DNA of 64,000 bases from Pseudobdellovibrio sp. Its GTDB lineage: Bacteria; Bdellovibrionota; Bdellovibrionia; Bdellovibrionales; Bdellovibrionaceae. The stretch is from contig JAMPXC010000014.1 of assembly GCA_023701385.1 (NCBI GenBank), positions 1-64,000 on the forward strand, read 5' to 3'. The translations under genes and the position numbers were made by a program. This document shows positions 1 to 64,000 of this stretch, one piece after another. The first letter of the stretch is position 1; each line of letters begins with the position of its first letter. The notes under the pieces are model-generated. The model worked only from the letters and a program-made list of their open reading frames with translations, made no database searches and had not been told where the DNA came from.

Positions 1-85
1 TGAAGTGCCTTTAGAACAAGTTACCCAGAATGAAAAACGTGGTGACACAACTCTAATTCAGCTTGCCAGAATCCTATCCGTATAG
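1..85 (+). CDS. C-terminal end of a truncated gene, possibly 6-phosphofructokinase
   Basis: An open frame enters from the left edge and stops with TAG at 83-85. Its last 27 residues begin EVPLEQV and end LIQLARILSV. The ending resembles the C-termini of bacterial ATP-dependent 6-phosphofructokinases (a helix of the type LYxLAKxLSI). That match is made by eye on a very short stretch, so the product name is tentative. The start and all catalytic parts lie outside the window. It is followed by a 141-nt region that precedes the liv operon. Confidence 0.45.
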   Translation, partial: EVPLEQVTQNEKRGDTTLIQLARILSV

Positions 86-87
86 CT

Positions 88-209
88 TAATTAAACCGTT
101 AGTTAATTAGATTACAGTTAGTTTGAAAAATGATGAATACACTTCATTAATTCGAGTGAACAAATTTAATTAGCGAATCTAATTTATAGAATTTAAACGG
201 TTTTAATTA
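88..209. promoter_or_regulatory. Long imperfect dyad upstream of the liv operon
   Basis: The region between the partial gene and livK contains a nested inverted repeat. An outer arm at 88-100 (TAATTAAACCGTT) pairs with 196-209 (AACGGTTTTAATTA) with one bulged base. An inner arm at 105-113 (AATTAGATT) pairs with 176-184 (AATCTAATT). The right outer arm ends four bases before the livK ribosome site (AAGGAAGG, 214-221). It could be a transcript-end structure of the upstream gene, a binding site, or a leader structure controlling livK translation. The sequence alone does not decide. Confidence 0.45.
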
Positions 210-226
210 CCTAAAGGAAGGTTCAA

Positions 227-1366
227 ATGAAAAACATGTTCTCATTGCTTTCAATTGCAGTTTTAGTTGCATTTGTTGGTTGCACGAAAAAGACAGAAAC
301 AAACTCAAACGAAATTTTACTAGGAAGCTACAGCCCTAACACTGGTGCTATTGCGACATTCGGCGTTTATCAAAAACGTGGTATCGAAATGGCGATCGAA
401 GAGATCAACGCTGCTGGCGGTATCAATGGTAAAATGTTAAAACACGTAAACTACGATAACAAATCTGACGACAATGAAACATTAGCGGTAGTTAACCGTT
501 TAATCTCTCAAGATAAAGTTGTTGCGATCATCGGTGAAGCCACTTCTGGCCGTTCTAAAATCGGTGCGCAAGTAGCTCAACAGAATAAAATCCCAATGTT
601 AACTCCTTCTGCAACTAACCCAGAAGTAACTAAAGTTGGTAACTACATTTTCCGCGCTTGTTTTATCGATCCATTCCAAGGCCAAGTTATGGCAAAGTTT
701 ATGGTTGATAATTTAAAAATGAAAAAAGCAGCTATCTTACGTGACGTGAAAAACGATTATTCTGTAGGTTTATCTGATGTTTTCAAAGCTGAGCTTGTAA
801 AAGCTGGTGGCGAAATCGTTGACGATATCGCTTACCAAGAAGGTGACGTTGATTTCAAATCTCAATTAACTTCTATCAAAGGTAAAAAACCAGATGCTAT
901 CTTCGTTCCAGGTTACTACAACGAAGTGGCCTTGATTGCCCGCCAAGCTAAAGAGTTAGGTATGAACCAACCTCTATTAGGCGGTGACGGCTGGTCATCT
1001 CCAGATCTTTTCAAAATTGCAAAAGATGCTATCAATGGTTCTTACTTCTCTAACCACTACACGACTGAATCTACAGATCCTAAAACTGTTGAATTCGTAA
1101 AAAATTTCAAAGCTAAATTCAATGAAGATGCAGACGTTATGGCAGCTCTTGGTTACGACGCTGTTTACATGATGGCTGAAGCTATGAAGTCGGCTAAAGA
1201 AATTACACCAGACAATATTCGTGCAGGTTTAGCTGGCATTAAGAACTTTCATGGTGTAACTGGAGTTATGACGATGAACGAAAACCGCGATGCTGTTAAA
1301 TCGGCTGTGGTTGTACGTGTTCAGGGCCCTGACTACAAATTCGTAACAAGCGTTAGCCCGAACTAA
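227..1366 (+). CDS. livK: Branched-chain amino acid ABC transporter, substrate-binding lipoprotein
   Basis: Periplasmic binding protein of the Leu/Ile/Val-type importer. The first 19 residues form a lipoprotein signal ending FVGC, so Cys19 is the likely lipidation site and the protein would be membrane tethered. The mature part has the type I periplasmic-binding fold pattern of the LivJ/LivK family, with an early GSYSPNTGAIATFG segment that normally contacts the ligand and IEEINAAGGINGK after it. The length of 379 aa is normal. An AAGGAAGG ribosome site precedes the ATG. It is the first gene of a complete liv operon with short gaps. Ligand specificity cannot be read from the sequence. Confidence 0.93.
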   Translation: MKNMFSLLSIAVLVAFVGCTKKTETNSNEILLGSYSPNTGAIATFGVYQKRGIEMAIEEINAAGGINGKMLKHVNYDNKSDDNETLAVVNRLISQDKVVAIIGEATSGRSKIGAQVAQQNKIPMLTPSATNPEVTKVGNYIFRACFIDPFQGQVMAKFMVDNLKMKKAAILRDVKNDYSVGLSDVFKAELVKAGGEIVDDIAYQEGDVDFKSQLTSIKGKKPDAIFVPGYYNEVALIARQAKELGMNQPLLGGDGWSSPDLFKIAKDAINGSYFSNHYTTESTDPKTVEFVKNFKAKFNEDADVMAALGYDAVYMMAEAMKSAKEITPDNIRAGLAGIKNFHGVTGVMTMNENRDAVKSAVVVRVQGPDYKFVTSVSPN

Positions 1367-1385
1367 GAATTTTACTACGGAGTAA

Positions 1386-2291
1386 ATGATGCAGGAATTT
1401 CTACAACATACGTTAAACGGCCTAAGCTTTGGCAGCGTCTACGCCCTCATCGCCCTAGGTTATACGATGGTGTACGGAATTCTTGCTATGATTAACTTCG
1501 CCCATTCAGACATCTACATGATGGGTGCTTTCGGTACTTTCTACGTTATTAATTTTTTAAAATTAGGCGAAAGCCCAAATCCAATCACCTTCGCCATCGG
1601 CTTATTAGCGGCGATGCTATTTTCAGGTTTAGTGGGCTTTATGGTTGAGAAGTTTGCTTACAAACCTTTACGTAATTCGCCGAAGATGAACGTCTTAATC
1701 ACAGCGATTGGTGTAAGTATTTTATTTGAATTCGGCGGTCAGATTGTTTTCGGTGTAAATCCAAAATCGTTCCCGCAATTAATGTTAGACACTGAAGTAT
1801 TTAACTTTATGGATATTTCGGTTCGCCTTTTAGATATCATCATCTACATGGTCACGATTATTTCATTAATCTCTTTAAGCTTCTTGATCGGTAAAACGCA
1901 AACAGGCCGTGCGATGCAAGCGGTGAGCTCTCGCCAAGATATGGCGCCGTTAATGGGTATCAATATCAACAAAATTATTTCTTTCACATTTATCGTTGGT
2001 TCTGTGTTAGCGGGTATCGCGGCCTGCTTAGTAGCCATGAAGTACCCTAAGATTGATCCCATGATGGGTGTAAAAATCGGAACAAGCGCTTTCGTTGCAG
2101 CGGTATTCGGTGGTATCGGCTCACTTCCTGGTGCAGTACTTGGTGGTTACATCTTAGGTTTAGGCGAATACTACCTTATCGGTTACGGCGCTTCGACTTA
2201 CAAAGAAGCGTTATCGTTTTTATTATTAATCTTAATTTTATTAGTTAAACCGACTGGCCTCATGGGCAAAAAAGCTAAAGAGAAAATCTAG
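1386..2291 (+). CDS. livH: Branched-chain amino acid ABC transporter permease LivH
   Basis: Inner-membrane permease of the liv importer, 301 aa with about eight hydrophobic segments. It begins with the family-typical QHTLNGLSFGSVYALIALGY pattern and contains IGVSILFEFGGQIVFG and a C-terminal FGGIGSLPGAVLGGYILG loop where the ATPase docks. The gene starts 19 nt after livK with a double ATG preceded by CGGAGTAA. It pairs with LivM as a heterodimer. The downstream gene begins 2 nt after the stop, supporting co-transcription. Confidence 0.93.
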   Translation: MMQEFLQHTLNGLSFGSVYALIALGYTMVYGILAMINFAHSDIYMMGAFGTFYVINFLKLGESPNPITFAIGLLAAMLFSGLVGFMVEKFAYKPLRNSPKMNVLITAIGVSILFEFGGQIVFGVNPKSFPQLMLDTEVFNFMDISVRLLDIIIYMVTIISLISLSFLIGKTQTGRAMQAVSSRQDMAPLMGININKIISFTFIVGSVLAGIAACLVAMKYPKIDPMMGVKIGTSAFVAAVFGGIGSLPGAVLGGYILGLGEYYLIGYGASTYKEALSFLLLILILLVKPTGLMGKKAKEKI

Positions 2292-2293
2292 TT

Positions 2294-3223
2294 ATGAACT
2301 TTCTTGCTAAAAACAAACTATTATTTTTTGCGATTTCTTTTGTAGTGATTGGGGCGATTTGTAATTTCGCCCTTAACTCTTACATTCAAGCCCTGGTGGT
2401 TTCATTCATGATCAATGCGATCATGGCCTTATCATTAAACTTTATCACAGGGGTGGCGAATCAATTCTCTTTAGGCCAAGCTGGCTTTATGGCTTTAGGC
2501 GCTTACACTTCGGCGGTACTTACGAAAGTTTACTTTGCTGATCAATGGTACTTTATTCCATTAACAGCGTTTGCTGGCGCTTTAGTTTCAACGGTAGCTG
2601 GTTACTTAGTGGCTTTACCATCGTTCAAACTACGCGGAGACTACTTAGCCATCGTGACGATGGGTTTTGCTGAGATCGTGCGTGTTTTATTTTTAAATTG
2701 GGATTTCGTTGGTGGCCCTCGTGGCTATAACGGCGTTGTGAAATGGCCTGACTTTTTAGTTTCTTACGGTTTTACAGGAGCCGCGCTCTTTTTAACTTTC
2801 ATCGTTTTATACCACTTAAAAATTTCTTGGTTCGGTCGTAATCTTTGGGCGTTAAACGAAGATGAAATCGCCGCCGAAGTTATGGGTACGCCGATCGCAA
2901 AAAATAAACGTTTTGCATTTTTATTTTCAAGTTTCTTTGCAGGCTTAGGTGGAGCTTTATACGGTCACCATTTAGGATATTTCAGCCCGGCTTCTTTTGG
3001 TTTTTTAATGTCAGTTCAGATTTTAATTTTCGCGGTGTTAGGTGGGCTTGGTTCAATGTCAGGTTCGGTTTTATCTGCAGGTATTTTAACGGCATTACCA
3101 GAGATTTTACGTTCATTACCAACCGGCGGTATTGATATTCGTATGATCGTATTTCCGATTTTATTAATCCTACTTATGATTTTACGCCCACAAGGTTTAT
3201 TAGGCAGAAAGGAGTTATTCTAA
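2294..3223 (+). CDS. livM: Branched-chain amino acid ABC transporter permease LivM
   Basis: Second permease subunit of the liv importer, 309 aa, strongly hydrophobic. The family motifs are visible: SLNFITGVANQFSLGQAGFM near residue 47, LRGDYLAIVTMGFAEIVR in the middle, and GGLGSMSGSVLSAGILT near the C-terminus, which is the coupling loop to LivG/LivF. The stop codon shares its final A with the ATG of livG (TAATG), a translational coupling arrangement. Length is slightly shorter than the E. coli protein, which has an N-terminal extension; this is common in other phyla. Confidence 0.93.
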   Translation: MNFLAKNKLLFFAISFVVIGAICNFALNSYIQALVVSFMINAIMALSLNFITGVANQFSLGQAGFMALGAYTSAVLTKVYFADQWYFIPLTAFAGALVSTVAGYLVALPSFKLRGDYLAIVTMGFAEIVRVLFLNWDFVGGPRGYNGVVKWPDFLVSYGFTGAALFLTFIVLYHLKISWFGRNLWALNEDEIAAEVMGTPIAKNKRFAFLFSSFFAGLGGALYGHHLGYFSPASFGFLMSVQILIFAVLGGLGSMSGSVLSAGILTALPEILRSLPTGGIDIRMIVFPILLILLMILRPQGLLGRKELF

Positions 3224-4008
3224 TGGGTAACTCAAGAATGTTATCAGTTGATAACTTAAACCTAAGCTTCGGTGGTATTAAAGCCGTTGATCAAGTGACA
3301 TTTCATATTAACGAGCATGAATTACTTGGCCTTATTGGTCCCAACGGCGCTGGTAAAACAACTGTATTCAATATGATTTCTGGCTTCTATAAAGCAGATT
3401 CTGGAACAATCAAACTTCGCGACGAAGTTATTAATGAACTCTCACCAGACGAAGTGAATAAAGCTGGTATCGCCAGAACTTTTCAAAACATTCGTTTATT
3501 CGGCCAATTAACTGTGGTTGAAAACGTATTATTAGCGATGCAACAAACAGAAACTTTAGGCTGGAAAGAAAGTTTACTGAGAACTAAATCTTACCGCGAA
3601 AAAGAAGCTACTTTAAAAGCTCATTGCATTGATTTACTTAAAATCTTTAGTCTTGATCACTTAGCTGAAGAATTGGCGTGTAACTTACCTTACGGTTTAC
3701 AACGTAAACTTGAAATCGTTCGTGCCTTAGCAACTAAACCCAAATTATTAATTTTGGATGAGCCAGCGGCCGGAATGAATCACCAAGAAACTGAAGATCT
3801 AAAAAAATTAATTCACTTCGTAAAACAAAAATTCAACTTAACAGTTTTATTAATCGAACATGATATGAAGCTGATTATGTCGATCTGCGAGCGCATTGTG
3901 GTGTTAAACCGTGGTGTTAAAATCGCTGACGGCACTCCTGCAGAAGTTAAAGCTAATCAAAACGTAATCGAAGCGTACTTAGGAAAGAGAACTCAACTCC
4001 ATGGCTAA
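3223..4008 (+). CDS. livG: Branched-chain amino acid ABC transporter ATPase LivG
   Basis: Cytoplasmic ATPase of the liv importer, 261 aa. Walker A is GPNGAGKT at residues 39-46. The signature is the LivG-typical LPYGLQRKLEIVRAL rather than LSGGQ, and Walker B is LLILDEPAAGMN, followed by the switch His in LIEHDM. The C-terminal tail NVIEAYLG is characteristic of LivG. The start overlaps the livM stop by one base, and the end overlaps livF by 8 bases. Confidence 0.94.
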   Translation: MGNSRMLSVDNLNLSFGGIKAVDQVTFHINEHELLGLIGPNGAGKTTVFNMISGFYKADSGTIKLRDEVINELSPDEVNKAGIARTFQNIRLFGQLTVVENVLLAMQQTETLGWKESLLRTKSYREKEATLKAHCIDLLKIFSLDHLAEELACNLPYGLQRKLEIVRALATKPKLLILDEPAAGMNHQETEDLKKLIHFVKQKFNLTVLLIEHDMKLIMSICERIVVLNRGVKIADGTPAEVKANQNVIEAYLGKRTQLHG

Positions 4009-4723
4009 TAAAATTAAAGTCGAACATTTAGCTATTAACTACGGAAACATCAAAGCCGTTAAAGAAGTTAGCTTTGAGTTTAAACGCGGCGAAATTACAA
4101 CTCTGATCGGTGCAAACGGTGCCGGCAAAACTTCGACGTTAAAATGTATCGCTGGTCTTCTACCTGCCAAATCAGGAAAAGTTATTATCGATAACGGTAA
4201 CATGCATATTGATATCACGAAAATGACTCCGGCGGATCGTTTACGTGCTAAATTAGCCTTATGCCCTGAAGGCCGTGGCGTATTCCCGAATCTTTCAGTG
4301 TTTGATAACTTAATGTTAGGTGCTTATTTAAACAAAGATAAAAAGAAGATCGCAGCTTTAGTTGAACAACAGTACGAATTCTTTCCTAAACTGGGTGAAC
4401 GCCGTAATCAATTATCAGGCACTTTATCTGGTGGTGAGCAACAAATGTTAGCTATTGCCAGAGCGTTAATGAGCGAACCTGAATTTTTAATGTTAGATGA
4501 ACCTTCTCTCGGTCTTGCGCCTGTTATCGTTGAGCAAATCTTTGATAAATTCGTTTTACTTAAAAAGAACGGTTTAGGTTTATTAGTTGTCGAGCAAAAC
4601 GCAAGCTTAGCTTTAGAAGTTTCTGACTACGCTTACGTTCTTGAAACTGGCGAAATGACTTTAAACGGTACGGGCGAAAGTTTATTAAAAGATTCGCGCG
4701 TTCAAGAAGCTTATTTAAGCTAA
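4001..4723 (+). CDS. livF: Branched-chain amino acid ABC transporter ATPase LivF
   Basis: Second ATPase of the liv importer, 240 aa. Walker A is GANGAGKT at residues 37-44, the signature is LSGGEQQMLAIARAL, and Walker B is FLMLDEPSLGLAP with LVVEQNA after it. CPEGRGVFPNLSVFDNL is the LivF-type Q-loop region. It overlaps livG by 8 nt. It ends only 11 nt before the next gene, so that unrelated membrane protein may be on the same transcript. Confidence 0.94.
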   Translation: MANKIKVEHLAINYGNIKAVKEVSFEFKRGEITTLIGANGAGKTSTLKCIAGLLPAKSGKVIIDNGNMHIDITKMTPADRLRAKLALCPEGRGVFPNLSVFDNLMLGAYLNKDKKKIAALVEQQYEFFPKLGERRNQLSGTLSGGEQQMLAIARALMSEPEFLMLDEPSLGLAPVIVEQIFDKFVLLKKNGLGLLVVEQNASLALEVSDYAYVLETGEMTLNGTGESLLKDSRVQEAYLS

Positions 4724-4734
4724 ACTAGTTTCCT

Positions 4735-5976
4735 ATGGAAAAACGTAAAAAGAAAATACTCTTGCTTTCGATCTTCGGCGGCGCTGCTGTTTTTATGTTT
4801 GTTGGCTACGTTGCTTTTTTAATCTGGGCCGTCAGCAAAATTTCTCCTGTAGGGTTTAAAGAAAACGCGTCCCGCCTTTTTGCCCTGCTCAAATGCCAGA
4901 ACTCAACTGGAGCTGATGAAAAATGCGTAAAAGCGTGGGTAGAATCAATGGTTCATCAAAAAGACGAAGCTATTGATAAAAAACGCGAAGAAAATCCTGA
5001 ATATAATGCCTGCATGTACGAACAAGGCGTTTTACTTGAAGCTTTAAATGCCAACAAACAGCAAAACGAAGATATTTTAAACCAACAGGTGGCGCATTTC
5101 TGTGATTTTCAAATGAGCCCGGCTACGGCAATTAACGACACAGATATTTATTCTGACTATACGGCGCTTAAGTTACTTAAAAATGATTTAGCTAGCCAAG
5201 CTATTTTAAATTATCGTTACAAGACTTTTAAAAAGAAAAACTACCCTTTAGAACTTGAAGCTTTAGATGTATACCGCAAGTTAGCCAATGCTTCTGATTG
5301 CAAAAATTTAGAAAAAGATCTTACCGATTTAGACAAACGCGGTTCAGTTTTTATTTTAGGTTCAGCCGCCGTTTGTAAAATGCAAGATTGCGTAGAAGCT
5401 AAAAAAGCCAGTTGCCCCGAAGCGGTAAAGCTGGGTGAGCGCATGATGGCTTTAGGTGATATTGCGGGTTATTTCATTCTTTCATATGCAGCCTCTATGA
5501 TGAGCGAGAAGCAAGGTCTTAAAGCTTTAAATTACGCCCGTCAGGCGCTTTTAAAGGGCTATACTGATTTGACTCCGCAATACCCCGAACTTGAAGACGA
5601 CGAGTTTTACAAAATTAAATTTAACTCCGAAAGCCTGGCCTTCAGCGCGGCTCGTTTAATGAATGCCGAAAAAATCTCTGGTCCAGCGATTAACTGCGTG
5701 GCCGCTTCGTTAAATAAAGACTGGGAATTTGAAAAGCTTCTTAAAACTCCGCAGACTTACTCAAAAGAGCAATGGAAAGAAAAAATCACGGGCTGGGCCA
5801 ATGAGAACTCGGATTTATTATTACGCGTAGCTTGTGAAGTTTTAACGGATACTGAATCTAAAAAAAGATTACATGAATATTACGTGAATGACGGAAACAA
5901 AGATGGATCGCCTTTTGATTTCTGTAAAATGATTCAAGATCCACTTTTTAAAGAAACCTGCGCTAAAGATTTCTAA
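4735..5976 (+). CDS. Membrane-anchored Cys-rich protein of unknown function
   Basis: A 413-aa protein that I do not recognise. A basic N-terminus (KRKKK) is followed by one hydrophobic segment at about residues 8-33, giving a probable single-pass anchor with the bulk outside the cytoplasm. The rest is hydrophilic and helical, with many Cys residues spread along it, which would fit periplasmic disulfides. Repeated Ala/Leu helices around residues 235-290 (ALGDIAGYFILSYAA, KALNYARQALLKGY) look like Sel1/TPR-type repeats, but I cannot assign a family. It starts 11 nt after livF with no clear ribosome site, so coupled translation is possible. It may be cotranscribed with liv by position only. Confidence 0.75.
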   Translation: MEKRKKKILLLSIFGGAAVFMFVGYVAFLIWAVSKISPVGFKENASRLFALLKCQNSTGADEKCVKAWVESMVHQKDEAIDKKREENPEYNACMYEQGVLLEALNANKQQNEDILNQQVAHFCDFQMSPATAINDTDIYSDYTALKLLKNDLASQAILNYRYKTFKKKNYPLELEALDVYRKLANASDCKNLEKDLTDLDKRGSVFILGSAAVCKMQDCVEAKKASCPEAVKLGERMMALGDIAGYFILSYAASMMSEKQGLKALNYARQALLKGYTDLTPQYPELEDDEFYKIKFNSESLAFSAARLMNAEKISGPAINCVAASLNKDWEFEKLLKTPQTYSKEQWKEKITGWANENSDLLLRVACEVLTDTESKKRLHEYYVNDGNKDGSPFDFCKMIQDPLFKETCAKDF

Positions 5977-5996
5977 AGACAAATACAAATAAGGAA

Positions 5997-6025
5997 ACAA
6001 CGGAGCGCGACTAACCGCCCGTTGT
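5997..6025. terminator. Inverted repeat between convergent genes
   Basis: ACAACGG at 5997-6003 pairs with CCGTTGT at 6019-6025 across a 15-nt loop, between the convergent 413-aa gene and flgE. No long T-run follows on either strand, so intrinsic termination is only a possibility. Its position between two converging stop codons is the main support. Confidence 0.4.
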
Positions 6026-6053
6026 ATTCCAATGGAGTAGGGTTCTATTTAAA

Positions 6054-7343
6054 TTAACGTTTTAACTGGATCACTTCGCTTAATAACTCATCCGACGTAG
6101 TGATTGTTTTTGAGTTGGCTTGGAAACCACGTTGTTGTGAAATCATATTCACGAACTCAGAAGCTAAATCCACCGTTGAACGTTCAAGTGATTTTGACAT
6201 CACTGAACCACGGCCCGCCATACGAGGACCACCGACAGCAGCAGGACCAGAATCACGAGATTCTTTGAACATGTTACCACCGACTTTGAATAATGACTCT
6301 GGAGCTTCGAATTTAGCTAACGCGATTTGCGCTAAATCCATAACTTGGCCATTTGAGTATGAAGCTGTTAATACACCTTCATCATTGAATGATAAACCAG
6401 TTACAGTACCAGCCGCGAAACCATCTTGTGACCAAGATACTACGTCTGAATCTTTACCGAACTGTTTAGTTCCATCGATACCTTTACCGCCTGAAGCAAT
6501 ATCATCACCGAAGCTGAACTTGATTTGTTGGTCTTGTTTAGCGCCGCCTTTGAAATTTAAAGCTGAGTTAGTTACTTCTTGAGATTGTAATTTACCGTCT
6601 TCAGTAAATTGTAATTTACCTTCAAGAACTTGTGCTAAATCTTGCCCTTCTGGAGCATCAGAAACTTCTTTACCATCAACTAAACCCTTATATGTCCAAG
6701 TACGGTCTTCGCCTTTGTTAAAGAATAAGTTTAATAAGTGTTTGTTACCTTGAGAGTCGTAGATCTCAACTGCTGTAGAGTAGTGAGACGTTTTATACGG
6801 ATCTTTTGGATCGAAAGTTTTAGAGTTAGCTTCATTTCTTGAATCTAAGTTAAGATCAAGTTTAAGTTCTTTCGTACCAGAAGCGTTAACTAAGGCACGT
6901 GGGAATTTAATATCTGAAACTTTATTTTCGATTTTACCTTTTTCATCAGCTTGAAAACCCTGAACTTTTTGACCAGAGTTATTTACTAAGAATCCGCCTT
7001 TATCGAATTTGAAAGAACCATCACGAGTGTAAGTTGTTCCTTCAGTTCCTTTTAATGTAAAGAATCCGTTACCGTTAACGGCTAAGTCAGTTGTACGATC
7101 TGTGTTATCTAAGTTACCTTGAGACATCATTGGTGTAACTGTTTGAATACGAGTACCGCGACCCATTTGGTTACCGCCATCGATTCCTTTTAAAGAACGT
7201 GACATGACATCAGCAAATTCTGCTCTTGATGCTTTGAAACCTGTTGTATTGGCATTTGCGATATTGTCAGCTGTGACACCTAATGCTTCGCCTTGAGCTT
7301 GAAGACCAGTGATACCAGTCCACATTGACGATAGAACTCCCAT
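6054..7343 (-). CDS. flgE: Flagellar hook protein FlgE
   Basis: Hook subunit, 429 aa. The N-terminal LSSMWTGITGLQAQGEALG and TADNIANANTTGFKASR segments are the conserved D0 region of rod and hook proteins. The C-terminus has the matching heptad helix (LASEFVNMISQQRGFQANS, then DELLSEVIQLKR). The middle holds the variable surface domains. The start at 7343 is chosen because GGAGG (7349-7353) sits 5 nt upstream; a frame extending to 7376 would run through a hairpin and has no better site. It has its own long leader and is the last gene of the flagellar run. Confidence 0.93.
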   Translation of the reverse strand: MGVLSSMWTGITGLQAQGEALGVTADNIANANTTGFKASRAEFADVMSRSLKGIDGGNQMGRGTRIQTVTPMMSQGNLDNTDRTTDLAVNGNGFFTLKGTEGTTYTRDGSFKFDKGGFLVNNSGQKVQGFQADEKGKIENKVSDIKFPRALVNASGTKELKLDLNLDSRNEANSKTFDPKDPYKTSHYSTAVEIYDSQGNKHLLNLFFNKGEDRTWTYKGLVDGKEVSDAPEGQDLAQVLEGKLQFTEDGKLQSQEVTNSALNFKGGAKQDQQIKFSFGDDIASGGKGIDGTKQFGKDSDVVSWSQDGFAAGTVTGLSFNDEGVLTASYSNGQVMDLAQIALAKFEAPESLFKVGGNMFKESRDSGPAAVGGPRMAGRGSVMSKSLERSTVDLASEFVNMISQQRGFQANSKTITTSDELLSEVIQLKR

Positions 7344-7361
7344 GATAACCTCCATGTTTTT

Positions 7362-7453
7362 AATCTGAACATTCATTGTTCAGATTGTTATTTTGGCTTC
7401 AGAACATTCGTGTTCTTCCACCGTTATTCAAACCTACTAGTCGAGCAGGTTTG
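7362..7453 (-). promoter_or_regulatory. flgE leader with three hairpins
   Basis: The 157-nt gap ahead of flgE holds three inverted repeats. 7362-7371/7377-7386 is a perfect 10-bp stem (AATCTGAACA/TGTTCAGATT). 7401-7406/7411-7416 is a 6-bp stem (AGAACA/TGTTCT), with TTCG as the loop when read on the plus strand. 7429-7435/7447-7453 is a 7-bp stem (CAAACCT/AGGTTTG). The first lies only 8 nt upstream of the flgE ribosome site. The first two share a GAACA/TGTTC core. This looks like a structured untranslated leader or an operator region, and the third could act as a transcription stop. Confidence 0.5.
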
Positions 7454-7500
7454 TTTTTTGAAGGGCCCCCTCTAGGAGGACCAGCCCTAAAAACTAAATT

Positions 7501-7968
7501 CTAGATAACTATTGTGCTGTCGATGTTGGTAAAAACATTTTCTTTCAAATTGTTTTTATCCATCACTGTCACCACAGTGTTATTCTTCACGCTGACGATT
7601 GCTGCTGAGTCATCCATCAAAACTAAAGTGTCTTTCGATCCTTTAGCTGCGGCTTTCTTCACAGCTTCGTCAAGTTTCGCTAATCTTGATGGATCATAAC
7701 TGATCCCTCTTGATTGCATACGCTCGATCGCGTGGTTGGAAAACTTTAGCGTTCCTGCTTCTGCTACCTTTGCAAGGTTTCCAGCTTTCGCTGTCTCTTG
7801 CGCCGGAGTGTTAGCAATCAAACCTTCTAATGTCTCCCGAAACGAACCCGATTCTTTCGCACCTTCTGCTGCTCCACCAGTTGCTTTGTCGCTTCTGATT
7901 TCGCTAGGCGCTTTTGGAATCAGATTTTCTATGCGACTCAAATTGTTCGCTAGTTTCATCTTATCCAT
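7501..7968 (-). CDS. Flagellar operon protein of the TIGR02530 type
   Basis: A 155-aa protein located between flgD and flgE. The C-terminal half has the pattern FSNHAIERMQSRGI, then LDEAVKKAAAKGSKDTLVLMDD and NNTVVTVMDKNNLKENVFTNIDSTIVI. This is the hallmark of the small uncharacterised family usually encoded next to flgD and flgE in spirochaetes, Firmicutes and related flagellar operons. The N-terminal 60 residues are low-complexity. GGAG lies upstream of the ATG inside the end of flgD. Proposed roles in hook assembly are inference from position. Confidence 0.85.
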   Translation of the reverse strand: MDKMKLANNLSRIENLIPKAPSEIRSDKATGGAAEGAKESGSFRETLEGLIANTPAQETAKAGNLAKVAEAGTLKFSNHAIERMQSRGISYDPSRLAKLDEAVKKAAAKGSKDTLVLMDDSAAIVSVKNNTVVTVMDKNNLKENVFTNIDSTIVI

Positions 7969-7970
7969 CG

Positions 7971-9017
7971 TTATAACTCCTTAGCTGCTTCTTGCGGTGG
8001 CGCTGTTGCTGCGACCTTGTCATCTCCTGCTTGATGTTGCTTATAAAGCTCTGGTGACGCCGAAAGGCTTCCCCACATATCATCTGCCGAAGATTCCATC
8101 GCCTTTAGTTGCTCCGGAGTTTTCGTCTCTTGCTTAATATTAGTTTGCTTCGATGCATTACCTTTATTCAAGTCGAGGTTTGTAACATCCGTTGAATTCT
8201 GGTCATTGTTCTTAAGACTTGGGTCAGAAAACTGACGAATGTCCTTAAGACGAACATTCTGTTTTCCCACCTGAAGTACAGGTCCTTCTGGTGAAAAACT
8301 CATTCCAGTAACTAATCCCGTGAAGTCAGTTTTCACAGCTAGCTTCTGTCCGGCAGCTCCCGTCGCAGAAATTTCTACTTTGTATTCACCGGCTTTTGCT
8401 TTATTTCCTTTTTCATCTTCGCCATTCCAAGAAAATTTATTTTCTCCAGCTTTTAGCTGTGAAAATTTTAACTTGCGAACAACTTCTCTCTTCGCATTGA
8501 AGATAGTTGCTTCAGTGTCTTTCGTATCTTGTGGAAGATTGAATTTCACTTCGTGATCTTTATCTAAATCTGAACGCGTGATTTTTGCACTGTCACCAGA
8601 GATTTCTTTTCCGATCAAGTTCAACGCCTGAAATTGCTCAACAGGTTTGTTCGCCTGTTTCATTTCTTGTAACGTTGTATTGATATTTGTCATCTGCTCT
8701 AACCCAGAGAATTGCGCAAGCTGTGCTGCCATCTCGTGATTCTTAAGCGGATTCGAAGGATCTTGATGTTTAAGTTGTGCAATCATCAATTTGAAGAAAG
8801 CATCTTTATCCATGGCATTGCTACCAACACCACGAACTTTTTTTGAAGGATCAACATAGTTTGGATCTGAAATTTTATTTAGCGCTTCGCCAATATTCTC
8901 AGTTCCTAACGCTTGTTTCTCATCTTGCGTAAGAGTGCGGGCAGTGCCCTGCGATTTTAAATCCGGCTCTTGAACTTGTGGATCTCTCCATGTTTTTGTT
9001 CCTGATTTTACATCCAT
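7971..9017 (-). CDS. flgD: Flagellar hook capping protein FlgD
   Basis: Scaffold/cap needed for hook polymerisation, 348 aa, longer than the ~230 aa of enteric FlgD. The conserved FlgD N-domain is at about residues 68-115 (DKDAFFKLMIAQLKHQDPSNP, then NHEMAAQLAQFSGLEQM). The C-half has the FlgD Ig-like region (FSWNGEDEKGNKAKAGEYKVEISATG) and a tudor-like part. About 100 extra polar residues follow at the C-terminus, which is unusual. AAGGAG precedes the ATG. It lies between fliK and the TIGR02530-type gene, 2 nt from the latter. Confidence 0.92.
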   Translation of the reverse strand: MDVKSGTKTWRDPQVQEPDLKSQGTARTLTQDEKQALGTENIGEALNKISDPNYVDPSKKVRGVGSNAMDKDAFFKLMIAQLKHQDPSNPLKNHEMAAQLAQFSGLEQMTNINTTLQEMKQANKPVEQFQALNLIGKEISGDSAKITRSDLDKDHEVKFNLPQDTKDTEATIFNAKREVVRKLKFSQLKAGENKFSWNGEDEKGNKAKAGEYKVEISATGAAGQKLAVKTDFTGLVTGMSFSPEGPVLQVGKQNVRLKDIRQFSDPSLKNNDQNSTDVTNLDLNKGNASKQTNIKQETKTPEQLKAMESSADDMWGSLSASPELYKQHQAGDDKVAATAPPQEAAKEL

Positions 9018-9032
9018 GTTTTAAACTCCTTC

Positions 9033-10682
9033 TTACGCAACCATGTTAATGCTTGAACCTTTGTTAGCCGCTACATAAGCATTTGCTTTTGCAACCGGTT
9101 TAACAGTAGGTGCCTGAACTGCTTGATATGAACTTGATCCGCGCCCTTGTTGGTGTCCACCACGGCCAGAATTTGAATTTGCCATATTCTGGAAATTCAT
9201 TTCTTGCTGTTGTCTGTTTTGAAAACTCGAATTTGACGAATTCGCATCAGACTGGAACTGAGACTGGTTGTTCGTATCAACCGCAGTTACATTGTTAATC
9301 TTAACATGTTCTACGCGCATTTGGTGACTAGCTAGACTAGACTTAAGATCAGAAAGACTGTCTTCGATCATTTTTTTGACCGACTTGTCCTGCGAGTTCA
9401 TTTCAATGTTAATTTTACCGTTTTCTAAGGCTACTTTTAACTGAACTTCTCCCATACCCTCAGGCGTCATTCTGACTGTCATTTCACCGCCGCCTTGAGT
9501 GACTAAATACTTCGCTTGATTCATGATCTCGCGAATATTTTCGTCTTTTACAGCGTCAGCACCCGCTTCAGGCTTAGTTGCTACACCCGCTCCCGCTGCG
9601 GCTCCTAGATGTGACTGAAAACTGCGTTGGCCAGTGTGAAGAGCTTGCACTTGCGCTGCTAAATCGTTTGAAGCATCAAACTTTGGCAAGCTTTGTGATT
9701 GGCTTTCACTACCACCTGAGCTTTGGTGTTTACTTTCACCTTGGCGTTGTTCATTCTCGGCCGTAGATTTTGCTAACACCGCGTTTGTTTGATTCAGCGC
9801 TTGGGTTTGCTCTGCTTTTGGCGAAACTTCCTGTTGCACCAACTTCGGATCTAATCCCGGTTTAGCATTTTCTTTACTAAGAATATCGAAAACTTTGCTT
9901 TCAAGAGTTGTGGCTTGTTTTTCCTCTTTGGCTTGAACATCCTGTCCAGGCATTTGAGTCTTCGCAGCTTCAGCTGTTGCAGCGTTTTGTAATTGTAATT
10001 CAGTTGCTGTCTCTGCATTTGCAGGCACTTCACCATTGGCCATCGCCATATCAGGCGTTGCTAAGGCTTGCTCACCGCCGATATCTGCTAACAACGCTTT
10101 TTCAGTATTAGTCAGGTACTGAAACGATTGTTGTTGAACAGCTTCGCCTGAAACTTCAGGTTGAGCAGCGATAGGCATTTGCATTTGTGTTTGCGCAGCC
10201 GTAGCCTGCTGTTGTTCAACAGTCGACGTAGCTTCGCCTGCAACCCCTAATTGAGCCGCTAACAGTTGTGCTTGCATGTTTTGGATGTTGGCTTGTTCAG
10301 TTGCGATTTGTTGCAGATTTTCATCGGAATCTGCGATTTCAACTTCACCCTCGTCTGAGACCATGACTTTTGAAATCTTTTCTTCAATCGCTTGCGGCTG
10401 AACTTTTGCTTCTGCCCTTGCATCCTTTTCAGGTTTGTCTGCATCAGATTCATCATCCTTTGCCCGAGCCATCTTCTTTTTTATTCCCCCAGATGACTTT
10501 TTCGAAACCTGTTCTAAATCCCGATTTGGTCTTTCCTTCTTTTCGGCTTTTTCTTCTTTAGCCAATTTAAGTTCTTTTTCGAAGTCCTTGTGGAAATCTT
10601 TGTCGAACTCTTTCGGAACACCCAGATCAAGATCCTTTATCGTACCCTGTGGGGGGCCGACACGAACCAAGTCTTTTACCAC
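9033..10682 (-). CDS. fliK: Flagellar hook-length control protein FliK
   Basis: Secreted molecular ruler and export-specificity switch, 549 aa. The first ~380 residues are low-complexity, rich in Lys/Glu, then Gln/Ala/Thr, as expected of the ruler part. The C-terminal Flg_hook domain is at about residues 390-470 (GGGEMTVRMTPEGMGEVQLKV, then ALENGKINIEM and LSDLKSSL). A Gln/Asn/Ser-rich tail follows. The start is GTG at 10682 with AGGAGG just upstream; the spacing of about 3 nt is short, and no better in-frame start is visible. It sits between motE-like and flgD genes. Confidence 0.88.
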   Translation of the reverse strand: MVKDLVRVGPPQGTIKDLDLGVPKEFDKDFHKDFEKELKLAKEEKAEKKERPNRDLEQVSKKSSGGIKKKMARAKDDESDADKPEKDARAEAKVQPQAIEEKISKVMVSDEGEVEIADSDENLQQIATEQANIQNMQAQLLAAQLGVAGEATSTVEQQQATAAQTQMQMPIAAQPEVSGEAVQQQSFQYLTNTEKALLADIGGEQALATPDMAMANGEVPANAETATELQLQNAATAEAAKTQMPGQDVQAKEEKQATTLESKVFDILSKENAKPGLDPKLVQQEVSPKAEQTQALNQTNAVLAKSTAENEQRQGESKHQSSGGSESQSQSLPKFDASNDLAAQVQALHTGQRSFQSHLGAAAGAGVATKPEAGADAVKDENIREIMNQAKYLVTQGGGEMTVRMTPEGMGEVQLKVALENGKINIEMNSQDKSVKKMIEDSLSDLKSSLASHQMRVEHVKINNVTAVDTNNQSQFQSDANSSNSSFQNRQQQEMNFQNMANSNSGRGGHQQGRGSSSYQAVQAPTVKPVAKANAYVAANKGSSINMVA

Positions 10683-10693
10683 TTTCCTCCTTA

Positions 10694-11527
10694 TTAAGGT
10701 TTTGTTGCCTCTGGTTCTGCAGCGGGCGCTTCTTTTTCTACTGGTTTAGGAATGCTTGTTGGCACTCTGTATCCAGCGTAGCGTTCTGCAAAAGCCTGAG
10801 CTTTTTCTGTTTTAATTAAATTTAAGATCTCAGCTGCATTTTTCTTTTTCATGCGGCTTAAGATATCAATCACTAAGTCTTCATCCATTGTTTCAAAGAT
10901 CTTAGCGGCTTGGCCCGGTTTCATGTTTGTGTAAACCTGAACCAGAGTTTCAACTTTTGAATCATCTGACTTAATACGGTCTTGAAGCATCGTAGAGATT
11001 TTTGTGCGGTACTCTTCAAGTTCTACTAATTTTTTCTCGATCACGGCTTTTTGCGCTTCGATTTCAGCAGCTTTTTTATTTAACTCTTCTTCGCGTGCAT
11101 CTAAAACTTTTTTACGCTCAGATAATTTATAAATGTAATCAGAATCATCTTCTACTTCAGCACGAACTGTTCCTGAAGCTGTTGTTGAACCAGAAACCGC
11201 ACCTGCCGCCACTGTAGGAGCCGCTTCACCTGGAACCGCTGTTGCAGAGGGCGGAGATGTTTGCGCTTCGGCTACGCCTAAACCGATTTCAACTTTTTGC
11301 AATGTAGATTCAATTTTATCAAAGTTTTCGATCGCCAAAAATAAACCTAAACCACAAATCACAAACAATACAAATTGCATCGCTGGAAATTTACGATAAG
11401 ATTTTTTAGATTTTTTTTGCTGCATGTTTTCACGAAGCTTAGCTGCGGAAATAGATTTAACAGGAGCTTGCGCCTGCGCATTTTTTTTAGCTTCTTTAAA
11501 AAACTGATCGTAACCGTTTCTCTTCAT
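10694..11527 (-). CDS. MotE-like flagellar membrane chaperone (MgtE N-domain type)
   Basis: A 277-aa protein with one membrane segment at about residues 49-67 and a Lys-rich cytoplasmic start. A long coiled coil follows (about residues 125-180, LDAREEELNKKAAEIEAQ), then an MgtE_N-like helical domain (YTNMKPGQAAKIFETMDED, then ILSRMKKKNAAEILNLI). This architecture is that of MotE/FlbB-type proteins, periplasmic partners of the stator MotB or MotC. It overlaps fliJ by 4 nt and is followed by fliK, the usual place for this family. The Ala/Pro/Thr-rich linker after the membrane segment supports an exported C-terminal part. Confidence 0.85.
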   Translation of the reverse strand: MKRNGYDQFFKEAKKNAQAQAPVKSISAAKLRENMQQKKSKKSYRKFPAMQFVLFVICGLGLFLAIENFDKIESTLQKVEIGLGVAEAQTSPPSATAVPGEAAPTVAAGAVSGSTTASGTVRAEVEDDSDYIYKLSERKKVLDAREEELNKKAAEIEAQKAVIEKKLVELEEYRTKISTMLQDRIKSDDSKVETLVQVYTNMKPGQAAKIFETMDEDLVIDILSRMKKKNAAEILNLIKTEKAQAFAERYAGYRVPTSIPKPVEKEAPAAEPEATKP

Positions 11528-11973
11528 GCTTTTGTCGTCCTAACAAAACGAGTAGATGCAATTTCATCTAACTCTTTAGCTTCTTTTTCTCTTACTTCTT
11601 GTAAGAAATCGGCCTTCTTTTTCTCTTTAAGCCTTTCCATTATCTTAACCTCTGTTAAGGCATCTTTCAAAATTTCGCGTCTGGACTCGACTACTTTTTC
11701 GATTTTTAACAGACGTTCGTTCTGCTGAACTATGCGGAGGTCTTGAAGAGTTAGAAAATGATTAATCTGATTAACCTGCTCTTGCCATCCCGTTGTCTGG
11801 CCCGCCAGGCTTGATCTTTGCGCGAGGGAACTATTTTTTACATCGATCATCTCTTGTAATTTTTTTTGTTCATCAGCCAGGAATGCTTGAGCTTCCAGAT
11901 AGTCTTTGCGCGCCAAATCCATTTTAATTTGGCGATGATCCAAAACTTTCTGCATTTGAAATTTAAATTTCAT
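11524..11973 (-). CDS. fliJ: Flagellar export protein FliJ
   Basis: General chaperone/stalk of the flagellar export ATPase, 149 aa and almost entirely coiled coil. The start FKFQMQKVLDHRQIKMDLA and the end MERLKEKKKADFLQEVREKEAKELDEIA match the FliJ pattern. ATG at 11973 is chosen because AGGAAG lies 7 nt upstream; a TTG two codons earlier would sit only 2 nt from that site. It is separated from fliI by a 167-nt leader holding several hairpins, unusual for an operon that is otherwise tightly packed. Confidence 0.88.
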   Translation of the reverse strand: MKFKFQMQKVLDHRQIKMDLARKDYLEAQAFLADEQKKLQEMIDVKNSSLAQRSSLAGQTTGWQEQVNQINHFLTLQDLRIVQQNERLLKIEKVVESRREILKDALTEVKIMERLKEKKKADFLQEVREKEAKELDEIASTRFVRTTKA

Positions 11974-12005
11974 TAACAAACTTCCTGTTCGTTTCGCCTT
12001 GGTTT

Positions 12006-12116
12006 GCTTTCTACAAAGCGTTTTGGCTTGTTTTGATCAACCTCCGGTTGACCTTATTTCCATTTTTGATTTGCCTCCGGCAAACCTTATTCTAAAGGGG
12101 GCGACCTCTCAGTCGT
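12006..12116 (-). repeat. Array of hairpins in the fliI-fliJ gap, two units in exact 33-nt tandem
   Basis: Two units repeat with a 33-nt period: TTTTGAT, a 6-bp stem around a TCC loop, then CCTTATT. Unit one is 12031-12058 (stem TCAACC/GGTTGA at 12037-12051). Unit two is 12064-12091 (stem TTTGCC/GGCAAA at 12070-12084). The stems differ in sequence but both pair perfectly, so the changes compensate. Weaker hairpins flank them: GCTTT/AAAGC at 12006-12019 and GCGAC/GTCGT at 12101-12116, the latter followed by CCTTGTT. On the minus (transcribed) strand the loops read C-GGA-G. Confidence 0.6.
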
Positions 12117-12140
12117 CCTTGTTGCTTTTACGCAGATCTT

Positions 12141-13460
12141 TTATGAGCCTGCGGTGATTTGTTGCATGATTCGCAGACATTGGGTCATGTTTGCTGAATC
12201 TTCGGTTCTTTGTTTTAGGAAATCGTTGATTTGGTCGATTACTCTGACCGCTTTATCAATCTTTGGATTTGCCCCTGTTTTATAGGCGCCGATATTAATT
12301 AAATCTTCGGCTTCTTTGTAGGTTGCAAGTAATTCACGAATCTTGATCGCCATTTTTGCGTGATCAGGTGTTGTTACCTGTTTCATTACACGGCTTGCAC
12401 TTTGTAAGATATCAATGGCTGGGTAATGACCTTTTTGGGCTAACTGACGAGATAAAACAATATGACCATCTACGATCGAACGTACGCAGTCTCCGATCGG
12501 ATCATTCATATCATCACCGTCTACTAATGTTGTATAAAAACCGGTGATTGAACCAGAGCCGTCGAAATTTCCGGCGCGCTCCAATAATTTTGGCAAAGTT
12601 GAAAACACACTTGGCGTATAACCGCGTGTTGTTGGTGGCTCGCCAATTGATAAACCGATTTCACGCATCGCCATCGCAAAACGTGTTACCGAATCCATTA
12701 CTAGTAATACATTTTTATTATTTTTAGCAAAGTATTCAGCAATTGCAGTCGCTACATAAGCGCCACGCATACGTAATAATGGCGATTGGTCAGACGTTAC
12801 ACAAACCACGACGGTTTTTTTCATTCCTGATTCGCCAAGTTCGTGCTCGATAAATTCACGCACCTCACGGCCCCGCTCGCCGATTAACGCAATCACGTTC
12901 ACATCAGCTTCAGTGTTTTTCGCCATCATACCCATAAGCACTGACTTACCTACGCCCGAACCGGCCATAATCGCCACACGTTGTCCGCGGCCTGCCGTCA
13001 GTGTTCCATTAATTGCGCGTACGCCAACGTCTAATGATTCGCGAATTGGTTCACGGTGAAGCGGATTTACCACATCAGCGTATAACGGAAATTCTTTAAA
13101 GTTTTCAATCGAAGATTTTTCGTCAATCGGTAAACCCATGCCATCAACGACTCGGCCTAAAAGTTCATCGCTCACTCTGACAGTGGCGACCGAACGAGAA
13201 AGAGTAATTTTACAACCTAACGAAACGCCACGCATTTCATTTAAAGCCATCATTAAAACCTGACGGTCTTTAAACCCTACAACTTCGGCCAATAATGGTT
13301 TTGTCGAATGAGGCGTTTCAATACTGCAGATACTTCCTACCGAAGCACCTGGAAGATAGCCTTTAATTAAAAGGCCAGTAACTTCTGTCACCTTACCGCT
13401 ATCTTCGGTTAAGTGACAGTTCTTGATAATTTCTTCGTATTTCTCAAAATTAAGTTTCAC
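12141..13460 (-). CDS. fliI: Flagellum-specific export ATPase FliI
   Basis: ATPase of the flagellar type III export apparatus, 439 aa. Walker A GSGVGKS is at about residues 167-173 within MAGSGVGKSVLMGMMA. Walker B is LLVMDSVTRFAMAMREIGL, and the catalytic Glu lies in IGERGREVREFIEHEL. The sequence GEPPTTRGYTPSVFSTLPKLLERAG is diagnostic of FliI and SctN ATPases. It starts with GTG five nt after the fliH stop, with no ATG nearby. It works with FliH and FliJ encoded on either side. Confidence 0.95.
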   Translation of the reverse strand: MKLNFEKYEEIIKNCHLTEDSGKVTEVTGLLIKGYLPGASVGSICSIETPHSTKPLLAEVVGFKDRQVLMMALNEMRGVSLGCKITLSRSVATVRVSDELLGRVVDGMGLPIDEKSSIENFKEFPLYADVVNPLHREPIRESLDVGVRAINGTLTAGRGQRVAIMAGSGVGKSVLMGMMAKNTEADVNVIALIGERGREVREFIEHELGESGMKKTVVVCVTSDQSPLLRMRGAYVATAIAEYFAKNNKNVLLVMDSVTRFAMAMREIGLSIGEPPTTRGYTPSVFSTLPKLLERAGNFDGSGSITGFYTTLVDGDDMNDPIGDCVRSIVDGHIVLSRQLAQKGHYPAIDILQSASRVMKQVTTPDHAKMAIKIRELLATYKEAEDLINIGAYKTGANPKIDKAVRVIDQINDFLKQRTEDSANMTQCLRIMQQITAGS

Positions 13461-13465
13461 GCGGA

Positions 13466-14269
13466 TTATGTCCCGTCATCGTCTGATGATTTTACTGTGT
13501 CTTTAACTTTTGGAATGGCCGCTGATACTTCAGTCCATACTTTTTTGAAACGCTCTTCAATACGCGCATCAATGGCACCGTAATTGGTTTCAACAATACA
13601 GCCACCGGATTGGATTTGATCAGAAGCCTGGATACGAACATTTTCTAAAAATTCGTATTTTTCATTCTCAGAATTTTTGTAAGTCTCTAAAAATTCAACT
13701 TGTTCAGGAGCCACTAACACTGTCACTTCTTCTTCAGCCTGAGCTGTATGAATCGCACGGCGAATCACTTCAATCACAACTTCTGGTTTTTGTTCGATGT
13801 GATCGTACGCTAATTTTTCAGCGATCTGATAGATCAGGTGCATAATATGAGCTTCATTATTAGAAATTAGTTCAGGCTTTAAACTCTGAATTGATTGCAA
13901 AGTATCATTTAAACTTAAAAGCCCATGATTAATTTCACTGTTTCTTTTTTCTAAAGCGGCGGCATAACCTTCGTCTTTTCCTAAACGATGACCTTCTTCA
14001 TAGGCCTGCTTTTGGACAAGTGCGATACGTTCTAAAACTTTTTGCTCAATACGGCTTTCTTCGGATTGCTTTTCAATCTCTTCGACACCCGTTGTGGTAC
14101 GAAGAACATCACTTAATACGAAGTCAGCGCCTTTTTTTTTGCGCTCAAGGTAATCTAAGGCCGCTTCTGGAGTTCCCAGAACAAATTCACGCGGTTGATA
14201 CTCCAGCACCGTTTGGTGCTGTGTCTCTGAATTATCATCTTTAGACTTGATCAGATTAGACCATCGCAT
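13466..14269 (-). CDS. fliH: Flagellar export regulator FliH
   Basis: Negative regulator/stator of FliI, 267 aa. A long helical centre (ERIALVQKQAYEEGHRLGKDEGYAAALEKR) carries spaced Gly residues of the GxxxG type. The C-terminal domain has the FliH/V-ATPase E-like pattern (IAEKLAYDHIEQKPEVVIEVIRRA, then QIQSGGCIVETNYGAIDARIEERF). ATG at 14269 is preferred over a TTG at 14290 because GAGGAAG and CGGAAG lie just ahead. The start overlaps fliG by 14 nt, supporting coupled translation. Confidence 0.88.
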   Translation of the reverse strand: MRWSNLIKSKDDNSETQHQTVLEYQPREFVLGTPEAALDYLERKKKGADFVLSDVLRTTTGVEEIEKQSEESRIEQKVLERIALVQKQAYEEGHRLGKDEGYAAALEKRNSEINHGLLSLNDTLQSIQSLKPELISNNEAHIMHLIYQIAEKLAYDHIEQKPEVVIEVIRRAIHTAQAEEEVTVLVAPEQVEFLETYKNSENEKYEFLENVRIQASDQIQSGGCIVETNYGAIDARIEERFKKVWTEVSAAIPKVKDTVKSSDDDGT

Positions 14270-15290
14270 CTTCCGAGCTTCCTCTTGCAATAATTAATTT
14301 ACCTTCAGCTTCTAATCTGCGCGCAACGTTCACGATATCTTGTTGTGCACCCTCTACGTCTGATAGACGCGCAGGTCCCATATTCGAAAGATCTTCACGT
14401 AGCATTTCTGCAGCACGAGCTGAGATGTTTTTAAATACTTTAGCTTTAATATCTTCATTCGCTGTTTTAAGAGCAAGTAATAGACGATCATTCGGAACTT
14501 CTTTAAGAAGCATTTGAATACCACGGTCGTCGATTTTGGCGATATCTTCGAATACGAACATTAACTTACGAATCTCTTCAGCAAGCAATGGATCTTTTTC
14601 TTCTAAACGCGACATGATTGTTTGTTCAGAAGATTTATCCATAACGTTAAGCATTTCAGCCACCGGTTGAACACCACCAAGAGATGATTGCTCAACTGTA
14701 GACGTCGCAGCTAATTGGTTTTTCAATACGCGGTCAATCTCAGCAATTAACTCTGGGTCTACGTTATCTAAGTGGGCCATACGAAGCACAACTTCAGCTT
14801 GCAGGCCTTCTGGTAAACGTCTTAATACGTCACCTTTTTTCTCTGGCTCTAAATGCGCTAAAATCACCGCAACTGTTTGCGGATGTTCATTCACTAAGAA
14901 TGTTGATAACGATTTCGCATCAACCATCTCTAATGATTCTAAAGTTCTAGAACTACCTGAAGTGATATTTAAACCACCTAAGATACCACGAGCGCGCTCT
15001 TCACCTAAAGCTTCAACGATTGATTCTTTACTTGAAGTGCGGTCAGAGAAGATGAATTCATCAGACTCGCTAAGTGTTTCATAGAACTCTTCTAGTACAC
15101 GTTTAGTCACACTGACTGGAACAATTTTAAATTTAGTCATTAAGTGGATTAATCTTCTGATGTCAGCGTCATCCATTTTTTTAAATAATACGCCGATAGC
15201 CTCTTGGCCTAAATAATTCACTAAGATGGCCGCTTTATCGATACCACGTAGAGAGTCATAATCTAAATTTTCATACTTTGCCACTTTCAT
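14256..15290 (-). CDS. fliG: Flagellar motor switch protein FliG
   Basis: Rotor/switch protein that engages the stator, 344 aa. The N-domain contains LRGIDKAAILVNYLGQEAIG. The middle domain carries the EHPQTVAVILAHLEPEKKGDVLRRLPE signature that includes the EHPQ motif. The C-terminal torque domain has FVFEDIAKIDDRGIQMLLKEV with the charged ridge residues K/D/R expected there. AAGGAATAATCT precedes the ATG. The gene lies 3 nt downstream of fliF, and the C-terminus overlaps fliH. Confidence 0.95.
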   Translation of the reverse strand: MKVAKYENLDYDSLRGIDKAAILVNYLGQEAIGVLFKKMDDADIRRLIHLMTKFKIVPVSVTKRVLEEFYETLSESDEFIFSDRTSSKESIVEALGEERARGILGGLNITSGSSRTLESLEMVDAKSLSTFLVNEHPQTVAVILAHLEPEKKGDVLRRLPEGLQAEVVLRMAHLDNVDPELIAEIDRVLKNQLAATSTVEQSSLGGVQPVAEMLNVMDKSSEQTIMSRLEEKDPLLAEEIRKLMFVFEDIAKIDDRGIQMLLKEVPNDRLLLALKTANEDIKAKVFKNISARAAEMLREDLSNMGPARLSDVEGAQQDIVNVARRLEAEGKLIIARGSSEDAMV

Positions 15291-15293
15291 AGA

Positions 15294-16943
15294 TTATTCC
15301 TTTCTTGCAACCCACATATTAATAGCGCTTGAAGCTTTTTCTTCATCTTTATTCACTAAGTTCATAATCCGGTCTTTTAATAACTCAGATTCAGCTTTAT
15401 CCGGATCCATTGAATCTTGAAGCATCGGTAAGACATTTCCTAAACCAGGTAATGTGTTATCAACCGCTTGTAACTCTTCTAACTCTTCAATTGTACGCGG
15501 TAACATATCTTCGACAGAATCTGTGAAAGAATCGGTTACCCATTGCATGAAAGGACGTACCACTAAGAAGAAGAAAAGCATTAAAGCAAAACCTAACAAG
15601 CCCCATTTAAATAAAGACTGGATAAGTTTTTTCTTTTCTAAGCTGGTAAGTAACATTTCGCTTTCAGAGAAATCTTCAACTTTAAATTGGATAGATTCGA
15701 TTTTTACTGCATCTCCACGCTGAGCCACAAAGCCTACAGCTGATTTAACTAAAGATTCATATTTAGCCATCTCTTCAGCAGAGCGCGGCACCCACTTCGT
15801 TGTGGTTTTGCCGTCAGCACCAGTTTCAGTCACAGTTGTACCGTCAACTAACACAGCCACGCTGATTTTTTCAACGCCACCGGCAGCTTCACGCACGTTA
15901 CGTACAGTTTTTGGAACTTCGTACATAACTGTTTTTAATTCTTTTCTTACATCTTGTTTAAAACCAACTTGGCCGTTGTTATCTTCAGCACCCGGAACAT
16001 TGGCACGAGAGCCTGGAACACCTGTTGGATTTGTACGAGCGCCATCTAACGATTCTTCATTCGTTGTCATGCTTTTCGTAGCTGTTTTATCTGGATCAAT
16101 GATTTCTTCAACTGAAGAAACCACTTTGTGGTTAATTGTCGCATCAACTTTAGTTACGATACGGCCAGCACCCACAACTTTTGATAAAATAGAATCAATT
16201 CTTTCTTCTAAATCTTTTTCAACTTGTGATTTAAGCTCCATGATTTCATTTGAAGCTCCTAAAGCACCGTCAGTTTTTTTAGATAACATTCTGCCGTGTT
16301 CATCTAAAACAGTTACTTTTTCTGGATCCATGCCTTCAACAGCATTGGCCACTAAGTATCTGATACCACGAACTTGGTCAGGAGATAATTGTTTTCCTGA
16401 ATTTAAAGCGACAACAACCGACGCCGATGGTGGTGTTGATTCTTCCATGATCGTTTTCTTTTGTGGAAGAGCTAAAATCACTTTTGACTGCTTTACAGCA
16501 GTTAAAGTATTAATTGCACGCATTAATTCGCCTTGAAGAGCACGTTGGTAATTAATTTTCTGTGAATATGAATTAACTCCGAAACTTTCTTTTTCAAAAA
16601 TTTCTAAGCCAATGCTACCCATGTTAGTTGAGCCAACCTCAGTAGATAATTGCATTAATGTGGCATGTAAAAATTCTTTAGGCACTGTGATTGTAGAACC
16701 ATCTTCTAAAACACGGTAAGGAATTTGTTTTGAATTTAACTTACCGATGATCACAGGAACCTGGTCAGCCGCTACGTTTCTGAATAAAACTTCATAGTCT
16801 TTACCTGAAGCCATAAAGATCACTAGGCCTGTCGCCATGACTACGGCTAAAGCTGAAGCAACAAATGCCATACGCTTAGTCGGACCAAGCGATTTATAGA
16901 ACTCATTTAATTGTGCAATTAAACCACCAAACAACTTCCCCAC
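15294..16943 (-). CDS. fliF: Flagellar MS-ring protein FliF
   Basis: Base of the flagellar basal body, 549 aa. Two membrane segments are visible, at about residues 24-46 and 445-467. Between them lie the ring-building motifs (YEVLFRNVAADQVPVIIGKL, IPYRVLEDGSTITVP, then SYSQKINYQRALQGELMRAI and SVVVALNSGKQLSPDQVRGI). A Gly/Asn/Pro-rich loop at about residues 300-325 is typical. The C-terminal tail that binds FliG is present. The start is GTG at 16943 with AGGTG four nt upstream, directly adjoining the fliE stop. Confidence 0.95.
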   Translation of the reverse strand: MGKLFGGLIAQLNEFYKSLGPTKRMAFVASALAVVMATGLVIFMASGKDYEVLFRNVAADQVPVIIGKLNSKQIPYRVLEDGSTITVPKEFLHATLMQLSTEVGSTNMGSIGLEIFEKESFGVNSYSQKINYQRALQGELMRAINTLTAVKQSKVILALPQKKTIMEESTPPSASVVVALNSGKQLSPDQVRGIRYLVANAVEGMDPEKVTVLDEHGRMLSKKTDGALGASNEIMELKSQVEKDLEERIDSILSKVVGAGRIVTKVDATINHKVVSSVEEIIDPDKTATKSMTTNEESLDGARTNPTGVPGSRANVPGAEDNNGQVGFKQDVRKELKTVMYEVPKTVRNVREAAGGVEKISVAVLVDGTTVTETGADGKTTTKWVPRSAEEMAKYESLVKSAVGFVAQRGDAVKIESIQFKVEDFSESEMLLTSLEKKKLIQSLFKWGLLGFALMLFFFLVVRPFMQWVTDSFTDSVEDMLPRTIEELEELQAVDNTLPGLGNVLPMLQDSMDPDKAESELLKDRIMNLVNKDEEKASSAINMWVARKE

Positions 16944-16944
16944 A

Positions 16945-17271
16945 TTACACCTGCATTCTCATAATTTCTTGGTAAGCATCAATGATCTTATTTCTAACTT
17001 GCACCATTGTACGTAAGGCGATGTCAGCTTTTTCAGCCGCCAACATTACACCGGCAACATCATCTGTTTTTCCAGTCGCAAGTTCTTGCGCTTTCACATC
17101 AGATTCTTTTTGCAATTCATTCACTTGTCCAATGGCTTCAGTTAATGTATCTGCAAAAGATTTTCCGGCTTCATTAGCTGCATTTGGCGATGCCAGATCA
17201 GCCGTTGAAGAAGCACGCGTGCCTCCGGCTTCGATGAATCTGTTCGCATTTGAGATGTTTAAACCGTCCAT
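16945..17271 (-). CDS. fliE: Flagellar hook-basal body junction protein FliE
   Basis: Rod adaptor linking the MS ring to the rod, 108 aa, typical for the family. The C-terminal half (FADTLTEAIGQVNELQKESD, then VMLAAEKADIALRTMVQVRNKIIDAYQEIMRMQV) is the FliE signature. The ATG at 17271 is supported by GGGAG with a 5-nt spacer; a TTG at 17283 is a weaker alternative. It is separated from flgC by 57 nt holding a short hairpin. Confidence 0.92.
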   Translation of the reverse strand: MDGLNISNANRFIEAGGTRASSTADLASPNAANEAGKSFADTLTEAIGQVNELQKESDVKAQELATGKTDDVAGVMLAAEKADIALRTMVQVRNKIIDAYQEIMRMQV

Positions 17272-17297
17272 GGTTACTCCCAATTTTTAAGGATCCC

Positions 17298-17312
17298 GGG
17301 CATTTTTTGCCC
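17298..17312 (-). repeat. Hairpin between flgC and fliE
   Basis: GGGCA at 17298-17302 and TGCCC at 17308-17312 form a 5-bp stem, extended imperfectly by CC/GG on both sides. On the transcribed strand the stem is not followed by a T-run, so termination is doubtful. It may be an RNA-processing or stability element inside the operon. Confidence 0.35.
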
Positions 17313-17328
17313 AGGTTTATTTATTTAA

Positions 17329-17772
17329 TTATCTACCAATTTCCAACGCACTTAAAGCCATATCTTTAGTTGCCTGTACGGCCTGTACGTTAGCCTCGTA
17401 GGACCGTGTAGCTTGTATCATGTTGGTCATTTCTTCCATCAAGTTGATATTCGGATAAGCTACGAAACCCTCTGCATTGGCGTCAGCGTGGCCTGGCTCA
17501 TATTTCATGATAGGACCGCGTTTATCGTAAACCACGTCAGTGACCTGGACCCGGCTAAAATCTTTTGTCGGATCATTAACCCCAACGATGTCTCCAAACG
17601 TCTTACCATCCGGCATTGCCTCGAAAACCACGTCCTTACGGCGGTACGGGCCACCTTCCGGAGTTTTCGTTGTATTAATATTGGCAATATTAGAAGAAAT
17701 CGTATTCATGCGCGTACGTTGTGCCGCCATACCACTTCCGCTAATTCTAAAGCCCGATAAAAAATCTGACAT
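17329..17772 (-). CDS. flgC: Flagellar basal-body rod protein FlgC
   Basis: Proximal rod subunit, 147 aa. The N-terminus FRISGSGMAAQRTRMNTISSNIANINTTKTPEGGPYRRKDVVF is the conserved rod signature region (first part at residues 7-30). The C-terminal helix reads ANVQAVQATKDMALSALEIGR. The family-typical YPNINLMEEMTNMI segment is present. Its ATG shares bases with the flgB stop (TAATG), and GGAGG precedes it. Confidence 0.95.
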   Translation of the reverse strand: MSDFLSGFRISGSGMAAQRTRMNTISSNIANINTTKTPEGGPYRRKDVVFEAMPDGKTFGDIVGVNDPTKDFSRVQVTDVVYDKRGPIMKYEPGHADANAEGFVAYPNINLMEEMTNMIQATRSYEANVQAVQATKDMALSALEIGR

Positions 17773-18143
17773 TAGTTACCTCCGCCAATGGCGTATTTCA
17801 ATGCGGCCATTTTTTTATTAATGAGTTGCAAAGCTGATTTATACAAAATCGAGTTTTCTGCTAAGGCAGACATCTCTTTTTCCATATCAACCGTATTACC
17901 ATCGTTACTCACAACAGCTTCCGGATTATCGTAAACTTCAGCTGTGACCGGTAAAGCGCCACCATCTGTTCCGCCAAGCTCTAGAGATTTTGCTAAAGCT
18001 TCTTCAAATTCCACTTTTTGCGCTTTGTAACCAGGTGTTTCGTGATTGGCAATATTACTTGCCGTCACATTATGTCTGATTTGGCGCATGCGGATCGAAG
18101 TTGCAAGAGCATCTGTCGTTGAATCGAACAACTTACTACTCAT
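17772..18143 (-). CDS. flgB: Flagellar basal-body rod protein FlgB
   Basis: Proximal rod subunit, 123 aa. The pattern RMRQIRHNVTASNIANHETPGYKAQKVEFEEAL is the flagellar rod signature. The C-terminal helix (NGNTVDMEKEMSALAENSI, then LYKSALQLINKKMAALKYAI) is also typical. The ATG overlaps the upstream regulator stop in an ATGA arrangement, with AGGAGGGTTACCT just ahead. Confidence 0.95.
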   Translation of the reverse strand: MSSKLFDSTTDALATSIRMRQIRHNVTASNIANHETPGYKAQKVEFEEALAKSLELGGTDGGALPVTAEVYDNPEAVVSNDGNTVDMEKEMSALAENSILYKSALQLINKKMAALKYAIGGGN

Positions 18144-18841
18144 AGGTAACCCTCCTGGCGATATTGGTTTAATTTATTTCTTAAAGTACGAATAGAAATT
18201 CCAAGAATCTCGGCCGCTTTAGTTCTGTTTTGCTGAGCAAAGAATAACGTCTGCAAAATGTACTGGCGCTCTACGTTTTCTAATTTTAAACCCACCGAAA
18301 ATTGCATGTCGCGGTTAACTTCTGTTAAAGCTAAGTCTTCTGGCTCGATCACATTTTTTTCGCAGGCATTTACGGCTTGTTCCATCACGCGCTCTAGCTC
18401 TGGAAATTCACCTGGCCAGCCATAAGCTAAGATTTTCTCTTTGGCTTTTTCAGAGATCATGATTCTACCTTTGCCATTCATTAACGCGTGAACCTGAATA
18501 TGAAATTCAGCCAAGGCGATTAAATCTTCTTTTCTTTCAGATAAAGACGGCATTTGAATCACTAAAATATCTTTATCAGTTTTTACATCAACCATGTCTT
18601 GGCAAATATAAATTTTATGATCTTCAATCATTGATAATTCAGCCGATTCAACGATTTCGTAAGAAGCTAAGGCACCATACATCTTCTTTAAGTGTAACGC
18701 TAACGTTTTACGACCTGAGCCCGCAGCACCAGAAATAACTACGGTCTTATATTGACCGATTGCCGGGCTTCCAAGTTGTACCATTAAGTTGATCATCGTT
18801 TGTGAACTGCAGTTCACTGAATTAAATTCAGCAAAACTCAT
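18140..18841 (-). CDS. Short NtrC-like protein: degenerate AAA+ domain plus Fis-type HTH
   Basis: A 233-aa relative of sigma-54 activators. An N-terminal P-loop is recognisable (VVISGAAGSGRKTLALHL, residues ~34-51). The later AAA+ segment matches activators (PSLSERKEDLIALAEFHIQ, then KILAYGWPGEFPELERVMEQAV). The C-terminus is a Fis-type helix-turn-helix (NRTKAAEILGISIRTLRNKLNQ). There is no receiver domain. The GAFTGA loop and the canonical Walker B/arginine-finger stretch that should lie between these blocks are missing; only about 55 residues join them. It therefore probably cannot remodel sigma-54 polymerase itself and may act as a DNA-binding partner or anti-activator. It overlaps both neighbours by 4 nt. 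Confidence 0.85.
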   Translation of the reverse strand: MSFAEFNSVNCSSQTMINLMVQLGSPAIGQYKTVVISGAAGSGRKTLALHLKKMYGALASYEIVESAELSMIEDHKIYICQDMVDVKTDKDILVIQMPSLSERKEDLIALAEFHIQVHALMNGKGRIMISEKAKEKILAYGWPGEFPELERVMEQAVNACEKNVIEPEDLALTEVNRDMQFSVGLKLENVERQYILQTLFFAQQNRTKAAEILGISIRTLRNKLNQYRQEGYL

Positions 18842-21669
18842 TTTGCATCCTCCGCGTTTTCAGACTTCGACATTGCTGGAATACGTTTTAAATATTTTTT
18901 ATTTTCTTCGTTCCAAGTAGAATCACGCATTTTGTTCTGCGCTAACTGGCTCCAAAAGCTTGATTCTTTGCCTTTGATATCTTCCCAGATATCTTTAGCT
19001 TTTTTCATTTCACCCTGGTTGAAATACAATTCGCCTAATTTGTATCTGTAAGAAGCTAAAGCTTCTTTGCTTTCAAATTTCTGTAACAGATCAGAAATCG
19101 TTTTAATGGCTAAATCTGTTTTCTTTTCATTCATCGCCACATCAGATAACTTTTTGTAGGCTTCTAATTTGTATTTATCAGAAACTTTACTGTTGATAAG
19201 ATCTGATAATTGTTCGATCGCCAATTCAGGCTGTTTGCGCTTAATTTCTAATTCAGCTAAGTGAATCATGCTTGGCGCCAGCAATTCTGATTTATCTTTC
19301 CAGATTTTAGTTAACTCAGTTAAATAACGAACAGCCGCGTTTAATTCGCCTTTTTTCTCGTATAATAAAGCTGCATAGTGAACGCGGTTAATCTGATCTT
19401 GGGCTGATAAAGCATCCGGGTTTTGAATGCTTTGCATTTTTTCGTATGATTCTTGAAAACGTCCATCTTCATACAAACACTGAGCTTGCATTAAGCTAAT
19501 TACATCTTCAGTCGGCACATCTTGGTTAGTGCGAATCGCGTTTGAAATCGCATCGTCACCTAATAGGCTGATTTGTTTACGCACTTTATCGTACTGTTTT
19601 AAAGCCGTGTTGTAAGAACCTGCAGCCTGGTAAGCTTTGGCGACGTAAAAGTTTGTATCAATACGCGGTTGTGTTTTTAACCACGTGTCAGCGTATTTTT
19701 TGTAAGTTTTAAGAACTTTTTCAAAATCATCTTTTGAAGAGTATTCTTTCATTTGATCGTTGATGTTACGTAAAATACGTAATGTCACTTGGTATGAATC
19801 TGGTTTATTTGGCTCTTGTTGATAGAACTGAGTTAAGATATCAATCGCTTTACCGTATTCTTTACGGCGGGCATAACCATCAGCTAACATTGTTGTTTTA
19901 AATTGTTGAATGTCATTCAAAATAGATTTCTCTGCCAGCTCGTTCATTTTAGCAATGGTCTCTTTAACCTCTTGCTCTTTCATCACTTTCATACGCGTAC
20001 TTAACATATGAAGACGGGCCACCACTGTTTTAGGGTTATCGCCGTAACGAAAGTGTGTTTCTAAAAAAGCACCCACTGATTTAGATTGGTCTGCACCTAA
20101 GATTTCTAATAATTCACCGACGCGAGTTAAAGCGTAAGGCGCATAATCATGAGCTGGGTAACGCTGCACGAATTCTAAAGCTTCTTTGTGTGAAAGCTCT
20201 GGCTTTTTTAAACGGAATAAAGCTTCCATTCTGTTAAAGTGAGAATTTGGAAATAACTGCGAAAATTTTGGATATTTTTTAAAAGCTGTATCAAAAGCGT
20301 CAACCGCTTCTGTGTATTTGCCTTGATGAAAGTAAAAATCACCGCGACGGTAAGCCGCTTCAGCACGAGTCATATCGTTTTTCGTTGTTTTTTCAACATC
20401 GTCTAAAAGTTTTAAGCCATCATCTAACTTATTCGCATTCAACATCGCCAGCGCTAAGCCTAGCTTAGCGTATTCCTGTGATGGACGGCCTTTGTAAGCC
20501 GGGTTTTCAATATGCGCACTTAATCTTCTAACTGCAGCTAAATAATCTTTTTTATCTAGGTTTAAAAAGCCCAGTAATAATGAAGTGCGTTCATTTAATT
20601 TAGACTGTGGGTATTCTGACATGGCTTTTGAATAAAACTGAAGACCTTCTTCGAAGTATTTAGCATCACCCGTTTCGCGCCATAATTGAATGTGCGAATC
20701 ACCATTCATAAAAAGAATTTGTTCTAAATAAACCGATTTTGGAAATTTCTTTTCAAACCATTCAGTGGTTTTCTTTAAAACCATCGTTCTTTTACGGTCA
20801 AAAAGAACTTTTAAAAGTCGGGCTTGCTTATTCTCATCAAAATTAGCTTCTTGAATTTCATATTGTGGCGGATTAGCTTTCATCGCCGTCCAAAAATTCA
20901 TTTCGTGGTTTAACATCGGAAAACGCAAATAGTAGTTAGCTAAACCCTTGATAATCGCATTTTTCTTAATTTCGATTTCTTTGATTTTAAAACGGTGAAA
21001 CTTTTCATCACCACCATCAAATAAACCTGACTTAAGATCAATATCTTGCTCAACAAAAGTTAAAATGCCGTTATCATCCTGAATTTTTAAATTATCCGCC
21101 GCTGGAAAACGTGAAGGGCTTTGGTGTTTACCCGAATTTGCGGCCACTTTGCCCGGATTGCTGCCAGCTTTTTTTGCTTTGCTGTCTTTTTTAAGCGGCT
21201 TTCCGTCTTTATCTAAAGTGGCTTCTTCTGCATAAGCGCCACCTTTAGTATCTGGAGCTTTAATGCGCTCATCGTTTTTATAGAAATCGACAACAAGCTT
21301 TGAAGGTTGATCTGTTAAATAGTCAAAAGCATCAATCGTATCGTTAGCTAAAACGAATTCGATGACTGTGAAGCCATCCAAACCCTTAGGAACAACTTTC
21401 ACATCTTTAACGAACGGATTTTGAATCGTTTTTAAATTACGCGTAGAATTTTCATCCAGACCTTTGACCTGAAGCTGAATCTTAACGTTCTTACCGTCTT
21501 GAATGCGCTTTAAATCGTAGTCCCAATTTTTCTGCCCGGTCACTTCAAAGTTTAACGTGTCACCTTGAATTTTTAAGCCGGTTTGCATATTCGCAGACCA
21601 AGACTTAGGTAATAAAATTCCCCAGATGACAACCGTTGCAGTAAATAGATTTAGAAAATACTTTTTCAT
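18838..21669 (-). CDS. Large exported AMIN-like and TPR-repeat protein heading the flagellar operon
   Basis: A 943-aa protein with an N-terminal signal (MKKYFLNLFTATVVIWGILLPKSWSA). A beta-rich AMIN-like domain follows at about residues 30-140 (LKIQGDTLNFEVTG, then FTVIEFVLAND and PSKLVVDFYKN). After a Lys-rich linker, about 650 residues are tetratricopeptide-like helices (AEAAYRRGDFYFHQGKYTEA, LYEDGRFQESYEKM, YRYKLGELYFNQGEMKKAKD). The start at 21669 is chosen because a sigma-54 promoter lies at 21684-21699, so a frame extension to 21708 could not be transcribed from it. The role is unknown; AMIN domains in other proteins target peptidoglycan, which would fit anchoring of the basal body. Confidence 0.82.
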   Translation of the reverse strand: MKKYFLNLFTATVVIWGILLPKSWSANMQTGLKIQGDTLNFEVTGQKNWDYDLKRIQDGKNVKIQLQVKGLDENSTRNLKTIQNPFVKDVKVVPKGLDGFTVIEFVLANDTIDAFDYLTDQPSKLVVDFYKNDERIKAPDTKGGAYAEEATLDKDGKPLKKDSKAKKAGSNPGKVAANSGKHQSPSRFPAADNLKIQDDNGILTFVEQDIDLKSGLFDGGDEKFHRFKIKEIEIKKNAIIKGLANYYLRFPMLNHEMNFWTAMKANPPQYEIQEANFDENKQARLLKVLFDRKRTMVLKKTTEWFEKKFPKSVYLEQILFMNGDSHIQLWRETGDAKYFEEGLQFYSKAMSEYPQSKLNERTSLLLGFLNLDKKDYLAAVRRLSAHIENPAYKGRPSQEYAKLGLALAMLNANKLDDGLKLLDDVEKTTKNDMTRAEAAYRRGDFYFHQGKYTEAVDAFDTAFKKYPKFSQLFPNSHFNRMEALFRLKKPELSHKEALEFVQRYPAHDYAPYALTRVGELLEILGADQSKSVGAFLETHFRYGDNPKTVVARLHMLSTRMKVMKEQEVKETIAKMNELAEKSILNDIQQFKTTMLADGYARRKEYGKAIDILTQFYQQEPNKPDSYQVTLRILRNINDQMKEYSSKDDFEKVLKTYKKYADTWLKTQPRIDTNFYVAKAYQAAGSYNTALKQYDKVRKQISLLGDDAISNAIRTNQDVPTEDVISLMQAQCLYEDGRFQESYEKMQSIQNPDALSAQDQINRVHYAALLYEKKGELNAAVRYLTELTKIWKDKSELLAPSMIHLAELEIKRKQPELAIEQLSDLINSKVSDKYKLEAYKKLSDVAMNEKKTDLAIKTISDLLQKFESKEALASYRYKLGELYFNQGEMKKAKDIWEDIKGKESSFWSQLAQNKMRDSTWNEENKKYLKRIPAMSKSENAEDAK

Positions 21670-21683
21670 CAAATATTGAACAA

Positions 21684-21699
21684 AGCATTTCAAGTGCCA
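21684..21699 (-). promoter_or_regulatory. Sigma-54 (RpoN) type promoter for the flagellar operon
   Basis: On the minus strand the sequence reads TGGCAC, five bases, then ATGCT. The GG and GC dinucleotides are exactly 10 nt apart, as the -24/-12 consensus (TGGCAC-N5-TTGCW) requires. Transcription would begin near 21673, about four bases before the ATG at 21669, giving an almost leaderless message. The spacing, the flagellar cargo and the activator-like gene second in the operon support the call; the -12 element has one mismatch to the core. Confidence 0.72.
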
Positions 21700-21838
21700 T
21701 GATGCCACTTACGTGGTTAGCGGTTTTATTTCAGGCTAGGCAAAAAAATCCTTGAACACCGTCAACTTGTTGTCGGTGGCGTCAGTGATGACATCACTAG
21801 ACCGGTTTAGTCGAACGCTTAACGCGCATCAATTCTGC

Positions 21839-21857
21839 GGTCTAGCCAGACTAGACC
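21839..21857. promoter_or_regulatory. Perfect dyad in the divergent flagellar/mla promoter region
   Basis: GGTCTAG at 21839-21845 and CTAGACC at 21851-21857 form a perfect 7-bp inverted repeat with a 5-nt centre. It lies 7 nt upstream of the -35 of the lipoprotein-mla promoter and also between it and the divergent sigma-54 promoter. CTAGACC recurs just upstream at 21797-21803. A second palindrome, GTGAT/ATCAC, is at 21785-21797. A transcription factor site is a reasonable reading. Confidence 0.5.
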
Positions 21858-21863
21858 TAAAGG

Positions 21864-21892
21864 TAGACTCTAGGTGTTTTGCTCTCTATAAT
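21864..21892 (+). promoter_or_regulatory. Sigma-70 promoter placing the start site at the ATG
   Basis: TATAAT at 21887-21892 is a perfect -10 box. TAGACT at 21864-21869 matches four of six -35 positions with a 17-nt spacer. Transcription would begin 7-8 nt downstream, at the A of the ATG at 21900. There is no Shine-Dalgarno sequence, so the message is predicted to be leaderless. Confidence 0.7.
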
Positions 21893-21899
21893 TTTGTGA

Positions 21900-22394
21900 A
21901 TGAGCCTCTTTTCTAAACTGTTATTATCATTTGCGATTTTGCTTTTAATTCCGGGATGTATTTCCAATATTTTCAAGGAACCAAAACCAACCTTTTCAAA
22001 CGAAGTTGTGCTTCCTGAATTTAATTCTGGCTTTAATCAGTTAAATGACAATGTTTACCCGGCGTGGAAAAGTAAAGATACAGGTAACGTGATTTCAATT
22101 GTTTCTGACTGTAACGACGGAAATTTTTCTTTAAAATCTATTCACAGCTTAATGAGTGATTCATTAGATCTAGTTAAAGTTCTCGAAGAAAAACCAACAA
22201 CTTTAAACGGCCGCAAGTCTTATTACAAAGTTGTTCGTGGTGAAATTGAAGGTAAAGCGATTGAAATTCAGTCGTACTCTTTGCAGCATAACAAATGCAC
22301 TTACGTCACTTCTTTGGCGGGAAATCCAGAGAAGGTTAAATTAAATCAAGAGCACTTTAAAAATTTTCTACAAAAGATTGATTTTAAAAAATGA
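21900..22394 (+). CDS. Lipoprotein of unknown family ahead of the mla genes
   Basis: A 164-aa protein with a lipoprotein signal (LLLSFAILLLIPGC, Cys20). The mature part is beta-rich, with no family I recognise. It is encoded in one transcript with MlaE, overlapping its start by 4 nt (ATGA), so it is a likely component or accessory of this lipid transport system. The operon lacks mlaC and mlaB, and this protein could supply a periplasmic or outer-membrane partner; that role is inferred only from position. It may be translated from a leaderless message. Confidence 0.8.
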   Translation: MSLFSKLLLSFAILLLIPGCISNIFKEPKPTFSNEVVLPEFNSGFNQLNDNVYPAWKSKDTGNVISIVSDCNDGNFSLKSIHSLMSDSLDLVKVLEEKPTTLNGRKSYYKVVRGEIEGKAIEIQSYSLQHNKCTYVTSLAGNPEKVKLNQEHFKNFLQKIDFKK

Positions 22395-23188
22395 GTGAAC
22401 AATTAGACCTGTCTCAAGCCATAGCTAAACGTTTTCAGGAACCATTAGAGTTTCTGGGTGGCGTCGCTATTCTAGCGAAAGACACGTTTAATGAAATACG
22501 CACGCGTCCTTTTTATGGCTCATTGTTAATTGATCAGATTTATTTAGTGGGTGTTAAGTCTTTACCGCTCATCTTTATCACCGCGCTTTCAACAGGTATG
22601 GTGATGTCACTGCAATACGGTTTAGGTTTAGAAAAATTCGGTGGTAAACCCTACGTTCCCCGTCTAGTGGCTTCAACAATTCTTCGTGAAATGGGGCCGG
22701 TATTTACTTCTTTAATGTTAGCGGCTCGCGTAGGCGCCGGCATGGCCAGTGAAATCGGCTCTATGGTTGTAACTCAACAAATTGATGCCATTCGCGCCCT
22801 GGGAACTTCACCGATTAAAAAAATTGTGATTCCCCGCGTACTCGCGTGTTTAATCGTTTTACCGTTATTAGTTAGTATCGCTAACTTAGTGGGTAACTTA
22901 GGTGGTTTAGTTGTTGGATCGGCTGAATTAAGCTTAGATGCGCAGTTTTACTACCGCCGTGTTTTAGAAACTTCAAATTTAAAAGATTACTTAGCAGGAT
23001 TTGGTAAAACATTTTTCTTTGCGATCTTTATCGCTATGCCCTCTTGTTATTTCGGTTTAAACGTAAAAAACGGAACCAAAGAAGTTGGTATTGCCACAAC
23101 GAAAGCTGTTGTAACAGCTTCGTTATTAATTCTTGTCGGTGATTTCTTCTTATCAAAATTATTCTGGGTGATTGAACAATGGCTTTAA
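22391..23188 (+). CDS. mlaE: Lipid ABC transporter permease MlaE
   Basis: Inner-membrane permease of the Mla-type phospholipid transporter, 265 aa with about five or six membrane helices. The DUF140/MlaE signatures are clear: ALSTGMVMSLQYGLGLEKFG, REMGPVFTSLMLAARVGAGM with SEIGSMVVTQQIDAIRALGT after it, and PRVLACLIVLPLL. It begins inside the lipoprotein stop and overlaps mlaF by 10 nt. It forms a complex with MlaF and MlaD encoded next. Confidence 0.94.
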   Translation: MSEQLDLSQAIAKRFQEPLEFLGGVAILAKDTFNEIRTRPFYGSLLIDQIYLVGVKSLPLIFITALSTGMVMSLQYGLGLEKFGGKPYVPRLVASTILREMGPVFTSLMLAARVGAGMASEIGSMVVTQQIDAIRALGTSPIKKIVIPRVLACLIVLPLLVSIANLVGNLGGLVVGSAELSLDAQFYYRRVLETSNLKDYLAGFGKTFFFAIFIAMPSCYFGLNVKNGTKEVGIATTKAVVTASLLILVGDFFLSKLFWVIEQWL

Positions 23189-23910
23189 TCGATGTGATTA
23201 ATTTTAGAAAATCATTCGGTCCGAAAGTGATTCACGAAGACGTCAGTTTTTACGTGAGAAAAGGTGAATGCCTTGGTTTAGTCGGTGGTTCTGGAGCCGG
23301 TAAGTCAGTTATTCTTAGAAGCCTTATCGGTTTAGAAAAACCTGATTCAGGGCAAATTCTGATAGATGGCGTAGATATCACCCCATTTAACGAAAAAGAG
23401 TTAATTCCCATTCGTAAAAAAGTCGCTTATGCCTTTCAAGGTGGAGCTCTTTTTGACTCGATGACAGTGTATGAAAACTTAGCTTACCCATTACGAGCGC
23501 ACACTGAATTAGCTGAGCCAGCAATCGCTGATAAAATTCATCATCAATTAGCCGAATTCGGTTTAGAAAAGGCGATTAACCTTTATCCAGGCGAATTATC
23601 AGGCGGTATGCAAAAGCGTATCGGTTTAGCGCGCGCTGTGATTATGCAGCCAGAAATTATTCTTTACGATGAACCGACAGCAGGTCTTGATCCTTATAAT
23701 ACAAAAAAGATTCAAGAGCTGATTTTACGTCTTAAAGCTAAGGGTGTAACTGCAATCTTAGTAACCCATGATATCCCTACGGCCATGGCGGTTTGTGATA
23801 AATTTGCGTTTTTAAAAGATAAAGTCATTGCTGAACAAGGCACAATTGACCAATTAAAAAATAGAGACAACAGCCTGATTCAAAAATTTATAGAAGGTAA
23901 TATCTTATGA
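23179..23910 (+). CDS. mlaF: Lipid ABC transporter ATPase MlaF
   Basis: Cytoplasmic ATPase of the Mla complex, 243 aa. Walker A is GGSGAGKS at residues 36-43, the signature is LSGGMQKRIGLARAV (the GGM form typical of MlaF), Walker B is IILYDEPTAGLDPYN, and the switch His is in LVTHDI. AFQGGALFDSMTVYENL is the MlaF Q-loop. It overlaps mlaE by 10 nt and mlaD by 4 nt. Confidence 0.95.
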   Translation: MALIDVINFRKSFGPKVIHEDVSFYVRKGECLGLVGGSGAGKSVILRSLIGLEKPDSGQILIDGVDITPFNEKELIPIRKKVAYAFQGGALFDSMTVYENLAYPLRAHTELAEPAIADKIHHQLAEFGLEKAINLYPGELSGGMQKRIGLARAVIMQPEIILYDEPTAGLDPYNTKKIQELILRLKAKGVTAILVTHDIPTAMAVCDKFAFLKDKVIAEQGTIDQLKNRDNSLIQKFIEGNIL

Positions 23911-24671
23911 CAAAAATCAAAGTCGGCGCTTTTTTAGCGTTGGGCATCTTAGTTCTTGTAATTTCTGTATTCATGTTAGGTTCTAATAAATCTATTTTTC
24001 AAAACTCTTACAGCATCAGCACTTACTTTGATTCAGTTCAGGGGCTAAATAACGGCGCCGTTGTATCACTGGCCGGTGTAAAAATCGGTAACGTTGAATC
24101 TATTGAATACGATCAAGATAAAAACTTGGTTCAAGTGGTATTCTTAATGGATTCAGCTTATGCTAAAAAAATTAAGACAGATTCGATCGTGGAAATCAGA
24201 ACCCAAGGGGCTTTAGGCGATAAGTTCTTATACATTACTCCGGGCACAGCGGGTGAACCGGTGCAAAACCGCGGCGAATTAAAAGCCGAATACGGAAACG
24301 ATATCTTAGCGGTATTAAGTAAACGTGGTAATGAAAGTGAAAAGCTATTCGATACCATCAATAACTTAAATTCGATTGTTAAAGGCTTAGCCGAACAAAA
24401 CAAATTACCAAGCCTAATCAATAAATTAGACCAAGCCGCCGGTAACTTAAACGAATCATCAGTAAAAATAAAACAGGCGTTTGCTGGTAACCGTCTCGAA
24501 AAATCGATGGTTAAAATGGATAATATCCTAGAGAAAATAGACAACGGCCAAGGCACTTTAGGAGCCTTAATCAACGACCGCTCAATTCACGATAGATTAA
24601 AAACAATTCTTGGCGCCGGACAAAAGCAGCAACAAGTAAAATCAATCATCAAATCTGCAGTTGAAGAATAG
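23907..24671 (+). CDS. mlaD: MCE-domain lipid carrier MlaD
   Basis: Periplasmic hexamer-forming subunit of the Mla transporter, 254 aa. One N-terminal membrane anchor (residues ~6-24) is followed by an MCE domain at about residues 35-115 (SISTYFDSVQGLNNGAVVSL, then VKIGNVESIEYD and RTQGALGDKFLYITPG). The C-terminal helix is longer than in E. coli MlaD. It is the last gene of the operon and converges on the transposase gene, 27 nt away. Confidence 0.93.
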   Translation: MTKIKVGAFLALGILVLVISVFMLGSNKSIFQNSYSISTYFDSVQGLNNGAVVSLAGVKIGNVESIEYDQDKNLVQVVFLMDSAYAKKIKTDSIVEIRTQGALGDKFLYITPGTAGEPVQNRGELKAEYGNDILAVLSKRGNESEKLFDTINNLNSIVKGLAEQNKLPSLINKLDQAAGNLNESSVKIKQAFAGNRLEKSMVKMDNILEKIDNGQGTLGALINDRSIHDRLKTILGAGQKQQQVKSIIKSAVEE

Positions 24672-24698
24672 CTATCTCCCATTTCCGTGGGGTATCGG

Positions 24699-25277
24699 TC
24701 ACGAACTCCATAATTGCTGCCAATGATAGACAGAAAGTCCTCGTAACCGCTCTTTTTGGTAAGGAATCACACCTGTGACTTCTTTTTCGTTAAGTTGGAT
24801 ATAGTTTTTAACCGTTAAATAAGCTCTCCATCCGTGTACAACTCGCGTAAAAGGACGAAATTTCCAAACTTTCATAAATTTCTTTTTCTTACTGAGGGTA
24901 TCGGTCACTTCGCGAACTAAGTTCGCCTTCTGATATTCTTGCGCTATCTGCCCGGCAACAACCCTTAAAAAATGATGAGACATAGCACGACGAGGAACTC
25001 GAATATTTAAATGAATATGATCAAAGTTCACCGAACACTGTTCGACTTTAATAAAAAATCTTTTTGCATAACGATCTATAATTCTTTTAACCAACTTATA
25101 AGTTCGTGGAGATCTGAAGTTCAGTTTCAAGGCCGCTTTGTCAGCTTTCAAAACCACATGGTGTGGTTTTCGTGTAGACAGAGGGCGAAACTGGCGGCCT
25201 TTTCGCAGTTGGCGAAGACTTCCCCCATGACTATGGTTTAGGTTGTATTTAATAAGTTGATGATTTACGTGACCCAT
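24699..25277 (-). CDS. REP-associated tyrosine transposase (Y1/IS200-like)
   Basis: A 192-aa HUH-type single-strand transposase of the RAYT group. The HUH motif is HIHL at residues 87-90 in SVNFDHIHLNIRVPRR. The likely catalytic Tyr is Y159 in AYLTVKNYIQLNEKE. RQFRPLSTRKPHHVVLKA near the start matches the family opening. Such proteins act on REP hairpins rather than on classic IS ends, and structured repeats are found 2.3 and 4.3 kb away. The frame is intact. A copy of the flanking motif is embedded in codons for VREVTDTL. Confidence 0.87.
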   Translation of the reverse strand: MGHVNHQLIKYNLNHSHGGSLRQLRKGRQFRPLSTRKPHHVVLKADKAALKLNFRSPRTYKLVKRIIDRYAKRFFIKVEQCSVNFDHIHLNIRVPRRAMSHHFLRVVAGQIAQEYQKANLVREVTDTLSKKKKFMKVWKFRPFTRVVHGWRAYLTVKNYIQLNEKEVTGVIPYQKERLRGLSVYHWQQLWSS

Positions 25278-25380
25278 ACCCAGGTGAGTTGCAAGAACGC
25301 GGAGTTATTTAACTCGTAAGTATTTGTTTACAGGTGCCGCTCGGTTCGGATCTCGCCAAACCAGGCCCGGATATTAAACA

Positions 25381-25413
25381 AAAAAAGCCCACGTTAAAAA
25401 ACGTAGGCTTTTG
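25381..25413. terminator. Intrinsic terminator downstream of the lipoprotein hydrolase
   Basis: AAAAGCC, one mismatch, ACGTT and a short loop pair with AACGT, one mismatch, GGCTTTT. On the minus strand the stem is followed by TTTTTTTG, so it suits the hydrolase gene ending at 25446. The plus strand also has a short T-run, so it may work in both directions. Confidence 0.8.
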
Positions 25414-25445
25414 AAGTGACCGATACCCCTCGAAAGGTATCGTGG

Positions 25446-27482
25446 CTACTTGATGTAGATATCTGTGTATGTTGAATATGAAGGGCGAACCTTCGCTGTA
25501 ACATTTCTCGGCGTTAAACCAGGAAACTTGATCGCCATTCTTACCGGTACGCCGTCATTTAACTGCGCGCGGGCTTGAGCGTTTTTGGCGTCTTTCGGCC
25601 ATGCACGTCCTAAGAAGAATAATCTTACAACACGTGAATCGTTGTACTCTTTAACGATCGCGTATGAATTCATGATCTCTTTTGAACGCGCGATTTGGTT
25701 GGCATAAAGATCACCTGGGTTATCTAGACGGTTTTCTAAGCGAGCCTTATCAGCACCTTGGTGTTTGCCTGTATTATATCCGAAAGTGATATTTTTTAAG
25801 ATCTTTTCAGGAGACGATAAGTCACCTTTGTAAGATTTCGGTAACCGAATGTTCATCACTAATACGTATGAACCCATTTCAGAACGCAGTTTTTCGTTCT
25901 CGTTGTAACGGTCAGAATCTAATTCAACGCCGAAGTATTTGTTCACTAAACGTTGGTTACAAGCGATACGACCGGCTTCACAGTTCGTTAAAGTTTCGAT
26001 CACGTGTTTGAAGTTCGGGTGCTTACAAGTTTCTGGCTTAGCACACTCTTTATTCATGATCACAACGTCTACACCTAACGATTTATCAAACTTACTTAAA
26101 CCACCAGCTAAGGCATCGCCTACCGGCGCTAAAATACCTGATAAACCATCAATCGCAGGTAAAACTGTCGCATGCATGTTTTCAACAAAGATTTCACGAG
26201 ACGGAATATTTATACTACGTTGTAAATCAGCTGTATTCACATAGCTTGATTCAGGAACTGGTTTAGCTTCGTTACCCGGAGTTTCTACGTAATATAAGAA
26301 ATCAGCCGTAGCCCCCGGGCTGAATACCGGACCATCTGTTTCACGACGTTTATTACCAGAGAAAATAGTCACAAGCTGTTCATTTACTTTTCTATACTCT
26401 TCAGACTGAAAACCAGTACAAGTAAGACCCGCATCTGATTTACCTAAACACGGGAATACACCAACGATTGATGTCCAACGTGCACGGTATTTCGTGCGGT
26501 ATTGATCTAACATTAAGTGAGAAATACGATTCACACGAAGTTCGTTAATCACGTCCGAAGTTAAACGCATGTGATTCATTTCACTTGGATTTACGTTACC
26601 TACAGATTTCATAACTTTAGTTAAGCCCGATACAACCATTGAGGGAACGCTCTGTACGTTTTTAACGATCATGTTGTTCGCTACACTGTTCACTGAAGCA
26701 CACGTTGCGATTAACGCGTTTCTTACCGCACGGTCATTCATTTCTTTTTGCGTGTAAACTTTTTTATCGTCGCCCCAAACTTTTTCTTTAGCGCCTTCGT
26801 ATAAGTTTGACCAGAAACCTTTACCCTGTGTGATGCTATGAATAGCTTGATCATCACAGAACGCTTTAGCTTTAGGTAATACTTTGTGAATTTCAGCTAA
26901 GCTTCCGTTCTCTAAAAATGACCAACCAAGTTCTGCATCTATCGAACCCCAGTAAACCGGGCCAAGACCAACTACGTTTTCTACGCGAGCTACGTAGCTT
27001 TGAACTTTCGCTGCATCTTCAGCGTTGTACGCCATTGACGGGTGAAATTTAAAATTAAACATCGAATCGTAGTACCAAGTCATCGCCATCTGGCCACCCA
27101 TTGAGTAAGCCAAAATCGAGATTTTATCTTCTGGTCCTAATTCAGGAATTAAAGCGTCTTTACCATCATTGCCTAAGATAAATTCTTTATTAAATTTATC
27201 AGCAATTAAGTGCGGCTCCCAATCGATACCTTTTTCTTTATCATTAACCGCAGCACCTACTGGATAAGTCCAATTAAAAAGAACATACTCATAAGCAGGA
27301 TCGATTTGTTTTAATGTGTCTCCTACGAATTGGTGAAACTCACCGTAAGATTCAGCATTACCGCGCACCCCGTGCATTGTGATGATGTAATGTTTTTTTG
27401 TCGTAGAACTTGGTGAACGCAAACCCAAGTATGAACACGACGAGATGAATGCAACCAGCACAAGCGATAGCAATAGCTTCAT
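25446..27482 (-). CDS. Large lipoprotein with an alpha/beta hydrolase fold
   Basis: A 678-aa exported protein whose signal ends ISSC (Cys16). The first ~250 residues look like an alpha/beta hydrolase: a HYIITMHGVRGNAESYG strand-turn near residue 31 that would form the oxyanion hole, and the nucleophile elbow AYSMGGQ with Ser127. The C-terminal ~400 residues show no domain I know. The start at 27482 has GGAG nine nt upstream; an in-frame extension to 27584 lacks a signal of its own. It could be a lipase or esterase exposed at the cell surface or periplasm, by inference from the motif and the lipobox. Confidence 0.8.
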   Translation of the reverse strand: MKLLLSLVLVAFISSCSYLGLRSPSSTTKKHYIITMHGVRGNAESYGEFHQFVGDTLKQIDPAYEYVLFNWTYPVGAAVNDKEKGIDWEPHLIADKFNKEFILGNDGKDALIPELGPEDKISILAYSMGGQMAMTWYYDSMFNFKFHPSMAYNAEDAAKVQSYVARVENVVGLGPVYWGSIDAELGWSFLENGSLAEIHKVLPKAKAFCDDQAIHSITQGKGFWSNLYEGAKEKVWGDDKKVYTQKEMNDRAVRNALIATCASVNSVANNMIVKNVQSVPSMVVSGLTKVMKSVGNVNPSEMNHMRLTSDVINELRVNRISHLMLDQYRTKYRARWTSIVGVFPCLGKSDAGLTCTGFQSEEYRKVNEQLVTIFSGNKRRETDGPVFSPGATADFLYYVETPGNEAKPVPESSYVNTADLQRSINIPSREIFVENMHATVLPAIDGLSGILAPVGDALAGGLSKFDKSLGVDVVIMNKECAKPETCKHPNFKHVIETLTNCEAGRIACNQRLVNKYFGVELDSDRYNENEKLRSEMGSYVLVMNIRLPKSYKGDLSSPEKILKNITFGYNTGKHQGADKARLENRLDNPGDLYANQIARSKEIMNSYAIVKEYNDSRVVRLFFLGRAWPKDAKNAQARAQLNDGVPVRMAIKFPGLTPRNVTAKVRPSYSTYTDIYIK

Positions 27483-27614
27483 AGTTTCTCCATGAAATGT
27501 TTTAATAAAACCTTTAGCGCAAAAAATGCGCGTCTTATTCAGTATATGTGTTTGTGTTTGGATAAAAAGTCCAGAAAGGAGCACGGGTATTCACAGTGAG
27601 AGTGTCACGACTAT

Positions 27615-27709
27615 AGTCTGTGTTGTGACACAAAAATAGCAGGATGCTATTTTTGCGCGACAGCCCTGTAGCGCAGCGAAAGGGTCGAGGGCAGGAGCCC
27701 GAGACACAG
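27615..27709. repeat. Structured repeat, copy 1
   Basis: Shares a 30-nt core with copy 2 at 29606-29689, differing at one position: AAAAATAGC, a 5-nt loop, GCTATTTTT, then GCGCGA (27631-27660). After the core come two further hairpins, CCCT/AGGG and GGGC AGGA GCCC, and an outer CTGTGT/ACACAG stem. In copy 2 these parts have different sequences but still pair. It lies between the hydrolase gene and dciA. Confidence 0.7.
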
Positions 27710-27718
27710 CTGACGGAG

Positions 27719-28138
27719 TTACTTTTTAATAAATTTTTGTAAGTTGTTTTTGAAATCTTGGTTGTTTGATTGCGGAACGTTTTTACGATCCATAGTTACA
27801 CGAATCTCTTTAACCATATTCGAAGCATACTTTTGATTAATGGTATTTTTTATAGTCTCAGACATAAAACTAATCTGTGTTAGCCAAGTCGAGTTTTTTA
27901 CCCATAAAGTCAGAACACCCTGATGAAACGATACGGGTTCACAGCATTGCGCTGTTGTAGGGCCTACCACTTCGCTCCAGTTCATCCACAGCTTCCAACG
28001 TGAAAACTGATCGGCCATATGATCAATGCCAGAATCCTGTTTTTTACCGCCCACAGATTTCTCATTACGTCCTGAAAGCAGGCTCTGAAGCACTTCTGCG
28101 CTGGTTTTAAATTTAGGCTTACGATCGTTTTCTCTCAC
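27719..28138 (-). CDS. dciA: DciA-like protein (DUF721)
   Basis: A 139-aa protein whose C-terminal half matches the DUF721/DciA family: WKLWMNWSEVVGPTTAQCCEP, then GVLTLWVKNSTWLTQISFM and a terminal KEIRVTM strand. DciA proteins load or operate the replicative helicase DnaB in bacteria without DnaC. The N-terminal 60 residues are polar and probably disordered. The start is GTG at 28138 with AGGG about 7 nt upstream. It is divergent from trmFO and lacks a typical recF-gyrB neighbourhood here. Confidence 0.78.
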   Translation of the reverse strand: MRENDRKPKFKTSAEVLQSLLSGRNEKSVGGKKQDSGIDHMADQFSRWKLWMNWSEVVGPTTAQCCEPVSFHQGVLTLWVKNSTWLTQISFMSETIKNTINQKYASNMVKEIRVTMDRKNVPQSNNQDFKNNLQKFIKK

Positions 28139-28197
28139 AGTAAAACCCTATCCTATCCGCTTGCTTTTTGCGAAGGGAAAGCTTAGTTTTCGCATCT

Positions 28198-29589
28198 ATG
28201 CAATCTTCAGTGCAAAATAACTACAATCGCAATACAATTACCGTCGTCGGTGCTGGCTTAGCGGGCAGCGAATGCGCTCTGCAACTGGCCGATCTGGGAT
28301 ACAAAGTCGATTTAATCGAGATGAGAGGAGTTAAACAAACTCCCGCCCATAAAACAGAAAATTTTGCAGAATTAGTGTGCTCGAATTCCTTTGGCAGCAT
28401 GGGAGAAGTTTCTGCCCCCGGCCAATTAAAATGGGAAGCGCAAAAATTAAATTCACATATTTTAAAACAAGCTAAAGAAGCTTTTGTTCCTGCGGGCCAA
28501 GCCTTAGGAATCGATCGCGAACGTTTTGCCCAAGCCGTAACTGACGAAGTCGCAAAACACCCGAATATCACTGTTAAACGCGAAGTCGTTACTTCACTTG
28601 ATCAAATTCCCCGCCCCGCTGTTATTGCCACAGGCCCGTTAACTGATGAAGGCTTAGCTGAAAGCTTACAAAAACATTTCGGTGATGAGTTTTTATATTT
28701 CTTCGATGCGATCGCGCCGATTATCGACGCTGATAGCATCAACACAGACATTGCGTGGAAAGCGAATCGTTACGATAAAGTCGCTGGATCAGTGGATGCC
28801 TCTCGTGGTGATTACTACAACTGCCCGATGGATAAAGAGCAGTACAATGCTTTTATTCAAGCGATCACTGACGCCCGTAAAATTGAACCCAAACACTTTG
28901 AAACAACAGAATTTTTCGAAGGCTGTATGCCGATTGAAGTGATGGTTGAACGTGGCCCACAAACTTTACGTTTTGGCCCGATGAAACCGGTGGGTTTAGA
29001 TAATCCAAAAACCGGAAGATATCCTTACGCTGTTGTACAGCTCAGACAGGACAACAAAGAAGGCACGGCGTACAACATCGTGGGTTTTCAAACGCGTATG
29101 GCTTACGGCGAACAAACAAAAGTTTTTCGTATGATTCCGGGCTTAGAAAACGCCGAGTTTTTAAAACTAGGAAGCATTCATCGAAACATGTTCATCAATT
29201 CACCGAAGCGTCTAAATAAAGACCTTTCAAGCAAAAATGACCCTTGGTTATTTTTTGCAGGCCAAATCACCGGTGTTGAAGGTTACTTTGAATCAACATG
29301 TATTGGCTTGTTAGTGGCTAAATTTTTACATCAGAAATTATCAGATAAACCATTCACGGCACCGCCGCGTGAATCAGCTTTAGGTTCGTTACTTGAAGCG
29401 ATCACTGATGAATATAGAATTGATAACTTTCAGCCGACAAATATCAACTTCGGGCTTTTACCGCCGTTAGATCCGGCGTCTTTAGATGAAGACACGCAAA
29501 AACAATTAAAGCGTGATAAAAAATTAAAAAAATCATTACAAATAAAAAAAGCCCAAGATGCGTTAACAACCTGGGCTCAAAATTTATAG
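28198..29589 (+). CDS. trmFO: tRNA (uracil-5-)-methyltransferase TrmFO (folate/FAD dependent)
   Basis: Makes ribothymidine at position 54 of tRNA using methylene-THF and FAD. 463 aa. The FAD-binding GxGxxG is VVGAGLAGSECALQLAD at the start. ENFAELVCSNSFGS holds the conserved catalytic-region Cys, and the C-terminal FAD contact is GQITGVEGYFESTCIGLL. The ATG at 28198 gives the usual family start; a TTG at 28168 is a weaker choice. No ribosome site precedes the ATG, and TTGCTT/TAGTTT with a 17-nt spacer (28161-28189) would place transcription at the start codon. Confidence 0.93.
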   Translation: MQSSVQNNYNRNTITVVGAGLAGSECALQLADLGYKVDLIEMRGVKQTPAHKTENFAELVCSNSFGSMGEVSAPGQLKWEAQKLNSHILKQAKEAFVPAGQALGIDRERFAQAVTDEVAKHPNITVKREVVTSLDQIPRPAVIATGPLTDEGLAESLQKHFGDEFLYFFDAIAPIIDADSINTDIAWKANRYDKVAGSVDASRGDYYNCPMDKEQYNAFIQAITDARKIEPKHFETTEFFEGCMPIEVMVERGPQTLRFGPMKPVGLDNPKTGRYPYAVVQLRQDNKEGTAYNIVGFQTRMAYGEQTKVFRMIPGLENAEFLKLGSIHRNMFINSPKRLNKDLSSKNDPWLFFAGQITGVEGYFESTCIGLLVAKFLHQKLSDKPFTAPPRESALGSLLEAITDEYRIDNFQPTNINFGLLPPLDPASLDEDTQKQLKRDKKLKKSLQIKKAQDALTTWAQNL

Positions 29590-29605
29590 TTCTCATCTCA
29601 TTGCT

Positions 29606-29689
29606 CTGACGGCACGACAAAAATAGCAGGACGCTATTTTTGCGCGAAGCCCGAAGGGACGAAGGCAGAAGCCTGAGTCATGCCGTCAG
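29606..29689. repeat. Structured repeat, copy 2
   Basis: A 13-bp outer stem with one mismatch (CTGACGGCACGAC at 29606-29618 with GTCATGCCGTCAG at 29677-29689) encloses three hairpins: AAAAATAGC/GCTATTTTT (29619-29627/29633-29641), CCC GAA GGG, and AGGC AGAA GCCT. It shares hairpin 1 and the GCGCGA junction with copy 1 at 27615-27709. It lies between trmFO and the PLD gene, upstream of a separate terminator. Confidence 0.72.
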
Positions 29690-29733
29690 AAAGGCCGTCC
29701 AGGAAGGACAGCTAGCGCAGCAGCCAAACCAAT

Positions 29734-29768
29734 AAAAAAACCCAGGAAGTTTTCACCGCCTGGGTTTT
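29734..29768. terminator. Bidirectional intrinsic terminator
   Basis: AAAACCCAGG at 29737-29746 pairs with CCTGGGTTTT at 29759-29768 across a 12-nt loop. The plus strand ends in TTTT (for trmFO) and the minus strand in a run of seven T (for the PLD gene). It sits between convergent genes as expected. Confidence 0.85.
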
Positions 29769-29793
29769 AAGATTAAATCTTTATTTTATAAGA

Positions 29794-32385
29794 TTATAAA
29801 ACTTTGAATAAATCATCGAATGAATTCGATAAATCATTCATTTCGTTTTCTAACCATTGCTCTTCTGGGTTGTTAGCGCCTCTAGAATCACTTTGCGCTT
29901 CAACTTGCTTGAATTCTTTACGGAAGTTCAAGATACGGTAAGTATCAACAGAGATACGTTGGCCGATATCGTCGATTGTTTTTAACATTTCTTGGATACG
30001 CTCTGGAGTGAAACGAGATTGACGGATGTCAGTCGCATTCATCACACCTGATTTGTTAGGATCAGCCGCATTATGGCAGCTAGATTTTTTATCCCAACGG
30101 CAGATCATCGCACCTAAGATCATGTCGTTTTCAGCTTTTAACTGAGCCGCTTGCATGAACGAGTATTCGTTCGTTAAGTTTTTAGTTTTACGGCTGTCAC
30201 CGATGATACGATCGATGAATGCTGTATACTCACGGTTAAGATCATGAGCGTTTCTGATGAATACAGCATTGTTTGTATCCATTGCGTATGAACGAGCATC
30301 CGCATTTGCAGAACCGATGATCATGTCATCACCTAATAATGATAATTTAGTATGTAAAGATACACCTAAACCAGCACCCTCAGCGTTGTACTCATAGTAC
30401 TCTAAAGTCGGGAAGAAACGACGTTCATTGTTTTTCTTCGCGTACTGTTGAAGACCTTGGTAACGGCTAAATAATTGGTTCATTTGGTAACGGGCAAAAA
30501 TGTTGATCACATTTAAGTCTGTTGTTGCAAATGAGTTTGTTAATAAAGTTACACGTACGCGTGAACAATCACCGTAGTCACCATTTAACATTTTAGCTAA
30601 TTTGTGGATTAAACCAGATGGCATGAATAAGTAAGCTGTATGCATTACAACACGAACATCTTTGTTTTGTTTTTTAGAAACGTAACAAGCGTTCTCTAAA
30701 CCGCGGTACCATAAACCGTGGATATGTTTGTTGTAGAATCTTTCGCCACCGATTGTTGAACCAGCACGACGAACGATATCTTCGTCTTTTTTAGCTTTTA
30801 CGTTAAATGAAGTGTTTTCTACGTAGTAAACTTCAGAAGTACGTAAATCGTTAGCTGATAATTTGTTAACATCAGCTGACCAAGAAGCACCTTTTACGTT
30901 ATCACGTAACGTTTTTTTACCGTTACGAGCGTAATTGTTATTGTAGTTTTGAACCGCTTCATTCAAAGAAGCTTTTTGAGCTGCAACACGCTGTTGTAAA
31001 GAGATGTATTTAGCAGAAGCTTTCATACCCGCTCTAACACAAGACTCCATGCTTTGAGCTAACTTGCCAGATTGAGCTTGCGCCATACAACCGGCAGCAG
31101 CTTCACCTAAAGCTTCGTTATTAGCCGATAAATCTAAAGGCATTACACGTTGAACTTCAGATAATGGAGCAACCATTTCACGGAAGTTAAATGTTCTATC
31201 AAAAGATTTTTCAACAGAAGCTGTACCACCTGGAGCAGTTTCAGCGCGGAAGTCAGTATCCATAAAGATATATTTACCTTTTGGTTTTTGACCTGCTTTA
31301 ACCGGGATACGAGATTTCATGTGGTATGAATCTTCGATATTACGGCCACCTAATTGGAATTCACGACCATCAATCGCTACTAACTTATGATGTGTGTAAT
31401 CTGTTAAGTGATCCCATTCTTGAGCATGAGATGTTTTCTTACCTGGTAATGTATCTCTTTCAGAAGCCAGAGGAATACGGCCAGATAATTCATTTACGAT
31501 TGGATTTAATTCTTCACCGTACATGAACATAGCGATCGTTAATTTAATCATCGCACCGATGTTACCTTTAACTTTAGCTTCGAAGTAAAGTTTTAAGAAT
31601 TCCATCATGCGAGCCATATCTTCTTCAGAAGTTTCAGCACCGCTTGATTTTAATTTAGCTGGATCGATTTGAGCGCCTAAACCTAAAGCCACTTTCATCG
31701 GAACAGCATTTTTGCTGTAAAGACCTGCTAAGAATAAGCTAGAGAAAAACGTAGGCTGAGCTAAGTTCATTTTCGCCATAGTAGCGTCTTTAGATTTCTT
31801 ACAAGTATCAGCTTTTGGGTTTGCAACTTCAGGACATGGTAATGTCATGTAAACTGCATCAGACTGAATACGGATTGATGGAAAGTTGTAGAAACGAACA
31901 TCGATGTTTCCACGGCCTTCTTGAACCATCATCTGGAATAAATCTAATTTTGAATAGCTTGTAATAAAGTCTACTAATAAGCTTACTTTCACACCTGACT
32001 GAGCTTTTTTAATTAACTCAGAAGTGATGATTGAAGAAGAATCGTCATCCGCATAAATAAAGTATGACATACGGATTGAACGCGTCGCCGATTTGATCAT
32101 GTTTACTTTAGAGTCAAACGCAGCGTCGTTATCAATTAGAATTTCACCTTCTGTTAAGGCTAATTTTCCAGAAGTCGCACGCTTTAAGATATCTTCTGTA
32201 TCTAACTCACGAGCACGTGTGTTGCCACTGAAATCTTCAGTTTTAGTTCTGAATAGGTCAGCAATATCACTCCAGAAATCTGCAGCGATTTCACGATCAG
32301 GTCCTTTTTGTGCTGATATACAAGATACAACACCCACTGATAGAGCTAGCGATAACCCTGCTAGCACTAAAAACTTTTTGTTCAT
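29794..32385 (-). CDS. PLD-superfamily lipoprotein
   Basis: An 863-aa exported protein whose signal ends VVSC (Cys22). The two phospholipase D motifs are in the expected order. The first is HHKLVAID (H332-D339), fully canonical and followed by the usual GGRN. The second is near H678 (LHTKLSLLGDD, then GSAN), where the Asp position is Gly and an Asp follows one residue later. It resembles cardiolipin synthase/PLD phosphotransferases but is nearly twice their length, with inserts at about 180-320 and 430-540. It is likely to act on phospholipids outside the cytoplasm, by inference. AAGGGG lies upstream of the ATG. Confidence 0.85.
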   Translation of the reverse strand: MNKKFLVLAGLSLALSVGVVSCISAQKGPDREIAADFWSDIADLFRTKTEDFSGNTRARELDTEDILKRATSGKLALTEGEILIDNDAAFDSKVNMIKSATRSIRMSYFIYADDDSSSIITSELIKKAQSGVKVSLLVDFITSYSKLDLFQMMVQEGRGNIDVRFYNFPSIRIQSDAVYMTLPCPEVANPKADTCKKSKDATMAKMNLAQPTFFSSLFLAGLYSKNAVPMKVALGLGAQIDPAKLKSSGAETSEEDMARMMEFLKLYFEAKVKGNIGAMIKLTIAMFMYGEELNPIVNELSGRIPLASERDTLPGKKTSHAQEWDHLTDYTHHKLVAIDGREFQLGGRNIEDSYHMKSRIPVKAGQKPKGKYIFMDTDFRAETAPGGTASVEKSFDRTFNFREMVAPLSEVQRVMPLDLSANNEALGEAAAGCMAQAQSGKLAQSMESCVRAGMKASAKYISLQQRVAAQKASLNEAVQNYNNNYARNGKKTLRDNVKGASWSADVNKLSANDLRTSEVYYVENTSFNVKAKKDEDIVRRAGSTIGGERFYNKHIHGLWYRGLENACYVSKKQNKDVRVVMHTAYLFMPSGLIHKLAKMLNGDYGDCSRVRVTLLTNSFATTDLNVINIFARYQMNQLFSRYQGLQQYAKKNNERRFFPTLEYYEYNAEGAGLGVSLHTKLSLLGDDMIIGSANADARSYAMDTNNAVFIRNAHDLNREYTAFIDRIIGDSRKTKNLTNEYSFMQAAQLKAENDMILGAMICRWDKKSSCHNAADPNKSGVMNATDIRQSRFTPERIQEMLKTIDDIGQRISVDTYRILNFRKEFKQVEAQSDSRGANNPEEQWLENEMNDLSNSFDDLFKVL

Positions 32386-32467
32386 AATAAAAATCCCCTT
32401 GTCTTAATAAAAATAAGCAGACTTTTTTATTCTAGAACAATGTTTGAATGTTTAAAGATGATTATTG

Positions 32468-33082
32468 TTAAACAATACCAATATCTGTGTCTAAACTCGA
32501 CTTAGGTATAACAATGTTAACTGTGCTGTTCAAAATTACTGGACTAAAGTGCAGACGGCAACGAGCTTCGTAGTTGTCTTGTGATCCGATTTCAACTTGC
32601 GAAGAGCTTCCACGTAACTTTTGCGTGTAGCTTGCTAAGCTCCCGCAAACGGTGCAAATGGCACGTGGTTTAGTAACTTCTTCTGCAATCGCCATCAATG
32701 TAGGAATTGGTTCGAACGGCTGGCCTTTCCAATCCATATCTAAACCTGCAACGATCACGCGAAGGCCGCGAGCCGCAAGGTCTTTAGCAATCTGTACGAA
32801 ATCTTGAGTTAAAAATTGACCTTCATCAAAACCCACAACTTGTGTGTCAGGTTTTAAATGATTCCAAACGTCGTGAATTGATTTCAGCGGAATCGCTTGC
32901 ATCATCGTTTGGTCATGAGAAGAAACATTTGTTTCGTGATAACGGTTATCTAGAGCTGGTTTGAACATCTGAGTTTTTTGTTTTGCAAACTGGGCGCGAC
33001 GAACACGTTTGATAAGTTCCTCAGTTTTTCCGCTGTACATAGAACCCGCGACAACTTCAATCCACCCTAATTGCATATACAT
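32468..33082 (-). CDS. tdk: Thymidine kinase
   Basis: Phosphorylates thymidine in the salvage pathway, 204 aa from 33082 or 202 aa from a second ATG at 33076, which has better spacing to GAGGGG. The type II kinase P-loop is GSMYSGKTEELIKRVRRA, the Walker B-like part is VVGFDEGQFL with the catalytic Glu, and the zinc site is CTVCGS with a second Cys in EARCRLHF. It is divergent from the transglycosylase gene. A predator salvaging prey DNA would use such an enzyme, which is context rather than proof. Confidence 0.94.
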   Translation of the reverse strand: MYMQLGWIEVVAGSMYSGKTEELIKRVRRAQFAKQKTQMFKPALDNRYHETNVSSHDQTMMQAIPLKSIHDVWNHLKPDTQVVGFDEGQFLTQDFVQIAKDLAARGLRVIVAGLDMDWKGQPFEPIPTLMAIAEEVTKPRAICTVCGSLASYTQKLRGSSSQVEIGSQDNYEARCRLHFSPVILNSTVNIVIPKSSLDTDIGIV

Positions 33083-33208
33083 TTCCCCTCTGAAATATCC
33101 AAATTCTCACAGGTAATTTTCGAAGTTTCCAGAAGGAAATTTTTGCACGACGTGTCTGAAAAATAGTGAGAAGCCCTATAGCAGCTCTCAGTGCTAATAT
33201 AAGCGACA

Positions 33209-33256
33209 AGTGCATTTTGTAATTTTTTTGGGTGCCTTGCGAGTGATAAATGCACT
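33209..33256. promoter_or_regulatory. Dyad in the tdk/transglycosylase divergent region
   Basis: AGTGCATTT at 33209-33217 has an exact inverted partner AAATGCACT at 33248-33256. The right arm ends 15 nt before the transglycosylase ATG. A possible -10 (TAATAT) lies just upstream of the left arm. It could be a DNA-binding site or a leader hairpin. Confidence 0.4.
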
Positions 33257-33271
33257 AAAAACGCCTGATAA

Positions 33272-34609
33272 ATGAAGATTAAATCTTTAGCTTTTACCCT
33301 AGTGCTGTTCTTTTCGACATTAGTGATCTTTATCACCAATGGCTGTCACGGGGTCTATTTAGACGAATCCAAAGCCGCTTCTGGCGTGGCTCAGACGACC
33401 GTTCACGTTGGTCTTCACCGTGACCGTGTGGGCAAATCGTTAGATGAAGCTTTAGTAAAATCATTTATCAAAGATTACGGCTTAAAAGCTGAAATTCACA
33501 ATTACTCGTCTTTTGAAGAATTAAATTCTGACTTTGAAAATAATAAAATTGAAATGGCCATCACACGCACTTCGTCTCGCCATACACGTTCCTTTTCATT
33601 ACAAAGTCCGGCTTACGATGATTTACAAATTTCTTTATTCTGTAAGAACAGCGAAAACATCTCGCAGGTTTTTATTCCAGCAAAATTAGCCTTCATCCAA
33701 AAAGAATTCTTAATGGCCGCTCCTGATTTGCAAGACCGTATCACCGTGGTTGATGGTTCTTTTGAATCTATTGCTGAAAAGTCGTACCAGATTAAACACT
33801 CTTGTTTTATGGCTGAAAGTAAATTCAGTAAAACAAGCCAGGTTGAAAATAAAAAATATGCGAAAGCTTGGGCGAGTGAAAATATCTATCCACTAGCTTG
33901 GTTAATCAATAAAGACGCCAATGACTTAAATAAGCTAGTGCAAATCTGGTTTCAAAAATTAATTCGCGAAAATAGAATGGTGCGCTTTAAAGACCAGTAT
34001 GATGCGCCTTTCTTTAAGATGTCGTTATTAGAATACAAACATTTTAAAAACGACGTGAAAACAAAACTTCCGCAATGGAAGAAGGTTTTTGTTAAGTATT
34101 CTGAAAAATACCAAGTGCCTTGGTTATTAATTGCAGCGGTGGCGTACCAAGAATCACGCTGGGAATCAGAAGCGACAAGTTATACCGGCGTTAAAGGCTT
34201 TATGCAGTTAACCTCAGCCACGGCCCAGCATTTAGGTATTGCAGACCGCGAAGACCCAATTCAAAGTATTCAAGGTGGTTCATATTACCTGCAATACCTG
34301 TATGACAAGATGCCAACTAAGATCACGCACTTTGAACGCTGGATTCAAGCCCTAGCGTCTTATAACATCGGCTACGCGCACTTACGCGATATTCATAGAT
34401 TAGCGCAGGCCCGTTCATTAGACCCTTACCGTTGGAAGAATTTAAAAGTATTGTTACCTGAAAAAGAGAACGACGAAAATTTAGATATTTTTATTTACGG
34501 TTTAGCCCGTGGCGAAGAAACGGTCGATTTTATCGACAACGTTCTTATGTACCACGAGGCTTTAACACATCTTTTTACTCAACCGTTACCGACTTCGCGA
34601 GATTTCTAG
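33272..34609 (+). CDS. MltF-like membrane-bound lytic transglycosylase
   Basis: Peptidoglycan-cleaving enzyme of the MltF architecture, 445 aa. The N-terminal hydrophobic segment ends at Cys25, but the three residues before it (TNG) are not a standard lipobox. A solute-binding-like domain follows (~43-255: VHVGLHRDRVGKSLDEALV). The C-terminal SLT domain starts near residue 275, with the catalytic Glu in VAYQESRWESEA, then GVKGFMQL and NIGYAHLRD. No Shine-Dalgarno is visible at the ATG. The last 35 nt overlap the 3' end of glmS on the other strand. Confidence 0.88.
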   Translation: MKIKSLAFTLVLFFSTLVIFITNGCHGVYLDESKAASGVAQTTVHVGLHRDRVGKSLDEALVKSFIKDYGLKAEIHNYSSFEELNSDFENNKIEMAITRTSSRHTRSFSLQSPAYDDLQISLFCKNSENISQVFIPAKLAFIQKEFLMAAPDLQDRITVVDGSFESIAEKSYQIKHSCFMAESKFSKTSQVENKKYAKAWASENIYPLAWLINKDANDLNKLVQIWFQKLIRENRMVRFKDQYDAPFFKMSLLEYKHFKNDVKTKLPQWKKVFVKYSEKYQVPWLLIAAVAYQESRWESEATSYTGVKGFMQLTSATAQHLGIADREDPIQSIQGGSYYLQYLYDKMPTKITHFERWIQALASYNIGYAHLRDIHRLAQARSLDPYRWKNLKVLLPEKENDENLDIFIYGLARGEETVDFIDNVLMYHEALTHLFTQPLPTSRDF

Positions 34610-36407
34610 GTTGATCCACATCATAACCCAAATGATCTGCTAAGTGGTAAGACATCAATTGTAATGGCACTACCGCCACTAATGGATTTGTTGTCCATAG
34701 AGCTGCCGGAAGCGATAAGTAAAATTCAGACATTGATTTTAGCGCTGCATTTTCGCCTGTACCGATAGAAATGATTTTTCCACCGCGCGCTTTAGCTTCT
34801 TGTAAATTAGAGATCGTTTTATCAATCAAATCATCACTAGGAGCCACAACCACAATGGCCATTTTTTCGTCGATTAACGCTAAAGGTCCGTGCTTCATTT
34901 CGCCAGCGGCATAACCTTCGGCGTGCATGTAAGCTAATTCTTTAAGTTTTAAAGCGCCTTCTAAGGCGATCGGAAAGCTAACACCACGGCCTAGGTATAA
35001 GAAACCTTTGAATTCGCCAAGTTTTGAAGCCGCTTCATTAAAGTATTTATCGTAAGATAAAACTGTTTCCATTTGGCTTGGCACAGCTAATAAAGCTTTT
35101 ACGATTTCTTTCTCTGATAGCGGAGAAATTCCACCGCGGGCTTTAGCAATTTGCACGGCTAAAATATTTAATAACGATAATGTGCTCGTGAAAGCTTTTG
35201 TACTTGCTACACCAACTTCTACGCCGGTGTTCATGTACATGTGACCCATGGCTTCGCGGTCAATTGTCGAATGCGCAACATTCGTGATTGAAAGCGTTTT
35301 GGCGCCATGTTCTTTGGCTAAACGAATCGCCGCTAAGGTATCTGCCGTTTCACCTGATTGTGAAATTGTGATCACTAAAGTGTTTTCAGGTAAAATCGGT
35401 TTACGGTAACGAAATTCAGAAGCGATATCTGTCTCAACCGGAATTTTCGCGATCTGTTCGATTAAATATTTGCCAACCATCGCCGCGTAGTAACTTGTAC
35501 CGCAGGCAATGAAAAATACGCGGTCAATTTTTTTATACATTTCTATCGTGTCGTAGCCGATGTTTTTCATCAGAATCGAATGTGTATCGGTATCAATGTA
35601 CGGAGCAATCGCTTGTGCCACAGCTCTTGGTTGTTCATAGATTTCTTTAAGCATGAAATGCTTGTAACCCATTTTTTCAACCTGATCGGCTGACCAATCA
35701 ACTGTTACGATTTCTTTTTTAAGAACCTCGCCTTTTTGACTTAAGAACTGAACCGAACCGTTATTGATATGCACGATTTCGCGGTCATTTAAATAAACGA
35801 ATTTTTTCGTGTGCTTAATTGCCGCTTGCACGTCAGAAACTACGAAAAATTCTTTTTCGCCGATACCCACGATTAAAGGTGGACCATCTTTGAAAGCGAT
35901 TAATTCATTCGGAGATTTTTCCCACATCACTAAAATCGAGAAAGCGCCGACGATTTTATTTAAAGTGTTTTTTACTGACTGAAGTAAGTTGTTAGTTTTC
36001 TGGATATCTTCCCAGATTAAGTGCGCTACTAATTCTGAATCTGTATCAGATTTAATATCAGCACCTTTTTTTAATAACTCTTCTTTGATTTCTAAATAAT
36101 TTTCAATAATGCCGTTGTGAACAATACTGATCTCGCCCACTTGGTGGGGATGGGCATTACGTTCAACCGGAGCACCGTGAGTGGCCCAACGAGTGTGGCC
36201 AATACCTAAGTGACCGTTGAAGTGTTCAGAAACGATTTTGTCTTCTAGATTTTTTAATTTACCTTCAGCACGCACGCGTTTTGTTTTGCCATCATGAATA
36301 ACAGCAATACCCGCACTGTCGTAACCACGGTATTCAAGTTTTTTTAAACCATCGATAATAATATTTTTAGGTTCTTGGGGGCCTAAGTAGCCAACGATTC
36401 CACACAT
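34575..36407 (-). CDS. glmS: Glutamine-fructose-6-phosphate aminotransferase GlmS
   Basis: First step of UDP-GlcNAc synthesis, 610 aa. The N-terminal Cys2 nucleophile (MCGIVGYLG) begins the glutaminase domain, with RGYDSAGIAV and HTRWATHGAP. The two SIS sugar-isomerase domains contain FFIACGTSYYAAMVGKYL, SQSGETADTLAA and the C-terminal LAKSVTVE tail typical of the enzyme. The ATG lies 3 nt after the glmU stop, so there is no room for a leader ribozyme. Its C-terminal codons overlap the transglycosylase gene by 35 nt. Confidence 0.96.
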   Translation of the reverse strand: MCGIVGYLGPQEPKNIIIDGLKKLEYRGYDSAGIAVIHDGKTKRVRAEGKLKNLEDKIVSEHFNGHLGIGHTRWATHGAPVERNAHPHQVGEISIVHNGIIENYLEIKEELLKKGADIKSDTDSELVAHLIWEDIQKTNNLLQSVKNTLNKIVGAFSILVMWEKSPNELIAFKDGPPLIVGIGEKEFFVVSDVQAAIKHTKKFVYLNDREIVHINNGSVQFLSQKGEVLKKEIVTVDWSADQVEKMGYKHFMLKEIYEQPRAVAQAIAPYIDTDTHSILMKNIGYDTIEMYKKIDRVFFIACGTSYYAAMVGKYLIEQIAKIPVETDIASEFRYRKPILPENTLVITISQSGETADTLAAIRLAKEHGAKTLSITNVAHSTIDREAMGHMYMNTGVEVGVASTKAFTSTLSLLNILAVQIAKARGGISPLSEKEIVKALLAVPSQMETVLSYDKYFNEAASKLGEFKGFLYLGRGVSFPIALEGALKLKELAYMHAEGYAAGEMKHGPLALIDEKMAIVVVAPSDDLIDKTISNLQEAKARGGKIISIGTGENAALKSMSEFYLSLPAALWTTNPLVAVVPLQLMSYHLADHLGYDVDQPRNLAKSVTVE

Positions 36408-36410
36408 ACA

Positions 36411-37790
36411 CTAATCCTTTTTTGCCGGGGTAAATTTTTTCGCGTAGCCTTCTTTGTTTTCTTGCTTCGCGCGGCCAATAGCTAAAGCACCATCTGGGAC
36501 GTTTTTCGTAACTGTCGTGCCCGATGCAATAATCGCATCATGGCCAACCTCCACCGGAGCCACTAATTGGCTGTCACTGCCAACGAATACACGGTCTTTA
36601 ATAACTGTTTTATATTTTTTACGATCAGCCGCATAGTTACACGTGATTGTGCCACAGCCGATGTTTACATCTTCACCAATTTCAGCGTCGCCTAAGTAAG
36701 TTAAATGGCCGGCTTTTGATTTTTTGCCGAAGTTAACTTTTTTTAACTCAACGAAATTTCCGATTTGCGCCTGTTCACCGATTGTTGTGTCGGGGCGAAT
36801 TCGGGCATAAGGTCCCAATTTGGCCTGTGATTTAACCACAGCCGATTCGATATAAGTTCCCGCTTTAATTTGAACGCCATCTTGTAAAATAGCTTCAGAA
36901 ATAAACGCATTTGGTTCAATCACACAGAAAGGACCCACTGCTGTTTTACCACGAATAAAAACATTCGGGTAAATCACGCTGCCTGCACCAACAACAACTG
37001 TTTCTTCGATGTATGTTGAATTCGGATCTAAGATAATCACACCTTCAGCCATAAGCTGTTGGCATTTTTGCATGTACACATATTTTGTGGCTTCAGCTAA
37101 CTCAACTTGGTTATTTACACCGTGAGAAACGTGTTTGTTTTTAGTCACAATAGCATCCACAGCACATTTGTTATCTAACGCGATTGAAATTAAATCTGTT
37201 AAATAAAATTCACCTTTAGAGTTGTTGTTTTTAATTTGTGGTAAAAACTTTTTAAGTAATGCCGCTTTCACAACGTACATGCCAGTATTTACTTCTTTGA
37301 TTTTTAAAGTTTCAGCTGAAGCGTCTTTAGCTTCAACGATGGCTTTAAGCTGGTTACCTTGACGAACGATACGGCCGAATTCTTTGGCGTTATCTAATTC
37401 AACCGACACAACCGCTAGATCTAACTTGCGTTCGCGAAAGTCAGTTAAAAAACCTTTGATATCTTCAGCGGTGATTAACGGGTGATCGCCATTTAAAATA
37501 ATAACATCACCTTCGATAGAATCTACTTGCGCGGATTTTACAGCATCGCCTGTGCCGAGTTGTTTTTCTTGCACATAGGTCGCAACACCTAAAGGTTCTA
37601 CTACAGATTTTACTAAGTTATTACCGTGACCAACAACAAGACGAATTTCTTCGATCTCAGCTTTTAAACATTGGCTTAAAATACGAACGATCATCGGCTG
37701 CCCAGAAACCGGGTGTAACACCTTTGGCAGAGGGCTTTTCATGCGTGTGCCTTGGCCGCCAGCTAAAATAATTGCAGTAGTTTTGGTCAT
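36411..37790 (-). CDS. glmU: Bifunctional N-acetyltransferase/uridylyltransferase GlmU
   Basis: Last two steps of UDP-GlcNAc synthesis, 459 aa. The uridylyltransferase signature is LAGGQGTRMKSPLPKVLHPV, with NGDHPLI in the middle. The C-terminal acetyltransferase is a left-handed beta helix built of hexapeptides, with KAGHLTYLGDAEIGEDVNIG holding the catalytic-region His. The ATG at 37790 has GGAG seven nt upstream; a TTG 12 nt earlier would leave no spacing. It is cotranscribed with glmS. The divergent HAD gene starts 145 nt away. Confidence 0.95.
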   Translation of the reverse strand: MTKTTAIILAGGQGTRMKSPLPKVLHPVSGQPMIVRILSQCLKAEIEEIRLVVGHGNNLVKSVVEPLGVATYVQEKQLGTGDAVKSAQVDSIEGDVIILNGDHPLITAEDIKGFLTDFRERKLDLAVVSVELDNAKEFGRIVRQGNQLKAIVEAKDASAETLKIKEVNTGMYVVKAALLKKFLPQIKNNNSKGEFYLTDLISIALDNKCAVDAIVTKNKHVSHGVNNQVELAEATKYVYMQKCQQLMAEGVIILDPNSTYIEETVVVGAGSVIYPNVFIRGKTAVGPFCVIEPNAFISEAILQDGVQIKAGTYIESAVVKSQAKLGPYARIRPDTTIGEQAQIGNFVELKKVNFGKKSKAGHLTYLGDAEIGEDVNIGCGTITCNYAADRKKYKTVIKDRVFVGSDSQLVAPVEVGHDAIIASGTTVTKNVPDGALAIGRAKQENKEGYAKKFTPAKKD

Positions 37791-37910
37791 ACTATTCTCC
37801 AAACGATCATGTATCCGTTTTCAACATAATATCATATTTATTTCGTTGCATTTCGTCAGCCAAATTCTTTTTTAGAACTAGGCAAATTGTGACTTTGCAG
37901 GCACAGTTAT

Positions 37911-37934
37911 TGTTAAAGGATTGTGGAACATTAC
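37911..37934 (+). promoter_or_regulatory. 24-bp leader block, copy 1 (HAD gene)
   Basis: TGTTAAAGGA-T-TGTGGAACATTAC directly abuts the ATG of the HAD hydrolase. The same block with a single base change is at 59221-59244, 2 nt before the ATG of the adenosine deaminase family gene. The block contains AAAGGA and GTGGAAC as weak ribosome-site candidates. The identity is far beyond what a ribosome site needs, so a shared regulatory element is likely. Confidence 0.62.
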
Positions 37935-38615
37935 ATGGGAATTCGCTCGATAGCTTTTGATTTAGACGACACTCTACTAGACACCACTGGGCTTCTGGTA
38001 CCTCAAGCCTCGCAGGATGCTTTTCAGATCCTAATCGATGCTGGTCTTCGTTTAGATTTAAAAACCTGCGAAGAACACCGTCTAAGTTTAATCCGCACAA
38101 TTTCCCACAAAGACGTATTTAAGAAGTTAGCCCATGAATACGGCACTGCAGCTACACAAGCCGCAGTCGAGCTAGCGAACAAGGCTTTTTACCACCCCCG
38201 CTTACCTGAAAAGTTAGACCTTTTACCGGGAGCTTTAGAAAACTTAAACCTGCTCAAAAAAAAGTATAACTTGTACTTAGTCACAGCAGGTTTTCAAGAT
38301 GCCCAGGCTGCAAAAATTAAAAGCTTAGGTATTGCTGATTATTTTAAAAAAGTGTTCGTGGTAAACAGTTTAAATTCTGAAAAAAAATTCACCGCTTTTA
38401 AAATGATTTTAGACGGCGATAGCATCAAACCCAATGAATTACTTTGTATCGGTAATTCGTTATCTTCAGAAATTAAAGACGCCCGCCAGATTGGCGCCTG
38501 GGCTTGTTATTTTGAATTCGGTGAAGACCGCGGTTCAGTTCCTAAAGAACCTGAATTTCAACCGCACTTTCATATTAAAACCCATCAGGAGTTAATTGCC
38601 GCATGCCAACTTTAG
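37935..38615 (+). CDS. HAD-superfamily hydrolase
   Basis: Likely phosphatase of the HAD fold, 226 aa. Motif I is AFDLDDTLLDT near residue 8 (two Asp of DxD). Motif II lies in YLVTAGFQDAQAAKIKSLG. Motif III/IV is in LLCIGNSLSSEIKDARQIGAW, where the acidic pair is replaced by N and E-K-D. The size and layout resemble 5'-nucleotidase/PGP-like enzymes. ATG at 37935 is chosen; an in-frame GTG four codons earlier falls in the shared leader block. It overlaps the kinase gene by 13 nt. Confidence 0.82.
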   Translation: MGIRSIAFDLDDTLLDTTGLLVPQASQDAFQILIDAGLRLDLKTCEEHRLSLIRTISHKDVFKKLAHEYGTAATQAAVELANKAFYHPRLPEKLDLLPGALENLNLLKKKYNLYLVTAGFQDAQAAKIKSLGIADYFKKVFVVNSLNSEKKFTAFKMILDGDSIKPNELLCIGNSLSSEIKDARQIGAWACYFEFGEDRGSVPKEPEFQPHFHIKTHQELIAACQL

Positions 38616-40414
38616 AGTGTCGTGTCGCCGTTGCCTCGCCGAATCACACACTTGATGGATTAATCCAAAATGGTTTTGCTTACTCTTTACTTGAATCCCC
38701 TTACCTTAAATCCGTCGATCACAAAGTCAGTACCGATATTTTAATTATCGGCGAAAAACAGTTGCCAGATTTAGCGAAGGTTCGCGCGCAGATTAATTTT
38801 AATTACTGCTATCTGGTTTTTGAAAATGAACAGTCGCAAGTGAGCGCTGATTTATATAACCAATTTAAGCCTGACCAGGTTTTAAATAAAAACGAACTGA
38901 CTGAAAAATTAATTTTTACCCAGCTTGAAAATTTAGATCTACAAAGACAAAACGAAGCCAAAAGACGTTTAACTTCTGAATTAATAGATCAAGACCAACA
39001 GATCAAAGCTTCGCTTCGCCAGCAGATTTTTCAAGACCAGCAAGAGTTGATCGACCGCAGACAAAAAATCTTAGAAGTAAATAACCGTATCGAATCTTTG
39101 CGTAAGATTTTATTCAGCCTGTCTGAAGAAAATGATGTCACCCGCATTGAAACTTTACTGAATGAGTTATTACCGCAGGCTACAGCAGCCACGTGGATTA
39201 AAATTATTCCTGATTACTTGGCTGAAAACTTTGAAAAAGACTTACAGACACAGTTGCCTAGCTTTTTTGCAAAGAAGCAGTGTTCGAAGTATTACATTTA
39301 TTTTATGAAAGGCAATAACCGCCCGTTCAGAAGTTCTGATAACGAAATGTTTCAGAAAGTGTCAGATGCCCTTCATTTTAATTTAGCTAAGGCTGAATCG
39401 CTCAGCGAACAACAGCACTTAGAAAAAATCGTCTCGACCGCGTTTAATTCCACAGCTTACCCGCTTTTAGTGGTGAACAAAGACTACCGCATTTTAGAGT
39501 CAAATAAAGCTTTTCACCGTTATCCGGTTAAAAGTGAAAATCCTAAATGTTATGAAGTGATGTTTAATCGCGAATTACCGTGCGTGGGTTGTAAGTTCGG
39601 TACAAACTTTCAAGTGCAAACACAGACTGAAACCACAACCACGTTTCACAATGTGCAGTCACAGCGTTTAGCCGGCCACGAAGACAGAAACAGCCACTGG
39701 GTGCATTTTTACGTCGATATCACCGAAGAAAAAATGCTCGAGCAGCGTCTAAGCCAAACAGCTAAGATGAAAGAACTAGGCCTTATTTCTTCATCAATTG
39801 CGCATGAGTTAAATAATCCACTCGGTGGAATCATTTCTTACATTCAAATTCTTCAGATGGAGTTAAATAAAGAACATCCTCTGCAAGGTGAATTAAAAGA
39901 TATGAATATGGCCGCCCAGCGCATGAAGCAGATTATTGAAAATCTTTTGATCTTCTCGCGCCGTCCGTACACGCAGGAAAAAGAAAACGTTCTTTTTAAA
40001 GACTTACTTTTAGAATCTTTAAAAATGAATGAACTGGCGTTTAAGATTGAAAACATCAAAGTGGTGCAGAATTTAGATCAAATCACTGATGCCATCACGG
40101 TTTCACGCTCAAACTTTCGTGATTCATTAAACCTTATTTTTAACTTTTTCATTGAAGGCCTGCGCCGCTTGCGCCTGCAGAAGAATACGCAGACCGGGTT
40201 GATTGAGGTAAAATTTTCCCAGGACCAAATCAACTTTCATTTAGACTTACAATCTAACATCGGTCCGCTGAATGATGAACAAAAGAACAAGAACATATAC
40301 TTTCTGGTGATTCATAAGTCCTTAATAGATCAAGGATTTCAAGTAGAATTAACCGAACCGAACGCCTCGTGGGTCGCAATGCGTATGACTTTACCGAAGG
40401 CTAGTCGCAGCTAA
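38603..40414 (+). CDS. PAS-containing sensor histidine kinase with a degenerate ATP-binding domain
   Basis: Sensor kinase of 603 aa without membrane segments. The N-terminal ~110 residues are a domain I cannot name, followed by a coiled coil (~113-170) and a PAS-like domain at about 275-375 with a Cys cluster (KCYEVMFNRELPCVGCKFG). The phosphoacceptor region is ISSSIAHELNNPLGGIISYI. In the last ~150 residues, only a vestige of the N box (NFRDSLNLIFNFF) is seen and there is no DxGxG or GTGLG. Autophosphorylation is therefore doubtful. It is followed by a sigma-54 response regulator after 176 nt. Confidence 0.85.
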   Translation: MPTLECRVAVASPNHTLDGLIQNGFAYSLLESPYLKSVDHKVSTDILIIGEKQLPDLAKVRAQINFNYCYLVFENEQSQVSADLYNQFKPDQVLNKNELTEKLIFTQLENLDLQRQNEAKRRLTSELIDQDQQIKASLRQQIFQDQQELIDRRQKILEVNNRIESLRKILFSLSEENDVTRIETLLNELLPQATAATWIKIIPDYLAENFEKDLQTQLPSFFAKKQCSKYYIYFMKGNNRPFRSSDNEMFQKVSDALHFNLAKAESLSEQQHLEKIVSTAFNSTAYPLLVVNKDYRILESNKAFHRYPVKSENPKCYEVMFNRELPCVGCKFGTNFQVQTQTETTTTFHNVQSQRLAGHEDRNSHWVHFYVDITEEKMLEQRLSQTAKMKELGLISSSIAHELNNPLGGIISYIQILQMELNKEHPLQGELKDMNMAAQRMKQIIENLLIFSRRPYTQEKENVLFKDLLLESLKMNELAFKIENIKVVQNLDQITDAITVSRSNFRDSLNLIFNFFIEGLRRLRLQKNTQTGLIEVKFSQDQINFHLDLQSNIGPLNDEQKNKNIYFLVIHKSLIDQGFQVELTEPNASWVAMRMTLPKASRS

Positions 40415-40502
40415 TTTGTTAAGATTTTTGCCAAAAAATGCATAAAAATTAGCAGCACGACTCGGCCTTCCAAAGTCCTGAAATGCAGTCCTGGCCTACG
40501 TT

Positions 40503-40524
40503 TTTTTGACACCTCCGTCAAAAA
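40503..40524. repeat. Hairpin upstream of the response regulator
   Basis: TTTTTGAC at 40503-40510 and GTCAAAAA at 40517-40524 form an 8-bp stem around ACCTCC. A T-run before and an A-run after it make a terminator reading from the minus strand possible, but no gene ends there on that strand. The 176-nt gap also holds GATCA/TGATC at 40546-40558. Confidence 0.4.
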
Positions 40525-40590
40525 TTGGATTAGGATAATCAAGTAGATCATGATGATCTTTGACCACGCGACCTCCACGGAAGGAAGTAC

Positions 40591-42009
40591 ATGAAGACCA
40601 GCCGAGTTTTGATTTTAGATGATGAATCAACACTAAGAACCGCTCTATTTCGCTTACTTGATCGCAAAGGCCATAATGTCGTTACAGCTCAAAAAATTGA
40701 TGAAGCGAAAAACTTCTGTGCTCCTGATAAAAAATTTGATTTAGCTATTGTTGATCTGAATTTACCAGATGGCGATGGCATGGAGTTCATGACTTTCTTA
40801 AAACAATTGTATCCAGAAATTCAAGTGATCATCTTAACAGGTTCTGGTTCTATTGATTTAGCTATTAAAGCCACTCAGCAAGGTGCTTACCACTTCTTAA
40901 CTAAGCCTTTTAATGTGGAAGAACTTATTAGTCTTGTGGATAAAGCGTTAGATCACAAATCTTTACAGCAAGAAAATATCCAGTTACGCCAAGAAATTAC
41001 TTCTAAATACAAATTCACGCAAATCATCGGTGAAAGCCAAACTATTAAAGAATGTCTTTCATTGGTTGAACGTGTAGCTGACTCTGATTCGACAGTGTTA
41101 GTTCAAGGTGAATCTGGAACTGGTAAAGAATTAATCGCCAGAGCTATTCACTACAATTCTCCGCGTGCTAAAGGCCCATTTATCGCGATTAACTGCGGGG
41201 CGATTCCTTCTGAATTATTAGAATCTGAATTATTCGGTCATGTAAAAGGCGCTTTCACTGGGGCCATCGCTAACCGTGCCGGTCGTTTTGAATTAGCTGA
41301 CGAAGGCACATTATTCTTAGATGAAATCGGTGATTTAGAACCAAGCTTACAAGTTAAATTATTACGTGCCTTACAAGAAAAGAAGTTTGAGCCCGTTGGT
41401 TCAACGAAAACTGTATCTGTGAATGTGCGTGTTATCACAGCGACTAACGTAGATTTAGAAAAAGCTGTTGAAGAAGGTAAGTTCAGAGAAGATCTTTACT
41501 ACCGTTTAAATGTTATTCCGATTCAAATTCCGGCATTACGTGAACGTAAAACAGATATTCCGTTATTGTTGAATCACTTTTTAAATAATTTTAATAAAAA
41601 TAAAACAAAAACGATCTCTGGATTTTCTCCTGAAGCGATGAATTGTTTAATCAATTACGCTTGGCCAGGAAATATTCGTGAATTAGAAAACTTAGTTGAG
41701 CGTTTATCTATTCTTAAAGGCCATGGCGAAGTGGCGCCGCAGGATTTACCGGCGAAATATAAATCAGCAGCCGCTTGTTATGCTGAAACCGGTTCAATTG
41801 ATATTCCTGAAGAAGGTTTAGATTTTAATAATGCTGTCGATCAGTTTGAAAATGCTTTAATTATTAAAGCCTTAGAAAAAACCGGCTGGAATAAAAACCA
41901 AGCGGCTATGTTATTACGTTTAAACCGTACAACTTTAGTAGAAAAGATGAAGAAAAAAGGTCTTAAATCTGGCGCAGAAACTTCTGAGCTTGAAATTGGC
42001 AACGCCTAA
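40591..42009 (+). CDS. Sigma-54-dependent response regulator (NtrC family)
   Basis: A 472-aa transcription activator. The receiver domain carries the acidic pair (LILDDE), the phosphoacceptor D55 in AIVDLNLPDGDG, then LTGS and TKPF. The AAA+ domain has Walker A GESGTGKE (~171), the sigma-54 contact loop GAFTGAIANRAGRFELAD, and Walker B GTLFLDEIGD. The C-terminus is a Fis-type HTH (NKNQAAMLLRLNRTTLVEKMKKKG). GGAAGGAAGTAC precedes the ATG. It could activate the sigma-54 promoter of the flagellar operon in this window, but the target is unproven. Its likely partner is the upstream kinase. Confidence 0.93.
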   Translation: MKTSRVLILDDESTLRTALFRLLDRKGHNVVTAQKIDEAKNFCAPDKKFDLAIVDLNLPDGDGMEFMTFLKQLYPEIQVIILTGSGSIDLAIKATQQGAYHFLTKPFNVEELISLVDKALDHKSLQQENIQLRQEITSKYKFTQIIGESQTIKECLSLVERVADSDSTVLVQGESGTGKELIARAIHYNSPRAKGPFIAINCGAIPSELLESELFGHVKGAFTGAIANRAGRFELADEGTLFLDEIGDLEPSLQVKLLRALQEKKFEPVGSTKTVSVNVRVITATNVDLEKAVEEGKFREDLYYRLNVIPIQIPALRERKTDIPLLLNHFLNNFNKNKTKTISGFSPEAMNCLINYAWPGNIRELENLVERLSILKGHGEVAPQDLPAKYKSAAACYAETGSIDIPEEGLDFNNAVDQFENALIIKALEKTGWNKNQAAMLLRLNRTTLVEKMKKKGLKSGAETSELEIGNA

Positions 42010-42029
42010 TTGGTCAAAGCGGAACCACC

Positions 42030-43769
42030 GTGATTTACCAAAACAAATTCATCATTACGACCAAACTTCCAATCGACCGCCTATGGGCGGTCATGTCTGA
42101 TACTTCACGCATGAATAAAACTATGGGGCTTCCCCCCTGGGAAGAAGCTGAACTGAACGGTTCACGCGTTGTACGCACCCATGTTTTAGGCCAAGAGCAA
42201 GAATGGGTCGAATCACCTTGGACTTGGATCGTAAATCAAGAAATCAATCAAGAGCGCATCTACAAAAAAGGTTTGATGCAAAAACAAACCGGCAAGTTTC
42301 GTCTTCTTTCAGAAAAAACTTCAGATGGCTTAAATCAAGTTGAAGTTTCTTTTACCTGGTACGGTGGAGCTCTGCTTCGTTTTGTGATTGGACCGATGTC
42401 AGCTAAGTTTTTAAAAAAAGCGATGACCGAGTATGTGCAAAACCAAGAACGAATTTATTTTGCCAATGTTAAGGCTAAGAACTTAGCTTTAACGCCGTTA
42501 CGTGAATTAACTGCGCAAGACACCGATTTTATCGAAGTAATTACCAAAGAAGCGCAAAGTTCAAAACCTGAAATTCTAAAAACACTTCTTCGTTATTTGA
42601 TAGCTTCCGATTCTTTAGATATTCATAAAATTAATCCGAAAAAAACCGCTAAAGACACTGGGCTTAAAACGCATGAAGTGATTGAGCAATTAACAAAACT
42701 CACACAAAGCGGTTATCTGGCTTTAACGTGGGATGTGATTTGTCCGCATTGCCGTGGTCCGCAACTAGAAGCTGCAAAACTTCGTTTTGTAGCTGAAAGT
42801 ACGATATGCCAGTCTTGTGATTTAGAATTTTCAACACAATCTGATCAATCTATTGAAGTGACGTTCAAACCGCAATCGAAGTTTCGTGAAATCGGCAGTA
42901 TCACTTACTGTGCTGCAGAGCCTGCGAAAAAATCACATATCTTAATGAACTGGCCCGCTAGTGAAATGCAGTCGGCAAAGATTGATTTAAAACCGGGAAC
43001 TTACCGGGCCCGCACGCTCCACAGCAAAAAAGAATGTGCAGTTAAAGTTGAAGATAAAACAGCTTCAAAACAAAAAATAAATTTAGATTTTAAACAGCCA
43101 CTAATGACTTTAGCTTCTGGTGAAACTGAAATTTCTTACACTGGTTCAGAAAAAGATTTTTTCGTTTTTGAAAGCCTAGCCTGGAGTGATGAAAGATATT
43201 TAGCTGGCGAAGCCTTAAGTAACACGCACATTCGCACTTTAGTGAATGATGATTTATTAAAAAGTGGTGTAAAGCTTGATATCGGTGAACAAATTATTTT
43301 ATTTACTGATATTGTGGGATCAACACCGATGTATAAACGCTTAGGTGACAACAAAGCTTTTATCGCGGTTCAAGATCACTATGTTGAAATTGAAAATATC
43401 ATTAAGGCCAATAGCGGCGTTGTGGTTAAATTTATCGGTGATGCGGTGATGGCTGCCTTTACAGATGCCAGCTTAGCCTTTAAAGCGAATCAAGAAATTC
43501 ATTCAGCGTTTAAAAATAATAAAGATTCTTTGGTTTTACGTACGTCATTTCATATTGGTCAGGTTTTATGTGTGAATATGAATGTAGGCTTAGATTATTT
43601 CGGACAAACCGTAAACACAGCGGCCAAATTACAGGGATGGGCGGATGGTTTTGAAACCGCTGTGTCAGAGCAAACGTTACAGAGAGTACCAGAGTCACAA
43701 CGTTTGCAGCTTACAATCAAAAAATCAGGCTTTGATGACAAACTTAGGGAGCAAGTTCTCGTTTTTTAG
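42030..43769 (+). CDS. Class III adenylate cyclase with SRPBCC-like domain and zinc-ribbon
   Basis: A 579-aa cytoplasmic protein. The first ~150 residues look like an SRPBCC (START-like) domain. A middle region of the DUF5939 kind has a zinc-ribbon (CPHCRG and CQSCDL, ~247-272). The C-terminal catalytic domain (~420-579) has both metal Asp motifs (FTDIVGST and FIGDAVMAAF), the adenine-specifying Lys (VVKFIGD) and Asp (GLDYFG). The transition-state pair is N present and Arg replaced by Lys (VNTAAKLQ). It starts with GTG 20 nt after the response regulator stop, so the two are probably cotranscribed. Expected product is cAMP. Confidence 0.87.
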   Translation: MIYQNKFIITTKLPIDRLWAVMSDTSRMNKTMGLPPWEEAELNGSRVVRTHVLGQEQEWVESPWTWIVNQEINQERIYKKGLMQKQTGKFRLLSEKTSDGLNQVEVSFTWYGGALLRFVIGPMSAKFLKKAMTEYVQNQERIYFANVKAKNLALTPLRELTAQDTDFIEVITKEAQSSKPEILKTLLRYLIASDSLDIHKINPKKTAKDTGLKTHEVIEQLTKLTQSGYLALTWDVICPHCRGPQLEAAKLRFVAESTICQSCDLEFSTQSDQSIEVTFKPQSKFREIGSITYCAAEPAKKSHILMNWPASEMQSAKIDLKPGTYRARTLHSKKECAVKVEDKTASKQKINLDFKQPLMTLASGETEISYTGSEKDFFVFESLAWSDERYLAGEALSNTHIRTLVNDDLLKSGVKLDIGEQIILFTDIVGSTPMYKRLGDNKAFIAVQDHYVEIENIIKANSGVVVKFIGDAVMAAFTDASLAFKANQEIHSAFKNNKDSLVLRTSFHIGQVLCVNMNVGLDYFGQTVNTAAKLQGWADGFETAVSEQTLQRVPESQRLQLTIKKSGFDDKLREQVLVF

Positions 43770-44151
43770 ATGTTTAGTCGGTTTTAATTTAGGAGGAACA
43801 CCACACTTAACATCAGTTGAGCGAACCATATGGCTATGTTTACTTTGTGTGTGAATGTTAATGTTTTCTGTCTATAACCCATGCGAATTCCTCCTCTTAT
43901 TTACATATTACTTACATATATAAATAACGTGTAAATTATTTGTTTGTCTACCCCCATTTTTTGAAAGTTTAAGATCTGGCTCTTTGACTAGACACTTTTA
44001 AACATAATCTTCTAAAACTGATTTTTTTCGCTAATAACTTCGACATATTTGCAAAAATGCGGTGCAAAAATAGTGTTCCACACATCTTTAGTCCAGCTTG
44101 GACCCCGCCGAAAGTTTAGTGCTTCTATTCTAAGACCCTGGGGAGGGACCA
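43770..44151. other. 382-nt intergenic region
   Basis: This gap holds the small minus-strand gene at 43784-43882, an AT-rich stretch at 43900-43940 that could be its promoter, and a direct repeat TGCAAAAAT at 44050-44058 and 44063-44071. A GGGGAGGGACC ribosome site for the VWA lipoprotein lies just before 44152. No terminator was found for the cyclase gene. Confidence 0.6.
43784..43882 (-). CDS. Small membrane peptide of 32 codons
   Basis: An ATG at 43882 is preceded by GAGGAGGAATTCGC, an excellent ribosome site with a 7-nt spacer. The predicted peptide begins MGYRQKTLTFTHK and ends with the hydrophobic stretch IAIWFAQLMLSVVFLLN. The basic N-terminus and single hydrophobic helix fit a small inner-membrane protein. 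It lies in an intergenic region on the strand opposite to its neighbours, with AT-rich sequence upstream. No family can be named. Confidence 0.55.
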   Translation of the reverse strand: MGYRQKTLTFTHKVNIAIWFAQLMLSVVFLLN

Positions 44152-45687
44152 ATGAAAAGCACACGTCATCTAATCACATTCTTCGTGGCAGCGATGGCAA
44201 TGTTAACTCTAACAGCATGTAAATCGAAAATGAGTTTCACGCCAGTACCGTCAATCGACAATACAGCCCAAGATTTAACAGGAGAGGTTAATGAGTTTTT
44301 TAAGCTCTCTGAATCACAACAAACTCTGACTCAGGATTCATTAGATGAAAACGTTACGGCGATTTCATTTCAGGTTAAAAAACCAGATGGATCACTTTTA
44401 AATTCATTAAATAAGAACGATCTTTTTATTTTAGAAGATATTATTCCGGTTAATGCGTTTAACTTATCTAAAAATACTTTAGAAACAAAAGAAATTGTTG
44501 ATATCGCCTTTATCGTGGATGTAACAGGCTCAATGTCGGCAACCATTGAATCAGCGAAAGTGCGTTTAACTAACTTCGTCAAAAAATCTCGCGAAGCTGG
44601 TTATCACACACGTATGTGCTTAGTGACTTTTGGCGACTATACAATTCGCCGTTGTGATAAATTCTATGACAACAACCCGTCTGATCCTTCAACAGCAACT
44701 CAAGTTGACGAATTAATTTCTGAAATCACTAAGCTTAAAGCTTTAAAAGGTTCGCAAGACCCAGGTGGTAAAGATTTAAATGAAAATCCTATGCGTGCGC
44801 TAATTGATACGGCCTCGGCTCCCTGGGCTACTAATAACCAACGCTTTGCCATTCTTATTACTGATGATGGTTTCTTATATTCACCAGGTAACAGCGGCGC
44901 TGTGGGTGCTTTAGCACCGCAATACGCTGAAGTTAAATCAGCTCTAGCCGCTTCTAAAGTTAAAGTGTTCGCGGCAACTCCTTCTTTAGCGGGCTATGAT
45001 AAAAACTTCGGGTCTGAAAAAGGCATCGTGGCCTTAAGCCAAGGTGAATGGTTTAATTTTGCTGATTTAATATCTGGAAAAATCACTTTAGATACAATTT
45101 TAAATCGTATTTTAACGAACGTGAATACAACATTCACAATCACTTATGTGGCTGATCAGATTCCAGGTTTAAATCCCTCACTGGAATTAGCTTTACGTAG
45201 CTTTCAGGTGCAGTTATTAAATCCGTTATTAGGTTCTATTCAGAATTTACAGTTTAACTCGAGCTTACCTTACGGTCGTGCTGAGTATAAAAAAGAATTC
45301 GCTTTATCTTTAAATAAAAAGATTAAGAAAAATTCTTTAAAAGTTTTAGTTGATGGCGTGACTGTGACTAAAGGCTTTCAATTAACAAATGACGGTAAAC
45401 TTAAATTTGACCAAGCTCCGGGTAAGGCTTCGGTCATCAAGGTGTCGTATATCTATGAAAAGCTTCAAGATTCGATTATCTTAAAGCCGATTCTATTAGG
45501 TCAGGTTGACCCAAGATCAGTTGAAGTTTGGTTAAATGGCATTAAAGCCAAAGCCTCTGACTTTACCGTCGACCGCACTATGGAAGGCAGATACCTTGTA
45601 AGCCTTCAGGATAGCGCTTTAGCTGATTCTGACCCTTACAAAATTTTTGCCAACAATGGACTACAGTTTGATGTAAAATTCAGATAG
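44152..45687 (+). CDS. VWA-domain lipoprotein
   Basis: A 511-aa exported protein with lipobox LTAC (Cys23). A von Willebrand factor A domain runs from about residue 115 to 320. It starts VDIAFIVDVTGSMSATIESAK, a metal-ion site of the DxTxS form rather than DxSxS. After it come CLVTFGDYTIRRC and AILITDDGFL. The C-terminal ~180 residues look beta-rich, with a possible repeat (NSLKVLVDGVTVTKGFQL and PRSVEVWLNGIKAKASDF). GGGGAGGGACC precedes the ATG. A role in surface adhesion is possible by family analogy only. Confidence 0.85.
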   Translation: MKSTRHLITFFVAAMAMLTLTACKSKMSFTPVPSIDNTAQDLTGEVNEFFKLSESQQTLTQDSLDENVTAISFQVKKPDGSLLNSLNKNDLFILEDIIPVNAFNLSKNTLETKEIVDIAFIVDVTGSMSATIESAKVRLTNFVKKSREAGYHTRMCLVTFGDYTIRRCDKFYDNNPSDPSTATQVDELISEITKLKALKGSQDPGGKDLNENPMRALIDTASAPWATNNQRFAILITDDGFLYSPGNSGAVGALAPQYAEVKSALAASKVKVFAATPSLAGYDKNFGSEKGIVALSQGEWFNFADLISGKITLDTILNRILTNVNTTFTITYVADQIPGLNPSLELALRSFQVQLLNPLLGSIQNLQFNSSLPYGRAEYKKEFALSLNKKIKKNSLKVLVDGVTVTKGFQLTNDGKLKFDQAPGKASVIKVSYIYEKLQDSIILKPILLGQVDPRSVEVWLNGIKAKASDFTVDRTMEGRYLVSLQDSALADSDPYKIFANNGLQFDVKFR

Positions 45688-45696
45688 TATGGCTGG

Positions 45697-46239
45697 GTGT
45701 TAACAGCTGTATTAATCGATCATCACGATTCATTTACTTACAATATCAAAGCGTGGCTTAAGTCACGCTTTGCTGTTTCTGTGGTTGATTGCAGCGAAGT
45801 TTCACAGGTTAAACCTGAAAATTACGATTTAGTGATTATTTCACCAGGGCCTAAGACACCGAATGATTACCCACAAAGTAAAGCCTTTTTAAAAAGTTTA
45901 CCTGCTAACAAACCTGTTTTGGGAATTTGCTTAGGCATGCAGATGATGAACGAAATTGAAAACGGACAGGTCAAAGCCTACTACCCGCCTGTGCATGGTA
46001 AAACCAGCGCACTGACTTCTGATAATGCAAATTACAATCACGTTCAGGTAGCCCGTTATCATTCATTAAAATGTGAGATGGCTGGTGCATTCGAAATTAT
46101 TGCGACCAGCGAAAATATTCCAATGATTGTGCGCCATAAAAATAAAAAATGGCTAGGCCTGCAATTTCATCCCGAATCGTTTTTAACTGGAAAACCAGAA
46201 ACATTTTTACAAGCGGCGGTAGATCTATGCAGCCGGTAA
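45697..46239 (+). CDS. pabA: Aminodeoxychorismate/anthranilate synthase glutaminase subunit
   Basis: Class I glutamine amidotransferase of 180 aa that feeds ammonia to PabB (folate pathway) or TrpE. The nucleophile motif is LGICLGMQ (Cys78), the opening is LIDHHDSFTYN, and the catalytic His-Glu pair is LQFHPESFLTGKPE. The neighbour is a PabB-PabC fusion, so the folate role is favoured. The start is GTG at 45697 with a weak ribosome site. It overlaps the next gene by 13 nt. Confidence 0.88.
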   Translation: MLTAVLIDHHDSFTYNIKAWLKSRFAVSVVDCSEVSQVKPENYDLVIISPGPKTPNDYPQSKAFLKSLPANKPVLGICLGMQMMNEIENGQVKAYYPPVHGKTSALTSDNANYNHVQVARYHSLKCEMAGAFEIIATSENIPMIVRHKNKKWLGLQFHPESFLTGKPETFLQAAVDLCSR

Positions 46240-47963
46240 TTTGTTTTTATGAAAATAAAAAATTTATTCACAGCACTGATTATCAGTTAATTTCATGCAG
46301 TGATGAACATGATGCACTTTTCTTTTTACAGCAGATTGAAAAAGATCACGCTGCTAAAATGAAAGTGGTAAAAATTAATTTCGCGGCTTTAGAAGCTCCG
46401 CTTTCAAACGATAACCGCAAGACTTATGTTAAAACCCCGAAGGCGCAAGTTTTTATTTTAAACAGCTATGAACTTGTGACGCAAAAAGATTTAGAAAATT
46501 TCTATCCTGAAAAAATGACATCTCGCCCGGCGTATTATCCGACGGTACGTGAAAATGTTTTTTTAGAAAATGTTCAGTCGATTAAAGAAGATATCTGCCA
46601 TGGCCGTTTTTATCAGATGAATTATACCGCTGCTCTTGAGGCTGAAGCCCCCGAACGTCACAGCCTTTTAAATAGCTTTGTGCATGTTTCAGATGTGGGT
46701 GGTGATTATCGTGCGTATTTACCGCTCGGTCCTGAAGAAGCGATTCACTGTTTATCACCAGAACTGTTTTTAAAAAAATCCGGGCCAAAAGTACTCACGC
46801 AACCGATCAAGGGCACTTTACTTTCTGGCCGTGCTTTACCTGAATTGCAAAATAGCCGCAAAGAAAACGCTGAACTTTCAATGATCGTCGATCTTCTGCG
46901 CAATGATTTAAACACTTTATCTTGTGGTACATACAACGACAGTTCACGTGTGAACTTTCACCGCCAGATCATGGATCTGAAATACACAGCGCACACTTAC
47001 TCTGAAGTTGAAATCAACACCTCTAAAAAATTCAGTGAAATTATCGCTCAGACGTTTCCAGGTGGCTCGATTTCGGGCTGCCCTAAAAAAGAAAGTCTTA
47101 AAAAGATTGCTGAGATTGAAAATTACCACCGCGATTTTTACACCGGCTCTATTGGCTGGTGGAAGGGCGATGATTTTTGTTTAAATATCGCGATTCGCAG
47201 CAGTTACCAGAAAAAGCGTCAGCTGTATTATTTTACAGGCTGCGGAATTGTCTTTGATTCAGAACCCCGCCGCGAATGGCATGAGTTCTTAACAAAATGC
47301 AGTTTCTTAAACTTATTTCTAGAATACACCCCGATTGTTGATACTTTAGCTTTTAGTGATGGCATTAGTTATTTACCAGAACACATCGAAAGAACCTTCT
47401 TAGCGTTTCGCGATCAGATGGTGCAGATCGATATGTACCAGGTGCAAAACCTGTATCAAAAAATTGAGCAAGAACTGAGTGAAAAAATTAAAACCGCAGA
47501 CACTCACAAAGTACGCGTTATCTTTAATAAAGACCTTACGTACCGTCTTGAGATCACTCCACTTGAGAAAAAAAGTGATGCCGTGGTTTTACAGCTGATG
47601 GCCTTTGATAAGTTCTTACCGCAGTTTAAAACTATCGAACGCAGCACCTGGGATAATATCCTTAAAAACAAAAGCGCAGAGGCTGATGACGTTTTAGTGG
47701 TGAATACACAAGGTCATGTGGTTGAGGCTTCGATTTACAGTGTCTTTTATAAAAAAGGCGACGAATTCTTTACTCCGCCGATCAGTGATGGCGGTATACA
47801 CAGCGTATATCGTGCGCATCATGTAAAAAAAAGTTCTATCACCTTAGATGACAGAACCTTTAAATTATCTGAAAGATCTTTACCAACCAGCGAACTTGAA
47901 TCAGTCGAACTTTACGTTGCTAATTCAGTTCGTGGCTTAAAAAAAGCTAGCCTACTTTTCTAA
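46227..47963 (+). CDS. pabB: Fused aminodeoxychorismate synthase I and aminodeoxychorismate lyase (PabB-PabC)
   Basis: A 578-aa fusion for 4-aminobenzoate synthesis. Residues ~1-370 are the chorismate-binding domain (QPIKGTLLSGRALPELQ, IVDLLRNDLN, FPGGSISGCPKKESLK, CGIVFDSEPRREW). Residues ~375-578 resemble PLP-fold lyase PabC, with FKTIERSTWDNIL holding the probable PLP Lys, DDVLVVNTQGHVVEASIYSVF, and FFTPPISDGG. ATG at 46227 is chosen over an in-frame start at 46149 that would lie deep inside pabA. Its 3' end overlaps the next gene on the opposite strand by 17 nt. Confidence 0.87.
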   Translation: MQPVICFYENKKFIHSTDYQLISCSDEHDALFFLQQIEKDHAAKMKVVKINFAALEAPLSNDNRKTYVKTPKAQVFILNSYELVTQKDLENFYPEKMTSRPAYYPTVRENVFLENVQSIKEDICHGRFYQMNYTAALEAEAPERHSLLNSFVHVSDVGGDYRAYLPLGPEEAIHCLSPELFLKKSGPKVLTQPIKGTLLSGRALPELQNSRKENAELSMIVDLLRNDLNTLSCGTYNDSSRVNFHRQIMDLKYTAHTYSEVEINTSKKFSEIIAQTFPGGSISGCPKKESLKKIAEIENYHRDFYTGSIGWWKGDDFCLNIAIRSSYQKKRQLYYFTGCGIVFDSEPRREWHEFLTKCSFLNLFLEYTPIVDTLAFSDGISYLPEHIERTFLAFRDQMVQIDMYQVQNLYQKIEQELSEKIKTADTHKVRVIFNKDLTYRLEITPLEKKSDAVVLQLMAFDKFLPQFKTIERSTWDNILKNKSAEADDVLVVNTQGHVVEASIYSVFYKKGDEFFTPPISDGGIHSVYRAHHVKKSSITLDDRTFKLSERSLPTSELESVELYVANSVRGLKKASLLF

Positions 47964-48360
47964 AGTAAGGTGATTTTTGCGTTGGCTTTTCATGTGAAGG
48001 ATTTTGTTTAAACTTCATAAACTGTTTGTAATCCTTTTTGAAAGCTGAATGGTAAGCTACTTCGTGCTTATTAAATACTTTATCTAACCAAGAATAATAA
48101 GTTTTATACATGTGGTTATTCATAAAGTTGCAATACCACATGAATGGCATTTTGTTAGAAACCCAGTGTTTTTTAGAAAAGTTTGTGATTTCTTTGTTGA
48201 AGTATGCCCACCACTTTACAGCTTCTGGCTTATTTACAAAATTTGACGTAAAAAAGTTTCTGCCTTTATAGGTAAAACCAATTTCATAACCCTTACCAAC
48301 AGGTTTGAAATAAGTTTTAAACAAATTTTTGCCAAGCTTATAATTTTTTGATTTAGTCAT
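47947..48360 (-). CDS. Protein of unknown function, aromatic-rich
   Basis: A 137-aa protein I do not recognise. It is basic and rich in Lys, Phe, Tyr and Trp (FKTYFKPVGKGYEIGFTYKG, KWWAYFNKEI), with no signal or membrane segment. ATG at 48360 is chosen because AGAAGGA lies 5 nt upstream and a hairpin motif precedes that; an upstream in-frame start at 48459 would cross this hairpin. The final 17 nt overlap pabBC on the other strand. Confidence 0.65.
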   Translation of the reverse strand: MTKSKNYKLGKNLFKTYFKPVGKGYEIGFTYKGRNFFTSNFVNKPEAVKWWAYFNKEITNFSKKHWVSNKMPFMWYCNFMNNHMYKTYYSWLDKVFNKHEVAYHSAFKKDYKQFMKFKQNPSHEKPTQKSPYFRKVG

Positions 48361-48365
48361 TTGTT

Positions 48366-48391
48366 CCTTCTGCGTGTCTGCGACACGACTC
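48366..48391 (-). promoter_or_regulatory. Hairpin leader motif, copy 1
   Basis: On the minus strand the motif reads AGTCG-TGTC-GCA-GACA-CGCAGAAGG, a stem CGTGTC/GACACG (48373-48387) around GCA, followed immediately by the ribosome site. The same pattern occurs at 63069-63090 before an unrelated gene, with GAA as the loop and one mismatch in the stem. Both abut CGCAGAA. Confidence 0.55.
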
Positions 48392-48458
48392 TTCCGAAAA
48401 AAGTTAAGGCTGATTGCCAACACTTTTATCGGTAAAAACAATTCTAAAACTAAGGGCA

Positions 48459-49244
48459 CTACATGGATTCTTTAAATGGAACGTATTTTTCTGAAACCAT
48501 CGCGTGAATTTTCGCTGCGATTTCCGAACGGTCATCTTCAGGCTTAGTATAAACCAAGGGTAAAAACTCTAGTTCACAAACAAGTGTTTCAAGTTGTAAC
48601 GATCTCCAGATCGAAGTCAGAAACCCGATATCACCATACCAGCACAAAGAATCACGGTGTTTAAACTTCACCGGGCCGCCATTGGCTGAGCGAAAGTTAA
48701 ATACAAAGGGGCGAATCGGAACATCGGCTAAGCCGGCAGCCATCATCAAAGTCTTTTTAAACGGTAAAACTTTTTCGCCATTTGAAGCTGTTGATTCAGC
48801 ATAAAGCACAACACGAAAACCTTTTTTTAATACGGTAATTAAATCTTTTAGCTCATCATGAATTTTCATACGATTAACGCGGTCAACGTAAGTGCACCCG
48901 GCCACTTCACAAATTAATCCAAGACCTGGTGTGTTGCGCATTTCACGCGAAGTGATAAAAACTGCAGGCACAATAGTTTCAAGACAAAGAATATCGATAA
49001 AGCCTACGTGATTACCGATTAACAATGATTTTTCATGATGCGGAATCGGATTTTTACAAATCACTTCAACACCAAAGATTTTAGCTAACTTAATTCCGGT
49101 GCGGTGAGCGTGCACCGTTAATTTTCCGCGACGGTGATCTGGATCGCTAGTCGTAAAATAAAAGAACAAACCTTCGATAACGTATTTAGAAATAACGAAA
49201 ACAAATAACAATAAACGAAAAAAAGCGCGGACATTACGATACAT
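48459..49244 (-). CDS. plsC: 1-acylglycerol-3-phosphate acyltransferase (PlsC family)
   Basis: Membrane acyltransferase of phospholipid synthesis, 261 aa. One or two hydrophobic N-terminal helices (~8-30) are followed by the HX4D motif NHVGFIDI (H79-D84), the second acceptor motif near YAESTASNGEKVLPFKK, and a later VPIRPFVF block. The Ser-Thr in EST replaces the usual EGT/EGG, a common variant. The next gene downstream (47947) follows after 98 nt on the same strand. A terminator lies upstream at 49273-49302. Confidence 0.87.
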   Translation of the reverse strand: MYRNVRAFFRLLLFVFVISKYVIEGLFFYFTTSDPDHRRGKLTVHAHRTGIKLAKIFGVEVICKNPIPHHEKSLLIGNHVGFIDILCLETIVPAVFITSREMRNTPGLGLICEVAGCTYVDRVNRMKIHDELKDLITVLKKGFRVVLYAESTASNGEKVLPFKKTLMMAAGLADVPIRPFVFNFRSANGGPVKFKHRDSLCWYGDIGFLTSIWRSLQLETLVCELEFLPLVYTKPEDDRSEIAAKIHAMVSEKYVPFKESM

Positions 49245-49272
49245 TTAAGTACGATCATTACTTAAACCCAAT

Positions 49273-49302
49273 AAAAAAGCCAGCTTTACAGCTGGCTTTT
49301 TT
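49273..49302. terminator. Strong bidirectional terminator
   Basis: AAAAAAGCCAGCT at 49273-49285 and AGCTGGCTTTTTT at 49290-49302 form a perfect 13-bp stem with a TTAC loop. It stops the minus-strand lipoprotein gene ending at 49330, and would stop transcription from either direction. Confidence 0.9.
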
Positions 49303-49329
49303 ATGAGAAATGTTATTTCTGACTTAATT

Positions 49330-51324
49330 TTATAGTTTGTTTAAGTAGAAAATCATGTTCCACGGCTCAATCATATGTTTCAACTCGCCGCCTTCTTGTT
49401 CATTTGCAAGTTTTGCAGCGTTTGCAGCAGCGATACATGCAGCATCTGTACTTGCCATACGGCCACTTTCTCTTAATTCAACAACAATTTTTGTCGTAGA
49501 GATTGATTTAAAAGAAAGTTGCGTTCTACGAACTACGCGACAGAAAGTATTAGAATCTGAACTTCCTTGGATCGTGATATTTTCTGTTTCTTCATCTTCT
49601 AAAACTGCTGATTTACCATCAGCCGCGTAATTTAAGATGTTAGTTATAAAAGCATTTTTCGGGCGGCCCTTAAAGTCATCACGACGAACAAAGTCTTCTG
49701 GCTTACTGGCTTGCCAGTTGAAATTGTATTCGCGTGGACAGCTTACACCACCAGCGCCTTCTCCACGATTCTTCCAATAAGCATTCGCATAACAACGGTA
49801 ACCAGCTAAGACACGCGCTGTTGAACTGCTTCCTGCCGTATGACAGAAGTCTCCCACACCAATTAATTTAGTTGGCTGACCTAAGTGATCACCATCAGCT
49901 AAATTCAACGGCGAAGAAAGATTTGGATTTCCACTGCTATCGGCAAACTGTCCGCCAGTATGAGCACAGATGATATTCATCGCTGTCGCAGTTCCTGAGA
50001 CTCCATCTGGATCTACATTTAAATATGTACAATTATCTGTTCTGAATCCTGCAAATTCAGTCGAAGAGGCCGTTTGATGATTTGTGCAAGTCGACATAGC
50101 TGCCCAGTTAGTTACATTCACTGGCTTATCGGTGTCTGCATTTCTACAACCGCTGCCCTGAAGACCAACTTGCCAACCTACTGTCGCTGATGAAACTGAT
50201 TGTGATTTACAAGCCCACGCTGAAAGCATTTTTGTCGTTCCAGAAACTGAAATTGGACGACAATCATAATCATCATGCATTGCCGTAGCTGAAGCTGCAG
50301 CTACCATCCAGTGCTGATCATACGGAGCTGCACCTGTACCGCCTGGTGCGGAATCAAATGCATAAGCGCCAAAAGCAATAGTTCCCGATACGCCGATTGT
50401 TGGAAGCGTACCCGACGCAATATGAATACGACCATAACCACGAGCTTCGTCCGCAGTAAAACCAGTCGTACCACCACAAGCACCGAAAGATTGTGAATAA
50501 TCTCCGCCCCAGATTGAAAGAGCATAACGATCTTCACTTCCTACAGTTCCGCTGGTCACAGGACATGAAGTGATTGTACCGCTTGCATCCTTCTGGCAGT
50601 TACTTCCTGAAGGTGTAAATTCTTTACCGGCAAAACGCGCTAATGTTAATTTAAAACCGATATGTGGAGAACCTGGATCTTGTGGATCAGGCGCACCTAC
50701 AGTTTGAAAACCTGCAGGTAAAGTTTTATCGTAAGCACCCATCGCCCATTCGCCTGTTGGGTTAAAAGCTGTACTGGCATCAACAGCCACATCTTGAATC
50801 GCTGGCACGGCTGTTTTCGGAACAGAAATAGTTCCGTCTTCAGCTAAGACGATACTTCCTAAATCCATACTGCCTGTGGCAACAACGGCAGAATCGGCTT
50901 TTGGATTACCATTTAAGTCTGTTGTTGAAGAATCAGTGAATTTAACTTCACCCACAACTGCATCTGTATTTTCATCAACAAATGTAACTGTAATAGCTGT
51001 ACCGGCTGCACCACTACCAAGATCAACTGAAAAATTACCTTGAGCATCGACAGAACCTGTCGCCGTCGTTGGTGGTTCAGTAGCAGCAGTTGCCACGATT
51101 TCTAAATCATCAAAACCTGAAAATGCATTCATATCTTGTGCCGTCACATCAGAAGTCTTTTGTGACATTTTATTAAGTGACATCAAAGACGTTCCACCAA
51201 GTTGACCACTGATCACTAAACCAGTGCCGCCAACTCCGCGACCACCACTACCTGTACAAGCCATTAATGTTAAAACTGACGAGACCAATCCTACTCTGCA
51301 TACGTTCAATAAAGAAAACTTCAT
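49330..51324 (-). CDS. Large lipoprotein of unknown function
   Basis: A 664-aa exported protein with lipobox LMAC (Cys23) followed by a Gly-rich spacer (TGSGGRGVGGTG). Residues ~70-160 look like a beta-sandwich carrier domain (ATGSVDAQGNFSVDLGSG, then TAITVTFVDENTD). The rest is Cys-rich, with repeated CxxA and CRxxD pairs and many Gly, Ser and Thr, suggesting disulfide-stabilised extracellular domains. No family is recognised. GGAGGGAAG precedes the ATG. The gene has its own terminator and is divergent from the next gene. Confidence 0.8.
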   Translation of the reverse strand: MKFSLLNVCRVGLVSSVLTLMACTGSGGRGVGGTGLVISGQLGGTSLMSLNKMSQKTSDVTAQDMNAFSGFDDLEIVATAATEPPTTATGSVDAQGNFSVDLGSGAAGTAITVTFVDENTDAVVGEVKFTDSSTTDLNGNPKADSAVVATGSMDLGSIVLAEDGTISVPKTAVPAIQDVAVDASTAFNPTGEWAMGAYDKTLPAGFQTVGAPDPQDPGSPHIGFKLTLARFAGKEFTPSGSNCQKDASGTITSCPVTSGTVGSEDRYALSIWGGDYSQSFGACGGTTGFTADEARGYGRIHIASGTLPTIGVSGTIAFGAYAFDSAPGGTGAAPYDQHWMVAAASATAMHDDYDCRPISVSGTTKMLSAWACKSQSVSSATVGWQVGLQGSGCRNADTDKPVNVTNWAAMSTCTNHQTASSTEFAGFRTDNCTYLNVDPDGVSGTATAMNIICAHTGGQFADSSGNPNLSSPLNLADGDHLGQPTKLIGVGDFCHTAGSSSTARVLAGYRCYANAYWKNRGEGAGGVSCPREYNFNWQASKPEDFVRRDDFKGRPKNAFITNILNYAADGKSAVLEDEETENITIQGSSDSNTFCRVVRRTQLSFKSISTTKIVVELRESGRMASTDAACIAAANAAKLANEQEGGELKHMIEPWNMIFYLNKL

Positions 51325-51441
51325 CTTCCCTCCGTGTATTTTATGAAGACCAAATTAGTTTGATAAAGAATGACAGGAATTCATAACCAATTTTTTTTAA
51401 CGCCGACAAACGTCTGGAAATGGTTCAACTCGCGTATCAAT

Positions 51442-51465
51442 GTGTTATAACTAGAGGCATAACAC
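51442..51465. promoter_or_regulatory. Operator-like dyad upstream of the AgmX-like gene
   Basis: GTGTTAT at 51442-51448 and ATAACAC at 51459-51465 are exact inverted repeats 10 nt apart. TATAAC within the left arm (51446-51451) could be a -10 box. The dyad would overlap the promoter of the small gene at 51503 and fits a dimeric regulator. Confidence 0.45.
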
Positions 51466-51502
51466 TGAGACGTTAATCACAAAATTTAACAGGAATTTCA
51501 CA

Positions 51503-51853
51503 ATGAAAAACAAAATTTTAGTTTTTTTAGCAATCACTTTTGTATCCCTTTTTTCGTTCTCAAAACCTCAAAACACCGAAAATTTTCAAAAATCAATAAA
51601 AAAGAATTTAGCAAAACTTAAAAGTTGTAGTGATAAATCTGGAAGTAAAACTGCCGTATCAGGAACAGTTGTTGTGGATTTAGAAATCAACGACAACGCT
51701 TCAATTCAAAGAATCAAAATTAACGACGACCAATCAACGCTTACAGATTTAAACGTACAACAATGTGTTGTTCTCACGATGAAAGAATTTAAATTTCCAA
51801 AAGCGCCAAAAGGTGAAATCGTGCCGTTCAGCTATCCGGTAAATTTTAAATAG
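51503..51853 (+). CDS. Small exported AgmX/PglI-like C-terminal domain protein
   Basis: A 116-aa protein with a signal peptide (KILVFLAITFVSLFSFS). The mature part matches the AgmX/TonB-C-like domain seen at the C-terminus of gliding or export proteins: SGTVVVDLEINDNASIQRIKI, then LNVQQCVVLTMKEFKFPKAPKGEIVPFSYPVNF. One Cys pair (Cys42, Cys92) could form a disulfide. It ends 17 nt before the convergent Sua5 gene. Its function is unknown; a free-standing copy of this domain is somewhat unusual. Confidence 0.78.
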   Translation: MKNKILVFLAITFVSLFSFSKPQNTENFQKSIKKNLAKLKSCSDKSGSKTAVSGTVVVDLEINDNASIQRIKINDDQSTLTDLNVQQCVVLTMKEFKFPKAPKGEIVPFSYPVNFK

Positions 51854-51869
51854 ATTTGTTATTCGAGTA

Positions 51870-52913
51870 TTATTCAATAATCAGGCTTGCCGCCTTATAC
51901 ATTCTATCAAACACGCTCTCCCACATTTCGGAATTGTGGTAAGGCATTTGAATAAAACAAAGAACATCAGGCTTACGTTCACTCATCGCACGAAGTTGCG
52001 AATACAATTCGCGAGCCGCCTGCCCCGGATCTTTAGATAAAGTCAGAAATACGATATTTTTGATTTCGTTTTTTGGTTTAACGATTTTAACGTGTTCAAC
52101 TTCATCCGGAAGTTCTTTTAACTTCGTATTGATGATACCGGTGATTTCGCTCAGTTTCATCGCCGGATTTTTACAGATCACGAAAGGAACTTCGGGCATG
52201 TAGTGATGTTTCATATGCCCCGGAGATTCTTTTTTATCGACAGCTTCTAACCAAGAAAATTTAAGATCCGTTTTTAAAAGCGAAGTCAGTAAATCAGATT
52301 TTAAAACAGCACCTTTACGTAAGATCGCTAACTCATAAGTATTATGTTGCGGTCCACGAAATGAAACCTTAACCATTAATACCGTTGATTCAATTCCGAT
52401 TTCACTTTGCCCCTGATCAAGTACAACAACCTGATCACCGAATTCTTTTTTAACGTGTTCGGCTTTAGTGGGAGATGTTTTACCAAATTTATTGGCACTC
52501 GGTGCCGCCACCGGAACACCGACAGCTTCAATTAATTTTTTAGCCAACGGGTGTTTAGGCATGCGCACGCCCACACTGTCTAAACCTGAAGTGATCATAT
52601 CAGAAATTAAATCTGATTTTGGCATCACTAAAGTTAAAGGCCCTGGCCAAAAAGCTTTCGCTAAATGATCAGCCATCGCGTGCCATTCTTTAAAACAAGT
52701 CTTTGCCTGATCGATGGATGAAACATGCACAATCAGCGGATCAAAAAACGGACGTTCTTTCGTTGAAAAGATTTTTTTTAAACCTTCAGGGCGGTCAATA
52801 CGAGCGCCAAGGCCATAAACCGTTTCAGTTGGAAAAGCCACCACGTTACCTTGTTCAAGCAAGTTCACAGCTTGTGCAAAATCATTGTTTGAAGGACCAT
52901 TATTTGCTGTCAA
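51870..52913 (-). CDS. tsaC: Threonylcarbamoyl-AMP synthase (Sua5/TsaC)
   Basis: Makes threonylcarbamoyl-AMP for the t6A modification of tRNA, 347 aa. The YrdC domain is in the first ~200 residues (VVAFPTETVYGLGARIDRPEGL, KIFSTKERPFFDPLIVHV, GVRMPKHPLAKKLIEAVGVP, PSANKFGKTSPTKA). The remaining part is the Sua5-type C-terminal domain, so this is the long form. The start appears to be TTG at 52913, inside the end of the permease gene, with AGGTGG ahead. An ATG is not available in this frame nearby. Confidence 0.88.
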   Translation of the reverse strand: MTANNGPSNNDFAQAVNLLEQGNVVAFPTETVYGLGARIDRPEGLKKIFSTKERPFFDPLIVHVSSIDQAKTCFKEWHAMADHLAKAFWPGPLTLVMPKSDLISDMITSGLDSVGVRMPKHPLAKKLIEAVGVPVAAPSANKFGKTSPTKAEHVKKEFGDQVVVLDQGQSEIGIESTVLMVKVSFRGPQHNTYELAILRKGAVLKSDLLTSLLKTDLKFSWLEAVDKKESPGHMKHHYMPEVPFVICKNPAMKLSEITGIINTKLKELPDEVEHVKIVKPKNEIKNIVFLTLSKDPGQAARELYSQLRAMSERKPDVLCFIQMPYHNSEMWESVFDRMYKAASLIIE

Positions 52914-55473
52914 CTAAGCCACCTTCGTTTTTTAACAAAGTAAGAGGTTGTAATGATCTCAATGGCTGCATCGACACTTTTAGCACTCCGAACGTGATTG
53001 AAACTAGGACTACAATTAAAGATAACATTGAAACATAGTCAAAATAAATCCCCAATTTGAACATCGCACTTACGATCGCATAAGAAATTAACGACCCTAA
53101 ACCAAGTCCGACCAGTAAACTTAAAAAAGCAATCAGACTAAATTGCGTAATCATAATGCGATAAAGCTGGTCTTGTGTAGAACCTAACACCTGAAGCAGA
53201 TTCATTTCATTAATACGTTCACCCACTTGAGTATTGATCAGGATAATGAAAATAAAAAAGCCAACGACTAATGCCAGTGTTGCCATAACCTGTAAAGCTA
53301 AGGCCATCTGATCGATAAACACCAATGACTTTTCAACACTTTGTTGCACATTAATAATTGAGATATTGGCAAAACGATCAACCACTGCATTTTGTAATTC
53401 ACGTACCTGATCTTGGTTAATTTGCATCACCGCACTTAAATAAACTTGCGGCGCTTCTTCTAAAACCCCGGGTTGGAACGTAATAAAAAAGTTCGGTTGA
53501 AAGCTTGTCCAACGAACACGGCGAAGTGAGGTGACTTTGCCTTTAATTTCTAATCCCTGCACATCAAAAGTCATGACATCACCAAGTTTAGCGCCAACAC
53601 GTTCAGCGTATTTTTCTTCAAGACTGATTTCTGAAACTTCACCGTTTTGACCCGTAAACCACTGGCCTTCAACTAAATCCTCTGATTCTTGAAGCTTTGC
53701 TTTGTAAGTTAGATTCACACCACGATTTCTAAAACGTGCTTCGTTTTCTGATTCACGGGTTTTAAAGAAACCTTGTTCTTCAACACGTTCATAATTTTGC
53801 TCGTTGATTTTTAAAATACGTGAACGTACCAGCGGTGTTAATTCAATATCCTGGCCGGTCTTATCTTTAACGATTTTAACCAGCTCGTCTTTTTGATCCA
53901 TCTGAATATCAAACATAAAGACCGATGGAATTTTAGAACTATGCGCCGGTCTTACTTCTTCGATAATCGATTTTTTAATATGTGGAAGTAACGTTAAAAC
54001 CACAACTGATAAAGTCATCGTCATAAAAATCAGATCTGTCGATCCAGGTTTTCTGATCAAACTTAAAAATGCATATTTAAGATCAAAGTTAAATTTATCA
54101 ACCACTAAAGCCGTTGCACGGCGAAGTACCGAAATAAAAAGCCAAGCCGTCAGTGTGGCGCCGATTAAGCCCACCATAAAGATCGATCCGGTTTGCAAAG
54201 AATGACTTTGCCAAACGGCTAAACCCCAGAAAAGTAAACCAACCCCCACAGCCCAGATAATTTGTGTGCGGCGTGAAAGGTGTGCTTGGCTTAACTCTTG
54301 ACGAAGTAACATCAGTGGATTCATGGTCATCGCTGCTAAGTAGGTAGGAATCGCGATGAGCTGCGGCCCTAAAACCACCACAAAAAAGCTTACTAAGATT
54401 TGCTTAGGGCTTACGATTAAGTTAATCGGAATTTTAAAATAGTTATCTAATAGTGCCTGTACCGGCGCTAACGCTAAAATCACGATCGCAAGCGCCATCA
54501 CGAACGATCCAATAGATAAAAATAAATTCTTAAGAACCTGAACTTTTAAAATCGACGATTCATCAAGGCCTAAGATTTTATAAATAGCGATGGTTTTTTT
54601 CTGAATTTGAAAAAACCAATTCAGCATATAGCTTAAACATAAAAAACAGAGCCCGATTGAAATTAACGACACTAAGCCTAAATAATCAATCAAGTATCTA
54701 AATACGCGGTTACCGCCATCATCTTCTTGTAAAGCACTGTTAAAGCGGAGTGATGGATCTAAATAGTTTTTTTCTAAGTCAGCTTTGATCGCGTCAGCCG
54801 CCATCGGGTCATTTAACTGATACAGATAACTTGTGGTTACGGTACTACCTGGCTTAACTAAATTTGTGGCGCTCAAATCTTTTTCGGAAATCAGAATAAA
54901 TGGCGCTAAAGCCCCTAATCTGAAAGTACGCGAAGGATCTGAAGTTAAAACACCTTTTAATGAAAGATCAATATCACCGACTCTTAGTTGTGTTGATGAC
55001 TGGTCAGTAATCTTTAATTGATCAATCAACTCAGGATCAACATACACCGCACCAGGTGTGATATTTTTTAAAACATCTTTTTTTCCATCAGTAGTTTTGA
55101 TTTCCAAATCACCGTAGACCGGATAATTGTCGCCAACCGAACGAATCAACACTAAACGTGATTGTTCACCGAATTTCACCATGGCGAAAAAATCGCTGGA
55201 TTTAGCTTTTTTAATAAACTCTAAGTTTACTTTTTCTTCGATCGATTTAACTTCATCGTCAGTAATCACCCGACGAGCTGAAATAACAACATCGCCGCCC
55301 AGAATTTCTTGGGCTTTGTCTTTGGTTTGCTGATCAAGGCTTGCTTGAAACACCTGCAGCAATAAAAAACCTAAGAAACCTAAAACTAAGTTAAAAACAA
55401 AGAAAGCATTTAACTTTTTTTGTGATAATAAATCTTTTCTGACAAAATGAAGTAGCTTTGAAAAACTTTGCAT
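52900..55473 (-). CDS. FtsX-like ABC permease (YbbP type)
   Basis: An 857-aa integral membrane protein with about ten hydrophobic segments, four of them in the C-terminal third. FtsX domains are recognisable near residues 265-390 (YLGLVSLISIGLCFLCLSYM) and 725-850 (LALVVGFFIFIILINTQVG, then MNLLQVLGSTQDQLYRIMI). Two large periplasmic MacB-PCD-like regions lie between. The layout matches E. coli YbbP, which partners YbbA; the adjacent ATPase and TesA-like esterase genes make the same trio. It overlaps the ATPase by one base and sua5 by 14 nt. Substrate unknown. Confidence 0.88.
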   Translation of the reverse strand: MQSFSKLLHFVRKDLLSQKKLNAFFVFNLVLGFLGFLLLQVFQASLDQQTKDKAQEILGGDVVISARRVITDDEVKSIEEKVNLEFIKKAKSSDFFAMVKFGEQSRLVLIRSVGDNYPVYGDLEIKTTDGKKDVLKNITPGAVYVDPELIDQLKITDQSSTQLRVGDIDLSLKGVLTSDPSRTFRLGALAPFILISEKDLSATNLVKPGSTVTTSYLYQLNDPMAADAIKADLEKNYLDPSLRFNSALQEDDGGNRVFRYLIDYLGLVSLISIGLCFLCLSYMLNWFFQIQKKTIAIYKILGLDESSILKVQVLKNLFLSIGSFVMALAIVILALAPVQALLDNYFKIPINLIVSPKQILVSFFVVVLGPQLIAIPTYLAAMTMNPLMLLRQELSQAHLSRRTQIIWAVGVGLLFWGLAVWQSHSLQTGSIFMVGLIGATLTAWLFISVLRRATALVVDKFNFDLKYAFLSLIRKPGSTDLIFMTMTLSVVVLTLLPHIKKSIIEEVRPAHSSKIPSVFMFDIQMDQKDELVKIVKDKTGQDIELTPLVRSRILKINEQNYERVEEQGFFKTRESENEARFRNRGVNLTYKAKLQESEDLVEGQWFTGQNGEVSEISLEEKYAERVGAKLGDVMTFDVQGLEIKGKVTSLRRVRWTSFQPNFFITFQPGVLEEAPQVYLSAVMQINQDQVRELQNAVVDRFANISIINVQQSVEKSLVFIDQMALALQVMATLALVVGFFIFIILINTQVGERINEMNLLQVLGSTQDQLYRIMITQFSLIAFLSLLVGLGLGSLISYAIVSAMFKLGIYFDYVSMLSLIVVLVSITFGVLKVSMQPLRSLQPLTLLKNEGGLVDSK

Positions 55474-56156
55474 TACATGGCCTGCGATACTGGATGTAAA
55501 ACTCCACCGTGAAGTTTATAAATCTTGTCACAACGACGAGCTAAATCCATATCGTGAGTCACTAGCATGGTTGTTGTGTTATGTAATCTGACCTGTTCAA
55601 AAAACAGATTCATTACTTTTTCACCGGTTTCGCTATCTAAGCTACCCGATGGCTCATCGGCTAATAATAAACTTGGTTTAATCGCTAAAGCACGGGCCAA
55701 AGCTAAACGCTGTGATTCACCACCACTTAATTGAGTGGGTTTATGATCAAGTCTATGGCCAAGACCCACTTGTTTTAATAATTCGATAATATCTGATTTA
55801 ACAACAGGCTTATTTAAAATTTCTAATGGTAACGACACATTTTCAAAAGCCGTTAAATGACTGACTAGGTGATACTGCTGAAACACAACACCGATATGGC
55901 TTGCACGAAAGTTTGTAAGTTCATTACCACGTAAAGATTGTAGGCTTTTTCCGTGAATTAAAATTTCACCGTGATCAGGTTGATCTAAACCTGAAACTAG
56001 CCCAAGCAATGTCGATTTACCTGAACCCGAAGCCCCAACAACCGCTACAACTTCGCCAGTTTGCACTGTTAAATTTAAATCATGCAAGATCGTCATTTTT
56101 TCGCTGGAGTCAGTTGTTAACTGATAGGATTTTGAAAGCTGGTTGATTGTGATCAT
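55473..56156 (-). CDS. ABC transporter ATPase (YbbA/LolD type)
   Basis: A 227-aa ATPase of the MacB/LolD/YbbA branch. Walker A is GASGSGKS (~41-48), the signature is [15 protein letters not shown], and Walker B is [12 protein letters not shown] with [33 protein letters not shown] is the LolD-type Q-loop and inserts. It lies between the TesA-like esterase and YbbP-like permease, each within about 15 nt. It likely powers removal of lipids or peptides by the permease, as inferred from homologues. Confidence 0.9.
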
Positions 56157-56170
56157 AAAATTTAAACCTA

Positions 56171-56788
56171 CTATTCGCTGATGAGTTTTTTAATGAACGG
56201 ATATAAATTATCAGCTACGACCTGATGGCCTTTTTCATTTGGGTGAATACCATCAGCTAAATTTAAATCTTTATTGCCCGCCACTTTATCCAGTAAAAAT
56301 GGACCTAGCTGAATTTTATTTTTCGTAGCCACTTTGCCGTAAACGGCAGAAAATTTCTTTTCGTAATCTTTACCGTAGTTTGGCGGAACATGAAGCTGAC
56401 CTAAAGCTACGGTGATATTATTTTTTTTAGCCCATTCGATCGTGTCGTTAAGATTTTTTTTGGTATCTTCAACTTTTAATCCGCGCAGACCATCGTTACT
56501 GCCTAAGAGCACGAGCACGATGTCGGGTTTATCTTTCGCAATCCACTTAATACGCTGAAGGCCCGAAGCTGAAGTTGATCCGCTAGAACCCGAGCTAATA
56601 ATTTTCCAATTTAATTTATCAGCATCGACTTTCTTTTGCAGTAACGCAGGAAAAGCTGCGCTTTGAGCTACGCCATAACCTTCAGTGAGAGAATCGCCAA
56701 GAATAACAAGTTTCTTTAACGTCGGGTCGGCGGCAAGAGCCGTAAATGAAAACGAAATGATTGTTAAAATCGTGCAAAGTAATTTCAT
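56171..56788 (-). CDS. tesA: TesA-like SGNH-family esterase/thioesterase
   Basis: A 205-aa periplasmic SGNH hydrolase with signal peptide (KLLCTILTIISFSFTALAA). Block I is VILGDSLTEGYGV with the catalytic Ser, block III is LLGSNDGLRGL, and block V is LADGIHPNEKGH with the Asp/His pair. The order matches E. coli TesA/arylesterase. ATG at 56788 is chosen; an extension to 56821 would start inside a terminator. No ribosome site is seen, and a -10 box lies 8 nt upstream, so a leaderless message is likely. Confidence 0.87.
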   Translation of the reverse strand: MKLLCTILTIISFSFTALAADPTLKKLVILGDSLTEGYGVAQSAAFPALLQKKVDADKLNWKIISSGSSGSTSASGLQRIKWIAKDKPDIVLVLLGSNDGLRGLKVEDTKKNLNDTIEWAKKNNITVALGQLHVPPNYGKDYEKKFSAVYGKVATKNKIQLGPFLLDKVAGNKDLNLADGIHPNEKGHQVVADNLYPFIKKLISE

Positions 56789-56796
56789 GCACGCAT

Positions 56797-56802
56797 TGTA
56801 TA
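56797..56802 (-). promoter_or_regulatory. -10 box immediately ahead of tesA
   Basis: TATACA on the minus strand at 56802-56797 sits 8 nt before the ATG at 56788, so transcription would begin within two bases of the start codon. It follows directly on a terminator T-run. No convincing -35 was found, and the promoter is a position-based suggestion. Confidence 0.5.
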
Positions 56803-56806
56803 GAGA

Positions 56807-56841
56807 ATAAAAAAAACCCACAACGGATTACGTTGTGGGTT
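56807..56841 (-). terminator. Intrinsic terminator of the RRM protein gene
   Basis: On the minus strand an 11-bp stem (AACCCACAACG with CGTTGTGGGTT, loop TAATC) is followed by a long T-run. It lies between the RRM gene (ending at 56874) and the tesA promoter. Confidence 0.9.
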
Positions 56842-56873
56842 CAAAATTTAAATTTGATTGGGTTCTTACTAAA

Positions 56874-57269
56874 TTAGTAAGAGTTTCCGCCGCGGTCACC
56901 ACCGCCGAAACCACGACCGCCGCCGCCATTACCGCGACCACCGCCGAAACCACCACGGCCACCGCCGCCACCACCACGAGGACCACCGAAACCACGACCG
57001 CCACCGCCACCAGTGCGAGGCTCTTGAGGTTTAGCTTCAGAAACGCGTACTGGGCGTCCACCGATAGTTTGACCATTCATTTTTTCGATAGCTGTATCTG
57101 CACCGGCATCGTCTTCGATTTCTACGAATCCAAAACCTTTGCTACGACCAGACATTTTATCCATTACAACACGTGCTGATGTAACAGTTCCGAATGATGC
57201 AAATGCTTGTTGTAATTCGTCATCTGTGATTGAGAACGATAAGTTCCCTACGTAAATTTTCTTTGCCAT
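56874..57269 (-). CDS. RRM-type RNA-binding protein with Gly-rich tail
   Basis: A 131-aa RNA-binding protein. The RRM occupies residues ~3-80, with RNP2 IYVGNL and RNP1 KGFGFVEI, and SFGTVTSARVVMDKMSGRSKG between. The last ~50 residues are Gly/Arg repeats (GGGRGGFGGGRGN) like those of cyanobacterial and Bdellovibrio Rbp proteins. ATG at 57269 is chosen because GGAGG lies 5 nt upstream; an extension to 57344 lacks support. A 234-nt gap upstream holds a 7-bp stem (57378-57400), which may be a regulatory leader of the cold-shock kind. Confidence 0.92.
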   Translation of the reverse strand: MAKKIYVGNLSFSITDDELQQAFASFGTVTSARVVMDKMSGRSKGFGFVEIEDDAGADTAIEKMNGQTIGGRPVRVSEAKPQEPRTGGGGGRGFGGPRGGGGGGRGGFGGGRGNGGGGRGFGGGDRGGNSY

Positions 57270-57503
57270 TTTTCCTCCGGGCAATTTTTTAAAACGGACC
57301 CTCGAACCTTGAACCTGATGCCGGAGAAAAACTCTTTCGGACACTTCGAACTCTCGATAACCTTGGATCTTTTTTCTGTTTACTTGATTTATCAGTAAAC
57401 AAAATTCTTACTACTAAGCCTAATTTATGACCATTAACTTTTTCAACAGGAAAATCATCAGAGCTAGCCTTATGACAACCTGCCGATAAATCTTAACAGT
57501 TTT

Positions 57504-57998
57504 TTAGTGATGAGCGTGCCCATGTAAGCCGTGAACGTGGCCGTGGGCAATCTCTTCAGCAGTTGCTTCGCGAACTAATGCAACTTCGATATCAAAAACT
57601 AAATCTGTTCCCGCCAAAGGGTGGTTACCATCTAACGTAACATGGCTATCGCTGATTTTAGAAACCTTAACGATTTTCACACCTTCGCCTAATTGCAGTT
57701 GTAAGTGTGATCCAATTTCCAGACCTTGTAAGTGAGCTAATTCTTCTTTAGGTACATCCATCAACATATCTTGACGGAAATCACCGTAAGCTTGCGCTGC
57801 AGGAACCGCGATTTTCTTTTTCTCGCCTTCAGCCATTTTTACGATCTCAGACTCAAGTCCAGGAATGATTTGTTGTAAACCAGTCATGAATGGCATTGGT
57901 TGATTTGGTTCTGAAGCATCAATTAAATCGCCGTTATTGTTTTTTAAAACGTAGTTAAAAGCGATTACCATTGGTTTTGCAGTTGTTGTATTTGACAT
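57504..57998 (-). CDS. slyD: FKBP-type peptidyl-prolyl isomerase, SlyD-like
   Basis: A 164-aa prolyl isomerase/chaperone. The FKBP half is YVLKNNNGDLIDASEP and GLQQIIPGLESEIVKMAEGE, and the insert-in-flap domain is AYGDFRQDMLMDVPKEELAHLQGLEIG. The C-terminus is His-rich (AHGHVHGLHGHAHH), the nickel-binding tail of SlyD. ATG at 57998 is chosen because it restores the usual SlyD start; AGTAGG lies upstream. It is divergent from the HNH gene. Confidence 0.92.
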   Translation of the reverse strand: MSNTTTAKPMVIAFNYVLKNNNGDLIDASEPNQPMPFMTGLQQIIPGLESEIVKMAEGEKKKIAVPAAQAYGDFRQDMLMDVPKEELAHLQGLEIGSHLQLQLGEGVKIVKVSKISDSHVTLDGNHPLAGTDLVFDIEVALVREATAEEIAHGHVHGLHGHAHH

Positions 57999-58123
57999 AA
58001 AAAAGCCTACTTTCGAGAATGAACTGGACCTTTGGTTAGCCCGTCTCATAGAGATATACAAGCAAAAAAATTTCTTATTCTAGACATAAAGATTTTAGAT
58101 ATGGCTATGGGGCATTTCCCCCT

Positions 58124-58129
58124 TATACT
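58124..58129 (+). promoter_or_regulatory. -10 box giving a leaderless HNH message
   Basis: TATACT lies six bases before the ATG at 58136, so the start site falls on the ATG. The -35 region is weak. GGGG/CCCC flank a short dyad just upstream (58109-58122). There is no ribosome site. Confidence 0.55.
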
Positions 58130-58135
58130 TGATAT

Positions 58136-58708
58136 ATGGTCGCACTGGACGCGGTTTCTGTAACAACCAAATCCCCCTTAGCTGAAATCAGCACAAGCTT
58201 AAAAGCTTTAGTGTTGAACGCCAGCTACGAGCCGCTTCGCATAGTTTCGTGGCAGAAGGCTCTAATCCTGTGGTTTCAAGATAAAGTCGAAATTTTAGAA
58301 TATCACAAGGCGTTTGTAAGATCGGTGACGACCACCTTTGACTTACCCAGTGTTTTAAAGCTTAAATCCTACATTAAACCCAAGAAAATCGATGGCGTTC
58401 GCTTCTGCAGAGAAAACGTCTACATCCGCGATAACTTTACCTGTCAATATTGCGTTAAGAAATTTGCCCAGAAAGACCTCACAATTGATCACGTGCTGCC
58501 AGCTTCTCAAGGTGGCCCGAAGATTTGGACGAATGTTGTTTCTGCTTGTCGTAAATGTAACCAAACTAAAGCCAACCGAACCCCTGAAAAGGCCGGAATG
58601 CCGCTCCTGAGGCCGCCTCGGGTGCCTTCATGGTTACCGGTACTGGAACACGAAATACTCACAGAAAAGATACCGGGAAGTTGGAAAGATTATTTGCGCT
58701 TTAAATAA
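58136..58708 (+). CDS. HNH endonuclease family protein
   Basis: A 190-aa protein of the widespread HNH family that starts LVLNASYEPLRIVSWQKAL. The zinc-coordinating Cys pairs are CQYC and CRKC. The HNH core is LTIDHVLPASQGGPKIWTNVVSACRKCNQTKANRT. This group is common in bacteria, of unproven biological role (restriction-like or phage-related). The ATG at 58136 is the only supported start. There is no ribosome site, and a -10 box sits directly upstream. Confidence 0.87.
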   Translation: MVALDAVSVTTKSPLAEISTSLKALVLNASYEPLRIVSWQKALILWFQDKVEILEYHKAFVRSVTTTFDLPSVLKLKSYIKPKKIDGVRFCRENVYIRDNFTCQYCVKKFAQKDLTIDHVLPASQGGPKIWTNVVSACRKCNQTKANRTPEKAGMPLLRPPRVPSWLPVLEHEILTEKIPGSWKDYLRFK

Positions 58709-58744
58709 TTCACCTTCTTAAAGTTTTCCGCTACCCTTCTTCAC

Positions 58745-59206
58745 ATGTCACAATTTTCAATTGAACAAATCATGGCCGCACAAACGATCGATCTTCGCAC
58801 GCGTATTTTACGTCCGGGTCAACCGATCGAAATCTGTCATTACCCTGAAGATAATTTAAGTACGACATTTCATTTAGGCGCGATTTTTACATTTGAAAAT
58901 GGTGATCGCGTGATTGCGGCGAATGGCACTTTCATGAAAGATGCACATAAGTTTTTTCCTGAAGCAAAAAACCCTTACCGCTTACGTGGCATGGCTACCG
59001 ATGATCTTTATCGCGGGCAAGGTATTGGCTCTCAGATCTTGCAACACGGCGAAATGCTTTTGAAAGTTATGAACTGCGATCTGCTTTGGTTTAATGCCCG
59101 CGAAATTGCGTTTCCGTTCTATAAAAAAAATGGATTTACCATCATTGGAGATATGTTTGATATTCCGGGCGCTGGCCCTCATAAAGTCATGTACAAGTGG
59201 CTATAA
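58745..59206 (+). CDS. GNAT-family N-acetyltransferase
   Basis: A 153-aa acetyltransferase. The acetyl-CoA pyrophosphate-binding motif A is RLRGMATDDLYRGQGIGSQIL. The preceding beta strand VIAANGTFM and the final AFPFYKKNGFTIIGD complete the GNAT core. Substrate unknown. No ribosome site precedes the ATG; TTCACC (58709-58714) and TACCCT (58732-58737) with a 17-nt spacer suggest a near-leaderless message. It lies 37 nt after the HNH gene and 40 nt before the adenosine deaminase family gene. Confidence 0.85.
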   Translation: MSQFSIEQIMAAQTIDLRTRILRPGQPIEICHYPEDNLSTTFHLGAIFTFENGDRVIAANGTFMKDAHKFFPEAKNPYRLRGMATDDLYRGQGIGSQILQHGEMLLKVMNCDLLWFNAREIAFPFYKKNGFTIIGDMFDIPGAGPHKVMYKWL

Positions 59207-59220
59207 TCCCTTTACCCTTC

Positions 59221-59244
59221 TGTTAAAGGAATGTGGAACATTAC
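59221..59244 (+). promoter_or_regulatory. 24-bp leader block, copy 2 (adenosine deaminase family gene)
   Basis: TGTTAAAGGA-A-TGTGGAACATTAC, 23 of 24 bases identical to copy 1 at 37911-37934, ends 2 nt before the ATG at 59247. A perfect -10 hexamer (TATAAT, 59202-59207) lies 13 nt upstream of it, overlapping the GNAT stop codon. The block would be in the 5' leader. Confidence 0.62.
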
Positions 59245-59246
59245 GT

Positions 59247-60890
59247 ATGATAGTATCAATCACTCACAAATTATTAGTTAAAGAATTTACTGAAATTGTC
59301 TCTGAAACAAATGGCATCACGCTGACAGACACATTAGATCTTTTGTTGTCGTCGTCGTTAAAATCTAAAAATGTCGAAGCCTATGAATGTGTTGAAAATT
59401 TCAAGAATTTATTAAACGAATTCATTACCAATCAAAAAACAATTCATGACCTGATCAAACATCCGTTTTCGTTAGTGCTTGAAGAGTTCTTTAAACGTTT
59501 TCCTCTGAAATACCGTGAAGAGCATATTCACTTAACGGGTTCTTTAACAGCTGGCTTTTTATGGTCGAAATTAAAACCCTTACTTGATGGCCCGCACGCG
59601 GCTATCTACGAACAAAAAATCAAACACGCTTACGGGCCAAACGCTTGGCCGATTAAATCAGCGGCTGATGTTGATAAATTAATTCGCCTTAAAGAAACTG
59701 AAGGCTTTTCTGAATACTTAAAAATTCTTTTCTTACCAAAATTAATTTTTACGTCTCGTGAAGTTCACGCTGAAGCGGCCTACAGTATGGCCGAAGATTT
59801 ATATGCAAACTTTAACGTGGGCCATATTCGCTTAAAATTTTCGTTAAGCCGTTCAACTTCAGATGCGGCTGAACAAATTCCAGGCGCTGATTCAGTGACG
59901 GCTGATGATGTGGTGATGGGTTTATACGATGGTTTTAGTTCGTTTCAGAAAAAGCACCCTGATTTTAAATTTATTCTTTCGCCATCGTTCAGAAAAGAAC
60001 CAAGCTTTTTCGATTCAGCGAAGTTTGCTAACCGCAAAGATCACTTCATGTATCAAGTCGATGAGATTTTAAAATTAATCTCTAAATACCCTGAATTAAA
60101 AGATGTATTAACTGAAGTTGATACCGTGGGCGACGAACGTGAAATGTACACAAAACAACATTTCTTCGAATTACAAGCTGGTTTAAGAAAACTTCAGTAC
60201 AAAGGTTTCAAAATCAGATCCCATCACGGTGAAACATGGCATACACTTCGCCATGGTATCCAAGCGGTAGATAACGCCATGAATATCTGGCACATCGACA
60301 CACTAGAGCACGGGATTTCTTTAGGTATTAATCCAAACAGATACTTTCACCGCCTTTACCAAAAAGTGATCAAACAAAATCACGAAGGTAAACCGGTTTC
60401 AAAAACTTCTCATGACGGAAAAGAATTATCAGATCTAAATTGGGATTCGCATAAAAATGTTTTAGAGAAATTATTCTCTGGCGAAACATTAACTGAAAAA
60501 GAGCGCACTCAATTTTTAAAAACCAAGTTCCACACGGCACGTGAAATTGAACAGTACCAACATGACGTTTTAAACCGTCTGATTCAAAAGAACGTGTCGT
60601 TAGTGGCGCTTCCGTCGTCTAACAATAAACTGACTGGTAAATTTGAAGATTACAAAGACCACCCGTTTTCTTGGTGGGAGAAAAAGAATGTGCAATTAGG
60701 TGTAGGCACGGATAACTACGTGACCCTTAACACGAACTACATTCAAGAGATGTTAATTTTATTATTAACAGATCCAATGAATCTTAAGATTACAAAACTA
60801 TTAATGGTTACAACGGGTGAAACACGCCGTGCGTACTTAAGCCAGCTCCTGTGGCAAATGCGAAAGGACATCAATAAAGATGTGGTTTAA
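59247..60890 (+). CDS. Adenosine deaminase family protein
   Basis: A 547-aa amidohydrolase of the adenosine/AMP deaminase type, much longer than the ~330 aa of classical Add. The metal-binding start is EEHIHLTGSL. The catalytic-region motif is IRSHHGETWHTLRHG, the third His is in IDTLEHGISLGIN, and the last Asp lies in GVGTDNYVTLNTNYI. The N-terminal ~110 residues are an extra helical part. Likely deaminates adenosine or a related nucleoside. It starts after the shared leader block and overlaps ampG by 11 nt. Confidence 0.85.
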   Translation: MIVSITHKLLVKEFTEIVSETNGITLTDTLDLLLSSSLKSKNVEAYECVENFKNLLNEFITNQKTIHDLIKHPFSLVLEEFFKRFPLKYREEHIHLTGSLTAGFLWSKLKPLLDGPHAAIYEQKIKHAYGPNAWPIKSAADVDKLIRLKETEGFSEYLKILFLPKLIFTSREVHAEAAYSMAEDLYANFNVGHIRLKFSLSRSTSDAAEQIPGADSVTADDVVMGLYDGFSSFQKKHPDFKFILSPSFRKEPSFFDSAKFANRKDHFMYQVDEILKLISKYPELKDVLTEVDTVGDEREMYTKQHFFELQAGLRKLQYKGFKIRSHHGETWHTLRHGIQAVDNAMNIWHIDTLEHGISLGINPNRYFHRLYQKVIKQNHEGKPVSKTSHDGKELSDLNWDSHKNVLEKLFSGETLTEKERTQFLKTKFHTAREIEQYQHDVLNRLIQKNVSLVALPSSNNKLTGKFEDYKDHPFSWWEKKNVQLGVGTDNYVTLNTNYIQEMLILLLTDPMNLKITKLLMVTTGETRRAYLSQLLWQMRKDINKDVV

Positions 60891-62451
60891 AAAATTATTT
60901 AATCGCAAGCAACTTGCGATTTTACTACTAGGATTTGCATCAGGTTTACCACTTTCTTTAACCGGACAATCATTACAAGCTTGGCTTACAACCGATGGCG
61001 TAGATATCGCAACCATCGGTTTTTTTACACTTGTAGGTCTTCCGTACACGTTTAAGTTTTTATGGGCTCCCCTGATGGACCGTTTTGAATTGCCTTTCTT
61101 TGGCCGCCGTAAAGGTTGGTTAGTGGCAACGCAATTAGGATTAGCTGGTTCATTATTTTTAATTTCGCTATTTAAACCTAGTGAAAGCGCACAGGCTGTA
61201 GCTTTAGTGGCTGTGTTAATTGCGTTCTTCTCAGCCTCACAAGATGTGGTCATTGATGCTTACCGCACAGATGTTTTAGATTCTTCAGAGCGTGGTTTTG
61301 GTTCTTCGTTAACTGTGTTTGGTTATCGTTTAGCCATGATCTTATCTGGCGGTATCGCGTTTGTCTGGGCAGATACAGCCAGCGGTAATGGTTGGGCTTG
61401 GTCTAAGATTTACACGATCATGGGTGTTATCATGGTTGTGCTTTCAGCGATTTCATTGTTCTTTATTCCACCCGTGCCGAAATCATCGGTGGCTCCTACA
61501 ACAAATGCTAAAAACGATGTGATCGGTTTTTTCGCTGTCGTGATTGCGGTTGTTATCGGTTACCAATTTACAACTAAGCTTGCGACACCGTTTTCTGAAA
61601 ACATGTTAACGCCGCTATTCCCGGCTTTACAAGATGGTAAAGCAGATCCTAATTTAAAAAAATGGGCCGATATGGTTTCATTACTTTTAGGTTTAGCGTT
61701 TACAGTACCTTTAGCGTGGTTTGCCGCGAAAAAAGCTAAGTTTGAAACGTTAAATATTTCGTTATCGAATTATTTTTCAATGAAGGGCGCCGGTGCCTTC
61801 TTAGGGTTAATTATTCTTTATAAACTAGGTGATGCTTTCGCGGGTTCGTTACTTACGCCATTCTTATTAAAAGGCGCAAGCTTTTCGCAAGCTGAAATCG
61901 GTGTGGTTAATAAAGTATTCGGTATGTGGCTTACAATCTTTGGAGCTATTGCCGGCGGATCAATGATGGTGCGCCTTGGTTTATACCGTTCACTTTTAAT
62001 CTTTGGTGTCTTACAATTACTTTCTAACTTTGGTTTTTATTACGTAGCTGTCGTTGGTAAAGGCGCTTGGGGCGGATTTGAATTACCACCGTTTGATATC
62101 GTGATTGCTTCATTAAAAGAAGCCACAAACGTTGACTGGTTATTATTATTTTCAGTAGCTATTGAAAACTTAACTGGCGGGATGGGAACAGCCGCTTTCG
62201 TCGCTTTCTTAATGGCGCTTTGTAATCAAAAATTTACAGCAACTCAGTATGCATTACTTTCTGCTTTTGCTTCAGTAGGACGTGTGTGGGTTGGCCCATT
62301 AGCTGGTGTTTTAATAACAAGTATTGGTTGGCCGAAGTTCTTTTTATTATCGGCGATCATGGCTGTTCCGGGATTATGGATGATCTACAAAATGCGCGGA
62401 ACAATCCGGGCGCTTGAAGCTCCGGTGGGTGTAAATTTAGCCGATGATTAA
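60880..62451 (+). CDS. ampG: AmpG-like muropeptide MFS permease
   Basis: Major facilitator permease that imports GlcNAc-anhydroMurNAc peptides released from peptidoglycan, 523 aa with about 12-14 helices. The start KQLAILLLGFASGLPLSLTG and the segment LPYTFKFLWAPLMDRF are typical of AmpG, as is ALVAVLIAFFSASQDVVIDAYRTDVL. It overlaps the end of the deaminase gene by 11 nt, a tight coupling. Import of prey wall fragments would suit a predator. A long hairpin region follows it. Confidence 0.9.
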   Translation: MWFKKLFNRKQLAILLLGFASGLPLSLTGQSLQAWLTTDGVDIATIGFFTLVGLPYTFKFLWAPLMDRFELPFFGRRKGWLVATQLGLAGSLFLISLFKPSESAQAVALVAVLIAFFSASQDVVIDAYRTDVLDSSERGFGSSLTVFGYRLAMILSGGIAFVWADTASGNGWAWSKIYTIMGVIMVVLSAISLFFIPPVPKSSVAPTTNAKNDVIGFFAVVIAVVIGYQFTTKLATPFSENMLTPLFPALQDGKADPNLKKWADMVSLLLGLAFTVPLAWFAAKKAKFETLNISLSNYFSMKGAGAFLGLIILYKLGDAFAGSLLTPFLLKGASFSQAEIGVVNKVFGMWLTIFGAIAGGSMMVRLGLYRSLLIFGVLQLLSNFGFYYVAVVGKGAWGGFELPPFDIVIASLKEATNVDWLLLFSVAIENLTGGMGTAAFVAFLMALCNQKFTATQYALLSAFASVGRVWVGPLAGVLITSIGWPKFFLLSAIMAVPGLWMIYKMRGTIRALEAPVGVNLADD

Positions 62452-62467
62452 TTGCTCGTTTTTCGAC

Positions 62468-62535
62468 GCTCTTGATTTCGGTTTACATTGTAACCTGAAT
62501 TCAAGAGCAAAATTAAAAGATTCAGATTGTAAACC
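62468..62535. promoter_or_regulatory. Alternative hairpins after ampG
   Basis: GCTCTTGA (62468-62475) pairs with TCAAGAGC (62501-62508), an 8-bp stem whose loop holds a further GGTT/AACC pairing. Within it, GGTTTACA (62480-62487) is also an exact complement of TGTAAACC (62528-62535). The two pairings compete for the same segment, as in an attenuator. It lies just before a terminator. Confidence 0.5.
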
Positions 62536-62563
62536 CAAACCATGAGTCATCAAAATGCGTCAC

Positions 62564-62593
62564 AAAAAAAGGACCACATCATGGTCCTTTTTT
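62564..62593. terminator. Bidirectional intrinsic terminator
   Basis: GGACCA at 62571-62576 pairs with TGGTCC at 62582-62587, flanked by a run of seven A on the left and six T on the right. It lies between convergent ampG and the small exported protein gene. Confidence 0.9.
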
Positions 62594-62641
62594 CATCTTT
62601 GATTTTTTTAATCTTCTAATTTTAAAAATTAAAACTATTTT

Positions 62642-63058
62642 TTAGTGCTGTTGCGCCAAGGCTTTGGCTTCTTTAAGGTTTTTGCGGGCTTCTTTTAACA
62701 TGTTGTGGGCTTTACCGTAGCTTTTGAATAATTCGTCGCCTTCTTGTTTTTGCATTTCAGCAGCTACACGTAAGAACTCAGTTCTTAATTCATCAGTCAT
62801 ATCTAGTTTTTCACCTAAAGCTTTGACTAAGCCGTTTGAATCTTCTGTTGAAAATCCTACGTCTTCTTGTAAATCACTAATTTTTTTAACAATAGAATCC
62901 AATTCTTTTTTCATGTGAATAGCTTGATTGTAAGCTGCGGCTTCCATTTGGCCTTCAGCGTGCTCATACTCTTCAGGAGAAACTTGCGCATGTACGATAG
63001 TTGTCGCAGTTAATGTTAAAAGTACTAAAGCGGCTTTGGCAAAAATTGATTTTTTCAT
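62642..63058 (-). CDS. Small exported helical protein of unknown function
   Basis: A 138-aa protein with a signal peptide (KSIFAKAALVLLTLTATTIVHA) and a mature part rich in Lys, Glu, Ala and Leu, predicted all-helical with coiled-coil character (QAIHMKKELDSIVKKISDLQ, KAHNMLKEARKNLKEAKALA). No Cys remains after the signal. No family is recognised. ATG at 63058 is chosen; an extension to 63151 lacks a signal. The hairpin leader motif at 63069-63090 ends about 10 nt upstream, and the ribosome site is weak (AGAAAG). Confidence 0.72.
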   Translation of the reverse strand: MKKSIFAKAALVLLTLTATTIVHAQVSPEEYEHAEGQMEAAAYNQAIHMKKELDSIVKKISDLQEDVGFSTEDSNGLVKALGEKLDMTDELRTEFLRVAAEMQKQEGDELFKSYGKAHNMLKEARKNLKEAKALAQQH

Positions 63059-63068
63059 ATGATAGTCT

Positions 63069-63090
63069 TTCTGCGTACCTTCGGCACGAC
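63069..63090 (-). promoter_or_regulatory. Hairpin leader motif, copy 2
   Basis: The minus strand reads AAGTCGTGCC-GAA-GGTACGCAGAAAG, a stem CGTGCC/GGTACG (63074-63088) around GAA, with one mismatch, then the ribosome-site region. It shares AGTCGTG, the C-GNA-G loop and ACGCAGAA with copy 1 at 48366-48391, which precedes an unrelated gene. Confidence 0.55.
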
Positions 63091-63247
63091 TTCCCTTGTT
63101 ACAGAAGAAGTAATGAAAGAACCGTTCCACACTAAATGTAATTAAAGCCATAAGCGCCGTATCAGCGTAAGACGTGCCTGTCAGACTGCCGCTTTTGGGC
63201 TGACAGTCTAGTTAATATCTCAGAATGAGACTCTATCAGTTGTTAGC

Positions 63248-63301
63248 TGACACGGCCGCGAGCGGCCTTACTGCTTGTTGACACGGCCGCGAGCGGCCTT
63301 A
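63248..63301. repeat. Tandem pair of 23-bp palindromic repeats
   Basis: Two identical units at 63248-63270 and 63279-63301 are separated by 8 nt. Each contains GGCCGC-GA-GCGGCC, a perfect palindromic hairpin, flanked by TGACAC and TTA. The second unit ends in TTA, which is the stop codon of the last gene on the minus strand. With only two units this is not a CRISPR array. Confidence 0.7.
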
Positions 63302-64000
63302 GTTAGCTTGATTAGCTGTTTGTTGTGGGGGCTGTGAAACTAACTGCGATGGATCACAGTTAAAGCCAGGGCTTAGATAGCTATCTCGCAGATCATCGTC
63401 GCCTGAAGATTTCGCTGCTGGATTTCTGAAGCTTCCTAAAATATCTGAACCAAGCTCTTTCACTTGCGCTTGTAAACAACGGTTAAAACCATCAAGTGAT
63501 GTTACTTTCACGTCGTCACCTTCAAGTTTAAAAGTCATATAAAGATAAGTTAAATCAGGTTGGCCCATTGTTTTTCTAGCGAATTCACCTTGTGAATCTA
63601 CTTTAACACCGGCTTTGATTTCATTATCATTCACTAAACCGAACATTTGAATCAGTTCAGCTTGACGGCTGTTTTGGTTAATCTTTTTAAGCCATAGATT
63701 TAAATAACCCATGTTTTTTGAAATCACTTCTTTAGACATTTGATTTAACGCTAAAGCCATAATGTATTGGCCTTTGCTGTTTTTCTCAAACGACTGTTCG
63801 TGGCCAAACTTAAAGATCGCCCCGCGTTCGGCTAAGTACATCAAAAAATCATTCGCAAACTGAAAGCGGTCTACTTTAGATTTATCCGCAGAATCAGCTA
63901 AGAGTTTTCCGAAATCTTCTGTTGTTGGAAATTCAAAGTTCGTTTTAACGATGTCTTTACCTATGGATTCAGCTAAACGACCTTCGCAAGGAAGCTGTGT
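63299..64000 (-). CDS. Partial protein of unknown function, C-terminal part
   Basis: A frame open to the right edge of the window encodes at least 233 aa ending in TAA at 63301-63299. It is hydrophilic and mixed helical, beginning TQLPCEGRLAESIGKDIV and ending with a Gln/Pro-rich tail (QLVSQPPQQTANQAN). Cys residues (LPCEG, NRCLQ, FNCDP) are spaced like those of an exported protein. No family is recognised. The frame continues beyond the window, so the start is unknown. The end overlaps the second tandem palindrome. Confidence 0.75.
   Translation of the reverse strand, partial: TQLPCEGRLAESIGKDIVKTNFEFPTTEDFGKLLADSADKSKVDRFQFANDFLMYLAERGAIFKFGHEQSFEKNSKGQYIMALALNQMSKEVISKNMGYLNLWLKKINQNSRQAELIQMFGLVNDNEIKAGVKVDSQGEFARKTMGQPDLTYLYMTFKLEGDDVKVTSLDGFNRCLQAQVKELGSDILGSFRNPAAKSSGDDDLRDSYLSPGFNCDPSQLVSQPPQQTANQAN

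Follow-up and report, generated by a model that had tools for sequence, protein, structure and literature searches.

Miniature elements of the IS200/IS605 type have subterminal hairpins and insert without target duplication. The attachment sites of tyrosine integrases in tRNA genes are recognised by a crossover in the T-loop and a duplicated tRNA 3' end, and to our knowledge ordinary sites of this kind carry no three-hairpin insert. REP sequences are palindromes of 20-50 nt that follow a conserved tetranucleotide, mostly GTAG (PMC8266576), whereas CGTC-tagged REPs, palindromic repeats for which no dedicated transposase is known, bear an unpaired CGTC at one end (PMC3733652).

The first 64,000 nucleotides of a contig of Pseudobdellovibrio sp. 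(JAMPXC010000014.1 of assembly GCA_023701385.1; hereafter the window) contain two copies of an element, here called H, that partly resembles each of these. Like REP/REPIN sequences mobilised with a RAYT (TnpAREP), H consists of short dispersed palindromes with a strand-specific fold and many intergenic copies, but it differs in its three distinct hairpins in fixed order, the lack of a GTAG foot and of an associated RAYT, and the existence of a T-loop-specific form. It shares with CGTC-tagged REPs the lack of a known dedicated transposase, but is longer, has several hairpins and carries no terminal CGTC tag. As in IS200/IS605-derived miniature elements no target duplication is seen (one A is ambiguous); unlike them, H has no fixed 4-5-nt left-end target, mostly G or C at position -1 alone, and no parent IS with H ends was noticed among the loci read. 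The T-loop crossover and duplicated tRNA 3' end are as in tyrosine-integrase attachment sites, and a folded single-strand site may be common to H and integron attC. A literature search, with subscription journals mostly outside it, found no description of this family. H is a real and apparently undescribed family of folded mobile repeats that is distinct from RAYT substrates.

Anatomy of H and its copies in the window

H begins with an A, continues through hairpin H1 (CAAAAATAGC-AGGAT-GCTATTTTTG), CGCG, H2 and H3, and closes with another A, in a length range of 63-95 nt overall and 64-95 nt in the window's genome, and without genes. H1 combines an A-rich stem with an AGGA loop, H2 is short, variable and often CCC-GNA-GGG, and H3 has tandem G-A pairs and an AGGA loop; the ends read ACAAAA... 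and ...(G/A)ACA. Copy 1, made up of H1, a variable H2 and H3, lies between dciA (- strand, gene end 27719) and the next - strand gene. As the preliminary description had noticed, the two copies around dciA-trmFO keep the first hairpin and GCGCGA. A 31-nt core, ACAAAAATAGCAGGA(T/C)GCTATTTTTGCGCGA, is found at 27630-27660 and 29617-29647 with 97% identity, and the hairpin that follows changes its sequence and still pairs (H3 in Table 1). The final A of copy 2 (29680) may be part of the target rather than of the element. At 63241-63301 the window also holds a tandem 31-nt repeat, 90% identical, that contains a GGCCGCGAGCGGCC hairpin.

Table 1 Features of the window in and around the two H copies
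Feature	Position	Strand	Remarks
RAYT-like Y1 transposase gene (context only)	24699-25277	-	Y1_Tnp 20.9 bits, below Pfam cut-off of 23
H copy 1 (77 nt)	27630-27706	+	Covariance-model match 89.4 bits, E 7e-22, own genome
H1, copy 1	27631-27655	+	CAAAAATAGC-AGGAT-GCTATTTTTG
H3, copy 1	27684-27705	+	GTC-GA-GGGC-AGGA-GCCC-GA-GAC, tandem G-A pairs
Left arm of other dispersed repeat	29605-29614	+	TCTGACGGCA; H insertion target; outside H
H copy 2 (64 nt)	29617-29680	+	3' of trmFO; covariance-model match 77.3 bits, E 2e-18
H1, copy 2	29618-29642	+	CAAAAATAGC-AGGAC-GCTATTTTTG
H2, copy 2	29650-29658	+	CCC-GAA-GGG, GNA triloop
H3, copy 2	29658-29679	+	GAC-GA-AGGC-AGAA-GCCT-GA-GTC
Right arm and tail of other repeat	29681-29736	+	TGCCGTCAGAAAGGCC...AGCGCAGCAGCC; outside H

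Covariation and the folding strand

The H1 hairpin pattern had no match in 100 shuffles of the window, and a covariance model built from ten copies recovered 16 H copies from the window's genome at E <= 0.01, those ten included. Among the ten, 7 of the 19 pairs were changed on both sides, with 17 both-side-changed cells against 5.0 +/- 2.1 in shuffles. In 100 distinct copies from many genomes, double changes that preserve pairing were found in 18 of the 19 stem pairs (287 double-change cells vs. 78 +/- 6 in shuffles), and the covariation score was 0.409 compared to 0.111 in shuffles and at most 0.061 in slid-structure controls; this alignment was fitted to the model and so favours covariation somewhat, and a separate MAFFT alignment agrees. 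The proposal, originally made from the two window copies, that covariation reflects selection on a single-stranded structure is therefore supported by the ten-copy and the 100-copy test alike, and the further copies it would predict do exist.

Two neighbouring positions of H3 have non-standard cells that almost without exception are G-A (46 and 53 cells), and 44 copies have G-A at both, nearly always in a pyrimidine-GA-purine context. Because the complementary strand would carry C-T mismatches instead, the strand with the AGGA loops is taken as the folding strand. The triloops of H2 are GNA in 60 of 67 cases, 58 of these 60 being closed by C-G. Exceptional stability in DNA is a property both of C(GNA)G loops, which make extra-stable mini-hairpins, and of Py-GA-Pu tandems. 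These loop types, together with the lack of conservation in the flanks, favour folding of H as single-stranded DNA rather than RNA.

The strong covariation, and the GGA present in the loops of H1 and H3, would also be expected of a structured RNA element, either a small RNA or a site for an RNA-binding protein such as a CsrA decoy. We consider this very unlikely, given that a search of Rfam yielded no H match above cut-off (the only matches above it were real tRNA and tmRNA), that the loop context is CAGGA and does not match the CsrA core ANGGA, and that neither the position relative to genes nor the upstream sequence is conserved. Moreover, crude ORF calls in genera g1 and g6 make the folded strand antisense to the genes on either side 34 times, against 8 times sense. 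Several copies are immediately next to a terminator, and some are located beyond one. It is possible that the orientation bias results from selection against transcription of the folded strand.

Neighbouring repeats and insertion sites

A RAYT gene 2.35 kb from copy 1, and the nature of H as a small dispersed palindromic repeat, had suggested that H might be a REP/REPIN-like substrate of this transposase. The likeness to REPs holds loosely but the link to RAYT is not supported, and we regard such a relationship as extremely improbable. Copy numbers of RAYT and H are unassociated over 141 genomes (Spearman 0.02, P 0.80; Fisher P 0.46): no RAYT match at E 1e-8 was found in the H-bearing genomes G066, G079, G061 and G072 (18, 14, 5 and 5 H copies, respectively), and five others (G027, G022, G113, G025 and G124) have 11-23 RAYT matches and zero H. 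In about 100 copies GTAG is absent from the hairpin foot and the sequence before H1 is variable. The RAYT gene is itself flanked not by H but by inverted GGGTATCGGTCAC motifs, at 24690-24702 (+) and 25416-25428 (-), which are better candidates for its own ends. The window's genome encodes several RAYT relatives, and most other matches to GGGTATCGGTCAC look like chance occurrences in coding sequence.

The preliminary description had further assigned to H a 13-bp outer stem at copy 2, and had regarded the outer stems of the two copies as covarying. Neither claim survives comparison with the rest of the genome. The stem of copy 2 (29605-29614/29681-29690), TCTGACGGCA/TGCCGTCAGA, is that of a separate dispersed repeat (TCTGACGGCACGATGCCGTCAGA), which occurs free of H in more than ten copies elsewhere in the genome, e.g. 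as TCTGACGGCACGATGCCGTCAGAAAGGC, and copy 2 is inserted in the loop of this repeat, between CACG and ATGCC. Copy 1 has no comparable stem; the two stems are simply different flanks and, since one of them belongs to another repeat, they do not covary as one element. An outer stem as a general part of H was likewise rejected, the flank-to-flank pairing of 18 copies (15 from the own genome and 3 from relatives) amounting to -12.2 kcal/mol vs. -12.0 kcal/mol with swapped flanks. The other repeat, seen at 29605-29736 and at loci L042-L055, has the form TCTGACGGCA-NGA-TGCCGTCAGAAAGGC...AGCGCAGCGGCC in its more than ten copies, and its loops, NGGA/CGA, resemble those of H.

Two orthologous empty sites and one paralogous one could be compared with occupied sites, ten further queries with joined flanks being mostly too diverged. 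In G062 a clean 63-nt H insert lies between GAGG and ACTG, and the orthologous site in G018 and G060 is empty (GAGGACTG, GAGG^ACTG), with no duplication, although a few other bases differ between the species. In G071, H is found between GGCGCCCGG and AT, and G073 and G068 have the empty form GGCGCCCGGATGG (GGCGCCCGG^ATGG), with small base changes beside the junction. The paralogous site, in the window's genome, is the repeat TCTGACGGCACG^ATGCCGTCAGA without H. The three comparisons show that H inserts without target duplication, a single A being ambiguous.

In the scattered genera, 60 of 70 copies have G or C immediately before H, and position -2 is variable. A test for a general preference of H for hairpin loops was negative, so that the insertions in T-loops and repeat loops may be special cases. 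At locus L143 relatives have H2-H3-like hairpins without H1, and hence H1, H2 and H3 may sometimes move separately. At loci L127, L129, L134, L178, L179, L196 and L214 of genus g6, H is part of a composite multi-hairpin structure enclosed by perfect inverted arms, which are 24-37 nt long and differ in sequence from copy to copy. An inverted target duplication produced by H was considered and rejected: relatives show one arm structure without H, and another site lacks both H and the arms, so H does not make the arms.

Distribution, tRNA T-loops and a proposed origin

Of 141 genomes of the order, 43 carry H. Copy number reaches 18 in genus g6, which we read as Bdellovibrio-like, and is 16 in the window's genome and 0-1 in its 13 congeners. 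Exact H1 matches elsewhere fall mainly in records named Bdellovibrionales, Bdellovibrionaceae, Bacteriovoracaceae and Oligoflexia, and neither of two H1 patterns was matched exactly in viral contigs. The matches in two records named Deferribacteraceae are essentially confined to H1 and are uncertain. In MAGs of that name, one locus (L159, 4753-5118) has H1-like hairpins about every 140 nt, and another (L153, 6431-6505) an H1-like hairpin that ends a duplicated 3' end of a protein gene.

The genera with scattered copies are g1, g2 and g6. In the others, a T-loop-like GTTC(G) or GTTTG immediately precedes H in 35 of 37 copies, and in many of these AATC... and a tRNA 3' end come after H. For 22 of the 37, the distance back to the end of an intact same-strand tRNA or tmRNA gene is 73-298 nt, mostly within 100 nt, and none of the 37 has a tRNA or tmRNA solely on the opposite strand. 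The intact genes are those of tRNA Ser, Pro, Arg, Glu, Gly, Met, Val and Gln as well as tmRNA. Duplication of the tRNA 3' end downstream of the intact gene is seen in up to 22 units, all from the non-scattered lineages; the window contains no tRNA. Between the tRNA and H lie, in many cases, the tRNA's own terminator and a segment, X, which in the clearest cases (L166, L158 and L216) is complementary to the T-arm and 3' end, as with GACAAGA/TCTTGTC in L166. The content of the units ranges from none, with a spacing of about 75 nt, through a pair that is toxin-antitoxin-like by sequence (G056; 1.8 kb) to 26.8 kb, and L216 consists of two tandem units.

The longest unit, G046:C3:235581-262513 (L247, L116), extends 26.8 kb from tRNA-Met to H and is likely an integrative element; it carries a T4SS coupling protein, Fic and a tyrosine integrase that adjoins H. 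A pattern for its attL gave zero matches, and the tRNA-Met was found by an upstream scan. This integrase was rejected as the owner of H: in 30 integrase loci a clear H was present at the query alone, its nearest homologues having none.

One possible explanation, though in our judgement a doubtful one, is that one family of integrative elements that target tRNA genes uses H itself as its attachment site. Folding of the single strand would pair X with the T-arm around H and so imitate a double-stranded attB, as attC does for integrons, and the scattered copies in Bdellovibrio-like genomes would be derivatives. The same T-loop position and strand across many genera, the wide range of spacings with tandem units, and the better match of X to its own 3' flank than to the flanks of other units (permutation P 0.0006) are all consistent with this. 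The difference in X pairing is modest, however (mean 7.7 vs. 7.0 nt), and the pairing is weak in many units; besides the H-free homologues of the G046 integrase, most units have no integrase that was seen nearby, and the scattered copies retain H but not X.

The reading that we favour, as somewhat probable, is that H is a mobile repeat of folded DNA, non-autonomous and linked to attachment sites in tRNA genes. One strand folds into the three hairpins. It is probably in this folded, single-stranded form that H is recognised by a recombinase acting in trans, our guess being a tyrosine recombinase, and joined to its target, either with no target duplication or with a duplication of one A. In most Bdellovibrionota lineages H occurs almost only at T-loop position G57/A58, in truncated 3' copies of tRNA or tmRNA a short way downstream of the intact genes. 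Given this confinement, H probably arose as the module by which integrative DNA attaches at tRNA genes, or else hitches on such a module. Spread to many intergenic sites, including the loops of other palindromic repeats, would then have taken place in the window's species and the Bdellovibrio-like genus. That no enzyme was found for H counts against this mobile-repeat reading.

Functionally, H probably either parasitises an integration process at tRNA sites that is based on single strands or serves as a module within it. It is also conceivable, if quite unlikely, that H is the mark of a novel system akin to integrons: an unrecognised recombinase would insert folded single-stranded cassettes, gene-bearing or not, into the T-loops of tRNA and tmRNA genes so that the tRNA 3' end is restored, and the folded site would have spread as a repeat through the genomes of predatory bacteria. 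An element that is dispersed in predators yet fixed at the T-loop in their relatives would link REP-like repeats and tRNA attachment sites, which have been studied apart. For Bdellovibrionota, H offers a testable way into the integration of folded single-stranded DNA, and a new recombinase may come to light.
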